A stretch of 64,000 nucleotides of DNA from Prostheceraeus crozeri (lineage: Eukaryota > Platyhelminthes > Polycladida > Euryleptidae). The translations under genes were made by a program, and so were the position numbers. The stretch lies in the NCBI GenBank assembly GCA_907163375.1, contig CAJQUW010011506.1, positions 186,001 to 250,000 on the forward strand, read 5' to 3'. Position 1 is the first letter of the stretch. Every line of letters begins with the position of its first letter. Shown piece after piece: positions 1-64,000 of this stretch. The notes under the pieces are model-generated. The model searched no databases, was not told the DNA's origin, and saw only the letters and a program-made list of their open reading frames with translations.

Positions 1-6
1 TCTTGG

Positions 7-352
7 AATATTATTATTATTATCAATGCGGACGAGTATGAACCGGTCTTACTCTCGAAGGAAATTGTACGAAACAGCGGTGGAACCGGGTCTTGGGGTC
101 AGCGGATAAGTGGAGGAAAATAGAAGACCTAGTCGTTTGTCCCGTTTACGAAAGCTCTTGGTAAATGAAGCTTTTGCGTCACTACTCCCCATACTTGGAG
201 CTTGGACGGTGCTGACATAGTCAGACTTATGGAGCGTTGTAGTACTTTTAGTCCAGATCCCCTTCCTGCAGACTTCCAATGACACCTTCGGGGCTCGACC
301 TCTGTACCAAAAGATCGCTAGGCCAAGCACTTAACCACTGTGCTACGGAGAC
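7..352 (-). repeat. tRNA-derived SINE
   Basis: Read on the minus strand, this begins with a tRNA-like RNA polymerase III promoter. The A-box-like TAGCACAGTGGTTAAG lies at 345-330 and a B-box-like GAGGTCGAGCCCC at 302-290. A non-tRNA body of about 250 bp follows and ends in a short ATA/ATT trinucleotide run at 9-23. Head, body and simple-repeat tail in this order are the standard layout of a tRNA-derived SINE, moved in trans by a LINE. The B box has lost one base relative to the GGTTCGANNCC consensus, so this copy is probably old. It is not a functional tRNA gene because the tRNA arms are not preserved. The open frames across it are fortuitous. Confidence 0.6.
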
Positions 353-3300
353 CACGTAAAAGTGACGTAGAAGCTTTTGGTAAATGAATCGATAAATCGC
401 CAAGACAATGAAGAGCATATGCGCACATTGTTCGTCACATGCCGTAGGCGTTGAATCAATAATTAATTCCAAATTTGTGTTTGGGACAATATTCCTCGTC
501 GGCCACCCAACAATTAGAATTATAATATGAAATCATACAAGAGGTCCAATGGCATCGCTTTTTTCCTCACTAATAAACTGAAAAGTTTTAACAACATCAT
601 TTAAAATTGGCTTGCAACTTTATAAAGTGCACACTTCTTCCCGTCATATGCGAAGGAACTTATGTAGCGCAAAATCTGATGATGAAATTGCTGCAAATAA
701 CAGCTCTTCAGCAGCTTTAATTTGACTTTCTACGGAAAATACAACTTCTAAGCTTGTTATTATAGAAAACTGCAATAATTTCGAACCGTTGAATTGCTGG
801 GTTTTCAAAAAATGATTTCAGGAGATTCCTGGTCAAAGTGGCCCTGAAACTTGGTTTTGATGAAACATTCTCTTGGAGAGCCTTGGAATAAAATTTGCAT
901 AACAGGAGCGTGCTAAGCAATATCTAAAGCTGAAGTTTCTTTTACAATTTCGGCAAAAAAGTCGATGGCCTCTGACAGAACATGGAGATGTGCCGAAATA
1001 GATATGCTTTCAACTTGTAAAGCCAATCAATATTACAACTAAAATGACAATAGAAGCAGAGTCCTTGGAAGTTGCTTAGAATGCACTAATCATTTACATT
1101 TCATTTCGAGGCTTTTCCTTGGAACAGTTTTAGCTAGAAATTTTTGATACCATTTTCTGTGAGGACATTAGACGTGATACCACTCCTGATGGTACCTTCA
1201 CTACACATCCAAAATCTGATATGCTGATTAAAAATTGAGAGGAGACTTGAATGAGGTTTTTATTGTGTATCCCTGTTCCACGTTGTCTCAGACTTAATTC
1301 TGTTTTCTTCCATCCAACTTAATCTTAATCTTATCATTATTCCTTATGTAACTTATCAGCCAGAAGCCAGCCCATCAGATCGCATCAGATTTCAATGAGC
1401 TTATCTGCATCAAGTAGTCGTTGAACATTGTTGCATAAGAGATAATATTCTGACATTTCTGGAAAATTAAGATTTTGATTATAAGAGGTGCGACTAGATA
1501 TTTAGTTTAGATGTGTATACCATCTGGTTCATTTACTTACCATGTCTTACTATAAAGAAGTGCTTACAACACCATAATGAATCATTTGTTAGAATTCGAC
1601 ATCTTTAATGCCATTTTCACTCGTGCTCGGGTACTGACTCAAAAAATGACGTTAATGAAATAGCAGCAAGACAGACATTTTGTAAGCAAATAAAAGTGAT
1701 AAGACTGAAAGAGACAGAAATCCGATCAATCTGCATACAGCTCTCTCAATGCACAATATGTATACTTTATACGGGTGCAGTAGAAAGAACATTCATTTTT
1801 GCAATGCTGCTTAGCAAAAGATCAGATGTGACAGAGACTGACAAAAATTCCGTGGCTATTGAAATTTGATGTCTGTGATCGGATGCTGCTATATTCGATA
1901 TGCAATAATTGGCAAGTTATAAATAGTTTCCCATTAAAATGCCGCTGTGTGACTCATCGAGAAATTCTCATGAGAACGCGAATTCTGAATCTGGATTTGG
2001 CATTGAGAAAGAAGTACTTGAATAGATCATTTTTGTAGAGTCCTTTTAGTCGTGAATGAAAGTTGCAAACTTTAGCAGTAATTCGACCGCCATTCTCAAA
2101 ATGATGATGCATCCAATGAAGTTCAGAGATCGCACGAATAATATCGAAGAAATGAGCGAAAGCGGAGAGCGGTTGTTGTGGCACTGTTGGAGCTTATATT
2201 GATAAAAGAATGTCTTAATCTGATATTAATTGTTTGGACATTGAAGAGTTTAGTGGAAGACACATTGTACACTGTAGTATAATCGCTTTGGGCATCATCT
2301 GCCTACAAACTTTACTGGAAGAGTGTTGTAGTGACTTCGGTGGTGAGAATTCGGTGTTAATTTCGGCCTCACTGGACTGCATATTCTTGATTGCTGACTA
2401 CCTCCTCCTCGTTTCCTCAGGTTGGTTTACATGGTGAGAGAAATGTCAGGATATTCATCCATTAAATTAACCAAAAACTTCATTCCTTAATTATTTACAT
2501 TTAGCCTACGTCCAATTTGAAGTCGATTGCTTTGACAAAATTAATTAATCAATTAATTTTTAATAACCTTTGCTCTTGAAAGTCGACGTTGTCGAATTCT
2601 TTGTATTGCGATTTTTGACTTTATTTTTGAGTTCTGGCAAAGTCAATAGCTCAATTCGCCTCCTTTTCAGCCTATTTCACTCTTCGCCTTCCTCCTATTG
2701 CTGCACTGAGATTGCTCATCAGTAACGGTGTCACACATTGCCGGTAACTAGTGTCTCCACTGTCACACCCACAATTTCCTCTCTCCTCTACTTCTGCCTC
2801 TAACCTGGGATAGATTTCCGCTGATGAGTAGCATGGATTCACATGGCCGTCATCTAGTGGCAAATTTTATGACTCAGCTGTTATATAATTGTCTTTGCAA
2901 GTTCTTATTCGCTTATCTCTACCAAGATGTCATTTTCTCGCAGCGAAGAAATCTGTTATTTGAAATATTTATTTGATTATCTCTTGCGACTAGTTCACTC
3001 ACTATCACTTTCAGTAATCTGAGCAGTGACGTGGACAGAATTGTGATTTTGTGTGAATTTTGTCATTGTGATAAGTATCAGCATGTATTTCTGTATTGTT
3101 TTGATTTTTGTAGATTGAGATAGTGCAGACACTTTGATTGGCTCGAAATATATTCATTACCTTGTACACACACACACACGTCTTGATCAGATATCAACGG
3201 CTACTGGATGACATCACAATAGAATAGTATGGAGATGATAATCAAACTGTAAGACAAGTGGACTGGGGTTGAAAAGCAAAAAGATGTTTAATCGTATTGT

Positions 3301-6300
3301 GACATTAGCAAACATTGCCAAAAATCAACGCCAAATGATTTTTGATTATAGACATCACGCCTATACTATCGGAAGCGTCACCAAATGTCACACGCAGATT
3401 TTCCAAAAACACCAAGTGAATAATAATGAGAAACAAATGCGAGGTACAGTTGCTATCACTTGGCATGAATAATGAATGTCATTCAACATGTTGATAAACG
3501 ATCATTCGGTTTTGTACTGTCTTCATCGATGGTTACAGGACAAAATTGATCGTTTCACATGCGTTCTTCTACCACTTGCACATACATGATAGTCGATATC
3601 TCATTTACAAAGCTTTAAGATGCAAAGTGCAAATTCATCAATGAAAACAACAGAATCAGTTTCAGATTCTTGACATCTGACAATGATCTAACAATTAATG
3701 AAACTGAGCGAAAGTAGCACTGTTTCATTTCTGATGTTTCTTTTCTGATGCTATGAGACAAATAGTCCTATGGTATAGCATGCACTGTTTCGAAAAGCTT
3801 AACTATACTGTATAATGTTTCGAAGAGCATAATATAGGCCTACAGGATATAGACATGATGCATAATATACCTGATATACATAATAAGGACCTGCACACTT
3901 TTGTGTTTTGTATTTGCAATGTTTGTCATAAAGTCACTAAAGTGTTCACAAAAATATTAGTAATAGTATTCTAGAAATGAGGCATTGATTTCACGAAAAG
4001 ATTGAATGTTTGGTAGAATCACGCAATTACAATTTGCAAAGTCGGTCAGGTCTTCAAGATTCTGATGAAGCATTTAATGTACAGAATGAAAATCAAAAGG
4101 CACTTCAAAAGTCAAATGTTAGCAATATTTTGTTTTCACCAATATTGCTGATCATTAATGCCGTAAGTTGCACCAACTGTTCATAAGTAGCTTTTTATGA
4201 TATTTTTACGTATAAAGAAATATGCCAAGCAGTGACTTTTGCAGGCATCTTTTCTGCATTACAGTCAATTCAGATTTACCTGACTTTTCAAAAATCTTAT
4301 TTTTCTGACGCACAACGAAGGGAAATATTTCCCTTTTAATAACAGAGGACAGACGAAGCAGTTTGTCCGCGTTTCTGAGAAGATTGCGTAATATTTGTCT
4401 CTTCAAAGGAAGTTAATCATTTGGCTTCTCAATGAAAATGAATCACATCTGCAAAAGCAATTTCTTTCGAAAATTTTGCAAATCAACACTGATTTATTGA
4501 GCAAATGAATTTATGAAATGATGATTTCATTACTATCAAGCATTCATCATTTTGTTTGTTCAGATAGCTGCCTATTTACGTAACAAATTCCTTCGACTCA
4601 AGAGAAAAGTTTTCAAAATGGTAGATGATTGTAATTCTAACCTAAAACGTCCGTCTTTTGATCACCTTTTTTGAGAATATTCTTTTTTTGATCGAACCGC
4701 AGTGATGTATGGAAATCAATCTGTCTGGAAGTGATCTATAACCAAGACCATTCATAAATTATCTCAGTACATGAAGCATTGTGAATGACAGTTTTATTTT
4801 ACTTTGACCTTTATTTCGTATTATGTGCATAGTATTTGTCAATGTGTTCCACGCATCTGTGCATCAAAATGCAGGATTTTCGATGTCTCCATTCACAAAG
4901 TTCTAACTGCTCTGGTGAAATTTTTAAAACGAACCACAGACATGCAGAAATCTGGGAAGAAAAGTTTGATGCTCCACCTCACAAACGTCATGACTAACGG
5001 AAAGGATACTACTTTGTCGGATATTGATGCTGGAGGTTAGGCATGATTTAAACAAAGATATGCAAAAATGAATTACTTGAGAATGATACTAGTCCTTTGA
5101 GAAGAAATCACAATCTACTTTGTGGCATAATGTCGAGAATAAGCGTTTCAATTCCTTAGTAGACTATAGTGCTTATCCTATTAGATGTGGAATACCCCAG
5201 GCTATAATCTGTAATTCCAATTGCACCTACTTCGCTGAATTGCGAATTTTATATATTGTTGAATACGAGTAATTAAACTCACATCAATAATTAAACTTCC
5301 GATAACTGCGATACTTTGCTTTGGGTGGAATGAAAAGAATTTCACTCATCTTGTCGACTACAATAAGAGTCGGATATCTAATTATCAACGAAGTTGCTGC
5401 GGAATTGAAAGATTCAAAAACTGGCTGCTTCTGATGCGCGTTTATGTGTCGTTTTTTGTTATTTCATGGACACAAATTCGCACATTCATATTTCATCTGG
5501 TTAGAACAACTATTCTGAAGCTCTCATTAAACCTCAAGTGATGAAATAATGATTCGGTCAGCTTCAGATCAGACGATTACTCATAGTTTATTCATTCCTT
5601 TAATAAAAGTGATGAATTATTGAACTTACAGTGAACTAATGGGTTGGAACTTAGTGACAGTTCTTGATTACTCTTGTCATTGGAAATTTGACGATTTAAA
5701 GTCGATGCTAGAGTCATTCGTTTATGAGCATTTTAATATCCATTTTCACCATGAACTAGCTCTTAGAATTTATTGAATATAAGAATATAAAGCACATAAC
5801 TTGCATGTCATTGATATGCTCAAACGCAGACGTATTGGGAATTAAAATTCTAAATTAAAATGAATAAGGCCAAATTAAAAGGTAGGCTTCCATTAACAAC
5901 TCACAATTACTTAACTTGCCCACCCTTTACTTACTTTACTCAACTAACAATACTTTTTAGGAGGTCGAAGGAATCCTTTTTTGCCTCAAGGTAGTTTTCC
6001 AGGAACAACTGAGGGCCTGGTAGGAAGAAGCGGATACATATTACAGGAGAACTTTCGTTTTTTTTGAAGGACGACTCCTAATCCAGTGTACCATGAAACC
6101 TATATTTGCAGCTAATGACTAGTTATGATGTAATATTATTGGCATGATAGATCGATGCTGACATGCTGTCAATATATTTTTGTGAGTTTACTTTTAATTT
6201 ATCAAGATTCACCGAAGATTATTTGCTTGTATTTCACTGACATGAGGCATAGAGATCATTTTTGTTTTCATGACACACTGACTATTATGGTAGCGTCGCA

Positions 6301-7760
6301 AGCAAACGTAGCGGAAAATAAAAAGCCCATCCCGCAAAATTTCGACAGTCAAAAAAAATCAATGAATTGTACGAATACCAGCATGGCAGATTTCGTCTGA
6401 CTGTATTTAGGCCATTGACACAATCCAAATGTAAGATAAAAAACGTTTAATGTTTTTGTAATTTCTCAATTGTTATTCGTATGTCTTCAACAGTTATAGA
6501 AAGAAGAGAATCTTAGATGTGTAACTTAAGATTGCTTTTCTTCAAAATTCTTGCTTTCTTTGAAATTCTTCATTTTGAAACAAAAGTTGCTGAAACTTGC
6601 ATTCAGTTTATTTAGGAAAAAATATACTACCGGCTTCTTTTGACATGCGAACGGCAGACTTGTAGCGGATTATCAGCGATAGTTTCGACAAGTCAATACT
6701 TGGATTTTGCTGAAGTTACACATGAAAGTTTGTCTGCACACGCCGCCAGCGCTTAAAGTGAACACGTATACATCCCTTTCAAAAGCCGAATCAGTTCTAA
6801 TCGCGAAACTCATGCGAGTTTCTACATGGCGCAAAAGTTAAATGGCATTATAAAGCTTCTATTACTGTTTTTGTGTTTGCTAAACAGCTTCAGTTCCCTC
6901 ATGCTATCAGCCAGCTTTAGATGTATTGATTTGCAAATATACTGATAAGATGATTGCAATATGGTTACAAGCACATGCATTTTGACTTTGGTGAGAAAGA
7001 AATCAGTGACAGCGAATCAGCTAACTTTGATCCATGTGATGGTTTATGTTACATGTTTATTTCACGGTTCTAATTTCAGAAATTTGTGTGCAATGCCAGG
7101 CAGCCTGAATATTTGTCATGACGTCCTTTGCAATTGTCCACCACGCAATCTGATTCCGTTTCGTGTACGCTCCAATAGGGATCTGACGAAGCGCTGAAAA
7201 TTCTACTGATTTCAGTGGTTCTTCAAATGATCCCAGAATCATTGATGCATTATTTTGCGAGAACTTAGCCTAATTTTTGTGCGATGATTATGAAGAGTAA
7301 TATCTTCCTGAATTGGTTTAACGACTTGAATTGTAGAATTTACATTATCATATTCATTTCTTCATTTCTTCGCAGCTATATAGCCTCGAAAAAGTTAGTT
7401 ATCGAAATTTAAATCAATTAAAAGGCTCCATGCATCGACAGCGAAGCGCTGTCTGTGGATTTTCCTATCTGCGATTTATCAACCATTAAAGCCATCATCA
7501 TTTTCGATTTATTTTGTGCAACTAATGGATTTGGCGAGCAGACTTAGTAGGCCTTTTGGATCGGTTTTGAGCCACAGTTTGTGAATTTGTTTGATATGAA
7601 TGATTGCCACTTATTAACAAATATGCGCTAACTCAATTACTTAACCTGAAAGGGTGAAGAATGCCGTCTTGTTCACAAAATCTCTAATTCACAGGCTAGT
7701 GTACTTTACCGTCCAGTTTTTCTGAGATTCACCATTATAACATGTATCTTCACTTTTCAG
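353..7760. other. No supportable gene; probable upstream/intron sequence of the TESK-like gene
   Basis: About 7.4 kb of AT-rich DNA. Open frames of 60-80 codons occur on both strands, but none shows a recognisable domain, a codon pattern unlike background, or paired splice sites in phase. A 14-bp AC dinucleotide run lies at 3166-3179. I looked for the missing upstream kinase exons (HRDL, DFG, and the exon that should end just before the TESK-like terminal exon) and saw none. They may be short, divergent, or left of the window. Confidence 0.5.
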
Positions 7761-8312
7761 GATTACTCGCTGGATTCAGAAGCATTTGTCAAAATAGTCT
7801 CTCCTACCTGTCCAAAGCTGCTGCTTCAACTCGCCATATCCTGTGGAGATGTGCTGCCTGACAATCGACCGTCTTTCTGTTCCGCATGTCAAACTCTCAG
7901 TGAGCTATTGGCATCTCCGCTTGATGCCATCCAGAAAGCTCTTCAGACTAACAATAACAACGACTTGCCACTCATCGCTGATCGATTCTTCCTCAATTGT
8001 GAACCTGGCCGTTCTCTTCCATGTTCCTCTATCAGGCCGCGTCATGTGTCTCGTCGCCTCAAGTCAGTCACTGAAGACGATTTCTCCAGACATCTCAGGC
8101 GTGATCCTTTCACTAATCTGCGTAGACATTCCATCTCCGAGGATCAAGATTGTCGACGTGATGCGGAGAATGACCGGAAAAGACACTCCTTCTTCTACCT
8201 CGATTTCTCTACCACTGACGATCATCAGATCGTCAATGGAGAAATTGAAGGCATTGGAAATCGGACGCGCTCCTTGCCGGATTCTCTCAATCAAATATCA
8301 CGTTTTCTATGA
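7761..8312 (+). CDS. Terminal exon of a TESK-like (LIMK/TESK family) protein kinase
   Basis: The last coding exon follows a good 3' splice site (pyrimidines plus CAG at 7758-7760) and reads 183 codons to TGA at 8310-8312. Residues 1-45 match the final part (subdomain XI) of testis-specific kinases TESK1/2: DYSLDSEAF aligns with the family's DFGLD..AF, then CP, a hydrophobic helix, and SCGDVLPDNRPSF, which holds the invariant Arg-Pro of kinase lobe ends. The tail is Ser/Arg-rich with LRRDPF, LRRHSIS and NRTRSLPDS. TESK tails carry comparable NPFS and RSLP-S elements. TESKs are cytoplasmic dual-specificity kinases that phosphorylate cofilin and regulate actin. The catalytic loop and DFG exons are not in this window as far as I can see, so activity cannot be judged. 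The tail is much shorter than in the human proteins. It could instead be a LIMK relative, but the RSLP-like element favours TESK. Confidence 0.6.
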   Translation, partial: DYSLDSEAFVKIVSPTCPKLLLQLAISCGDVLPDNRPSFCSACQTLSELLASPLDAIQKALQTNNNNDLPLIADRFFLNCEPGRSLPCSSIRPRHVSRRLKSVTEDDFSRHLRRDPFTNLRRHSISEDQDCRRDAENDRKRHSFFYLDFSTTDDHQIVNGEIEGIGNRTRSLPDSLNQISRFL

Positions 8313-8980
8313 ATTAGTGATTTTCATTCGACATGGAACTGTTCTCGTGTTTCTATCACTCCATTTACATGGCTTTACATTTTGTATTCCTTAGTATATC
8401 CAGAGAAATGTCAATGGATTTATCCATCTTTCAACTTTGTCACCCTCTCCGTCTATCTTGTCCCTCCCCTTTCCCTCCACTTCTCATCTTAATCTTGCCC
8501 TCTTTTCTCTCCCCTCTTCCCCCTCCTCATCTCTCTTCTCTCGCTTTCTCTCTCTACCTCATGCTCTTGCTTTCACCCCCTCCTTATGTCTATTTATATT
8601 CCTTCGCCCCATCGTGTTCATGCATCTCTACAAATCCAACAATCAGTATTCCGATAGCTTGAGATTAGAATGTTGTTACCTTACGTACTCTTGACGATGA
8701 GCAGTGCTCAGTGGAAGGTCTCAGCGGCTGTTGTTTGTATAAGATTATTTAACCGCTCATTCTGCGGATGCAGAGTTGCTCAGAGATGATGACGGAGATT
8801 GTTAGTGCTCTTTGTAATATGTGCGTTTCACAAATCAACTTTTGTACAGTTTTCAAGGAAAAATTATTCGCATTTTTTGATATTTTCCGATTAGCCATGT
8901 ACATGAAAAGATGGTGCATTTGTAAATATTTGCGCAAAAACACCACACTTGTCAATAAAGATCGTGATATATGAAACATT
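8313..8980 (+). other. Probable 3' UTR of the TESK-like gene with pyrimidine tract
   Basis: The sequence directly after the kinase stop codon lacks any supportable reading frame. From about 8436 to 8590 the plus strand is almost entirely C and T, built of CTCC, TCTCTC and CCCCTC blocks. This gives long but meaningless Pro/Ser/Leu open frames. A canonical AATAAA poly(A) signal lies at 8954-8959, about 640 bases after the stop and the first good one downstream. UTR assignment is by position only. Confidence 0.4.
8954..8959 (+). promoter_or_regulatory. Candidate poly(A) signal AATAAA of the TESK-like gene
   Basis: Exact AATAAA hexamer within GTCAATAAAGATCG, on the same strand as the kinase exon and downstream of it. 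In an AT-rich genome this hexamer also occurs by chance, so transcript support would be needed. Confidence 0.3.
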
Positions 8981-9510
8981 ATCTTTCCTTTGGTGTCAGG
9001 ACTATGGGATTGATAAGAATTAAAGTTTATCTGACAGCGTACACTGAATTCGTCGAGCTGTAGGATGCATGAACTCTCTATGCGTCTAATTTTGTCTCGG
9101 ATCAAGACGACACAAATATTTTCATAGGCATAGGAGCCCTAGATGACGACGCTGCGCTATCTACGGCTTCCTGATTATACACCAACAATTACTTCTGGAT
9201 CATAAATTCATGAAAAATATTGGAATAATTGGCAGTAGATGCTTCAGTTGGTAAAATGGATAGGTACTAAAACTTTCACTGGTGTAAATTAAGCAATGAA
9301 AGATCAACACTGACGTTGCTATCCTCAATTCGTTACTGCTAATCCATCAGATAAAGCTCGATTTTTTGTTCAGTCCCTTTCAACTCCATCTAAGACCGCT
9401 GCCTGTGAGTGACGTGTGCAACTCTAGCAGGCTACTTTTTATCAAGAAATGATAGTAGTCCAACGATGCACACCATTCGGTTGGTAAAGAGAGTGGAAAT
9501 GTGCTAATCT
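8981..9510. other. No feature seen
   Basis: Unremarkable AT-rich sequence between the probable 3' end of the kinase transcript and the foldback. No domain-bearing frame or repeat is recognised. Confidence 0.4.
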
Positions 9511-9631
9511 GGGGCGGCCGCACAGAAACACTGTTGGACTAACAAATCTCTAAAAGTATCACTCACCCATTGAAACTTGTTTGTCACTAACCAACTCACT
9601 ATCTAACACTGTTTCTGTGCGGTCGCCCTGG
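9511..9631. repeat. Short foldback / MITE-like inverted repeat
   Basis: Arms GGGCGGCCGCACAGAAACA (from 9512) and TGTTTCTGTGCGGTCGCCC (to 9629) are inverted complements with one or two mismatches, and enclose about 70 bp. The GC-rich ends stand out from the AT-rich surroundings. The form fits a small non-autonomous DNA transposon or foldback, but I find no convincing target duplication, so the family is unknown. Confidence 0.45.
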
Positions 9632-10958
9632 ATGTTAAACTCAGTGGTGGTGTGTAGTTGAGCTAAAGAGGGACTCGTGCGTTTGTGAAATGAAGAGATT
9701 AACTCTAATGACAGGAAATTACTAGATGAAAGCGCTTCGGCAACCGATTCGCTTTCATGTGATTGTTTGTTTTGATTTATTTTCAAATGTTTTCCTCAAA
9801 CAATTGCATCATTTTCTCAATTAAGGACAATTGACTAATTCTTAATAGCCATGATGGCTTTTTGAATGACCGTCTCGTCTGGCCACTTAGATGGGATTGT
9901 TTATAATTGATTTTAGTTATTATTTAATAGATTATAGCTTTAATTTATAATTTTTGTTTAATGTCCACAAGATGACTGCCGATAACACTTTCACTTCCAG
10001 TTCAATATATAATTGGAAAAGAATAATGAATGACCACTAGGTATCATAGTCTCCGACTCAGTGAAGGTTTACGTGCCTTTATGACACAATATGCAGGGGT
10101 TCAAAGGGAAATCCGCATTTTGATGAAATTACTCTAACAAGCTTGCAAATATAATACGAATTTGCGCATTTCATACCTACTGAATAATTTTCCGGATATT
10201 TCTTTAACTTCCGTTTTGCACCATTGTCATGAAAATTAGATATTTAAAACCTTCTGTAGGGTTGGCGTATATTATGTTATCTGACTTTGACATGATGAAA
10301 TACGCTAGCAGTGTTGATTATGCGTGCTGACTCTGTGTGTTACTTTGAAGTTCGAAAATGATGAACTTCCCATAAACTGAACTACGGCATGACCATGACA
10401 TCTCCTAGGGAGCAATTGAATTCATGTCAAATGTTTGGATATTGATTGAAAGATTTCAATTGTTGCTATTTTTGGGTGACTGCGTCCTTTTCATAGGCCT
10501 ATGTATGCAACATATACCTTTGTAATCTCTATGTTCATAAATGTAAAAATGAAATTCGCAGATTTTAAAATCAAATTCAGAAATTTTAAAATCTATTTTG
10601 AAGATTTTTGCATAAAAACACTATTCTTAGTAAAGGGATTGCTAAAACCGCTTCATTAGCGCTTACATTATTTCAGCCGCAATTGCTAACTCTTGAATTC
10701 GTGACAAAACTGCTCCTTCGCCAGTTTCGTTGGGCACCGACATATTTTGATTCACGTTTCGCGTCTTTGCGCTGCTTCCAATGTAAAGCAAGGCTCTTGT
10801 TTACCAGATAAGTCATTCATTTAAAGAGCTGTGCATTCTGTGTCTCAGCACAAAAGTATCAACCGCAGATTTGCATGGTAAAATTCAAATGATCGATTTG
10901 CCAGTGAATCTTTCGTAGTTATAAGTTTGTTCTACTTCGAACATAGGGTATCGTCAAG
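9632..10958. other. No feature seen
   Basis: AT-rich, with only short fortuitous frames. One TAGGCCTA palindrome occurs at 10494-10501. Confidence 0.4.
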
Positions 10959-11560
10959 TCTTATCGAAGAAAATACAATAAAGGAAACGAAGCTGTAGAC
11001 AAAGGATTATCAAGTGCGCAGAGGGAGACCGTGACTAAAAGGCTAGCAGAAAACATCGGAGTGAAGTGTAAAGCCGCATAATGCTGGATAAGACAAGCTC
11101 AGCTCGCAGAGGAAAATGGAGATACTCTCGGAAGACGAAGAGGAGGAAGTTCCAAAATTATAAGTGAGACTCTAATCGAATAATTGAAAATCTTCCCCAA
11201 ATTGCCTTGAAGGATGAAGTTCTACGACAATTCGTCGTGCATGTAGCTGTACCAAAAAAACGCATGACAATTTATAGCTCGGAAAAACGTACTTGAGCAC
11301 GAAAGGATGAATGCGACGCGAATACGCATTAGCAGGAACTGAACAGTGCGACAGGGTAAAACATGCATTTACATTCATGAAGCGAATTATAACTTGCTCT
11401 GCGGCAGAACTCAAAGTCGCGCCCGACAAGGTGACAGAGCTATTCACCTTGAAGGGCAGAAATAACCGTCATCGGTGCTATTGCGTAGAGTGAAACTTTC
11501 AAAAATGATAGGACTCCAACTCCGAATCCCTGAGTACTCTGTCCATCATTAGCCAAAACG
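10959..11560 (+). pseudogene. Decayed IS630/Tc1-superfamily transposase
   Basis: Conceptual translation in shifting frames recovers a recognisable transposase order. First comes an N-terminal HTH-like stretch beginning SYRRKYNKGNEAV. Next is a linker with WIRQAQLAEENG and GRRRGG (about 11080-11150), then IENLPQIALKDEV. The catalytic region reads GKTCIYIHEANYNLLCGR (about 11352-11405), followed by VIGAIA. The animal IS630-like family has a GKT-hydrophobic-D-E-x-N-F/Y-N block here. In this copy the first catalytic Asp is His, and at least two stops and two frameshifts interrupt the frame, so it is dead. Terminal inverted repeats were not identified. Confidence rests on the ordered motifs rather than any single one. 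Confidence 0.6.
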
Positions 11561-12106
11561 AAGGGTTTCTAAGAATTCATCAGATTTTGTGTACACCGGT
11601 AATTTCTAATGATGCTTGTATTTTATTCTCTTGCTCTTATTTTATATGTTTGTCTTTTGATAACATTATGATGCGTTTACCGATTGCTCAAGTGAAACAA
11701 TAAAGCGCTCTTTTGTCTTGTCTTCCTCCCATGTACATGTATTGGTCGCTTGTGACAACGCACCGTGTCACTCGCGCTTGGAGCGCTGTTTTGTGCAAAA
11801 AGGAACATAGCCCTATGCTTACATGATATTTTTCCATCCTGATGTAATTTGGCGCATATGAACAAAGTATGTAATATCTAAAGAAGCCATCATGATTTTT
11901 AGTCACGTAGTTTCTTGGCATAATTTCCATCATGTATGAAGAGTCCCTACATGTAGGCATTTTTCTAAAATATATTCAACTTGAGATATTTTTTTGTCAG
12001 GCATAATAACTAGGCCTATTTATTTGGTGATTTTTACAAAAAGAAGCAAGTAAATTTGGTGGCAAGCAAATCAGTGCGTTTTGCTAGCATATGCATATTA
12101 ATATAT
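11561..12106. other. No feature seen
   Basis: AT-rich spacer between the decayed transposase and a possible SINE head. Overlapping minus-strand frames of 62 and 90 codons at 11677-11960 show no domain. One TAGGCCTA lies at 12011-12018. Confidence 0.35.
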
Positions 12107-12111
12107 CATGA

Positions 12112-12480
12112 GCCGGCGCGGTTAAACGGTTCAACCTCGCAGTTGAAACGAGCGAGCTGTGGATCGTGGATAAGCAAATCTATTTCTAGATTTAGCGGTG
12201 AACTAATAATCGATTCATAGACGTTACTAAATTATTGTTCTCAAAGGCGCTTTGAAAAATTCCAAAGCAGAAATCGGCTTGTCTTATTGTCCACTAGGGT
12301 CTGCTTACGTACGAGGCAGGTAAGGTGGGTGACGGCGATGGCTGGAATGCAATGACTGCAGAAGCCTAGCGAACGTCACGTCCATTGTTGTGTGAGTAGA
12401 CGATATGATTTGGAACGGCGCTGCCTGCTGGACTTGATTTGGTCAAAACCCAAACCCAGGTTTCAATAAATGAGTAGAAT
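12112..12480 (+). repeat. Possible tRNA-derived SINE fragment
   Basis: The first 60 bases begin GCCGGCGCGGTTAAACGG and end in GAGCTGTGGATCGTGGAT, spaced like the A and B boxes of a tRNA-type promoter. The B box differs from GGTTCGANNCC at several positions. A mixed-composition body of about 300 bp follows, with GC content above background, ending near CAATAAATGAG. The call is tentative: no target duplication or simple-repeat tail is clear. Confidence 0.3.
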
Positions 12481-12833
12481 CAAATAAACGAAGTGTATTC
12501 TTTGTATTTTGTGCTGACATAAAGATTCTTCAATAGGCCATACCCAAAATTCCTATTGGGCCCATGAGAAGTGTGGTATTAGTCGGAAACTATTTTCTAT
12601 TACAATAACTGCAATTAGTAGCCTAAATAAATGCAGTACGTCATAAAGCTTTCCTCTAATTTAGCCTACACTGATATACTGACTAATGGAAGATCTTTGA
12701 TTTAATTATGACTGAATTACACATTGCTCATGACAAATTGCAAATGAGCAATTGCTTTCATTTTATCACTCAGAAATATAAACAAACAATAAATAGTATA
12801 GCTGCGTAGTGAGTGCATGATGGTTTAAACATA

Positions 12834-13010
12834 CAGTGGAACCTCCTATTGCGGACATTCTATACAGCGGACACCTCCGTATTACGGACAGTTAAGGTCA
12901 GTCCCGAATAATGTTCGTATCATCACCGGTAACTCCATATTGCGGACACCTCTATAATGCGGACACTAAGGCGCAGTCCCGACGGTGTCCGTAATATGGA
13001 GGTTCTACTG
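12834..13010. mobile_element. 177-bp pogo/Tigger-like MITE with TA target duplication
   Basis: Left end CAGTGGAACCTCC and right end (complement) CAGTAGAACCTCC form terminal inverted repeats of about 24 bp. They continue with ATTGCGGACA on the left and ATTACGGACA on the right. TA dinucleotides flank both ends (12832-12833 and 13011-13012). CAGT-GAACCTC termini with a TA duplication are typical of pogo/Tigger-type elements of the Tc1/mariner superfamily. The interior repeats GCGGACACCT-like words and codes for nothing, so it moved, if at all, with a transposase supplied elsewhere. Confidence 0.75.
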
Positions 13011-13805
13011 TATTTAGAATACGAAATTGGAATGATATCATTTTTGCATAAATGTCGGCTGTCACACACAGTTTAGGGGTGCGATGATAGATGCGAAGAT
13101 ATAAAATATATGAAACATATAAAAAATTCAATATCCACAAATGCAACAAAATACATGTAGGGCTATACAGCAAATACAATAAGTACGAGCTCTCAATGGG
13201 TGTTGTTGTCAAGCACAAAAACAAACAGCTATTTTAATCAACACAATTATTTTATTTTTGAAATATTCTGTGAATTGAGTAGCATTTTGATAAAAGATCT
13301 GAACTTCAAGCTCATATCATGTAGTTCTCCTAAGATTCAAGTCAAAATATTAATTTTATAACTTGATTTGTATATATGCAGCATTAATAGGAAACCAAAG
13401 TTTTGTATCACTTCCCCAAGGTCGATCTAAAACCCGAGGTCCAACCTTGGCTGGAGGAATTTTGATATCATTGTAAGAAACGGTAAAAAATCTCAGTGTC
13501 AGTTGTGCAACAAAGTCTGCAGTCTGCATGCAGCAACACCATCATAAACATTTGAATGATACTCACAAAAAGTAATTTACGAGTCTCATGATTTGAAGCA
13601 CCTCAGTGAACACACTACAAAAAGGTCGAGCCTCTCTCGAAAAAATGCCCCGGCACAGCTATTTGTGTATGAAAATGTGAAATTTATATCACTTTGACGA
13701 ACGTATTCGAGATTCGCTTTTGAGATATTTCTCCACTTGCATACTTCCCTCATGACTTGACTCTCCGAATTTGTTTGTGTCTAATGACGTGATTAATTAA
13801 TAGTC
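13011..13805. other. No feature seen
   Basis: AT-rich sequence between two non-autonomous DNA elements, with no supportable gene or repeat. Confidence 0.35.
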
Positions 13806-14522
13806 CAGGGTGACCACTCGGTCCGAATTTTCGGACCAGTCCGAATTGGTCCGATTTGGGCAGAATTTCGGGGGAAGGTCCGAAATTGCCAATTATGTAA
13901 TTCATGGGTTTTTTTCTTACTACTTACCCTAAAATAAAAATTGAGCATCTTATTGAATTACTTTATTCTGTAATTAACAGAAAAAATTTAATCTGATGTT
14001 GAATGTGTATAATGAATATACCATTTTATAAATTCATTTCAGTTTTCGATTTTATCCAACAATTTCAGACTTCGACAAAAAATTCAGTGTGCTCATCAAA
14101 TGAGCGGAAAGTAGATATTGCATAAAATATGCGCTAAAACAGAAAGTTTCTCCTTTCAGATGACGCTAATTATCGCTTCGTATGATCGTTTCTTCACAGA
14201 TTGCGCGATGCTCTATAGTGCCATTTTTTCCTTTATTGATATGAAAACTTCGTTTGTCGTAATCCCTGCATATCGGTAAATTGCGAGATTTTTGCTGGGA
14301 TGTCGCTCAAGGATTGTCTTTGGTATCGCTGATTGATTTCTGAATACAAGTGAATGAGCTTCCTATACTTTCACTCAGAAGTCAGAATATGAAATTTTTC
14401 ATGATATTCTATGTTTTTCTTTGTATACATTTCATTTGGATAAGTACTACTAAAGTCTATGTGATGTCATTGTGGGAGAGATTTATGGTCCGATTTTCGG
14501 TCCTACTGAAGTGGTCACCCTG
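13806..14522. mobile_element. 717-bp hAT-type non-autonomous element
   Basis: The left terminus CAGGGTGACCACTCGGTCCG and the right terminus (complement, CAGGGTGACCACTTCAGTAG) share a perfect 13-bp inverted repeat. Subterminal GGTCCGA/TCGGACC words are repeated on both sides. TAGTC abuts both ends (13801-13805 and 14523-14527), a 5-bp direct repeat consistent with a short-duplication hAT group. The interior contains no transposase, only a chance 79-codon frame near the right end. Family is assigned from the CAGGG terminus, the duplication and the subterminal repeats. Confidence 0.65.
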
Positions 14523-15766
14523 TAGTCTAACAGCGTTTATAACCCTCCCAATAACCCTGAAGGCTACCAAGCTCCCTTTTCAGAGCTGAAGTTTGCTTCG
14601 ATTTGAAGGAAAATCTTTAAACGCAATTTGCCAGCGATCTGAGTGTCGTGCGGCCATGAAATTGTCACCATTCGAAGGCCCTTGAAATTCTAATGCAAAT
14701 GTTGGTATTTTTGTCGCCTTCCGGGGTCAAAAAGTTTCACGAAATTTATCGAAATATCTCCCCTTGGTAGTCCGATGGTTGATGCATTCTTTGCTTACAT
14801 AATTCAGCAATGTGATGCTAGCAATGTATATACTACTGACAAGCCGCGTGGTTGCGGTTAACCGTGCGAGAAGCCAACCGCGCCGGCCCCTGTTGGTGAT
14901 TGCATCACGCATTATTTCTTGATTCAAGATTGCTTATTTTTCTGCATCGCATTTTTATAATTGCCGATTGACGCGGCGAGAAAGTGTGATGGTGAAAACT
15001 GAAGCGTTTTACGCCAACCAAAGGACAAGATGCATTAGTTTGACAGGAAGTTTAACTGGAAGATTTAATCGTTGTTTTTTGGGAAGACCTCATTTCATTG
15101 AGAGACTTTTTTCGCTGATGCTATTTCCTTTATCTTCGGATTGTTATTTTATAGTATTTTAGGTATCTGAGAGAACTACATTTAGCTAATCTTTAGAGGA
15201 TATGGCTTTTAAATCAAATCGGTCAGGATATGTACGCAGTCGTTTTCGAAGAGAAGTTCTGTCTGGGAAGTTGACTTGCACAAATAATGTTCAGTGGATA
15301 GAATTAGTCCATGTCCTTAATCTACATCGAGTGTAGCACTTCGATTATCTCGACAGTATCATCATGAGTGCAAGTTTCATGTTATCTTGAATCTGATCAG
15401 TTGTTGACATCGAACGTATCCATATCATTAATTCCTGTGATCCTGCGTAGAGATGCAAGTTCCGGTTAGTCGTCATCAACGTGTAGTATTATTGTCTGTT
15501 CATCTGTCACATCGCATAGAAAGTTTCCGAAAATATTGCCTTCCTTATTTTCCCTCAAATTAACGTAATTTTGCTACTTTGCCGCGTTTTTTAGAGGCAT
15601 AGAATTCTCCTCCAAATTGTGTATGGTTCAATTCAATACCATACTAAAGTTGTCTATTTTATTTTTTCAATAATGATTTGTGATGCATGCAGTATTTACT
15701 TTTTCAAACTGAAATCTCTTTGATATACATTAGACCTACCAGCCTTCACAAGTGTTTTGGTGGTGT
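14523..15766. other. Mostly featureless; tRNA-like GC-rich block at 14837-14890
   Basis: On the minus strand 14890-14837 reads GGGGCCGGCGCGGTTGG and continues through GGTTAACCGCAACCACGCGGC. It shares the 12-mer GCCGGCGCGGTT with the possible SINE head at 12112. It may be a SINE scrap. No gene is seen in the remaining sequence. Confidence 0.3.
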
Positions 15767-16350
15767 TTAGATGGATTTGATAGTCACAAATATTTTATCA
15801 AATAGAATATCGTTTTGTAATTTTAAGCATTTCTGTAAACTTTTTTCGGTTTTTCTATATAGATCTTTTCCTTTTGTGCTGAGTTGTTTAAAAGCAATCT
15901 TTGAATACCATTTTATTATAAAAAATTTCGACGTTTCGGACACACATACAAGGTCCATTATCAAGAAATGTAATGAAGATAAAAATGCCAAAAAGTTCAA
16001 ATTCAAAAGTTGTGGAGAGATCAGCATTAAGTAAAAACAAACTAGCTATGAGAATGGCGGTAACATTGATAGAACAACAAATATTTTTTCGTCTTGATAG
16101 AGGAGCTCAGTTTGTTACTTTCGTAGTACAAACGTACTTTTAATTTCATGCTTTCGTTCTTTGGAGAAACACTGTTATTGATGATCTTCATTAATCTTTT
16201 TTCTTGAACTTTTGAGTTTGATGTATATTGACCACAAAAATAGTATATAATTTCATTTGACTTCTCTTTTTCTTTGTCAATCATAAAAGAGGTCATCGTA
16301 GAATTTAATATTCTATCAATTACAGATATTGGATAGTGATTGTTCGTCAA
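15767..16350 (-). pseudogene. Penelope-like retroelement fragment (linker, tail and start of a tandem copy)
   Basis: On the minus strand 16350-16090 encodes a block resembling the PLE segment between reverse transcriptase and GIY-YIG: PISVIDRILN, then YFCGQYTSNSKVQEKRLMKI, then KLKVRLYYESNKLSS. PLE proteins have a Y..G.SS..QEKRL..I / L.V.....NKLS pattern here. The GIY-YIG part is missing. The sequence jumps to a PLE-like 3' tail at 15969-15925 (TTGATAATGGAC..GTCCGAAACGTC). Beyond that, 15850-15790 encodes KLQNDILFDK, similar to a PLE N-terminal segment. This would make it a tail-to-head junction of two tandem copies, an arrangement known for PLEs. Confidence 0.5.
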
Positions 16351-16429
16351 TAATTGCTTTATCTTCCGGATCTCACTATCGAAACTTGTCCAAGTGGAAC
16401 AAATTGAAAGGGCTCTGTGTATATAAGAC

Positions 16430-16560
16430 TTTACAATACTTAAAATTACAAAACGATATTCTATTTAATAAAACTTGTATAATGAATAATTTGCATCCCA
16501 AATTTACAAACATTTTATCTTTCAATAAAGTAGCCTACTTATTTCATTATTCGATTTGAG
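16430..16560 (+). pseudogene. Penelope-like retroelement N-terminal scrap
   Basis: The plus strand encodes LQYLKLQNDILFNKTC followed by NNLHPKF, resembling the PLE N-terminal segment (KL...FL..C...N..PKF). The nucleotides at 16437-16470 are an inverted copy of 15793-15828, so this piece lies head-to-head with the preceding minus-strand fragment. It is too short to be a gene. Confidence 0.4.
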
Positions 16561-16914
16561 GACACCCAATTCGTTTGATAGATCGAAAACCATATCATTC
16601 GCTAAAGTGCTTTTCGGTCCAGCAACGCTGGCCATTTTCAAAGCAATGACATTTATTACATAAAAATTTCAAAATATCTATAACAGTATGCCAAGAAGTG
16701 GACATCATATGATAACGGGATTTCTACTAAATTTTAATATTAATACTTTTCTAATATTAATACTAATTTCAATTTTTGCTGTTATAGATATTTTGAAATT
16801 TGTATATAATAAATGTCATCGCTTTGAAAATGGCCAGCGGTGCTGGACCGAAAAACACTTTAGCGAATGATATGGTTTTCGATCCATCAAACGAATTGGG
16901 TGTCCTCAAATCGA
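16551..16914. repeat. Inverted repeat, 136-bp arms, with PLE-tail-like core
   Basis: Arms 16551-16686 and 16779-16914 are inverted complements with a few mismatches, separated by a 92-bp AT-rich spacer. Both ends carry TCGATTTGAGGACACCCAAT-type sequence. The right arm contains TTTGAAAATGGCCAGC..GCTGGACCGAAA at 16823-16852, a hairpin followed by GAAA like the PLE tail at 15.9 kb. This suggests two PLE 3' tails joined in inverted orientation. No target duplication is evident. Confidence 0.6.
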
Positions 16915-19556
16915 ACATTGACAACATCACCCAACCACTTATTATACCAACATTAATTCATATTATTGCAAACTAGCGTAAATTACAATTTACCGGTTTG
17001 TATTATTTCCTTAAACCCGTATTGTTAAAGGGTTAAACAGAACAGTTTTAAAACAATTTTCTAAAACTGCCTTTAAAACTCAGGTCGATAGACGGTTTTG
17101 TGTACTGCTTCAAAACCTTGTTTTTGATTTCAAATATAGTTTTAATCAAGATCGTGATTATAAGCACGTGTTTTGTAAACTGTGTTAAAAACACGGTTTA
17201 TGAAACCCTGCTTTTTTACTGTTTTAAAAAGGTTTTTATCTTCAGGTTTATTATTATGTTCTTTCATATTCTAGCATTTTGAATCGCTTCTTTTCAATTG
17301 ATCAACATATGAAATGTGTCGTTAGCCTCAAAATCAGCTTTGATGTGTGAAATAAAGCACCCTTAATATGTCGATTACACATGATATTCAGAAGTTTTTG
17401 AAGTTATAGGTCTGTTCATACTGCTCATGTCTGCTGACAGCTACTCGATTTCTTGAAAGTATTCTGAACCTTCATATTGACAACAAGTCATAAATAATCA
17501 AGATTGTTGTTTTACTTGTCTTAATATGTTCCCTCTTTCAATAAAACATTAAAATCATCAACATGTCGATGTCGATCATGATCCACATGGGCATTTTTTA
17601 AGCCTATTTTAGCTCTCAACCTTTTAAAACTGCACTTTCAAGCATGTTTTTACAAACGTGGTTTTTATATTTTGAATGTTCTATAAACTGTGATCGAAAT
17701 CCCAGTAGTTGATGAGTATCATGATCGACCTTTTGACGAACAACTTGATTTTATATTCTCGAAACAGATAAAAGCATGATTGATGTTTGATGATATGTCA
17801 TATTCGAGAACAGACGAGGAGTGAGCCAAATGGCAGTTATTCAGGTCTGCTCACATTTTTGAACTGAGGATGTACAATCTCTCTTTATTCTTTTTATGAT
17901 GCTTTTGAATAAAGAAAGCTACATGGAAACAAGCAAAATGTCTTGTGCAAAAGTTATGCTAGCAAAAGAAGCGCTTTAAAAACGTACAAGTTATTTAACA
18001 AAATCGGAAAAATCTGGCTCAGTCATATTGCGCTTGTAAAAATTGGGAAATGTTTTTCAAATCTAAGGATAATTAGATTTGTTTCTCTTATTCTCTGCAA
18101 GTGCTCATCGCTCTCTCTTTAATTGACTTTAAGATATTACTGATTTTTTTCAGTTGTTGCATTCAGTAATTTTCAGGTATACTATTTCAGATATACCACT
18201 CGTACATTGCACCAGTGTTTTCATGAAAGTTCTGAAATATTTGCAGAATTAGATATTCAGCCCCTTCGTTAGCCCCCTTCCTTCCTCATTCTGCCCCGCA
18301 ATCGCGTTATGAAGCCCCTATCTCTGCATGTAGCTCCTACATACATAATCCTGTATGTGCTGTATTTTCTTTTGCACTCATTCATCCTGCCTTAAAGCAT
18401 TTAAACTTTCAATAACCATGATTTAAACTCCTATGCTGCCTAGTTTTGTATATGCAGAGTGCCATGTATATGCAGATTGTCTATACTGAGTGCTCTATGT
18501 GCTGTATTCTACTTGGTGACTTGTGTTTTGTAGTATTCTAATGAAAGCCATGTGCTCTATTTCTCATGGTATTTTGCCACATCATCGCCACGAAACCCTG
18601 TTTGCTAAAGTAGTATGCCGGCAACACCTACATCTTCCACTGTTTCTAATTTAGGACAACTTCTGACATTTTTTATACAATGTGATTTTAGTGTATTTAT
18701 CAAAAGAGGAATTACTACAACTCTACTTTCATTGTAAAAGAAAGTAACATCAAATAATTGTATTTTTTATGATGGACATTATTTCTTTTATCGACAAATT
18801 TCCGGACCGCCAGATTAAGTTTCTGCAAGGAAACGAGGCTGAAAATGAGACTTGCACAGAATGATGTACAACCTATAGTTACCACGAATCTGCGCTTCAG
18901 TCGAGTTATACCGGGTTACTCTTCTTGTCAGTCAGGATCAAAGAAAAACACATGTAATGGTGAAGCAGATAGAAGTTTTAAGTAAAAATGAGATTTTCTA
19001 ATATTTTCAGATTAAGTCTATAGTAGTGTTGTGGTCAAAACTTGGGCTTCATCAGCTGTTCAGAGAAAATCGGGTTGAATTGTTAACTACTAGCTTTGTC
19101 AAAGCGACGAGAAAACAATTTTCCGTAACATGATACAATTCTTCATTCTAAAATAAACCGAGAAAATAATTTCAAACGATAAATATTTGGTAGCATTTTG
19201 TCTATGATTTATAGCAAACACAATCATACTTGAACTTCAGTTATTTTATTGAATTACTGATGCAGCCTACTTGGCGGCGAGGGCATTTTAGTATTACTAT
19301 ACTTCCACTATCAAATCAAGACTGACTTCATTTCAAAGACCTGAGGCACTGTCATCGTGTCGCATTATCAAGCAAATTTTATAATTTGTTTGTTCCTTAA
19401 TTCATCATGAAATCTTTATAAAAACCAGTTATTAAAATCCATTATTTCCTTGGATATGAGTTTTCCTTTCAGAATGCAGTTCACACAGTGCAGTATTTAC
19501 TTTGTGGTTCATTTATTCATTCTTATTTAATCCTTTCGTTGGTGCAATTTTGAGAA
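16915..19556. other. No gene; GTTTTAAAAC-rich patch at about 17030-17270 and 17600-17710
   Basis: GTTTTAAAAC-like words in both orientations recur (for example CAGTTTTAAAACAATTTT near 17040 and CTGTTTTAAAAAGG near 17219), and again near 17620. They may be the ends of an old AT-rich DNA element but no TIR or duplication can be fixed. A small C-rich patch lies at 18257-18300. No coding signal. Confidence 0.35.
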
Positions 19557-19621
19557 AACTTTCTTGCACCATGGCCACACCTGGTTTCTATAGGGAAACA
19601 CATCAAGACTGTCTAAAACAT
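19557..19621 (+). repeat. Direct repeat copy A (65 bp)
   Basis: Begins AACTTTCTTGCACCATGGCC and ends CTAAAACAT. It pairs with 20263-20327 in the same orientation at about 80% identity without gaps. The 706-bp period could mark a decayed LTR-like element or an old local duplication. The sequence between them (19622-20262) has no coding domain. Confidence 0.55.
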
Positions 19622-20262
19622 AGCAATCATTGGAATAAGAGACAATAAGAGAGATAATGTAAGTAAATATATTTCAAAGCATGCACTGTAAACTTCGTCA
19701 TTGACAAGTCAAGTACAATAATAAAGAAATCTAACAACAGTGGTTCATTTCGGATCTGTACACAAATTAAATGATAATCACTTGTTACATGTCATTTAAA
19801 AGTATGATGATTGCATGTGTACATAATAAAGCAAAGGAAGACATGAAATATGTAGGTACAACTATTTTAGCGAACGAAAAATTTATAATTGGCACAGACG
19901 GAAAAGAGATAATCGTTCCTTCTGAGCACATAAGTCTGGTTGAAGCTGGCAGATGGTCACGCTTTCTATGATCGACAGATGAATACGATCTCTGGCCTCT
20001 TTGTGTGCGTCTTGTGTTGGATGACCCAAGCCAAGTCGGAATGTGCTCCTTCTTCCTTGCTGCAAGGAACTGGTCACTCTAGCCAGTGTACCCTGCTCCG
20101 CAAGGTCAAGTAAACCGGTAAGAGGGACTGCTGATCGACAACTTTCTTATATTTCGCGAACATCCAATTTGACTGCTTATTTATCATTTATTATGTGTGA
20201 TATAAAGATTTTAGGATCCTTCAACTAAATCAGAATGAATAGTTTGACATGCAAATCAGAGC

Positions 20263-20327
20263 AACTTTCTTGTACCATGGCCACAAATGATCTCCATAGT
20301 GGAACACATCAAGATTGTGTAAAACAT
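20263..20327 (+). repeat. Direct repeat copy B (65 bp)
   Basis: Second copy of the 19557-19621 repeat, beginning AACTTTCTTGTACCATGGCC. Differences are mostly isolated substitutions, consistent with old age. Confidence 0.55.
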
Positions 20328-21777
20328 CATCAAAGACATCGTTCCACTCGATCAGAAGCCCTTGTTCACTTCCCTCAGCATTAACACAGCTTCATATGTG
20401 ATATGCAGCCATACTCTGAGTTAGTTTGAAGTCTGCAGTGCAATCAGCGGACAAGATAACTCCTGGTGTTATCCGCCTAGGGGTTAGTTTCCTTTTGTGA
20501 ACACAGCACTAAAAAACATTCCGATTTTCTTTGTTGAACTTTACACTATTGATCTTTTTGAAAAAAATGAATATTTATAAAACTCTTTATATAAAAAGTC
20601 CTCTTATTTTTTTGTTGCAAAATAATTGATATTTGTTTATTTTTGTGCAGTTTTGTATTTTTTCAAGTAAAAATTTGATATTTTTTACTCATAATAATTC
20701 AGTTTACAAGCTTCATTTTGGCGGTATTGGACTTGGAGAGCCAGCTGTAAAATTATGGCGTTGATTTATAAATGAGATAATAGTGTTTTTCTGATTGCAC
20801 TTTAACACACCAACTGACAATCAAGCGGAATTTCACTGTTCTGTAAAGGCATTATTAATTCGTTACACACTAACTTATGCTGATGGAGTTCAGCAATTGA
20901 ATGATGAATGTTGAAGTAGGCCCCCTGTCGGAACGCATCTTGCTAATATCAACAGATTATCTGGCGAGGTAGCGATTTTGAGGATAATTTTTTTAAAGGT
21001 TCATTTTCGTGTAAAAACTATCTCCGCATGTGAAAATGGTCATCATTTATCCAAAAACATGTGTAAAATTAAAAAACAACAGGTGGCGAAAAAATTGCTA
21101 TATTTAGTTGGTAGATATTTGTTTACTAATGCGAGCTGATTTTTCGCCAACCGGCGAAATCGTGGATATTGTAGCAACTAATTAGTGGTAAGTAGTAATG
21201 TTCGTATATTACCTTCACATGAAAATGTATTGTATACTCAGTCTGATCTGATAAAAAGGGATCTTTATTAAATTCACGAAGGCTTAAACCAAAAAAGTAT
21301 TTATCTTCCATAAATGTCGCAGTAAATACTATGATATTATTCAAATATTTGTCATTGTTGTAAATTATTGAATGTCAAGAGATGTTATGAAAATTGATAT
21401 ATGCGGATTCTCTATATTCCTATCATTATCAAAGAATGATAGTCTGCACTTAGTACTTAGATAGATTAGCCATATGTGGGGATAGTGAGGAGGTGAGGAT
21501 GAGAATAGAGCCTCGGCTGTAGAGGCGGATTACTAAAGAAAATAATAGAGAAACTCAAATGTAAAAGGTAACATATAGAGCGCGAATTGTCGCCGGCGAA
21601 CTTCGCCAGCGAATATCCCGCAAATATGACTGAACTTTAGCATGATATTCTGCAGCTTACATTCGCCAGTTTTTCGCAAGATTCGTTCCCACAGGGTGTA
21701 GCAGCAACGCATTTTTTCATTCCAGGTAATATAGCAATTATCAAATATGATTGATAGATAGTCCATTTCTTTTGTAG
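20328..21777. other. Upstream region of ETFBKMT; no gene seen
   Basis: AT-rich, with several CGCCGGCGAA/CGCCAGCGAA-type words at 21140-21170 and 21585-21615 that may be repeat debris. A promoter cannot be placed. If the gene has a 5' UTR exon it probably lies here, because the start codon sits 5 bases after a good 3' splice site. Confidence 0.35.
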
Positions 21778-21782
21778 ATTCA

Positions 21783-22143
21783 ATGCTCGCACCTGCCATC
21801 CGAAGAGTCTTGGCTCGTACATGTTCTTCTTTCTCACTTATCAAGCAGCACACGGAGATCAGTCGCGATCATCTTACACCGGAAATAAGACTGCATCTCA
21901 TCACTCGGAATTGTGCGATATTCTACGCCAGACCAGGCCAAGATGAGACGACTGTTCCTTTCCCTGATCCCTATTGGGGTTTTTATTGGCCCGGAGGTCA
22001 GGCTCTTACGAGATTCATTCTGGACAATCCTAAAATGGTACGCAATAAAGGAGTTGTAGATTTCGGCTGCGGTTGTGGATCTGCAACCATTGCAGCTCTC
22101 ATGTGTGGAGCATCAAGCGTTTTAGTCAATGATATTGATCCTC
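21783..22143 (+). CDS. ETFBKMT: ETFB lysine methyltransferase, coding exon 1
   Basis: Encodes residues 1-120 of a 238-aa protein (joined to 24524-24879). ETFBKMT (METTL20) is a mitochondrial seven-beta-strand methyltransferase that uses S-adenosylmethionine to methylate lysines of the electron transfer flavoprotein beta subunit. The N-terminus is Arg-rich and free of acidic residues to about position 24, as expected for a mitochondrial presequence. LTPEIRLHL (31-39), DPYWGFYWPGGQALTRF (62-78), motif I VVDFGCGCGSA (91-101) and NDIDP (116-120) are hallmark family blocks. The exon ends CCTC before GTAAGT (donor at 22144) and leaves one base for the next codon. TTTCTTTTGTAG ends at 21777, so the ATG at 21783 is near the start of an exon and a 5' UTR exon, or trans-splicing, is likely upstream. 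The protein is slightly shorter than the human one (about 262 aa). Confidence 0.93.
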
Positions 22144-22989
22144 GTAAGTAGCCTACTACATGCACATGTATTGAAAAACTACTGATTTTCTATCGAAGTA
22201 TGATAAAGTACGAATTCAGGCAGGATTCTACAGAAACAACGACCTTTTTAATACATGAATTTACTGTCTAGGATTTTAATTCCTGTTTTCTTTGGACAAC
22301 AATTATCAAACAGTGAGAACAAAGACAACATAATCTTTAAGTGTATGTCGAAATTATTAGGAATGGCAACGTCATCGTGTGCTGATCTAGCGATATGAAT
22401 TTAAGATGTGAGCTTCCCCTTATTCGTATGTCTCGATTGAATATGTACCGGTACATAGTATACATGTGTAGGTTTACTGTGATAGCACGCTCATGCATCA
22501 GGTTTCTGTAACTAGCAAATACAAACTTATTTATTGCCTTTCTGTATCTTTTTTATTTTTTTGCAATACAGCAAAAGTTAATGTGAATGAGCTCACCACT
22601 AAGCGTGAAATAACATGCTTTAGCTTAATAGAGATCTTCCACTTCTGTCAGGAAGGATTATCAAAAATTGATGGCGATTTGATTGCTCTTTTCAATAAGA
22701 TAATTGACATTGAGATTTCAGAGCAATCAATTAATTGAAATTGAAAGCAATAACAATCAATTAATAGAGACAGAAATCATAAAAACCAAATGATTGAATT
22801 TGGCAGTGTTGAACAATTATTAATCAACTAAATTAACAAACATTATTCTAACACACTGGTATCAGAATCCATAACACATGTATGTCATGAGTCACACATG
22901 ATAATGTAGAGCTCCTACGCTATGATAATGTATCATCAATTATTTGAAATTCAATTAATTTTTGATATTCTCTTTCTTGAGATGGAACT

Positions 22990-23200
22990 CTTCATATACG
23001 GCGGAAAAACAAGTCTTTCGTGATGTTCTGGCTAATCTCTTTCCTTCCACGGTCATCTCAAATGCCTCCCTGATCCACTACATCTTGTCCTCACGCACAT
23101 ATGACCAAACCATCTCAGACGTCGTTCACTTATAGCTTCCGAGATCGACGGAAATCTCATCGCTTGTTTAAGTTCCTCATTTCACCTTCTTCTGTCGGAC
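22990..23200 (-). pseudogene. LINE 3' ORF fragment
   Basis: On the minus strand SEAISERRLRWFGHM is encoded near 23145-23095. After a frameshift comes WIREAFEMTVEGKRLARTSR (about 23080-23005). The R-L-R-W-F/Y-G-H-V ... GKR..GRPR order is the usual C-terminal end of RTE/Jockey-type LINE reverse transcriptase ORFs. At least one frameshift and a lost GRP motif make it a relic, inserted antisense in the ETFBKMT intron. Its GC content is higher than the surrounding intron. Confidence 0.6.
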
Positions 23201-23680
23201 TTCTGTCGTCCTGACATCCACCTTACCATTCTCTGCAGTAAACCCGCGTGAGCTGAACGTAAGGATTACGCGTCAGAAATATTGGTCAGACAACACACTT
23301 TTCCTTTCAATTGCAGTGAGGGGACATTCGATGTAAAAGCACACCGTTGCGTGTTATTCATCTATAGTTCTCTATTTATGTGGACACTTGAAATACATAG
23401 CAATTAATCACGCCACAACGAGTTGGCTTCAAAAAGCAATGCCGTTTTGAAACGGCAGTCCACCGTTCTAGTAGAAGTAGATAAGTCGATTCAGCACCGC
23501 TACGGCTCTGTACGTATTCAAGAGCAACCGCTTTTATGAAGCAAAGACAATCAAGTGCTTTCTTTATCAAACATTTTTTTTGAAAAATGACTTCTCAAAA
23601 TTTGAATTTCATTCGATTAAGTTCAGTAAAAACAAAATTGTAAACATAAATTTTATTTTTGTTAGAAAATCCATTTATGA

Positions 23681-23765
23681 TAGGGATGTACCGATTAATC
23701 GGTCGATTATTGACAGGAGAGAGCGATAATCTGTAATCGGCCGATTTTTGCCGATCAGTGGGCTC
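23681..23765. repeat. hAT-like terminal fragment
   Basis: Begins TAGGGATGTACCGATTAATC. Inverted CGATTAATCGG/CGGCCGATTTTTGCCGATC words follow. A TAGGG start followed by subterminal CGATT palindromes is common at ends of non-autonomous hAT elements, but the partner end and the 8-bp duplication were not found. Confidence 0.4.
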
Positions 23766-24523
23766 TAGAGATTATCGTAAATTTTCATTCAAATTTAGTG
23801 ACTGATCGAAAGACAAGATTTCAAATTTCTAGATAAACTTAACTCTGCATGTACATTGTCCAATGTGCATTGAACTGCAGATCTAAATTCAATCGTCTTC
23901 TTTTGGTAATTCCAATGATTGAGAGCAGCTATATACTTCCATAGACTAGATCGTCATGCTGATCGCAAATGCAGGTTAAAAAAGTTATTTTCTCATATCA
24001 TCATGTAAAGAAATACTTGGTATTTATTTCGCCGACCGTGGGTAGAAAAGACCAGAACGAGATGTGGCCCAGAGTTTTCAGTCGGGTTCATTAGTCAAGA
24101 CCCAGATTCTTCTGTCATCCGGCCCGTTGCAGATTTAGTTTTTCGACAAGGGCACGACTAGTGGTTTTAATTTTTAGATTTTCCGTTCTGTTCTCATTAG
24201 TCCAGATGGTCAAGAATGTCTGATAAGATTTAAAACTGCATTTGAGATGCATGTGACACTTGACACAAACGATATAACACGGAAAATAAAGGAAATGGTA
24301 ATAGCGAGTACATGTAACAAATTATCAGGTAAACAAAGATCACATTTATTCAATATTAATATATAATTGATTAATATATAAATTATGACATGCGCATAAT
24401 ATGCATCAACTATGTAAATTTCACTTTCATGAATTTGTCTTTTAGTTTTTGAGCATGTATTTTAAATGCAAGAAAATCGCTTCTTTCATTTTTGAACACT
24501 CTTTCACGTGTTTGTCTTTTCAG

Positions 24524-24879
24524 ATGCAGTAAACGCTACGAAACTGAATGCGTCTATCAATGAAATTGATATCTCAAAATGCATTTTCTCAACTGACAAC
24601 TTGATTGGATCTCCAATGGACTCTAAATGGGCAATATTCTTAGTTGGTGACATGTTTTATTCGGACACTCTAGGCTCTCAGTTGCATCAATGGTTCTCAA
24701 CACTAGGCCGTACTTGTGAAAGAACTATTTTGATAGGAGACCCTGGACGTTGGCAGTTTTCGAATTCTCCAATTCGAAATAAGGTTTCACTTAGAATGTC
24801 GTATTCCTTACCAGACGAGGCTGCACTAGAGAACACTATCAATTCAACCTCTGTCTTTTCTTATGTTTATGACGAATAA
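24524..24879 (+). CDS. ETFBKMT: ETFB lysine methyltransferase, coding exon 2
   Basis: Encodes residues 121-238 and the stop. It follows the acceptor TCTTTTCAG ending at 24523. Conserved blocks include AVNATKLN after NDIDP, LVGDMFYSD (160-168) and ILIGDPGRWQF (189-199), which match the post-motif II and IGDPGR blocks of the ETFBKMT family. The end (TSVFSYVYDE) corresponds to the family's TT(S)-V-W C-terminus. No frameshift or internal stop is present, so the gene looks functional and under constraint. The family is absent from some animal lineages. No neighbouring gene in the window is functionally related. Confidence 0.93.
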
Positions 24880-24967
24880 ATGACATTTACCTTTGCTTCC
24901 AATGGTTTTCATCGGTTCATCAACTTAAAGACTTGAACAACTAAGCTTATGGTGATGACTATTTACA

Positions 24968-24973
24968 AATAAA
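24968..24973 (+). promoter_or_regulatory. Candidate poly(A) signal of ETFBKMT
   Basis: Exact AATAAA, 89 bases after the stop codon and on the same strand, giving a short 3' UTR. This is the first canonical hexamer downstream of the gene. Confidence 0.6.
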
Positions 24974-26299
24974 GTAGTTCAATTTTGTTATTACAAGCTA
25001 TTAGTACAATTTCTTAAAATATAGGATAAGATTAATTGGTACTTTTTATATAATGCTAATATAAACTGCAATATGTAGGCCCTACCCGCAGAAATAAATG
25101 CTCAGATTCGTAATAGCCATAGGGTGTTGGCCTATAAATCATTCTATGAAAGTCTCATTTTCAGCCTCGTGCTTCAGCAGAGATTTTTGCAAAATCTCGT
25201 GCTGTCGGCCGGACTAGACTTACAGCCTTCACATTAAGTGTGGTCATTACATGAAGTCATGGCGGAACATGAAAACATAAAATTGTGTAGGCTACTTAAT
25301 TACTCAAATTGCACAAAGGAGCTTAAATATCTCATTATGTTACATTCGTGTATTAAGTAATTCTCCCACGATCACTTGGTAGGCTAAGCGTTCAGGCAAA
25401 ATGGTCATCAAAATAAGAACTTTCGTAATGACAACCTAAATACTGCACCTATTCTTCTTGTGCATGATAAAATGCAGGGAAACAGCAATCATGATAATTT
25501 GCATCCCTTTCTAGACATCACTCAGTAACATCACAAGAGTTTAAATCGGATGATGGTCTGGATATGTGGAAGCGCGACCTTGCAAGAAAAGTGTCTTAAG
25601 CTTGAAATATTGAAATTTGATTAACTAAATTAATTGAAATATTGGTGCACATTAGAGTTTAATTTGTTCGGTTTACAATCATGATGAACGTTGATGACAT
25701 TGATGGCTTGGAAAAGTTTCCCAGACACACGCGCAGCGCAAAATCTTCTCCCTAAGAACGATTCATTATCACCACCTCGTTCTACACAAAACAAGTCATG
25801 TAAAACAATGTCTAAGAGATATTACATAATTTTATTGGCGGAATAACTTATTGATAATATAGAAATTTCTATTGCGGGATCGAGGCATAACTTCATTTTA
25901 AAAAGCAAGCATAGGCCTACATTTGTATGCTTTGAATTATGAATACCGGTAGGCCTACGTGTACGCATGCATTTACCTCACTATTTTCACAAAAATTGCA
26001 TTTAGTTGATGGCTATGTACGAGCTTATACAATTGCACTCATGTGCCTTAACTCTGAAGAGGGGAACCTCGAGCGAAGTTTGAAATATTATAATCAATTG
26101 TTGAAGCAATTTGCAACTGTATTCAAATGATTTCAAGTTTAAAAGAAAGCGCAAACCCGGCTGAGTTCCCTCTCTGAATGGTGACATGCGGCGAGTATCA
26201 ATCTTATACATTCATCCTTTTTCAAAATTCCACCAATTAGTCTATAAATCTGTAGTTAATTTTTGTTATTATTGTTCAATCTGACTCCAAAGGAAAAGC
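24974..26299. other. No gene seen
   Basis: AT-rich. Two TAGGCCTA palindromes lie close together (25912-25919 and 25950-25957). A patch at 25165-25212 with CTCGTGCTGTCGGCCGGAC resembles 38405-38425. The frame at 25939-26130 has no recognisable domain. Confidence 0.35.
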
Positions 26300-26410
26300 A
26301 CAAGTCACCACAATGTAATTCTTCTTTATTTATGTTAACATCAAGTTCGCATCACGTCCGACATCTTCAGACAATCGAGATTAGGTGGTTGGTTATTTAA
26401 CTAAGGCGCG
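26300..26410 (-). repeat. Penelope-like 3' tail fragment (probable)
   Basis: On the minus strand the sequence CTGAAGATGTCGGACGTGAT (26370-26351) is followed by GCGAACTTGATG and then AATAAAG. The TGAAGATG - short stem - GAA - AATAAA order resembles the tails of the PLE copies elsewhere in the window. No coding sequence is attached. Confidence 0.35.
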
Positions 26411-26464
26411 CGCAGCATGGCCGCCGACGTTCTAGACAAACTCAGATAATAAAACGTTTTAAAC

Positions 26465-26510
26465 AAGAATACATGGGCACGCTGAGGAAGAATACATGGG
26501 CACGCTGAGG
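26465..26510 (+). repeat. Tandem duplication, 23 bp x 2
   Basis: Two adjacent identical copies of a 23-bp unit starting AAGAATACATGGGCACGCTG (26465-26487 and 26488-26510). The lack of divergence implies a recent slippage event. Confidence 0.85.
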
Positions 26511-28394
26511 AAGATAACTATGACATGAATAGTTTAACGATGAGGTGATGATAATTTAACTACTATTACAATTATACACATAAAAGATGATACTTAATAA
26601 CAGAAAGAAGTAGCTAACACAAAAGTAGCACTATTATCAAGAGATAGAGATAAAAAGTTTGTTAGATTCACAGTAATACACTTTTCGTAAAATGCAGTTA
26701 AAGTTGAATATCCTACAAATCGTAGCCACTGCCATAACTCGAAATTCCAAAAATATTGATATTGATAAACACGAGCCAGTTCACCTTTAGGCTAATGCTT
26801 TCCAAAACCTTAGAATATGAAGAAACTTGCCTACTGAACTTAATCTGGCCTGCGGCTAAATGCTTATCGACCATGAAAGTGATTCACTTATTTGAGTACC
26901 CATATGTTCAACTCCTTCTGAAATGTTAGGGATAAAATGGGCTGACGGAAGTTGTTCACTTCGTTTTCGTCATTTAGTGTGAGCTTTTAGTCATAGGCTA
27001 ATAAAGGTAATGTTCTGCAATGTGTTGCAAGGTATCAATTCTGCAAAGTGCTCAAATTCCGTCAACCCTCTACATTATCTCATTCACATATTTAATCCAA
27101 CTTAACATATAAATCATCCAATAAATACAAAATGCATTACTAAATTAAGTTCTTGTAATTGCAGTTAAACGCGCGAACGTGCATGGTGAGGCATCCATGC
27201 ATTCATCAAATTAGCAATATGCACGAAGGGATTTCATCCAACAGCCGAAACCTACTTGGAGGAAAGTATCGTCTGCTATCTCATCCATAATCTATAATCG
27301 ATCATTTTAACCAGTGCACATATTCTAGCCTACACACATTATAGGGCATCCGAAGCAGAATGACCACATGGAGCGTTTGATCAGAGCATGAATGGTACAC
27401 GCGGAGAAAATGAAGTACTTCATATTTGCTTTTGATCTATTTCTTATATTTTTGTTGCAATAAATCAAGTCTTTGATGTTCTACGAGTAGTTCAAGCATT
27501 TTCTTTGATTATGCGATGTCTTTTGCTTCAAATCCTAAAATTTTTGCTTATTGCCCCATTAATTTCGTTTAAGTGTTGGGTGAAGTGAATTGTCCGGCAT
27601 CACGTCATATTTGTAGATCTAACAACTGATTTGCAGAGAGTACTTTCAAAGGTAGCGGGACATAACAGAACGATCTGTACTGTAATCGCTTGTTGACAGG
27701 CGGTCAGTTGCTTGTTTAGAAAAATATCAAAAGTTCACAAGGAGGCCTGAATTAAATCAACCAATATTTGATAGCAATAAATGATAACTCATCATACCGG
27801 AACCCTTTCGTAGATCCTTATACAAAAAGGTGTCGTAGATCAAAAGTGAAAATATATATTCTATTTAATATTGACAAACATCGTAAAAATTTTCAAAAAG
27901 GAAATGTATAAATACAGTTTGGAATGAAAGTGTAAATCAACACAATGAGATATTTGACATAAATCCAAAATGTTTCAGATTTCTGAGCCTTTTCATCTTT
28001 TATAACATCTCCTTTGAGCTGAGTTTGTTCCTTGTTAGTGTTTCATCTTCCATTTGGTCTAGTTTCAAATAATTCCATTTTGAATTCGATCTGGCGATGT
28101 AGGTAGGTTCCATCCAAATAACCATTCACAATTTGTATTTTGTCGTAATGATAACAGTCAGCTATCATTTTTCTCGAATGACGAATATATATCTATGACA
28201 CTTCATCTCATATTTCACCACGTGCCATCCAACATATTGAGAAGCATATCAAAAATCCAGAAATCATCAGCGATCCCTGATAGCATTTCTGCAAAGCAAA
28301 GATTCATTAGTACTTACTCAATATCATAATGTCAATTAGATATTTGATATTTAAAACTTAGGCAAATTGTTTATCTTCAATCGTAATATCGGAG
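26511..28394. other. No gene seen
   Basis: AT-rich intergenic sequence. I see no open frame with a domain, no tRNA and no further repeat that I could delimit. Confidence 0.4.
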
Positions 28395-28571
28395 AGCACC
28401 ACCCAAAACATTTTCGAAAACTACAATCATCGCGAGGCACCTCTTATCTAATTAGTCAGACATCTTCAGGCGCAATCATCTGCTCCATAGTGCGCCTGAA
28501 GATGTTTTATTGATCAGACGAAAGGTGCCTCGCGATAATTGCAGTTTTCGAAATTTTTTTTGGGTGGTGCT
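28395..28571. repeat. Hairpin of inverted PLE-tail-like arms
   Basis: Arms 28395-28474 and 28491-28571 are inverted complements with several mismatches around a 16-bp spacer. Outer ends read AGCACCACCC and GGGTGGTGCT. The right arm contains CCTGAAGATG (28495-28504), then GACGAAAGGTGCC, a core order similar to PLE tails. It may be two PLE tails fused tail-to-tail or a MITE. No flanking duplication was found. Confidence 0.55.
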
Positions 28572-29414
28572 GTCTGAAATTAAGAATAGATACTGTCCAT
28601 CTTGAACGAACAAATTTTTTAATCATTTGTACTAAACACCCTCACCCCGTTGAGGGAAGGGGGCAAAGATCTCCCCGTCCCCTTGGAGACCTAGCAGAAG
28701 GAGACCTTTCCCACAAAAGGTCTATGCACAATTCAGACAATTTCGAATATGTTATTGTTAGATCATTGCAGGCCTATAGGCCTATCATTGTTATGAGGTT
28801 AAATCATCAATATGTTTCATTTTAAATCAAAAATGTTCAAATTTTGCGGATGTATTAACTGTACTTTTGAAACGTCATTTATTTGAACTTTCAGTGGAAC
28901 AATTTCAAAAATATTTTAAAAGCTTATCGAAAATACGTTAAAAATAAACTACTGAGAAACGCTGGGGCGAAAAAACGCTTCCTCCCCCCTCCGATGGGAC
29001 GAAGGTTATTTAATGGATAATTAATATGATAAAACACATGTGTATTTTTTCCGAAAGTAGTGGGCTGGGCGGTAGGCCTACAATGTTTTCCATTTATACT
29101 TGTGGAGATGGGAAAGTCAATAAATAGATATTATTAGGAAATTTCGTGACGCAAATCACATGATGTTGAGAGGCTTAAGTGAATACACACATTCAGTTGG
29201 GTTCTAAGGCTGCGCACGAATCACGAGGAACGAAGGCTTTCCTCGCCATGTTAATGCGAGCGTGCGATGTGCGACCATACTCGAATTCTAGAATTGGAAT
29301 TTCTTTAACGTGTTATATGTAAATGTAGGCTACATTACATAAAATACAAATATAATGAGCGCTATATGCACTGAATGGGTGCATTTTAAATCTTCATCTA
29401 AAGATAGTGAATTT
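28572..29414. other. No gene seen
   Basis: Mostly AT-rich, with a short G/C-homopolymer patch at 28630-28710 and two TAGGCCTA palindromes (28777-28784, 29073-29080). Confidence 0.35.
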
Positions 29415-30970
29415 TAAATTGTCATCTAAGGAAACGTACGTAGCAGAAATATATGGTTTACCTAAACTCAACAAAAATATTGTTCCATTACGTCCAGTTG
29501 CCTCTCTGATTGACACTCCAACGCATTTCCTAGCAAAGTAGCTTCATCAAAAACTTTTATCTCAACCATATTAATTTTCAGTGAACAATTCAAACCAGTA
29601 TTTAAAGCAATTGAATTCAATGGCACTTGAAGAAAACGAGCTAATGGCTAGCTTTGCTTTGGTATATCTCTCTATCCATCTATTCCACTAGATCTTGCAA
29701 AATCTTGTGTTTCTGAAAAACTATACCGGAAGAAGTTACACCTTCACATATCTCTCTTTGCTAGGATACTTTTTTCTCATTCAAAGAAGAATATTTTGAG
29801 CAGATCAAAGGAACTCCTATGGGGTCACCAATTTCTGGATTTCTTTCAGAATTAGTCATGCAAAAACTTAAATCGTCTGAATTTTGCACTTTACAACCAA
29901 AATTTTGGATTCGATATGTTGATGACGAATTTGCAATCATTAAGAAAAATTCCATTCAACAAATGCTGAACACACTCAACTCCTTTCATCCATATCTCAA
30001 GTTCACACATGAAATTGAAAACTCCAATAACATTGCATTCCTAGACGTTTTAATAACGTGCTCAATCGACGGATCTTTGAATATTTCTGTATCTAGAAAG
30101 AGAGCTTACGATGGATGCATTCTTCGATTTGATAGCAATCACCCAACTGTTCACAAAAAGAATTCAGTTAGAACTTTATTTCAAAGAGTCATATCACACT
30201 GCAACACAGAACAATCTAAAAAGGATGAAATTCAGTATTTATATCAACATTTTAAGGATAATTGTCATCCGAAATCTTTTGTTTCAAGACTTTGGGAAGA
30301 ACTGAAATCAAAACAACAAACTGTCAATCAAAGTAGTGCGACACACTTCTCATAAAGACACATTTTTTACACTGCCTTATGTACGAGGAATTTCGAGAAC
30401 AGCCGCCCGAAAATTTCGTCAACACAACATCAACATCGCTCATCAACCAACAAACACAAGTCGGTCAGTATTTGGTTAACCAAAACGTAAGAAATCAGAC
30501 TCAGATAAACGCAACGCAATATTTAAATGTAGAATGCCATGTCAAAATTGCAATTCAGAACACATTGGATAAACAGGCAAACAACTTAAGGCTCGCAATA
30601 TCCAAGAGACAGGTCATAATTTCAATTGGGAACAAACCAAAAGTTTGAATACATCTCAACATCGCCATGGATGACTGTCTATGGAAGCATGGTGTTCTAA
30701 TAATAATTCCATCAATTGCCATATTCATCTTGAATATATATATCATTGTATGTTCATCTTCGTCAACAGCTAGTGTAATAAGGAGAGCTAAATTTTTGTT
30801 TTCTTTTATCAGCACATAAGGTACACGGGACTATATTAGCATAGTTTCATCATTTTCATGTAAATTTCATAATAATGTTTTGTAATACTTCTGTCACCCT
30901 ATCTTGCCTGATGACGTGTTGTAGTTGCAATAACAAAACTATGTGAATAAAAAATAATTTATCTTGATTG
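29415..30970 (+). pseudogene. Decayed Penelope-like retroelement with reverse transcriptase and GIY-YIG parts
   Basis: Ordered PLE blocks appear across several frames. YGLPKLNKNIVPLRPVAS (from about 29453) is the RT finger motif. IPLDLAKSCVSEKLY (about 29680) and KGTPMGSPISGFLSELV follow, and RYVDDEFA carries the catalytic YVDD at 29915-29926. Next are LDVLITC, then the linker LPYVRGISRTAARKFRQHN (about 30374). The GIY-YIG end comes last: CRMPCQNCNSEHIG, TGHNFNWEQTK and HRHGWLSMEAWC (to about 30700). A tail near 30900 has an exact CTGATGA followed by AATAAA. The longest intact frame is 178 codons (29819-30355). Frameshifts and stops elsewhere, and loss of the GIY-YIG start, make it inactive. 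PLEs copy their RNA with an RT related to telomerase and a GIY-YIG endonuclease. Confidence 0.82.
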
Positions 30971-33046
30971 AGCTATTTTCACAAGTAACATGTGTATCAT
31001 GTACATCATCAACATATTAATTCCGTGACAGGTGGACCTAAATTAGTGGGCCAGCTTGTGAAATGAAAAGTCTGTGTTGGTTAAATTTTGTTTCTGAGTA
31101 TTTGGTTTCAGATTTAGTAATGGACGCTTCAAATTGATAATTACGACAACTAAGATTTTATTCTTAATTCTCACGAGATTGAAGCAAATTCTTATTTTGA
31201 GATCCATATAGTATTTAAAGTTTTGTCATCCATCCAAAAATGGCAAGACTTTCGCTCTTTTGGTTCATTGAATTATTGTACGAGTATTTCACATTTTTTG
31301 TCATTAGTTACCTACTGTTGCAGGGTTCAAGAAAACAGGGCATGATTGAAAAATGCTTTTTCCTAATTTTCAAATAATGAAATTCGAATTAAAATTTACT
31401 TATGCAAACTAATGTATTAAGCCTATGTACCATAACATTCCGTTCGATCATGGATAAGACATGCACACGAGTCATGGATCTTCGGCGCCGTGTACTGATC
31501 CGAACCACATTGCAAAATTCTATGTTATGAATGGAAATATCCTGTAGATGTTTCTCAAGTAGTAAATCATATATCATTTTGCCTCAAATGGCATTACACT
31601 AACATATTTAATAGCCTTGCGTTACGGCAGCATTAGTTAATACATGTATGGTCTTAATTAATAATCATGTTGTGTACAACAGCTTGTCAAAATATGACCG
31701 CTGTTAAACTCTACTCAAATTGTAACCCACTAATAACTATGCTGCTTGGAGAATCGGTTTTTGCATCATTCCCTACATCAATAGTGCCACGGTCGTAATG
31801 AGAAGTATGTGTTGTACTACAGTCAACGTGCTCTACAAGTCCACATCAAACTACTCCATTAACCCTATCAAGACCGGAGGGGAGCACTGTGCCCCCTCTA
31901 TCAACTTCTTTTTAAGTCTCCTAAATTACGTACGATAAAAGTTCAATTTTGTGTGACTTTTAGTTTGCATGTATGTTGAACTTTCAATAAAAATATGGAC
32001 AAAATTGCCTTTCTGTGAGGTCAGTTTTAAAGGTCATTTTAAAAAGTACTTTTTTTAGTAAATTGATGATTATATTTAGAGCAGCATTGATTATTGATAT
32101 AATGTTTCTGCATCATATATCACCAGATGATATACAATATACATGTGTATTTCGATGAAAAATGTATCATCTTGTCATCTCAGAAAGGCAAGGTAAAAAA
32201 TAGGCCTATTACTATGCGACATCGTTCATATCATAGTATTCCATCTTCTCAGATTTAGGAAGCACCATACTTTATACTTAGTGATTTATAGCTAAACCCG
32301 TGGTAATTGCTAATAACCTAGAAATAATGTAGTACTACTTGTACTACTATAAAACGCAAAAATAAGAATTTTTATTTATAACCCACGTTATTATCCTATC
32401 TGTAGGAGCACAGCTCCTCTTCGCATTACTTTCTACCTCTTTGATTGTTTACATTGCTTGCTCATTCTGAAGTGATGTCTATAAAATCCGCCTTGATCGA
32501 AGTGGTGTTAACTAAGCTTAGGCTGCTTGAGAAACACCCAGTTTATAGATATCATAATCCGGGCCTTTTTTAATCCTAATATTGTTTACAATCTCCCGCT
32601 AATGGATTGCTGCACTAATTTATCTGCGCAAATATTCTAAAATTTTTTGAGAACGATTATTTCACATCAAAACATGATAGCTACTATTTAGAAAATCGCA
32701 AATTATCCAAATGAAATATTGCGCAACTCATCAAGTAGACACGCGTTGGGAATGTAGTTCAGAGAATAAAAAATCAGTTGGTGCATAGCCTACCTGTCGA
32801 ACGTTTGAAATATTCTCAATCTTTACTTGCATCTCATCTCCTATTACCCGTAATCTCTCTGCTATTTTTTCCTCCCAACAGCTGAAAAGCAAAGACAAAT
32901 GTTGGCAATGATTTTTTTTGTTTTAAGTCAAGTCACACGAACCTGCAAACTCGCCTGCCAGGCGAAGAACACGAGCAACTGTCTCGATAACTGCTTGAAG
33001 GCATTGTTCCAGTATAATATCTGCAAATTTTAAGAAGTTTTACCGA
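30971..33046. other. No gene seen
   Basis: AT-rich with no recognised coding region. TTAACCCTATCAAGACCGG at 31859-31877 resembles a piggyBac-type end but has no partner. One TAGGCCTA lies at 32201-32208. Confidence 0.35.
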
Positions 33047-33099
33047 ATGATAACTTTAAATAAGAAAAGTGTGGCGAACTTTTCACCACAGCATGTGTC

Positions 33100-33230
33100 G
33101 TTGTGGCTTCGACCTCCTCTCAAACTCACTACGTTGTGGATGCAGGCAGAACATGTACTGTACATTGGGAGGACATCGAATTCCATGATCGCCAGATCCA
33201 GAGACAATGTTCCTAAGTGGTTAACTGATT
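33100..33230 (+). pseudogene. GIY-YIG endonuclease scrap of a Penelope-like element
   Basis: Encodes VLYIGRTSNSMIARSRDNVP, where YIGRT is the second half of a GIY-YIG catalytic signature, followed by an Arg-containing helix and VPKWL. PLE C-termini read YIG.T...L..R...H at this point. Upstream residues are frameshifted, and no reverse transcriptase is attached. Short length keeps confidence modest. Confidence 0.45.
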
Positions 33231-33686
33231 ACACACACAGGGCCTTTATAATAATAAGCATTTATTGGTAGACAAACAGCCACGGCTGATCATAATACAT
33301 ATAAAGGGATAAAAGAGCATATAAAAAGGTATTAATCACCTTTGTAAGACCAAGGGGAACCAAAAAGGCGTGTGCTACTAGTTGTGACGCCGTTAATTTT
33401 TATTGTTAAATGATTAGCTGTCACTGATCATTGCATGATCAATGTCCGGACAACCTTTATTTAAATACCTTTAATCAATGTAGGCCTACCTTTAAATTGC
33501 ATTTGCAGGCTTATTTGTATAGGTCTTCCCGATTAAATCTAACACCTAGTCAAACTAAATATTACAATTGCTCATATGAACATATGTAGTCAGAACATAT
33601 GTAGATTCGATGGGACGCATTGATTGCAAGCCTTATTGTAATCATATCAAATACAACCTGTCAGATAAAGTGTTGATTCTTATTCT

Positions 33687-33820
33687 TAAAATATAAGAAT
33701 ATTTTTACTATTATCCGCAAATATTTTCATTCTAAATCTATCCAATTCATCGATAAAATATAAGAATATTTTTACTATTATCCGCAAATATTTTCATTCT
33801 AAATCTATCCAATTCATCGT
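33687..33820 (+). repeat. Tandem duplication, 67 bp x 2
   Basis: Two head-to-tail copies of a 67-bp AT-rich unit beginning TAAAATATAAGAATATTTTT (33687-33753 and 33754-33820) differ only near the junction base. The near identity indicates a recent duplication. Confidence 0.9.
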
Positions 33821-36800
33821 TAGAGCTTTCTGCTTAATGAATGAAGAAGGCTAATGAAGGATATTGTACTAATGAAGCAGGTGTTGCACACATTTCAACA
33901 ATAAACATTTTAATTAAAGTGCATGTATTTTATAATTTGCAGAAAGGAATTTAAACAGTCACTGATAGTGCCATGTTAAGTCATGTCATCGTACAAAATA
34001 TATTGATTTGGACTGTGAATCTTAATAAGAGTGAGCAACTTGACGAATATATATACATTGAATTTTCTTGTTCGAAACAACATAATTTGGATCACGGACG
34101 AATAGAAAAGCAAATTAATAATACCATCTAAATATCCTTCAGTTCCGGTCACTTCAGGAAAGATTGAGTTTTAATGCGCCACACCGTACGTTTCACAAAG
34201 AATTCCTGGATTATCCGTGCATCATAATGAGACATAGGCCCTACACATTCATTTTCCAATTATGGACTTCGACGTTATCAGGGGGATGATGTCCGACATT
34301 TTAGTACACAGGACTATGGCTATCCATGTCCATCGTTGCTCGTAAAGATGGGTGGCAGAACCCCATGCTTGATAACCGATCATGTCACTCAGTCAAGGTT
34401 TCGTAGTTCTAAAATTTTGAAGCATCTATGAAATTGACAGGACTTCGACTGCGGGCTTCGATGCGACTCTGACTCAACTGATTTATATTGGATTTGATAG
34501 GTCTTCTGATTTTAGTGAGGTTCCCATGAGGTTTTAATATAATGTGTAATTTTATGCTCATATCAATCTCAATTTCAGTTAAGTTAGCTATCCGCACTCT
34601 CACTTTAATGCAATAATTTCCGTCATTTACTTATTAACTGTAAACATATATAATTCAATTATTGTTCTAGCTCCTTTTACAGATTTTAAAATTCTTTGTA
34701 TCGATATTGCTGCAAACAGTAGTGTGCATGTACACATAGCTTAATTAAAACGTCGCGCAAGCCTTCATGCACAAGCTAATCAAAGAGATGAATTGTTGCT
34801 TTTGATTTGTTGCTACATGTTCTGTACATACCTTGATTTTGCCGTAAACGCTGTAATCAGGGAATTTGTTGCCTTTACATGTATCTTGATTCGAGGGTGC
34901 TTTAATCAAGGTAGTTCCCTCATATTAAGAGAAGTTCTACACACAGCACACAAGTCGTGCCTACATTGTCAGAGACAATGCATACTTTCAGCCACGCAAT
35001 GTGATAGCACGACATCTAGTCGAACATTATAATTACGAGTATGCCCGATGAAACAATGTTGCCATACCATATAGGCCTAGTAATCAAAACGTTACTCTCC
35101 GAGGAACGGCAATTTTCTCGATCTGCTAGAATGTGTGTCCACAGTGCTTTCCGCTAAATGGCATCAAAGAGAAAGCACCCAAAGTTTATGTCGAAAGCTG
35201 CTAGAAATTAAACATACACACAAAAACTTCCAGTTTACACTACAGGACTTCGGTTTCTGGCTCCTTCTAACTTCGAATAGAGACTATTATATTTCAACCT
35301 GAAATGCCCATGACCATAGCTTTTGGTATGTTTACATTTGATTTTGATTTTAAAAAAAATATTGAATTACTTGACCATGATGCACAGTAATACAATTTGA
35401 ACTATATAAAATGTTGGTAATTGCAAACTTCTTTTTCGATAGCCAAACTGGAGCATTCTGTTCAATTATTTGACTTTCAAGGTCATACTTCCAACATCTT
35501 TTATTTTCAGATTTTATGCTAAGGAATTATTGCCCTAATAATCACAAGATATGCAGACAGATGAGTATATGAGAAATTCTTGTCTGTTCCGAAACGACTC
35601 GCACAATGAGCCAAAGTCTATATTATTGGTGATTGATACCAAATCGTGTGTTCGGATTTAACCATGTGTTCCATTTACGTCATAGAACCTGTCATGCAAT
35701 TTACGAAAATAAATGATGGTAACGTGGCAAGTGGTCCATTGGAACTTTTGTCAGCAAAATCAGCTCAAAGCCATGATTTTTAACATGTGTCTGTGTATGC
35801 TGCAGCATCACCCCGTGCACGATAAATTGAGATATTTGGCTTAGAAAGCATTCTAAAGATATCTCAATAAAAATATGCCTCCCTCATGTGGTGAATCTGG
35901 AGGACCTTATGCTGTGGTGGCTTGCCAAAATGGCAGCTTCGATCATTTAGCAGTAAAAATTAAAGTGAAGATAATTTAAAAAATAAACTCCTTCTGTAAA
36001 CAAAAAGATGGACTGGCAATCGCTTCAGTAGTTGCAAGTTCAAGTTTGCCAGAACATCTTCTTATGATAGAAAAGGCGGTGATTGTTGACATCACATCAT
36101 TAGCTGCCATTGGCTAGCTACCATAGCAGGTCCGCCAGATTCACCTTAATAAAAATGATTTTATCGTTCATGTGAAAAAGTATCACCTTCGGATTTTCGA
36201 ATGTTAATACATGAAAAGTAGGCCATCCATTTTTGCACAAGGGTCAATTCATGTGGTTTCAACCTATGCATGTAAGTCGAAAATTACTGTGGATTACTGA
36301 GATTACATGTTTTTCAATGTCATTAATATTCATCAGCTTTTCTCCCATACGTTTAAGTAGAGGGTCCGTGAAATATTTCTGATCAATTGCAAAACAAAAT
36401 GCATGCCCTTGATGACAAATTTCTGAAAAATTTAAAGAGATTTCAAACTTTACAGCTCTGATCCCTCGACAAAACAGATAATCATTCTCTAACTGCTGTA
36501 AAACAAAATTGCTATTCGACGCACAATGTATCTTCCTTTCTATCATGTCAATAGAAAATACAAACATATCTCATTTTCCTAAATTTATCTACGTATATAA
36601 TGAAAATGCACAGTTTCTAGGTGTACAAGACTCGTGTAAGCACTACGTGTGTACGATTAGGTAAGAATTGCTGTTGCCTATGTCCTGCATGGAGAAATAC
36701 GAGTAAATAGCTATCTCACCTTCTGTCAGTCTGCAACTTCTTCGAACGTCGGCAACGAGCGCTTTTGAGAAGATTATCCGCACAGTCACTTAAAATCTCC

Positions 36801-39800
36801 CGGTTTGTCTTTAATTGTCCGATGAGTAAATGACGCAATTGGTTCGCGTCTCAAATTCCGAAGTCAGAGAAATTCACAGCCTCCAATAGATTGAGAGACT
36901 CCCCTCAGTTTTGGCATAGCAACACCGCAACATCATCAAACTTGCTTCACTTGTTCTTTTATTTAGGTGATAGAATACTATCAGAGCTTCGTTCAGTGCT
37001 AATGTAATTGAATAAGAGCTTTTATGATAGCCTGCAATTACTGCTCAAGATTTAACTGGCTATCACAGATGACTGGGTTCGCGAAGGTTCAAGATATTTC
37101 CCAAGCAGACATTTTGGTAAATATACTGCGATATATTGAATGGAATAGGAACTAATTTGGTGAATTTGGGAAAATTAATTCAATGTCAAATCATTAATAT
37201 GTTATTCATTAATGTTAGTTGATGGTGATCAAATTTATATCTGGTGTTATCACCTTTTCATGTGGTACTTCACATGTCCATTTAAAGATAAAAGAATTTT
37301 GAAGACTGTTGTAGATCCCTAACCAGCTCAGTAAAGTCAGTCTTTCTTTTGTGTAAGAAAAGAAGCATAGACACACACAACTTGAAAAAATATATCATCT
37401 TCCATTTTCCGGAGCACGACATACAGACCAGTTCTACTCTTCAATTTTCATTTAAATCATGATGCTAAAAAACTTTGATGCATCATCCAGCATCCTTGAT
37501 TGAAATTCGAAGTTTAAAAACAAATTCGATATAGACAAAATGACAAAACCCCACAAAGTATAAAAAGAGAATGAAGTGTAAGGTTCGGGTATGTAATAAT
37601 GAAATTAAAGTTGCACATGTGAACATTAACAGCTAAATGATATTCCTTCATTAATTGTGCCGATCAAATAATTTGACGTCGCTCATTTCTCAAATAAATC
37701 GGTAATTTTTTGACAAAATAAGATTTTCATGCTTTTTGAAAAATTGAAGCAAACAGACATAGCCTACGTATTAAGCTTACAAATAGAACGCTTGTTTTAC
37801 AAAGGTTTTACACTCTAGTGTCCGACATCAATTCGATCCGTTCGATTTTTTGAGAATGAATTAATGATATGGTCGCAAGATCAAATAACCATGCAAAAGA
37901 TATGCGACTGGAAAAACTTGAACCAATGACAGTTGGCAATCCTCATGTAGGCCTATTGACATTCAATATCTAAAGTGCGTCAATGGTTTGTATGGAATGA
38001 TAGGCGATAAATACCATTAAAAATCATTTCTGTAAATTAGATTTTACTCATCAACTTATTATTATATTCAATGAGTTCGAGAGTCCCACCTTGAGAAAAT
38101 TTTATTTGATTCAAGTCACAAGCAACCACCTGAGCTCTCAATCAGAGGCGAACACAAAAATTTCATTCTTCCAGAGTGAGGCATCATTAATTAAAGAGGC
38201 ATTTAGGCAGACACATCGGCCAAAGTGAAATGGTTTGCCAAAACTTCAATCCGGATCCAGTTGGATTTACATATGCACCCTTTATTCTGTCTGATAAGAA
38301 CAGAAACCGGGTAGAACTCGGCAGACGCGCAGATTCGTAGCAGCCGCGGATAGTGTTTACAGCATTCTCCGAAAATTCAATTTTCCGTCTCGTTCCCTGC
38401 AGAAACTCGTGCTGCCGGTCGGACGAGTTGATTCAGCCACTTAGCTGTCAAGTCTCTAATCAAGTAGAACTATTGGATGTTTCCAAATTTAACCAAATGT
38501 CTTTTTATATCAAAAGCACTTCTTCAGAAGTATTTGACTACTTCTAAGCATTTTATTGAAATTAAGGCACTTGTAGAATGACTATTATATGTGTCTTTAA
38601 GGGAAGAATTATTAAGAACCATTTATGTGCTTTGATAATGAGTACTACATTAAACTTGAGACAAGAATGCATGTGTATATGTATACTGTTCGCTAAGAAG
38701 TGTTCACCCGACAGTTGCGTTTTCAAGGAAGTGTGGGATCTCTTGATATCCAGATAGATGATTTGCAATAGGAGTTGAATGCCAGCAGATGTTGGGAGGT
38801 CTGCAACGATTACCTACAACGATGACACACTTGCATACATTTCAACTACACTGTCAAATATCACTTTTTCTCGAAGAGTGACTGAATTTAAATGCATACG
38901 GAACTTCAAGTCGGAACTGTAGTATTTTCTGTCGGCTCCGAAGCTCTGATTCCCATAGATTGACACTTGATTGATCCCGAGAGATGGAAATAATCATGAG
39001 AATAAAAAAGTGTCCCTTAGACATCCCTGTATAGTCTCTCAGATTATACTAAATCTAATTATAATACTAGAATAGAATAGAATTTAGTAATGAATAATCA
39101 AACATTGTGCATTTCTACATTTATACATAAGGTGTATCAGATCAGCAAGCATGAGTTCACTACAATTTTATGTTTAGCCTATGCCTTAGTCAGATCACAT
39201 AATTTAATCTGTGTGCAAAATAAGATAAGTTTTATTTCCAATGCGATGGAATTACTACTTTTAGATTTCCCTTGTTGTTGGAAATAAATTAATTGTGTTT
39301 TACATAGGAAAGTAAAGCACCTGATGGCGCTTTCCTAGCGTTGTCTGTAGACGCTGTTCATTTGTGGTCATTAATGAAAGGGAATTTAGTTGTTACTATC
39401 TAGTGCTCATGCAATCATTTTATTTCTGAAATTATGTAAATTACATTCATTCCCATGACTATCGACCAATGAAAATCCCTGCAAAGAAATAGAATTGAAT
39501 TATTTTTTGAATTACGTGTAGATAGACAAACATTTTTAAAAATGGCAATCGATTGGAAAGTCGGCAGATAGAATCTTATTTTATTTTATTTTCGAATCAA
39601 ATTTCTGAGCTGATGAACCAGTAATCGGATGACCGGAACTGGGTTCAAATTTTTGAAGTCTGATTATGATGTAATTGGCATTTGTGGTCATACTGAACAG
39701 AACATTTAGAAAGTGCTTGTGTTTCAGTTTAGTTATTGGAGTTGATGGAAATTGTTCTAAGCGATCATAGCCACGACTTAGTAATCCTTTTCTATAGAAT

Positions 39801-40614
39801 TGGGTCTCTAATCGGCAGTCGGAACAATCCAATGTCTCCGTTTGCTGCAAAAATTTCATTGTATTTTGTTTATTACTTAGATTTCAAAGTGATTCTTTGG
39901 AAATTGCATATCACCTATCATCAATGTGCTTTGTCATCACTTGGTTATAAATAATATATATCAATTTTGACCGGTATAAGCTATTAACTCTTCGACTGAA
40001 TGAGCTGATCTTGAAGTAAATCAACGCTTCATAAACAATAGTTCCCAATAACAATACAATCCATCTCAAAATATTGATTTTTTATTCGCACTTTGATAGT
40101 ATATTTTTTACGATGAAGAGACTAGGTAATGCACGTAAATATTTATTTACAATCTGATGGGTTGCAGACTTACGGTGTAATAATGACGCCAATAATAACT
40201 GCCTTTTGAAGGTCAATCGTAAAGAAATACATGGAAGAATGGGTCTGTGCACAGCAGAGCAGTTTGGAATGCAAAGCAGGACAGAATAAAGTCTATTACC
40301 TAGTTCAGACATTCCAGATATCACTAACTACTTGTAGTTTGTCTTTTCCGAACCACACTACCAAGTCCATGTAGAAAGAAGCGCAGCGTCTTTGGCTACT
40401 AAGGAACTTCATTTGTACAAGTCTGCGTACATTCTTATAATTTTCTAATAGAAGAGAGTGTTTTTGAGTGCAGTGATGTAGGTGTGCTAAGATGATGCTT
40501 TTACTTAAGTGTTAAGTTTAATAAAGGAACATTAAATGTATAATTTAATAATTATAACCAGTATATAAATATACAAAAGGATTTTCAAAGCGCAGTTGAT
40601 GAATGGCTTCAATA
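33821..40614. other. Long stretch without a supportable gene
   Basis: About 6.8 kb of AT-rich DNA. Chance frames reach 102 codons (36259-36567, minus) with no domain. A patch at 38388-38427 shares CTCGTTCCCTGCA and a nearby CGGAC with the palindrome at 46.1-46.8 kb. TAGGCCTA occurs at 35072-35079 and 37948-37955. A TAGAA pentamer run lies at 39069-39083. Confidence 0.4.
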
Positions 40615-40657
40615 AATAAGAGAGAAAGAGTGAGCGCACGCGAGAGAGAGAGAGAGC
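40615..40657 (+). repeat. GA-rich microsatellite
   Basis: Ends in an uninterrupted GA dinucleotide run at 40642-40656, preceded by imperfect AGAGAAAGAGTGAG. No other role is visible. Confidence 0.7.
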
Positions 40658-43600
40658 TAGTTTCTTCATGGTGATGTCGCAACTTATATCATTAAGAAAG
40701 TCAATTAATAGTTGAGGATGTCATAGATTGGACTTCAACATATCTACACACTTGCTCAATGACTTTGAGTTTTGAGCATCCACGAGAATCATGAAGAATC
40801 ACAGAACTTTACTTGCTATTTTATCAACTATAATGACTAGCTTTTCAATGAAATCAATGCACAATTATCTATAAGATTTGTTGCTAATATCATTATCATG
40901 CTTAGCTCACTTTTACCGTATTATATCGGAATTTCATTCAGAAGTGTCGATCCCCTGAGAGACAAACAGAGCTTTCAGACTGCGGGGGAGAAAGGACTTG
41001 CGATTCGAAAATCCCCTTACGTAGCTGCTTGAGTGTCGACGCAACACAAACACCGAAGATAATTGTTTGGAGTCGCTATGAGGAGCAGATCTATTGTCTG
41101 AGCCGACTGATAATTCGATGGGCGGGAAATATCCCTATGTCTCCGAGGGAAACGCTTCTGTGAGGATACAACGAAAACTCCCCGGAAGCTTTCCTGAAAA
41201 GTGCAAATCACACAAACCTCTCATCTTGCTATTTCTTTAAACCTATCATTTTATCACCGACCACTAACAAGAAATGAGCCTACGAGCGAAAATTAGAGGT
41301 TCCATAAAATCCACCGGCTGCAAATGAAATTCCGATAAACAGTCAATTAAAAAGCATTTGAACTTAGTTGTCAATTACATAATGCAACTGAATGAAGTAA
41401 AAATAATGATTCAATTTGATAAAGCCCCTATCATTTCATGAATTATGTTTGATAACATTGTGTAGAGCAACACAAAATATGAAAGTTTGCAGATTAAAAT
41501 AGGCCTAGCATTGCAAAATAAAGATAAATTGAATTGCAATCAGATATATAGCATTCTGTCTAAATGAATACGTTCAAAAATGCACCTCGAATTTATTAAT
41601 AAAAGAAGGCTACACAGTGAATTATTAGACGATATGTATAGAATATTTTGAAAGGGCAAAGTCAAAGCAACGATGTTTCGAGTGATGCTACAACAATTTT
41701 CAAGTGCAAAGTGGAATGGACAAAAAGCATCTAAGATGATATGTGATGTAGTCTTGATTTTGATGCGTATACGTGCTGTCACTTCGAAAGAAGAATTCGA
41801 TGAATAGAGATACTCTGCATCAGTATTTATTAAACATATCAAATAAGCACAAGCTTTAAGAATTGTAGTTAATCTCTTAAGAGTGAATTTTTAAATATTG
41901 CTATTATTGTATTCGAGTATTCGAGTCTAATTGCAGCAAAAAATAAATTTTCTCCACCACTGCACAAAGTACACATTCCATTTGAAATCTGGGGATTTTT
42001 GAATTGCATAATTCTTTGGGAAACAAACTCTGATGATTCTAGAAGTTCACTTGATACAGCAGCGCAATCGATTGCAAGAATAGCAATGGCATACTGACAA
42101 TGGTCACAATAGGGTGTTCACTGGTTGGATATAAAAGAAACAGCCCAATTTATTCAAATTTTCGTTAACAGACTAAATAATGAAAATGGGCTAACTTCAT
42201 TTTGTTCGCTAACCCTGTTATTTACCCTGTTATTCGCGTAGCCTAATTTCAAAACTGCGAACCTGTATCAGTTGTAATATCACTCTGGCATGCAAGTCAG
42301 TCTTAACTTTATTATGCATCAAAATTCAAAACTACAGAAAAATATTTACGCGAAATGTGGAATGAAAACTCAACAAGCTATGCACAATTAATGCGATGAC
42401 ACGAGCGCTGCATGAATCCATTGTGTGTCGAATCACAAATCTTAGCTCCAAAAGCAGATTTAGTAAGAATAGGATTGGGTATGCAATTCCGACCCGGCGA
42501 TTAATAGTAAAATCGAATCCGATCCGATTTTAGCACTTAAATTTTTCCTCATGCTGTCCAATCAGACGGCATACTTTCCGATAATCCGAATAGCATATTC
42601 CATATTATATAACATATAATAACATATTCCAGACAAAATGAAGCTTACTTATGAAAGACTGTAAAAGATAAAGTGTCATTTAACTAACCTTATAATAAAA
42701 TTCTTAGATGAAATGCACATCTTTCTTTAATATTTTGCCATTTATTCAGCTACCAATCATAGATCAAGATGCATTAATTATTTAATATTTTCTTAATGTA
42801 CATATACCTTCTAGCATAGATGAGTGATTACTTCCTGCAACTGTCTACTCATTAATTCAAAAATTTCAAAATATTTGATATCGATTCTTTTGAATTACTA
42901 GATGCTTTGAAAAATTTCTAAAATATTTGCAACTATTAATATTAACTAGTAGCATTAATATTCCAAAGCATACAAATACAAAAGCTAAAGTACAATACAG
43001 TGTCTTGTTTCCAGCTTCAAACAAAATTTTAAATGCGCCGGTGGGTCATACCAGATAACCGTTGTTTATTAGATACAAATGAAGATGATTTTCATATAAT
43101 CGATCTTTAAAGTTATTCCCTATTGAGTTTAGTGCTTTTCTTATGCGATCGGTCGTGAACGACTACTTCATAGACAAAAATGATCAGGAGTATCTACATG
43201 TGTATTAGGCAGCCTTTTCCGGTAAGTTGGTAGCATGTTAATAAGACAAAGGAATGATTTTAAAAATGTTTAGCCACTTTTTGTTTGAAACAGTAAAATT
43301 TGTTTGGGCGACTTAATACTTCCAAAGATAGCAACAGGATGCAGTTGAGCGAAAATCGGTTCATTGCAAGGTGATAAATCCCTCCCCAGTAGAGTAGGAT
43401 TAATACTTTCATTCAAAGCAGGAGATCTCGTTAATTAAAGAGCGTCTCTAATTTCCGGTTTTCTCATGTCGCGTGACTCTAACACCAAGCTGTCTAAAAG
43501 AAGCAAAGGACAATGATCGTAGAGTTGCCAACCGAGCTTGCCCACACTTGGGCATATAATTCTCATTTCTGTTCATTCAATAGGTGTGGATTGACTTTCA

Positions 43601-43946
43601 CATACATGTCATCTGAATTCAATTGTTATGAACAATTTAATAATATCAAAAAATCCACCCAAAATTGTTATGCCTGTTATGCATATTATTTTTATGCATA
43701 ATTACATGTATATTTATGCAGTTTATTATATGTATTTGACAAAATACTAGTAGCTTGAAGCCTTGTCCACAGCCAAAGTTGAACCTTTGTCAGAAGTCGT
43801 GATACTTAGAATACGTTACAGATAGGCTGCGTGTTCTTCATTATGAACCTCGTGCTTCCAACTCACATATCATGGCTTGAAAGAACATTGAAAATGATGT
43901 GAAATTTTGATGAAATGAAAGCACTTAGAAACCCCGTTTGTGAACT
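40658..43946. other. No gene seen
   Basis: AT-rich intergenic sequence with several 60-100-codon frames of no recognisable content. 42590-42630 is a run of imperfect ATAT/ACATAT words. TAGGCCTA occurs at 41500-41507. Confidence 0.35.
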
Positions 43947-45000
43947 ATAGAATAGAATAGAATAGGCGTTTATTTGATATCAAGCAAAAATCATAAATAA
44001 GTACAAAAATTGCAAATCATTTCGATATGATGCCGTTATACATTATGGTGCAATACGGGAAAAATGACTTAGCGCAGCGTTCGGTACGACACAATGGGAC
44101 CGATAAATGTGAAGATGACTTCAATACAGTGGGTGACAAATCGCATAAAATATGATCTGGGCTCAAAATTTTTCTGAAGAGCTTTATAGCTTGTTGTTCT
44201 CGTCGGGTTTTGAGATTTGGTAGACAATAATTTTCACACTCCATACCACATATCACTTTGTGACAACGCTTGTTAAATTGCTCGAGAAACTTTGAGTTTT
44301 TTGAATTCAGTCCGACGAACAAAGGTGCATTATACTCAAGGCTGTTCAGGACATAGCATCTGCATACACGGAGAAGTTCACGTTTAGAACACACTTGAAT
44401 TTGCACAGTTACTTAAGAGCATAAAGTTTCTGAGCAGCTTTCTTCATAACGACCTCAACATGTTTGTCCCATCGCAAGGATTCGTGGAAGGTGATGCCAA
44501 GTATGGTGATCTCTTCGACTTGTGGAATTACAGTTCTTAGAATGCGAGTGCTATTTTTCTTGAAAATCATAAGCTTAGTTTTACCAGAATTTAGTTTCAA
44601 ACCAACCTTGTCACACCAACCGGAGATGGAATCGGTCTCTTTCACAATCATGTCATTCACTTCGTTCGGACAATTAAAGGGGGAGATGATGACAAAGTCG
44701 TCTGCGTACTTAAATACTTTAGAGTTCTATAAAGTTGGATTGAAGGATCCGACATATGCCCCAAACAAATATGGACTCAAGATTGCACCTTGAGGAACAT
44801 TAAGTGCGATGTGCCGCCGAGGGCAATATACATTTTCCCCAATCCTGTTAACAACGTTTGTGTACGTTCTCAAAAGTCCTAGTTTGCTCGGCTGTGTGAC
44901 AGAATTCTGCCCCAAAGTAAGAATGCAAATTCCAGCATTGGATTCAGCCTTTATGACTTCAGTATTCCAGCATTTTTATTGGGACAAATGTTCGTCTTCT
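43947..45000 (-). pseudogene. 5'-truncated CR1/Jockey-type LINE
   Basis: The minus strand encodes the second half of a LINE reverse transcriptase in three frames. NVPQGAILSPYLFGAYVG gives the palm motif. KYADDFVIISPF carries the catalytic YADD (44708-44697). KVGLKLNSGKTKLMIFKK is next, then ITILGITFHESLRWDKHV. The C-terminal NSLEYNAPLF and CENYCLPNLKTRREQQA blocks follow, with CRTERCAKSFFPY at the end. The 3' end is an ATTCT pentamer run (TAGAA on plus, 43947-43964), a tail style known from CR1/Crack/Daphne-like LINEs. The 5' half including the endonuclease is missing, a typical result of incomplete reverse transcription. Two frameshifts inactivate it. The 5' border near 45.0 kb is approximate. 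Confidence 0.8.
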
Positions 45001-45515
45001 TGCTCACTTTCTGTGGCTCGAATGACATTTCATTAAATTTTGACACATCATTATAGACCAAACCTATAATGGACAAATAAATATTGAAAAGTCTCAAGAA
45101 ATTATTATGACAGAAATAATTATATAATTTGCAGATGCCCAGCAACCATTTTGAGACTTAAAGAATTTAAATGTTCAAAGCCTTTAATGTCATTTCGATG
45201 TCAGATATTTTTAGATGCATTTATTAAGTATGCAAGCTTATAGGCTCACATGTGCTGCAGCCTGCAGTATTACCAAAATTAATAATTCAAATAATAATGA
45301 ATCAAAATAGTGTTAAATAAATAGCGCCACATAAATTAATATTACAATAACTAGAAATATTTTGTCATAAACTTTTTAAGAAGAGATACAAAATATAATT
45401 TCAATCGAAAAAAGTTGAGGATGGTTTTTCTTTTTGGGTCAGATGGACTCACTGACATGACATCCCTCAGACAGTGCATCAGTACATTCACCTCCTATTA
45501 ATAACATGCAAACCA

Positions 45516-47820
45516 GGGTTGTAACCGGTCAGGTTTTACTCGACCCAGAAGAACCGGTAACCGGTGTGGGAAATCTCAACCCAACCTGCTGGCCGACCGG
45601 CAATTTTCTAATGTCACGTTTTTTTCAATTACAGGTGCATGAATTAAGCTTGCATCCTTTTCTGACGAATCCTTCATATACATAGTCTCGTCCTTCAGAT
45701 ACGAAATCAGGAGTAGATTACATTGCACTCCGAAAACCTATTTAATGTAACTTATTCAATGCATAACAATAAGGCATAGAGTAAGTACGGTAGGTAGAGT
45801 GTCGACTCAAAAAATGTCTGTATACAGTGAAAGTTTTTATATCAAAAGATTCAGTTTTTCGAAGAGATTACGCTCCTGCGGTCTATAAAATTATTTGAGC
45901 AGTATCTAAAAATCCAAATTTTTGAAAATTTATATATTACCGACATGAAGCCCCGTTATAAGTAATTTGAAGCAAGCTAGATATCAATGACTTTTTAATC
46001 AAGCATCTTAATTAAGCGGAAATTAAGCTAATGATCTAGGAAATTTCATGAACCACATTATAATGCAAGTCCCTGCAAGTCTTCAAGGAAAAGTTGTAGT
46101 CCGGGAGCTAGCGTGAAGTTGTGCAGGGAACGAGGTAGTACATAAAACTTTCACATAGCAGTACACCTCTAACCTATTGCAAAACTTCGCGTCTGCCGGA
46201 TCAGATCATTTGCTTTTCAGAAATAGAGAGGATAACACAATCCTATGTATTTCCAGTGGTAAAATTGTGACATTTAAGGTGTTGACTCCATTTTTCGAAT
46301 TTTGCTCATAAAAGTTACACAAATTGGTATTTTGTTGAACTGGTTATTATAGAAATCATCTACAGATCATGATCTTTCAAATGAGTTATCATTCAGTGAC
46401 AGAGGATGAAGTAAAGTGTACAAACAGACACTTTTCGTTGGTGTAACTGCAAATTTTAACATAGAAATTTCAGGAAAATTGTTGATTTACTTTAACGAAA
46501 AGTGTCTGTTTGTACACTTTACTTCATCCTCTGTCACTGAATGATAACTCATTTGAAAGATCATGATCTGTAGATGATTTCTATAATAACCAGTTCAACA
46601 AAATACCAATTTGTGTAACTTTTATGAGCAAAATTCGAAAAAATGGAGTCAACACCTTAAATGTCACAATTTTACCACTGGAAATACATAGGATTGTGTT
46701 ATCCTCTCTATTTCTGAAAAGCAAATGATCTGATCCGGCAGACGCGAAGTTTTGCAATAGGTTAGAGGTGTACTGCTATGTGAAAGTTTTATGTACTACC
46801 TCGTTCCCTGCACAACTTCACGCTAGCTCCCGGACTATTGATGTCTCATTGAGCTTCAGCTGAGATGTCATTTTTTTAATTCAATTTTCAGCGGCATGAT
46901 TTTTATGACTCACAAGGCGTCATTTCTTGAATCTGAATAGTTATATGGACCCAGTAACATCTTTTAAAGTTAATTATGATAAGCTATTTTAAGAAAATAG
47001 TCCTATTATAATAAAGCTGAACTTTCAGCAATGGTAACCCATCAAATTGCTAATTTAACAGATTGCATCTCCAAATTGACATGACATGGAGGATTTGTGG
47101 AATACTATTCTCTATTCTGTATTGCTATCATTATCAGTCAGATTCGTGCACATTTCTCCAAAAATGTAGAAATTTGCATATCTCACAGGTGGTACTGGGT
47201 CTCGACTCAAGTTCATCTAACGAAATCAAAACTGTGTACACATTGGGGATTTAATAAATGCTGAGTTACTACTCTAGTTAATATACCTACTGCATGATAG
47301 TAGGTCTTTCAGCAGGTGACAGAATCTAACTGTGCACCGGCACTTTCGTATTAATTTTATTTCATGCAGATTTGAAATTCTTCTCTGATATAGTGAATAT
47401 TTTGAAGTTTGAACTTGTCGAATCATAGCCGAATTGACTGATCACATCTATTTTAAGTAATCGGTCTATTTTCCCTTTAACATGAAGCATTGTAAACTGA
47501 TGTAGACGATGAAGAAACTCACAGGGCCTTCTAACCGCAACTCAAATTTCGTGTCAAGATCATTTCACGATGCGATAATTGAATAATACAGCATGCAGAG
47601 GGGCAATCACACATATATTTACATCTTGAATTGCTGCACAGATGACCTTTATACAAATCTTCACTCGCTTTTAATTGTGTTTAATAACTTGTCATGTATT
47701 TTTCAGATGATCCTAAACCGGCTATTTAACCGATGCCGTTCTGCCGGTCGACAAAACTTCAACCAAACTGGTGACCGGCACTGTTCAACACCGGCAACCA
47801 GTTGCAACCCTGATGCAAAC
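45516..47820. mobile_element. hAT-type non-autonomous element with 8-bp target duplication
   Basis: The element proper is 45524-47812 (2289 bp). The left end CAGGGTTGTAACCGGT and the complement of the right end, CAGGGTTGCAACTGGT, are inverted repeats. ATGCAAAC is present immediately outside both ends (45516-45523 and 47813-47820), a perfect 8-bp duplication diagnostic of hAT insertion. Subterminal ACCGGT/GCCGGT words recur on both sides. No hAT transposase (no RW or hATC dimerisation motif) is recognisable; chance frames of 63-99 codons at 47063-47254 and 47593-47892 have no domain. The central third is a separate near-perfect palindrome (46097-46837). One TIR mismatch set and drifting subterminal repeats suggest moderate age. 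Confidence 0.85.
46097..46837. repeat. Near-perfect palindrome, 343/344-bp arms
   Basis: The left arm 46097-46439 and right arm 46494-46837 are reverse complements. By eye I find one 1-base indel (five T at the left versus six A at the right, inside the TTCGAA block) and no substitutions. The spacer is 54 bp. Outer ends are TAGTCCGGGAGCTAGCG and its complement. TTG lies directly outside each end (46094-46096, 46838-46840), possibly a 3-bp duplication. It codes for nothing. A transcript through it would fold into a long double-stranded hairpin. It could be a recent foldback transposon nested in the hAT element, or a secondary inverted duplication. Confidence 0.9.
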
Positions 47821-48359
47821 ACAAGGAGATTCTGTCGTCAAGCGCTAATTCCGCTGTTGTTATGTTTAAATTTCGCTCTAGACTGCAATTAGAATTTACT
47901 TAGAATTTATTAAAATTACATCAATTTGATTATGAGTTCCTTGCCATCAATCCATGCTGACTATATATAACTTCTCTATACGTATGTTCTTTTTCATGTT
48001 ACTGACCGACTCTCCACATAAAATTATTAATGGCATGATTGTCTAGTGAACTACAAAGAATAATTTGCAAAATTCCTGATGGCAATTGAAGAAAAAATTC
48101 GTGATGATAAAAAATCGAAATTCCCATGCATTATCAAATAACTATCAATAATTATACATGTAGGTGGTCAGAAATTTTTAATACTGAACATCCTCTTACT
48201 TTTATACACAAAATTTCTGTTTTTAAATTTTTTTTTACATTTTGCTCTCCAATATCACATCACCATTTCAGACTGCGACATTCAATTTCACTTGTACATA
48301 TTTTATCATCGATCCCATCACCTTGTAACGATATCCGGTTTTGGAAATAAATTTGAATT
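47821..48359. other. No gene seen
   Basis: AT-rich spacer between the hAT element and a retroelement fragment. Confidence 0.35.
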
Positions 48360-48840
48360 TTGAAATTGCCATGACAGAAATTCTAAAAATGCTTTGTGGA
48401 TGCTCCCTATGTTGTGCTGCTTGAATCAGCCCTCGAGCCTATGGGCCTTAGTCGCGATGATGGCAAACGACCAGACGGAATGCTAACCTTCCATCTTCGC
48501 TATGGAAAACCGCTAGTGTGGGACTCCACATGTGTCAACACGTTTGCATGATCGCATTTGCTTGACTCGACCATTGAAGCTGGCTCTTGTGCCTCAAATC
48601 ACCAACGGACCTTTTATTTTCGAGTCAGTCGCAGTTGAAACTACTGGCGCTTATGGAGAAACCATGAAATTCTTTAATACTGAACTCGGACACCGCCTAC
48701 CGAAATCACAGGTGACACGGGAGATCTTGTGGTTCCAACAGAGGATCACGATAGCTGTCTTTCGTGGCAACACCCTAAATATCCGCCTGACTGGCAAAGC
48801 ACGTTCGTCATTTGTTCTCTCCCTTTTCCACCCCCCCTCG
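48360..48840 (+). pseudogene. C-terminal fragment of a retroelement ORF
   Basis: Reading from about 48400, [20 protein letters not shown] is followed by PDG, then [16 protein letters not shown] and a stop. After frameshifts the sequence continues FIFESVAVETTGAYGE and QQRITIAVFRGN (to about 48790). An E-P-x-G-L-x-R-x-DGKRPDG ... WD.TC.DT ... VAVE..G ... QR.S.A..RGN succession is a frequent C-terminus of reverse-transcriptase ORFs in invertebrate genomes. Here the RT itself is absent, and a stop plus frameshifts show decay. The local GC rise over flanking DNA fits an inserted coding relic. Confidence 0.65.
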
Positions 48841-51309
48841 CTCTTTTCGTGCTGACTTACATTTAGGCTACACGGGAAACTTAATTTGTCTTTTTAGACA
48901 TCTTTGGCATACATAATGAAATATTGCAATCACAATGCACATCTTGACATCTTGACACACATATCACAGATAAAAGATATACTTACGACGAAGAAGATTT
49001 ACACTGTCAAAGTGTCACACAGTCAATGTAAAAAGTACCATATGTTTCACATTTTTCAAAATCAAAATCATAGATAGACTCAGACATGCACTTCAAGATC
49101 ATAAATTGCAGATAAAAACGATGTTCTTCCGCTACACCTGGTGAATCCATGTCTCGGAGGCTGTCGTAGAGATTGAATGCCGTGGGTCTTCAAAAACAAA
49201 ATCCGTTCAACGACGTCGGCGAGCAGTAGTGGTCTTCTCCGTAGAGTGGCGGTGCATCAGATGTAACCTCCTTTCCCATTGATTGCTACACCGACTGTCG
49301 ACTTCGTCGAATAAGTATTTCCCAATATGATTAGCGTGTAGAAAGCATCTACATATCATGTCCCTTCAGCTACGCTGGCATAGCTGTGTTAATGATGGCG
49401 CTACTTTACTGCAAATTACGAGCTTACGATTCAGTGTCAGCATCAGTTATCAACCACAGGGTGACGCGCTCTGCCTATCGATTTTTCACGGTGCCTAAAA
49501 GATGCACTGCTCCGATTGGCTCGCTCAGTCTACGTACTACTGTATTGTAAACTGTTATTGTAGAGGCTACACAAATATTTTTTTGCTTCTCTAGATGTTT
49601 CGTAATTTTTAGTGACATCTGACTCGCGATCATTCTTTAAACAGGATTTGCAGGACATCATCTATAGAAACTGAATTTGAGACAAAAATGCTAAATTGTA
49701 TTTCAGCGAGATTAAGCGGACGCCGTTGGGTATGAGAGATCCGTAACTATTTAAAATAAGTCTTAGTCCACAAAGTTCACTTGTGATGAGCACGATAAGT
49801 AAAGATTGAGAAACACTATGGATATAGTATGCGTCGCCGAACAAAATTTTCTATAATTTCTCGTTTTTTACCAATCGCTTCGTCTATCAAACAGTAAAAT
49901 AGAAAAATCCTTTGATAATACTGATATTCCGCATTTACCGCTGAATAAAAAGATTCTGCTAAATACCACTAGAAGCGGAATACCCTTGCTTTTGAGATTA
50001 CATGTAGTTCCTTCTACAGAATGCAAATTTCAAACACGGACATCGACTCCGCGAAGCTTTCGTTATTCAAGAGGTCGATCATGTTTAATTCATTCAATTA
50101 TGAATTGATTGCTGATCTGCTGGAGTGCATATCGCATGCTATACATTGCAAGAGTTGATGGGTTAATCTGCTGAATGCAATACATATGTCTAAAAGCAGA
50201 CAATGCAAACAGGTGTGTGCAAAAGCTTTGAGGTAGGTCTACAGAAGCTTCAGGTTACAGGGAGCATTTCACCTCGACCTGACCATATCAGACTATATCT
50301 CAACCAGAAAGAGCTAGTCAGCGCAATTTTCAGTAAACAGTGAATCTTTCCCATTTTTTGTGATTAATTCTTCTTTCCTGTTGAGATTCGATCCATTAAT
50401 CGAATGAAATTAATGAAATTAATCGGCCGCCTGGAACACAGGTTAAATGAGTTTAGGAACAAAATATAGTCTACGAGTATTGTCGAGTTAACAGTAGTAC
50501 TTATGTAATCTTAGATTAGATTTTCCCACAGACTGCTGCTACTGGATTTCCTTCACTATACTGATTTTCCATTTCCAAGCTCACGAGTCCAAGACTACAG
50601 TCATTAATTATACATTATAACATTTATAATGCTTCAAAGTCTTTTGTAATCTTCACTGGTATGAGCTTGAGTGACAAATTTACGTAGAAGTTTCCATAGG
50701 CTATTTAACAATTTACCTTGAAATCTTTCTGAGTAATTTAGATTCTGTACAGTTGCAAAGTACATCAAAAGTTTGTTTCTAAAATTGTTTTATTGTTTTC
50801 TGATATGAAAGCAGCGATAGAAATGATATAATCTAATGTTTGTTAGCTCCTGAAGAGGGGTGATTTTCCGGGCTTAGGATTTAAGTGAACGATTGATGCT
50901 TTCTTTTGAGGTTGCATTTTCAGTCCCACGTGAGATTCAAAGAACTTTTTCTATAAGCCTGAGGTCATCAACCTAATCCCTATCATCAAGCTATGAGCAA
51001 TTCGGCAAAGCAATATCAATGGGCAGTTCAAGACATGCTTTCAAATCAACATCATCTACTGCAACTCATAATCTAGCGTCAGTATTCATTCGAAATAGGT
51101 TGTAGCTACAAAGCGTAGCAGATTTTCATTGTCTCAGAAAAATAGGGAGACTTTAATTTGACAGCCAAGATGCCACATGTCTTTCAATAGTAATGTAAAT
51201 TATGCATAACTACTAAGTCTTATTTGATAGGTGGGTTCGAAAGGCCATCGGTATAGCTGTCTTAGTGAATCTTGCACGGAAACAAGCTCAAATAGGCCTA
51301 TTTAAGTTC
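48841..51309. other. No gene seen
   Basis: AT-rich intergenic sequence without delimited repeats or domain-bearing frames. TAGGCCTA lies at 51293-51300. Confidence 0.35.
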
Positions 51310-51403
51310 TCCATGATTCGATTCAAGATGCGATTCGCGAATCACGACCAGATTCGATCCGTGATTTGATTCGACTCAAAATTTGCCGACTCGCAGGTCC
51401 CTA
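51310..51403. repeat. hAT-like terminal fragment
   Basis: GATTCGATT/AATCGAATC-type words in both orientations end in TCGCAGGTCCCTA at 51391-51403. A terminus reading TAGGGACCTGCGA inward with subterminal GATTCG repeats resembles hAT non-autonomous ends. The other end and a target duplication were not found. Confidence 0.4.
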
Positions 51404-52959
51404 GTTTTTGGTATTCTCTCTTGATATTCAATGCGCAACGACAGACCTTTGTTGTAAATGAATATGAAATAAGTGATAATATCGACGTCGACATGCTATT
51501 CAAAAATTAACTAAGTTGCATGTTTATGTCGTATATTTGCTGACACTTAACGAATTTCTTAGGAGTATTATAGACACTCGCCTCCGCCACTATAACGAGA
51601 CATATATTGACTGCGTGTTAGTATATTTAATGGAAGTTTTGCTAAAGTAAGTAAAGATCTTACATTAGCGAGAAATCTGGAGGGTTAAAAGCTAAGGGCG
51701 TGCCAACTCCCCTGTGATCTGTTTGAAGATGTGATCTAGCGGATCTATGATTGCTAAATCACAGAAATAAGATCGATTCAGCGCAGTGTTGACAAATGAA
51801 TGTTGTGCTGCATTTTTCACATTTAACAGACAAATAGGCCTACTGCTTAGAAAGTATAATAGATGCTTATAATACATAGAACTAAAGTGATGTAAATGTA
51901 TTGCTTAATAATGAAATGTAATCTGCCTGAAGAGAGCGCACCAGAGAAAAATCTGCACACTAGAGGTGTGCCGTCGGCCACAGCGTCGATCAGTTTCGGG
52001 TTTGATATAAAGACGCAATATTTTGAATTTTATCCGAATAAAGTCGAAAATGATTTTTGGGCGCATTTTGGATTCAAGCGGAACATTCTACTCCAAAACA
52101 ACTTTTTAGGAGAGATTGTACAGAACATTAGTTGTTGCAAGCTTTGAGGTGAGAACAAATCGGAACCAATGTCAAAGGTGTGTCTGAATTTCAATCATCC
52201 CTATATTGCCCACTACATATCCACATATAATGGAAGATTTTTTTAGTTTGTCTCATAGTAAAGGTCTACATAGGTTCACATTAGAACACCTTGTTTAAAC
52301 TCATAATTTAATGCAAATGTGCTACACATTCACTTTGACATGTCCTCGAATTTCTGAAACATTTCTTATTAAGATAAGTGCATTCCAGAAAATATATCGA
52401 TAAACTTGAAAAGTCATTATTTAGAATTTCAAAGAATTCTCAAATTTTCAAGTTTAGCGCTGAATTTTAAGTCGTTATCTATACGTTGCTTCTAAACTGA
52501 GTTCAAGTAGGTTGTGAATGATGATTTTTCTACAAATGAGTCGCTAAATCATTATTTCCAATAGCGTCTCATATCTCATAAGCCACTCCCGATTTCGAGT
52601 CAGATAAGGCCAGACGTCTTTAGAAAGGAAGTTCCAAGCAAGTGATCAAAGATTCCATTATCATAGATCAACCAAACTGTTGGAGATCCAACAGTATATA
52701 ATAATAAAAGACTAAAACGGACATTAACATCATGAAAACAATGCTTCATCGAGGATATGCGTTGTCATAACAGCGGTACCTAAACCATGATGACTTGCTG
52801 TGATTGAATAGATCAAGTCAAGAAATCGTGTTTTTCAAAATCAATGGAAATCATGACAAATACTGAAAGTAATGATGGTGACTCACAAACATCAGACACT
52901 AAGACAAGGCAAACTGAGCGTAAAATAAAAATGCATATCGCGACGCAATCGCAACATAA
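51404..52959. other. No gene seen
   Basis: AT-rich. An 83-codon frame at 51896-52147 contains no known domain. TAGGCCTA lies at 51835-51842. Confidence 0.35.
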
Positions 52960-54700
52960 GGCATGCAATATCACTATTTGATATTCATTCTATATGCGCA
53001 TTGTTCAACAGTATGACAGTCATGGGAAAGAATGAGTTGCGTCTCCTCAACGTTTGACACAATGGTTGGAGAAAACTTCCTGTAATCTGTGACAGATGCG
53101 AGAGGAGAAACGTTGTCTCGAATCTTTATCAAAAGCTGTATGGCTGCACTCTGCCGTCGAACTCTTAAATTTGGGAATGAATCGCAAAAGCAGTCTGGTT
53201 CGCAGATAAGTCGATGTACACGTCGTTGAATTTTTGACAAAACGTCCTCATCATTTTCCAAAGAGACCAACCATCAAGGGAGAACAGCACTCCACAATAG
53301 ACAAAATCAAGCCTTTGTAAATGGAAATCACTTCGTCTTGATCAATCAGGGGTCTCAGAATCCGTAGCGCATGCGTTCGTCTGAAAGCCCATTGATGGAT
53401 AAATTTTTTCACATGAGTACTCCATTTAAGATCCTGTGAAAAATAAACTCCAAGAAATTTTAGATCATTAACGTATTGTACACCAGGGATAACCTGGAGT
53501 AAAAGTGTTGTTGATTTAGGAATTCACATTTGGTGGCATTTACTATCGTTTAGATGCAGGCCAATACTAGAAGACCAAACCAGTATTTTGTTGTGAACTC
53601 TCTTTCTTGAACTCTCCAGCATGAGCTATTATCTGTCACAGGGATGACGAATATACAAATCATCCAGATACTTAATGATTCTCGTGGAATAATATACAGA
53701 TGAAAGGGAACTCATAACTAGATTGAAAAGGTAAGGGCCAAAACTGAACTTTTGGGAATGCCTGACTTAACGTATTGCTTGGCAACTGTACCCTGAAATT
53801 TAACGGATTATGAACGGTCTCTCAGATAGTCAGCAGCCCATTGGACGAAGCCAACTAGAAAATCGTTCCCAGTAAGAGAAGACACAATTTGATCGTGTCC
53901 AAGCTGGTCGAACGCCTCACTGAGGTCGTAGGCAACGAGTAATACACCAGTTCTCTCTGAACGGTCTAGAGCGACTGTAATACTTTCATGGAGGTATATC
54001 AGAGCTGAAGTTGTTGAGGAGATCGGAAGGTTGCCAAACTGATGAGGGCCGAAACATCGACGCAGTTGTGTCGCCATTCCAGACTTCAATACCACATCTT
54101 TCGAATATCTTAGAAAGGGCAGGCAAGAGGGATATTAGCCGAAGGTTATCGATGGTGGCAGGCAAGGATTTGGGTAGGGCTACCGCAGAAATTAAACCAT
54201 GTTTCCACGAAGAGGGGAATTTACGATTCAAAATAAAAATGCTTAGGACATGAGCCAAAGGAGCAGAAAGGATATGCGCGGACCTTTTATACGGAAGTGT
54301 TGGTGTACAATCATTTCCTGGACTTATATTGGCTTTTAAGCGTCGTCATAAGTCAATACACTTGATCAACCTCAACTATCGATGTCCAATCATTTTCATC
54401 AATTGGTGAAGAGGTGAGTATCGTTGGATCAGGTCTTGAGATTTGAAAATTAATAAAAATCTCATTGACTTTATCAGCAGATTCTTCCAGACAGGAGCTG
54501 GTCAAGAACGGAGTCTAACGCATTGTATCCTGAAGATTTCTTACCCCTTATTTCATTTACCACGCTCCATAACTCTTTCGAACTGTTCTTTACACTTGAT
54601 GCCCATTTCCGCCTTTCTTTCAGCAATATCTCCTTGATTTTGACATTGAAATGTCTGAGATGTCTCAGATGTGCCAGTATGTCATTGTAATTGTAAAGAT
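52960..54700 (-). pseudogene. Decayed CR1/Jockey-type LINE
   Basis: Minus-strand translation in shifting frames recovers LINE order. LLKERRKWASSVKNSSKELW (54660-54590) and NEIRGKKSSGYNA come first. AHVLSIFILNRKFPSSWKHG, then NLRLISLLPALSKIFER (RT motifs 1-2), follow. LVAYDLSEAFDQLGHDQIV is the palm block, with Asp then F-D as in LINEs. A degenerate QGS-LGPYLF region lies near 53730, and KYLDDLYI stands in for the YADD box near 53670. A C-terminal CEPDCFCDSFPNLRVRR follows (near 53190), with DCHTVEQC near the end. YADD is changed to YLDD and several frameshifts intervene, so it is inactive. A frame at 54928-55146 (minus) may be further upstream sequence of the same element. The endonuclease is not recognisable. 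Confidence 0.75.
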
Positions 54701-55445
54701 TGACGCGGATATCATATCTCCCAAAAATGTAAAATCGCTCTAACTTTCAAATATCGTCGCGCATACGCAACGAACCTGTAACTATATTAGGTTTCAGTAA
54801 TAATTCTGCCTGACCGATCATCCGCAATTACCATCAACAAGTAGCTGAATTGTTCATTATAGTCTCGCCAACTTAAACAAGGCGAGAAGTTAGATTTCTA
54901 TGTGTCCACCGATGGTGGACGAGAGGGTCATATAAAGCGCTTCATGTTGAGGATAGTCAATCTATCTACCAACCCAATGTTTGCTATTCTTTGATAAAAG
55001 ACTCTCTGATTTAACCCCAAAAGAATCCGATATTCGAGACCTCCTTGAAACATCGTTAAAGCGTACTTCGTAAGCGACCTGATATCTATACTAAGTTTGC
55101 AATCAACATTTACTGAAGATATCCTTGAAAACACAAAACTTTGCAATTCTTAATTAAGTCTGTTTGTTCCGCATATTACAATAACCAAGAAATGCATGTC
55201 CAGCGAGAAACATGCAAAATTCTTGTCATATGGAGCTCTATCGCTGAAGAGCTACGATACGGTTCTATTAGTGTATGTGACTTTTGCATTGGTATTCATT
55301 ACTCATCAACAATATGGATATCCGAAACACTACATAAAATACACTGCATGTGTAGAATTGCTTTGATCATATCATCAATATGCATTCAAGAATTATGAGC
55401 GATGAAGAATCAACACTGGCTATTTACAAGTAGTTTGCATGCAAA
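54701..55445. other. Possible upstream extension of the LINE; otherwise no gene
   Basis: On the minus strand 55146-54928 reads 72 codons (RSLTKYALTMFQGGLEYRIL within it) in the same direction as the adjacent LINE. I do not recognise a domain, so its membership is only a guess from position. Confidence 0.25.
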
Positions 55446-56610
55446 AATCGTCGATATCAGTGCATTCGAACGAGGCCATTTTTTCAGTTCGCCAAGTTCG
55501 GCAGTTCCTCGTTCATTTGGCGATTTTGGTCGTTCATTCAGTTCAAGTTCATTTTAGCTTTGCGCCAGGTCGTTCAAAGTTCATCGCTTAGTTCATCGAA
55601 AAATGTCATTTCACTCAGTTCTTTTCTGCTCACTTGGCAAAATGGCATTTATGGCAATATGATTGACGAATTTTCAGCAGTAATTGAGCCTTTCGACCGT
55701 ATTTAGAATCCCATAAAAATCCTATACAGTACTTCACATTGTCAGTCACTATTGTTTATTATTAATTACTTCATTACTCTATTATTTTCAAAACAATTTC
55801 CTTTGTTTATTAAGTTAATCCTTATTTTTACTTGTAGAAATGTTAAGCTGCTACAAAATGGGCTAAGTGTGTAGTATTCATCTAAGACATACTTAACTTA
55901 AGTTGTAGTTTAATTATATTCAATATCAATTGCTCTCATCAAGGTTGGAACCGGCTGTGTTTTTAGCGGGCGCCCGCGTGATCAAAACTGGCCGTAATTA
56001 GGCCAGCGTCTCTGCAATCCACTAATCAAGACTGGCAGCTACTCAACTTTGACCGTTCGCTATCATTCGTTCCCGATTTCTAAGTAGCGGGAGGTAGACT
56101 TGTACTCCGACTATAAGTAAGAGTTACCGATGCGCAACGACGCTGATTTTCATCAATTTCTATCCAGATTGATCTTCTATCAGGTAGTTAGACAAATATA
56201 ATATAATATAATATGATATAAGACTTTGATCATGTATTTATTTTTCTATAGTACTCGTTTGAAAAAGTTTGAGCAGGACTCATTCAAAACATGGAATAAT
56301 TTTGCGATAGATAGTCTACATGATTCTTACAAAATTATCCTGAGCATGCGATTCCGGAGATTCTATTTGAGATCGAGTATGGCTTAATTAAGACTAGAAC
56401 TAAGACTGTATAAGTAAATAATTATCTATGGATTAGTAGGCCTATTTAATCAGTATCAACGTACCCTCACTGCCGTCAAGCCAACTACAAAAACTTCGTA
56501 ACACTCATTACGAAAAACCAAACTTCAGCTGCATGTACAATTAGAATCCTCCGTGAACTTAGTAATGAATTGACTTGTCATCTGTTACCTTCTTAGTGTA
56601 CTTCGAAGTA

Positions 56611-58475
56611 CAGTAAGGAGCATTTTATTATGGACACAGAATAAATTTATGTGAAATCATCAATTCTTGAGCAACATTTTTTCCAGCTTCTATATTTCGA
56701 TCTTATACATGTACATGCACTGTGCTATTAAATATCTCATTTACTTCATCTGTGATACATTTTGTGTCATGCAGATCATATCTGACCCATGAGTCAATCC
56801 AGCATTGAAATTTGAATTATCACTTCTGTCTTCATATATCTATCGTATAAAATGTCATTTCAATAGTCAGAGAATAGATCAGCTCTGCAAATTAACGAAG
56901 TCATGTGACTATGACTAACTAAACTAGACTGCAATGGTCATGCAATGGATCCCTTCATGTGATTATCCCATCAGATGGCTGCTGTTGAATTCTTCAACAC
57001 AACCGCCAGTGCAGTTAACCACAGTTCAGTTCAGTACACCATGGGTAAACGCAAGGACGTCAGAAGGATCGATCGAAGGATCATCTCATGAAATTTCGCA
57101 AACCGAAGCATTGCTAACTGCCGGAAATCTGACGATGCGACAGATAGCAGCACAAGTTCAAATAAGTCACGGCAGTGTGATGAACATATAAAGAAACGCA
57201 TGCAAGCTGGATTGCATGGACCGGTACGTAAGGGTCGATGTGACAAGAAGCCAAAAACAAATGTCCGAAAAGACAGAACGATGCTTCGCTATTTAAAGAG
57301 GGATCCACTTATGTCGGCAAAGCAAGTGCAAGGTGAAATGCTCAATGACCATGGCATAGAGTTATCAGTACATACCATTCGTCGAAGACTGAACAGCATG
57401 GGCTGTCGATCGGTTAAACCTCGAAGAAGGTTAAAATTGACGCCAGCCATGAAAGCAAAACGATTGGCATTTGCTAGAGCTCATGCAGATTGGACAGTAG
57501 AAGATTGGAGAAGAGTTTGCTTTAGCGACGAGAGTACTTTTGAGTGCCAAACAGCAAGCAGACCTCGTCTTTGGCAGATCCCAGGAAGCCCACCTCCAAT
57601 CCGCGAAAACGTCAAGCATCCAACTAAAGTGATGGTCTGGGGGGTAATATACCACAAAGGCGCGGGCCGTCTTCACATCGTCCATGGGATGATGAATCAA
57701 AGCCAATATCGCCTCGTTCTTGAAAGTCGACTGATTCCGCAAATTGAAGATTCGTTTCTTGGCGGGCCCGACGACACGGTTTTTATGCATGATAGTGCGC
57801 CTTGTCACAAGGCACGCTCCATCACATAATATCTCAACTCCACCAACCTGACAGTGCTTCCATGGCCTGGAAACTCACCAGACCTTAACCCAATAGAAAA
57901 TGAATTGGGTTTTGTCAAGTCTATTATGGCACAAACAACCACTACAACAAGGCAACAGCTTATTTCTTCGGCTTATTGGCCATCTGGTATCGTGATCCGC
58001 GAATGCTCGAAAAAGTTCAGAATTCTATTGATAGCATGCCGAAGAGAATGCGAGATGTCATTGCGGCGAGGGGTGGTCACACACACTATTGATCAAGGCC
58101 TATTTGAATCTTTGAACGTACTTTATTTTTGAATTTTTATGATTCTCTTTTTATGAGCTGTTGCTTCCATGATTTTTGAAGATGAATACTTCAAATGTGT
58201 CGAATATCTTTGTTTTATCTTTGAATCAAAAAACATTCGTTTTTCGATGAAATTCGACAAAAAATAGTTATTCTCCTATGTTCCGATATCAACAGCTGGC
58301 GGGTTCAACATAATTGCAATGTAATTTTTATATACAACATATTATATCGTACTTTGTATGTGTAAGGTATTTAATAGTGTAGAACACTCACATAACACAA
58401 AGAGAAAAGTTAGAAGGTATGTTGTATGAAAATCTAGTATTTTCACTTGTGTCCATAATAAAATGCTCCCTACTG
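56611..58475 (+). mobile_element. Complete Tc1-family transposon (1865 bp), coding-dead
   Basis: The terminal inverted repeats are 28 bp with one mismatch: left CAGTAAGGAGCATTTTATTA.., right (complement) CAGTAGGGAGCATTTTATTA... TA flanks both ends (56609-56610, 58476-58477), the signature of Tc1/mariner integration. It carries one transposase relic (57041-58092) of the DD34E type on the plus strand, with a 430-bp leader and a 380-bp trailer. The short, nearly matching TIRs show the ends are preserved better than the gene, so the copy may once have been mobilised in trans. Confidence 0.93.
57041..58092 (+). pseudogene. Tc1 transposase, DD34E, frameshifted
   Basis: Start MGKRKD at 57041 is followed by a stop at 57089 unless the frame shifts. 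The HTH region reads LLTAGNLTMRQIAAQVQISH in a second frame (to 57188). The main frame then resumes from about 57195 with SVHTIRRRLNSMGC. The catalytic triad is intact in sequence: Asp in CFSDES (57527-57529), Asp in FMHDSAPCH (57791-57793), and Glu in PDLNPIEN (57896-57898), with 34 residues between the last two. MVWGVIYHKG and LPWPGNSPDLNP are standard Tc1 blocks. A TAA at 57827-57829 interrupts the catalytic domain, and a frameshift near 57970 is needed to reach the true end (SMPKRMRDVIAARGGHTHY then TGA, 58090-58092). With at least three frameshifts and one stop it makes no functional enzyme. Confidence 0.9.
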
Positions 58476-58477
58476 TA

Positions 58478-59904
58478 TGTGTATCATTTGAGCATTAGGC
58501 CCTATTGCCTGTAAAATGGAAAAACAACTAAAATTAATAAATTCTCCTCATGCGCTATAACGGTTATTCTAAGTGCCTACACTTTTTCTATCATCGTCTC
58601 TATGGTCATCTTTCAGTGATAGTGCACGATACTGCCAAAGTGATTAATTGCTAACTATTCTCGCCAATTTGAAGACTAAATATAAAAGTTCTCATCTCTA
58701 AATTGATCAATAGATGAATTGTGAATGTCAACCGCAATCGACTTTTCAACTTTTCGAGGCTTGTAAACTTTGGTCACTTTTGAAAGGAGGTATTTTTCTG
58801 ATTTTTATCTGATTCAAAAATTAAGAAATGCAATATGTTAGCCTATTGCAACCTTTATTTTCACTGGAATGTGCTAGGCATGGACTTTTTGATATGTCAA
58901 TGGGATCTAGAAGTCTATGGTGCCATAGGTAGAAAATACTGGTCAAAATTGAAACATAAATATGCACTTTTCTAAATGAGTTAAAAACACATTTAGTTAA
59001 ACACATCAGATAAAAACACATAAGAAAACATTTGTCATTAACTTCAAAAGTGGGGGCCTTGTTTGATGTTTAAAAATGTGGAAATACCTTAGCAAGCAAC
59101 TAAAATTGCGGACATTTTTGTCAGCTTGAGGATGCATGATAATATTAATCGAGCAAAGCAATGTACAATTCTTTCCATGACTAAATAACGAACATTGAAA
59201 AATTTTACAGATATCTAATCATTCATTCTATAAACTTGTTTTATTGACCGCCAAAAGGGACAAGCTGTCATTGCATGTATCTATGCATGAATTATGTGTT
59301 AAATTCATGCGTTTATGTCAATTATCTTCTTTCATTGAAATGCTTCAAGACTAGTCTTACTCTTAAGTATTTCTTGCGTGTAGGCTACATGTAGGCCTAA
59401 GCTTACAGACTTGAATTTCGATCGTATTTTACAATCGGTCTTCGCATATTTACTTATCTTTTTTAGGAGACTTCGTGGGGAGACACTAACGAAAGTCGTT
59501 TGTTATTATATGAGCGATGCCCCGGAAACAAGTGGACATGTGCTGAAATTCATTTTTTGCCAATATAAGACCTTCTAGTCTTTTTCGGAGGCTCAATGAG
59601 GCAGTGGCTGGTGCATATCTGAGGTCACATATCGCATCGGATAGAGCAATAAGAAGAACGATTTAGTGAATTTTTCTGCCTAAACTGTCAGTTCACGCAC
59701 CCTGTAAACATTGCATGCACTCGCAGACCTTCATGAAAATGAAAAGTCCTAAGCCGAAGTTAACCAATCCCTCGTATCACCTTTAGCATAAGACAGAGTT
59801 CCTGAAATTGAATCCTCAAATCCATATCAAATTTCGCATATGATTAGCGAAATGACAATATGAGAACACACTTCCCGCTTGCACCTAATTTTACAGAAAT
59901 TTGA
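58478..59904. other. No gene seen
   Basis: AT-rich sequence downstream of the Tc1 element. Only short fortuitous frames. TAGGCCTA lies at 59392-59399. Confidence 0.35.
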
Positions 59905-60313
59905 GAAACCTGTTTAGTTCGTTCTTTCATGAACGGCAAATTCGTAGTTCAGCTCAACGGTAGCTAGAAAACCCGATTCGCTCAGTTCACCCGTGAACGG
60001 CTCGAATTCTCACTCAAAAGTTCGATTGGAGGCCTACTAGCAGATGTATTCAAAAATTCCCCATCATCTCACCCTCATTATATTTTAAATACCGGTCAGT
60101 TGTAGGCCTACTTAGGCTTTACATATGTCTACCGAAAAGCCCTGTTCTCTTAAAATTGACGACTTTTCCATGCTCATCGGATGACTATTTCTGGCATGTA
60201 CACAAATAGTATAACTGAATATCACTTTGTTTTATCTTTAGCCAGAGTATAAATGTACAACAAACAAATTAGTTCTATTCAAATTGATCTTTCATCAAGT
60301 AGCACGTTCTCTT

Positions 60314-60586
60314 CAATTTTGGAAATGAATGTAAAGAAAAAATTCTCTCCAAGTTTTACGACTTCTTTGTATTTTAAAATAAATTACCCGACGCGTTTCG
60401 TCTACACAGACTGTGTCAAGGGTGACTGAAGCGTTTTGGTCACCCTTGACACAGTCTGTGTAGACGAAACGCGTCGGGCAATTTATTTTTAAATACAAAG
60501 AGGTCGTAAAACTGGGAAAGAATTTTTTCTTTACATTCGTTATGACTGACCTCACGTACAGACAACTCTACCAATTTTGGAAATGA
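60314..60586. mobile_element. PLE-tail hairpin between 15-bp direct repeats
   Basis: Arms 60327-60426 and 60439-60538 are inverted complements with a 12-bp loop and only a few mismatches over 100 bp. The right arm carries GACGAAACGCGTCGGG (60464-60478 region) and then an AT-rich stretch, a sequence style seen at PLE 3' ends. CAATTTTGGAAATGA occurs identically on both sides (60314-60328, 60572-60586), a 15-bp direct repeat that looks like a target duplication and overlaps the left arm by 2 bp. This fits insertion of two PLE tails in inverted orientation. There is no coding sequence. Confidence 0.65.
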
Positions 60587-62721
60587 CTGCTGGCAATATT
60601 ATCCAGTTGATAATGCAAGAGAATTTTTTATCGTAGATGCTTTTTCCTGTATAGAATGAACACCAATATGTCAAGCGTCTATACAATTTCAAATATGAAA
60701 CTGATCTAAAACAACTGGAATTCTTGCGGAATTACAACTTCTTTGGAGATAACACATTTTCATGAATAAATCGTTGTGGATTCGGGCTAGCAATATAAAT
60801 TTTGACAATGCATACGTGTATGAATAGAAAAATCTATAAAATAATTGAATATTTAACTTGATGATTACGGTAATTTCAACACATCATGATGAGACAGTTC
60901 CTAGAACACACAGTAGGACGTTTTTGAAAATTGAGACCCTTTCTTCGTAAAATGAAACCGCATGTCAAAGCCTAGAAAAAATTCAATCGTTCAAAATTGA
61001 GCAGACCTACCTTCAAAATATGTAGAGCTAGCATTTTTCTGAGCCACATGAAGTTTGCATCACGTAGTGCGAATCAATTATATTTTTAGTTTAAATTGCG
61101 ATCGATCATCTACAAGCTTAGGGCATTTCTAATCATCAGTGGAACATGATATGTCGCTAGAAGAAACATATACCGGAAGATTACAAAATTTAGACAAATT
61201 TCACTGAAAATCGCTCTAGTTCAGATTTAGAAAGCCGTGTCAACTCTTCAAAGACAGCCCTATGAACTCGTTTACAATATGAAAGCTAGAGATATCTATG
61301 ATGAGCACAAAAATATCTGTGGTAACTCCAATCTTCTAATGCATAGAAATTGACCGATATCTTTAAAGAGGACAAATTACATGTAGCTAGTTCCTTCCAA
61401 AAGTTAGACATGCGGAGATAGGGAAGTTTTCAGTCTTTGAATATTAGGCCTACTAGATTTGCTTGAAAATGATCAAGGAACTTCTGAAACATGTATACGA
61501 AAACATAAAACTCCTCATTGTCATCACACTTTATATCTTGGAATATAGTAAAATATGAAATAATTAAAAAATACTATACCTGCGTAATCAATTCTCAAAA
61601 ATATGCGCACAAGTGTACATATGCAAAATCATGTCGAAATAGTAATAGCGGACTTGATATTGCAATATTTTGTCTTGTCAAACGCACTACGAAAAATATT
61701 CGTAAATGATAATTTACAGCACAACTTTGGCGTGTTGCATCAATGATCCTACAATTTAATTGTTAACAACTTTGTAATTCTGTCATCCTTTCACACTAAA
61801 AGTCTTAGCTATTTTTATAATTTCCACACATAGCAATAATAATAAACCTCGAGTCAGCGCACGTCCGCCTTATAAACTGCAGTTTTACTTAAGAATAATT
61901 CCGCCATAAGAAGATGGCGCAAACGCAACTTTGCTAATTCCTTCCTGCAAATGTTTAAAGATTAAATATTTCGCACATACATGCATAATGATTCAAAATA
62001 CGCATAGGTTTAATACACATAGATAGTATCAAATCAATTTATTTTTCGTTTTTATGATGCAACATTACAAGAAATTTCCGAATACTTCAACAAATGTTTG
62101 ATATACACTGTTCTGTTGTGGATGAATATCAACATTACAAATCCAGATGATCAATAATAGGAAACAATGTCATACAAATCGATGCAAACATGATCTCAAT
62201 TAAAAAATAACGGGAAAAGCTACCAAAATTGGCACCGCCTTGACGAATATTGCAATGAAGGTGCTTACTCTATGGAAGTTTCAATGTGATGAAAATCAAA
62301 CAGATTTAGGAATACTGGTAGTCATCTCTTCAATCAAGATAATACGACAGGCGCCAGCCAAATGCAGCCATTTTGTTTTGATAAACAGTTCACTTGGACA
62401 TTCAACACATTTACAAGGAGCCGTTCAAAGTAGAATGACCCTCTGAATCCGTCATTTCGAGGAAATGTGCACAGAACTCGCGATTATAATGACCTTGAGG
62501 CCGAAAACTGAATTTATAGCACGTTCCACTTGAGCTGACAGCTGAAAAAAGAAAAGCAATCGGTTATTACGCAACAGGAAAAAGACAAGAAATTTTAAGG
62601 TATGGGACGGATCAGTGAGTTTAAAAAGAAGCACTGATTGCTCGAAGGTTTTATACTCCGATGACACTAATGACATTTAAAAACCATCGCATAATGACTC
62701 GTATAATGAATATCAACGAGT
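60587..62721. other. No gene seen
   Basis: AT-rich. TAGGCCTA lies at 61445-61452. Open frames such as 61518-61709 and 62240-62446 lack domains. Confidence 0.35.
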
Positions 62722-63271
62722 TTAAGAAATTATGCTCTATACAAGGTGATAGCATAAAAATTCAACAAGTTGCACAAGTAATAGCTAGAAATCATGCAAC
62801 ATAACTGAGACAGAATTACAAAATTAAGAAAAACTTTTCGAACAATGATTGCACTCCAAAAGTTCTTAAGTCATGTGTAGTCTGCCGTTTTGCTTGTGAG
62901 GTTGATCCTAGCACTACCTACATGTACATTGGTAGAACCTTACGACACATGAATGCTAGAAGAATTAAGGAGCACAGTCTACAAATGCCGGCTATCTGCC
63001 AACATAAGTTAAATTGCCAGTGTAGTTGTAAGTCTGAAAATTTCAAAATCCTAGCTCAAGCCTCTAATAGCTTTGATTTAAATATTATGGAGGCTTTGTA
63101 CATAAAAATTTAAGCCTAATCTTAATAGACAACTGAATCATGATGGTGCATTTCTTTAGCAGTAAACTGAATTAATGTCCTCTAGTTTCTTTAAAATTGA
63201 TGTACATGTCTCAATCATGTTGCATGATTTCTAACTATAACTCGTGTAACTTCCAATTAAGAAATTATGCT
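62722..63271 (+). mobile_element. 5'-truncated Penelope-like element, GIY-YIG end, 15-bp target duplication
   Basis: TTAAGAAATTATGCT is identical at 62722-62736 and 63257-63271, bracketing a 520-bp insert. Inside, VVCRFACEVDPSTTYMYIGR (about 62877-62936) gives the PLE linker and the YIG of a GIY-YIG nuclease, followed by R..EH and a QHKLNCQCSC Cys block. NIMEALYIK (63084-63110) follows, and after a 1-base frameshift NLNRQLNHDGAFL to about 63165. The RT domain is lost. The 46-bp segments 62767-62812 and 63207-63252 are inverted copies (40 of 46 matching), so the 5' side carries an inverted piece of the 3' tail. Truncation, an inverted 5' piece and a variable-length duplication are established habits of PLE insertion. 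Confidence 0.8.
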
Positions 63272-64000
63272 ACAGAAATCCTTGAATATCTGGGCATTAT
63301 ATTATCATGTGTCAGATAAAAGTTCCATGTAGTGAATTAGAGAAAATATAGACCTTAGACCTTTCTCTCCTGACAGTTAAATGACATGGAAATGCAAATT
63401 GTGTTGCCATTAAATCATGGAATCACATGATGTGTGGGCTACGTACTAGCCCTTTCATCAGATCCTTTGACCTAATGAGTATAAGAAAAAAGTCAGATGA
63501 CCTTGTGTTGTTCAGAAGTCTTTTAGTATATATTTGATGATTGAACAAGGTGATTTTCAGGCAGAAATAGGCCAACAGGGCATGGCGGACGATGCTTTCT
63601 TTATATCAACCTTTCAGCATATATTGAAGCACTACTTAATCAGAGTTGATTATTGATGACTCTTTCCAGTTGCAACTAATAATTTCAATGAATTCCACCA
63701 GCAATTGAATTCAACTCCAACTGTATGAAGGAAATTAAAAATATCTACATACTATTTCGTGTATCATCTATACACAGTGTAACTCTCTCCTCAGTCCAAT
63801 GGCGCTTGTCAGGAAGGCCTTCGTCGATTCGTTGAAAATGAGTGGCTGTGTGCATTTTGAGCACTACGTATACAAAGAGCTTTAAATATATTTGAAAGAA
63901 TCAAATTTCGCGGCGCCCAGAAATTCGTTATTGCCTGAATTTACGGAAAATTTGAGATAGATCATTGAAACTATTATAATAAAAAGATTTGATTTTATCA
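63272..64000. other. No gene seen
   Basis: AT-rich sequence to the window end, with no domain-bearing frame or repeat delimited. Confidence 0.35.

Follow-up and report, generated by a model that had tools for sequence, protein, structure and literature searches.

Long palindromic foldback elements dispersed in the genome of Prostheceraeus crozeri, with variants shared between the two arms of single copies

In this work we have examined a palindrome which interrupts a hAT-like element of Prostheceraeus crozeri, together with its relatives in the genome assembly. It lies in a stretch of 64,000 nucleotides, the whole of which is referred to below as the window. The inverted repeat occupies window positions 46097-46837, 741 nt in all, and was recovered with exactly the limits that the original prediction had given it. 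Its arms are 342 and 343 nt long and align over 343 columns with 99.7% identity, a single 1-nt gap and no substitutions; its ends, TAGTCCGGGAGCTAGCG, also match the earlier reading (Table 1). The RNA fold computed for the palindrome has an energy of -636 kcal/mol, whereas 20 shuffled sequences average -163. Three further long inverted repeats are present in the window, at 16544-16921, 60324-60541 and 28402-28563, with arms of 143, 103 and 73 nt and an arm complementarity of 94, 94 and 82%, respectively. The window also holds a Tc1/mariner-like transposase frame (57092-57829, plus strand; HTH_Tnp_Tc3_2 and DDE_3) and, at 29765-30355 on the same strand, a weak reverse-transcriptase match which falls under the curated cut-off.

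Table 1. Features of the palindrome and its host element (window coordinates) and members of the second palindromic family (coordinates within each locus)
Feature	Position	Strand	Remarks
hAT-like host element interrupted by the palindrome	45514..47812		about 1.55 kb without the palindrome
Host 8-bp duplication, left	45506..45513		ATGCAAAC
Host 8-bp duplication, right	47813..47820		ATGCAAAC
Target duplication TTG, left copy	46094..46096
Target duplication TTG, right copy	46838..46840
Left arm	46097..46438	+	342 nt, starts with TAGTCCGGGAGCTAGCG
Spacer	46439..46494		56 nt, common to other copies, in either orientation
Right arm	46495..46837	-	343 nt, inverted, 1 extra base and 0 substitutions relative to the left arm
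Site of the window copy's own 2-bp deletion, left arm	46153..46174	+
Matching 2-bp deletion site, right arm	46760..46781	-
Second palindromic family, member L087	31-418
Second palindromic family, member L088
Second palindromic family, member L089
Second palindromic family, member L090
Second palindromic family, member L091	31-535

The host was expected to be a hAT-type element with drifted termini, and it is indeed bounded on both sides by 8-bp duplications (ATGCAAAC), its terminal ends being diverged. When the two flanks of the window copy, joined with one TTG, were run against the assembly, an uninterrupted match was found in all 40 places scored of 3602 candidates, at 90-92% identity; the form of this query favours empty sites, so the result means that empty sites are common and not that every relative of the host is empty. 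Three of these relatives were aligned and each has one TTG, two of them lying on the same contig and looking alike. The TTG target duplication, previously only suspected, is thus confirmed by the single-TTG empty site in hAT relatives. The proposal that the insertion is younger than its host also holds, since the empty sites among these relatives make the palindrome younger than the spread of the host family. In another case, locus L048 is an empty site for the palindrome of L045, provided that the left duplication of L045 has lost one base.

Does the palindrome belong to a family? A search with one arm for other copies having the same ends and spacer had been proposed, and a dispersed foldback family with ends TAGTCCGGGAGCTAGCG was found in the assembly (2.05 Gb in 14165 contigs, the window included). 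The left arm gave at least 56 matches, with 40 of 362 candidates scored, and the 20-nt terminus, with at most 1 mismatch, occurs 6048 times, against 0 for a reversed-pattern control. The latter count suggests about 3000 copies. We fetched 39 further places, and the first sample analysed comprised 32 copies; at most of these places an entire palindrome is present, which measures about 746 nt, has arms of about 345 nt and shares the spacer of the window copy. The second sample comprised the first 30 places of the terminus listing in contig order, each with at least one exact 20-nt terminus. By our own count these represent 26 distinct sites, of which 6 have one arm with little or part of the other and 2 have only a 20-25-nt terminus piece. 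In the remaining 18 both arms are wholly or mostly present, so the arms are not confined to fragments of a single orientation, the outcome named beforehand as refuting the proposal. From 51 places of suitable length, 7 of which were dropped for flanks identical to another's, we obtained a combined set of 44 complete copies, all distinct; one-armed and rearranged copies are excluded from it. Long inverted arms make up most of the non-coding element (342 + 343 of 741 nt), and the dispersed copies have a target duplication of fixed length, as is the case for foldbacks and palindromic MITEs. The family was not found in the literature, searched by description and not by sequence, and we rate it as a further case of a known type, foldbacks and palindromic MITEs being already known.

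Among 15 one-armed or partial copies inspected, 8 end at the spacer or within about 55 nt of it (L060, L061, L074, L042, L037, L046, L043 and L055). Such a break-off near the spacer would follow from cleavage of an extruded hairpin, or from assembly trouble. Insertion of other inverted repeats into palindrome copies seems, by eye, to have taken place in L086 and within the spacer of L035, which is enlarged. L029, L033 and L034 are three copies embedded in a larger stretch, 99.9% identical, that recurs on three contigs; either the stretch was duplicated as a segment or it is a larger transposon that contains the palindrome. At L053:1510-2154 a hAT C-terminal dimerisation domain (PF05699) overlaps the site of a 25-nt terminus piece. 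Locus L078 (G000:C6227) contains COX1 and COX2 frames which read well with the invertebrate mitochondrial code, its open COX1 frame extending past the usual ends.

An exact 3-bp repeat adjoins the ends in 22 of the 32 first-sample copies (0-2 of 32 in off-register controls), and in none of the 32 is there an exact flank repeat longer than 3 bp. In the combined set 34 of the 44 copies have an exact 3-bp target duplication, with 20 different sequences. The 8-10-bp duplications of Mutator-type foldbacks were not seen in the 32 copies, and the 8-bp duplication of hAT elements is present at the host and absent from the palindrome. Nor do 3-bp duplications of 20 sequences agree with the TA duplication of Tc1/mariner elements or with the TWA target of PIF/Harbinger, TAA or TTA accounting for only 9 of the 34. 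Both the length and the sequence of the duplication therefore speak against an assignment to hAT, Mutator or Tc1/mariner, and against strict TWA targeting; Harbinger relatives with a relaxed target are possible. Target duplications are 3 bp for Zator and 3-4 bp for AcademX according to an excerpt of PMC10045372, and those of the palindrome family have the length expected for either. The likeness to these two is one of length, and on this basis a Zator- or AcademX-like enzyme is possible. A profile search with PF07592, which we take to be the nearest Pfam model for Zator, gave no match in the assembly and none in any of 14 control genomes either, and so has no bearing on Zator.

No transposase with the ends of the palindrome was found in the places sharing its 17-nt or 14-nt terminus that were read. 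Relatives were sought as the terminus (17 or 14 nt) followed by foreign sequence, with a filter which excludes copies of the palindrome and which, by our own arithmetic, passes about 18% of unrelated sequence and misses relatives sharing more than about 20 nt. With the 17-nt terminus a single place with another interior passed, and it has no frame longer than 64 amino acids in the 1.6 kb read. The 14-nt terminus gave 14 places, and the 5 of these that were fetched form a second palindromic family. Its outer 14 nt, TAGTCCGGGAGCTA, are the same as in the main family and it also has an inverted-repeat structure; its interior is different. In the four members of which both ends were seen (L087, L088, L090 and L091; not L089) the length is 244-505 nt. 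The members are 82-92% alike, and the family is more diverged than the main one. Their other ends, read outward, are TAGGACGG or TAGTCCGG, and L091 has 22 nt in common with the main family at 95%. Of the four members just named only L090 has an exact 3-bp duplication (ATT), and the ORF lists of two of the five fetched members contain no frame of transposase length. As judged from these sequences, two palindromic families, non-coding as far as inspected, have their outermost ends in common.

Several candidates for a coding relative were rejected. A 26-kb autonomous element on contig C94 had been suggested by an inverted pair of flanks; it was discarded because its left copy lacks the terminus and because the sequence that the flanks share belongs to another repeat, which abuts a 25-nt terminus piece. 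L048 was considered as a sibling element, and its 20-nt terminus piece (L048:1501-1520) proved to have a counterpart at the matching place in L045 (L045:847-866), inside a larger repeat which is 92-93% alike between them. The piece may be what is left of an old insertion or excision. The larger repeat looks Tigger/pogo-like by eye, and the one frame scanned has no Pfam match. The one-armed copies were also not accepted as autonomous elements: in the 15 inspected, the sequence past the spacer shares only pieces of the palindrome.

If the two arms of a copy changed independently, most variants present in exactly two arms would be expected in different copies. Among the first-sample copies, however, 16 of 36 such variants occupied the pair of arms of one copy (shuffled mean 0.87, 0 of 10000 as high), and in the set of 44 copies this was true of 21 of 41 (shuffled mean 0.78, 0 of 5000 as high). 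The 15 copies of the contig-order sample gave 17 of 19 (shuffled mean 1.15), and the 29 others of the 44, which represent the best-match sample, gave 10 of 30 (shuffled mean 0.84). Arm divergence was 1.9% within a copy and 3.1% between copies for the set of 44, and 2.3% and 4.2%, respectively, for the contig-order sample. Single-arm variants common to two copies were found on the same side in 43 cases and on opposite sides in 50, so the arms keep no side memory. The residual differences between arms are clustered when all are counted (0 of 2000 simulations as extreme) and only weakly so once differences within 10 nt are merged (63 of 2000). Sharing is also rarer in the outer 50 nt, with 2 shared and 54 unshared variants there versus 44 and 260 (p 0.027). 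This clustering and the rarer sharing favour partial conversion tracts, without settling the matter. As a test of conversion between duplicates, L029, L033 and L034 were uninformative, all lying in one larger near-identical repeat.

Four variants, those of the window copy, L063, L020 and L049, were followed through the assembly; each had been chosen for its presence in both arms of one copy. Searched as an exact 22-mer, the 2-bp deletion of the window copy has two occurrences in the assembly, one in the left and one in the right arm of this copy. The L063 variant has 4 occurrences, in both arms of two insertions whose right flanks differ (the left end of the second lies outside the fetched stretch), and the homogenised state found at two sites was probably carried by transposition. 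Unlike it, the window deletion is found at one site only. For the L020 variant there are 17 occurrences at 12 loci (both arms at 5, one arm only at 7), and for the L049 variant 12 at 9 loci (both arms at 3, one arm only at 6). With the chosen copies left out, both arms carry the variant at 7 of 20 other loci (L063 1/1, L020 4/11, L049 2/8; the window deletion adds no locus to this count), where random placement would give at most 0.023 copies. Since an arm with a further change close to the variant escapes an exact pattern, the single-arm counts may be too high. Homogenisation is nevertheless partial, since the partner arm is the joint nearest arm for only 24 of 64 arms in the first sample and, at many of the L020 and L049 loci, the variant was seen in one arm only. 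The arms had been supposed to be either young or kept identical by gene conversion, and with 21 of 41 variants shared and a private deletion in both arms it looks like both.

We hypothesize that the palindrome is, very probably, a non-autonomous cut-and-paste foldback or palindromic MITE in which one arm is at times repaired from the other. Two inverted arms make up nearly all of the element, which is about 746 nt long (741 in the window). A transposase supplied from another locus would recognise the TAGTCCGGGAGCTA ends observed here and move the element by a cut-and-paste route, and insertion at mostly A+T-rich sites would generate the 3-bp duplication which we see at the flanks and, as a single copy, in the empty sites. 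At times one arm would be repaired from the other, so that both arms of a copy gain the same new variants. Sharing of private variants is observed, and arm-to-arm gene conversion or fold-back templated repair could produce it, the copying taking place either in situ or in a parent copy during transposition. The window copy would have been inserted into an older hAT element. Whether the roughly 3000 palindromes undergo continuing in-place conversion between arms, without side memory, each insertion being one mirrored unit, is a question on which we consider the chances to be even.

Could the similarity of the arms reflect youth only, with copies descending from perfect masters and their arms then decaying independently, without arm-to-arm repair? 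Every sampled copy is recent by divergence, most have arm-specific differences, and L063 indicates that a both-arm state is heritable by transposition. However, this explanation calls for numerous masters that differ in their both-arm variants, with an arm-to-arm copying step in each of them, and the exact 22-mer of the window deletion is in no other copy of the assembly; we consider it unlikely. The same deletion speaks against hot sites, at which shared variants would arise as independent mutations. Among the 16 shared variants of the first sample there is one CpG transition, and a variable T-rich stretch contains some of them, but the other 15 are not CpG transitions, L063 carries linked changes in both arms, and no preference for the partner arm would be expected, so that this origin is scarcely conceivable.

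It also seems highly improbable that the sharing was created by assembly or polishing. The 8 of 15 one-armed or partial copies which end at or near the spacer could point to assembly trouble at the centre, but 30 of the 32 first-sample copies retain at least one substitution difference between their arms, which means that the arms were resolved, and the duplications and empty sites represent real insertions. Polishing, moreover, would be unlikely to move a private variant between arms amid thousands of near-identical copies. As to a use by the host, a transcript of the palindrome is predicted to fold almost perfectly and could be a source of long dsRNA for siRNA. Its copy number, its target duplications and its position inside another transposon are instead in keeping with a selfish element, and such a use is very unlikely.

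Two known foldback systems come close to the palindrome family. Galileo, a foldback-like element of the P superfamily in Drosophila, is described in an excerpt of PMC3573991 as having long inverted ends 98-100% alike within a copy, between which exchange and conversion are proposed. As far as that excerpt goes, the palindromes are like Galileo in both respects. Target duplications of Galileo are 7 bp long; the palindrome family, unlike Galileo, has a 3-bp duplication and other ends. Tetris of Drosophila virilis, in the excerpted account of PMC4079207, is a non-coding foldback whose outer ends are common to a second non-coding family, the MITE DAIBAM, and the transposase was not found. Our two families resemble this pair, as that account presents it, in being non-coding, in having outermost ends in common and in the transposase not being found. 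By the same account Tetris differs in its 8-10-bp duplications and the tandem repeats inside its ends, whereas the palindrome family has 3 bp and no such arm repeats were seen.

Near-perfect palindromes of great length are usually regarded as unstable. Here, seemingly, thousands of them are scattered over the genome, their targets duplicated and their empty sites identifiable, and the family raises the question of what transposase acts on inverted arms of such length. Ordinary in kind, the family is useful as a natural assay of conversion between palindrome arms: private variants tag single copies, so arm-to-arm repair can be read copy by copy. If conversion does take place in situ, its rates and tract lengths in natural palindromes would be measurable, and the family would serve as a record, across the genome, of conversion within long palindromes.
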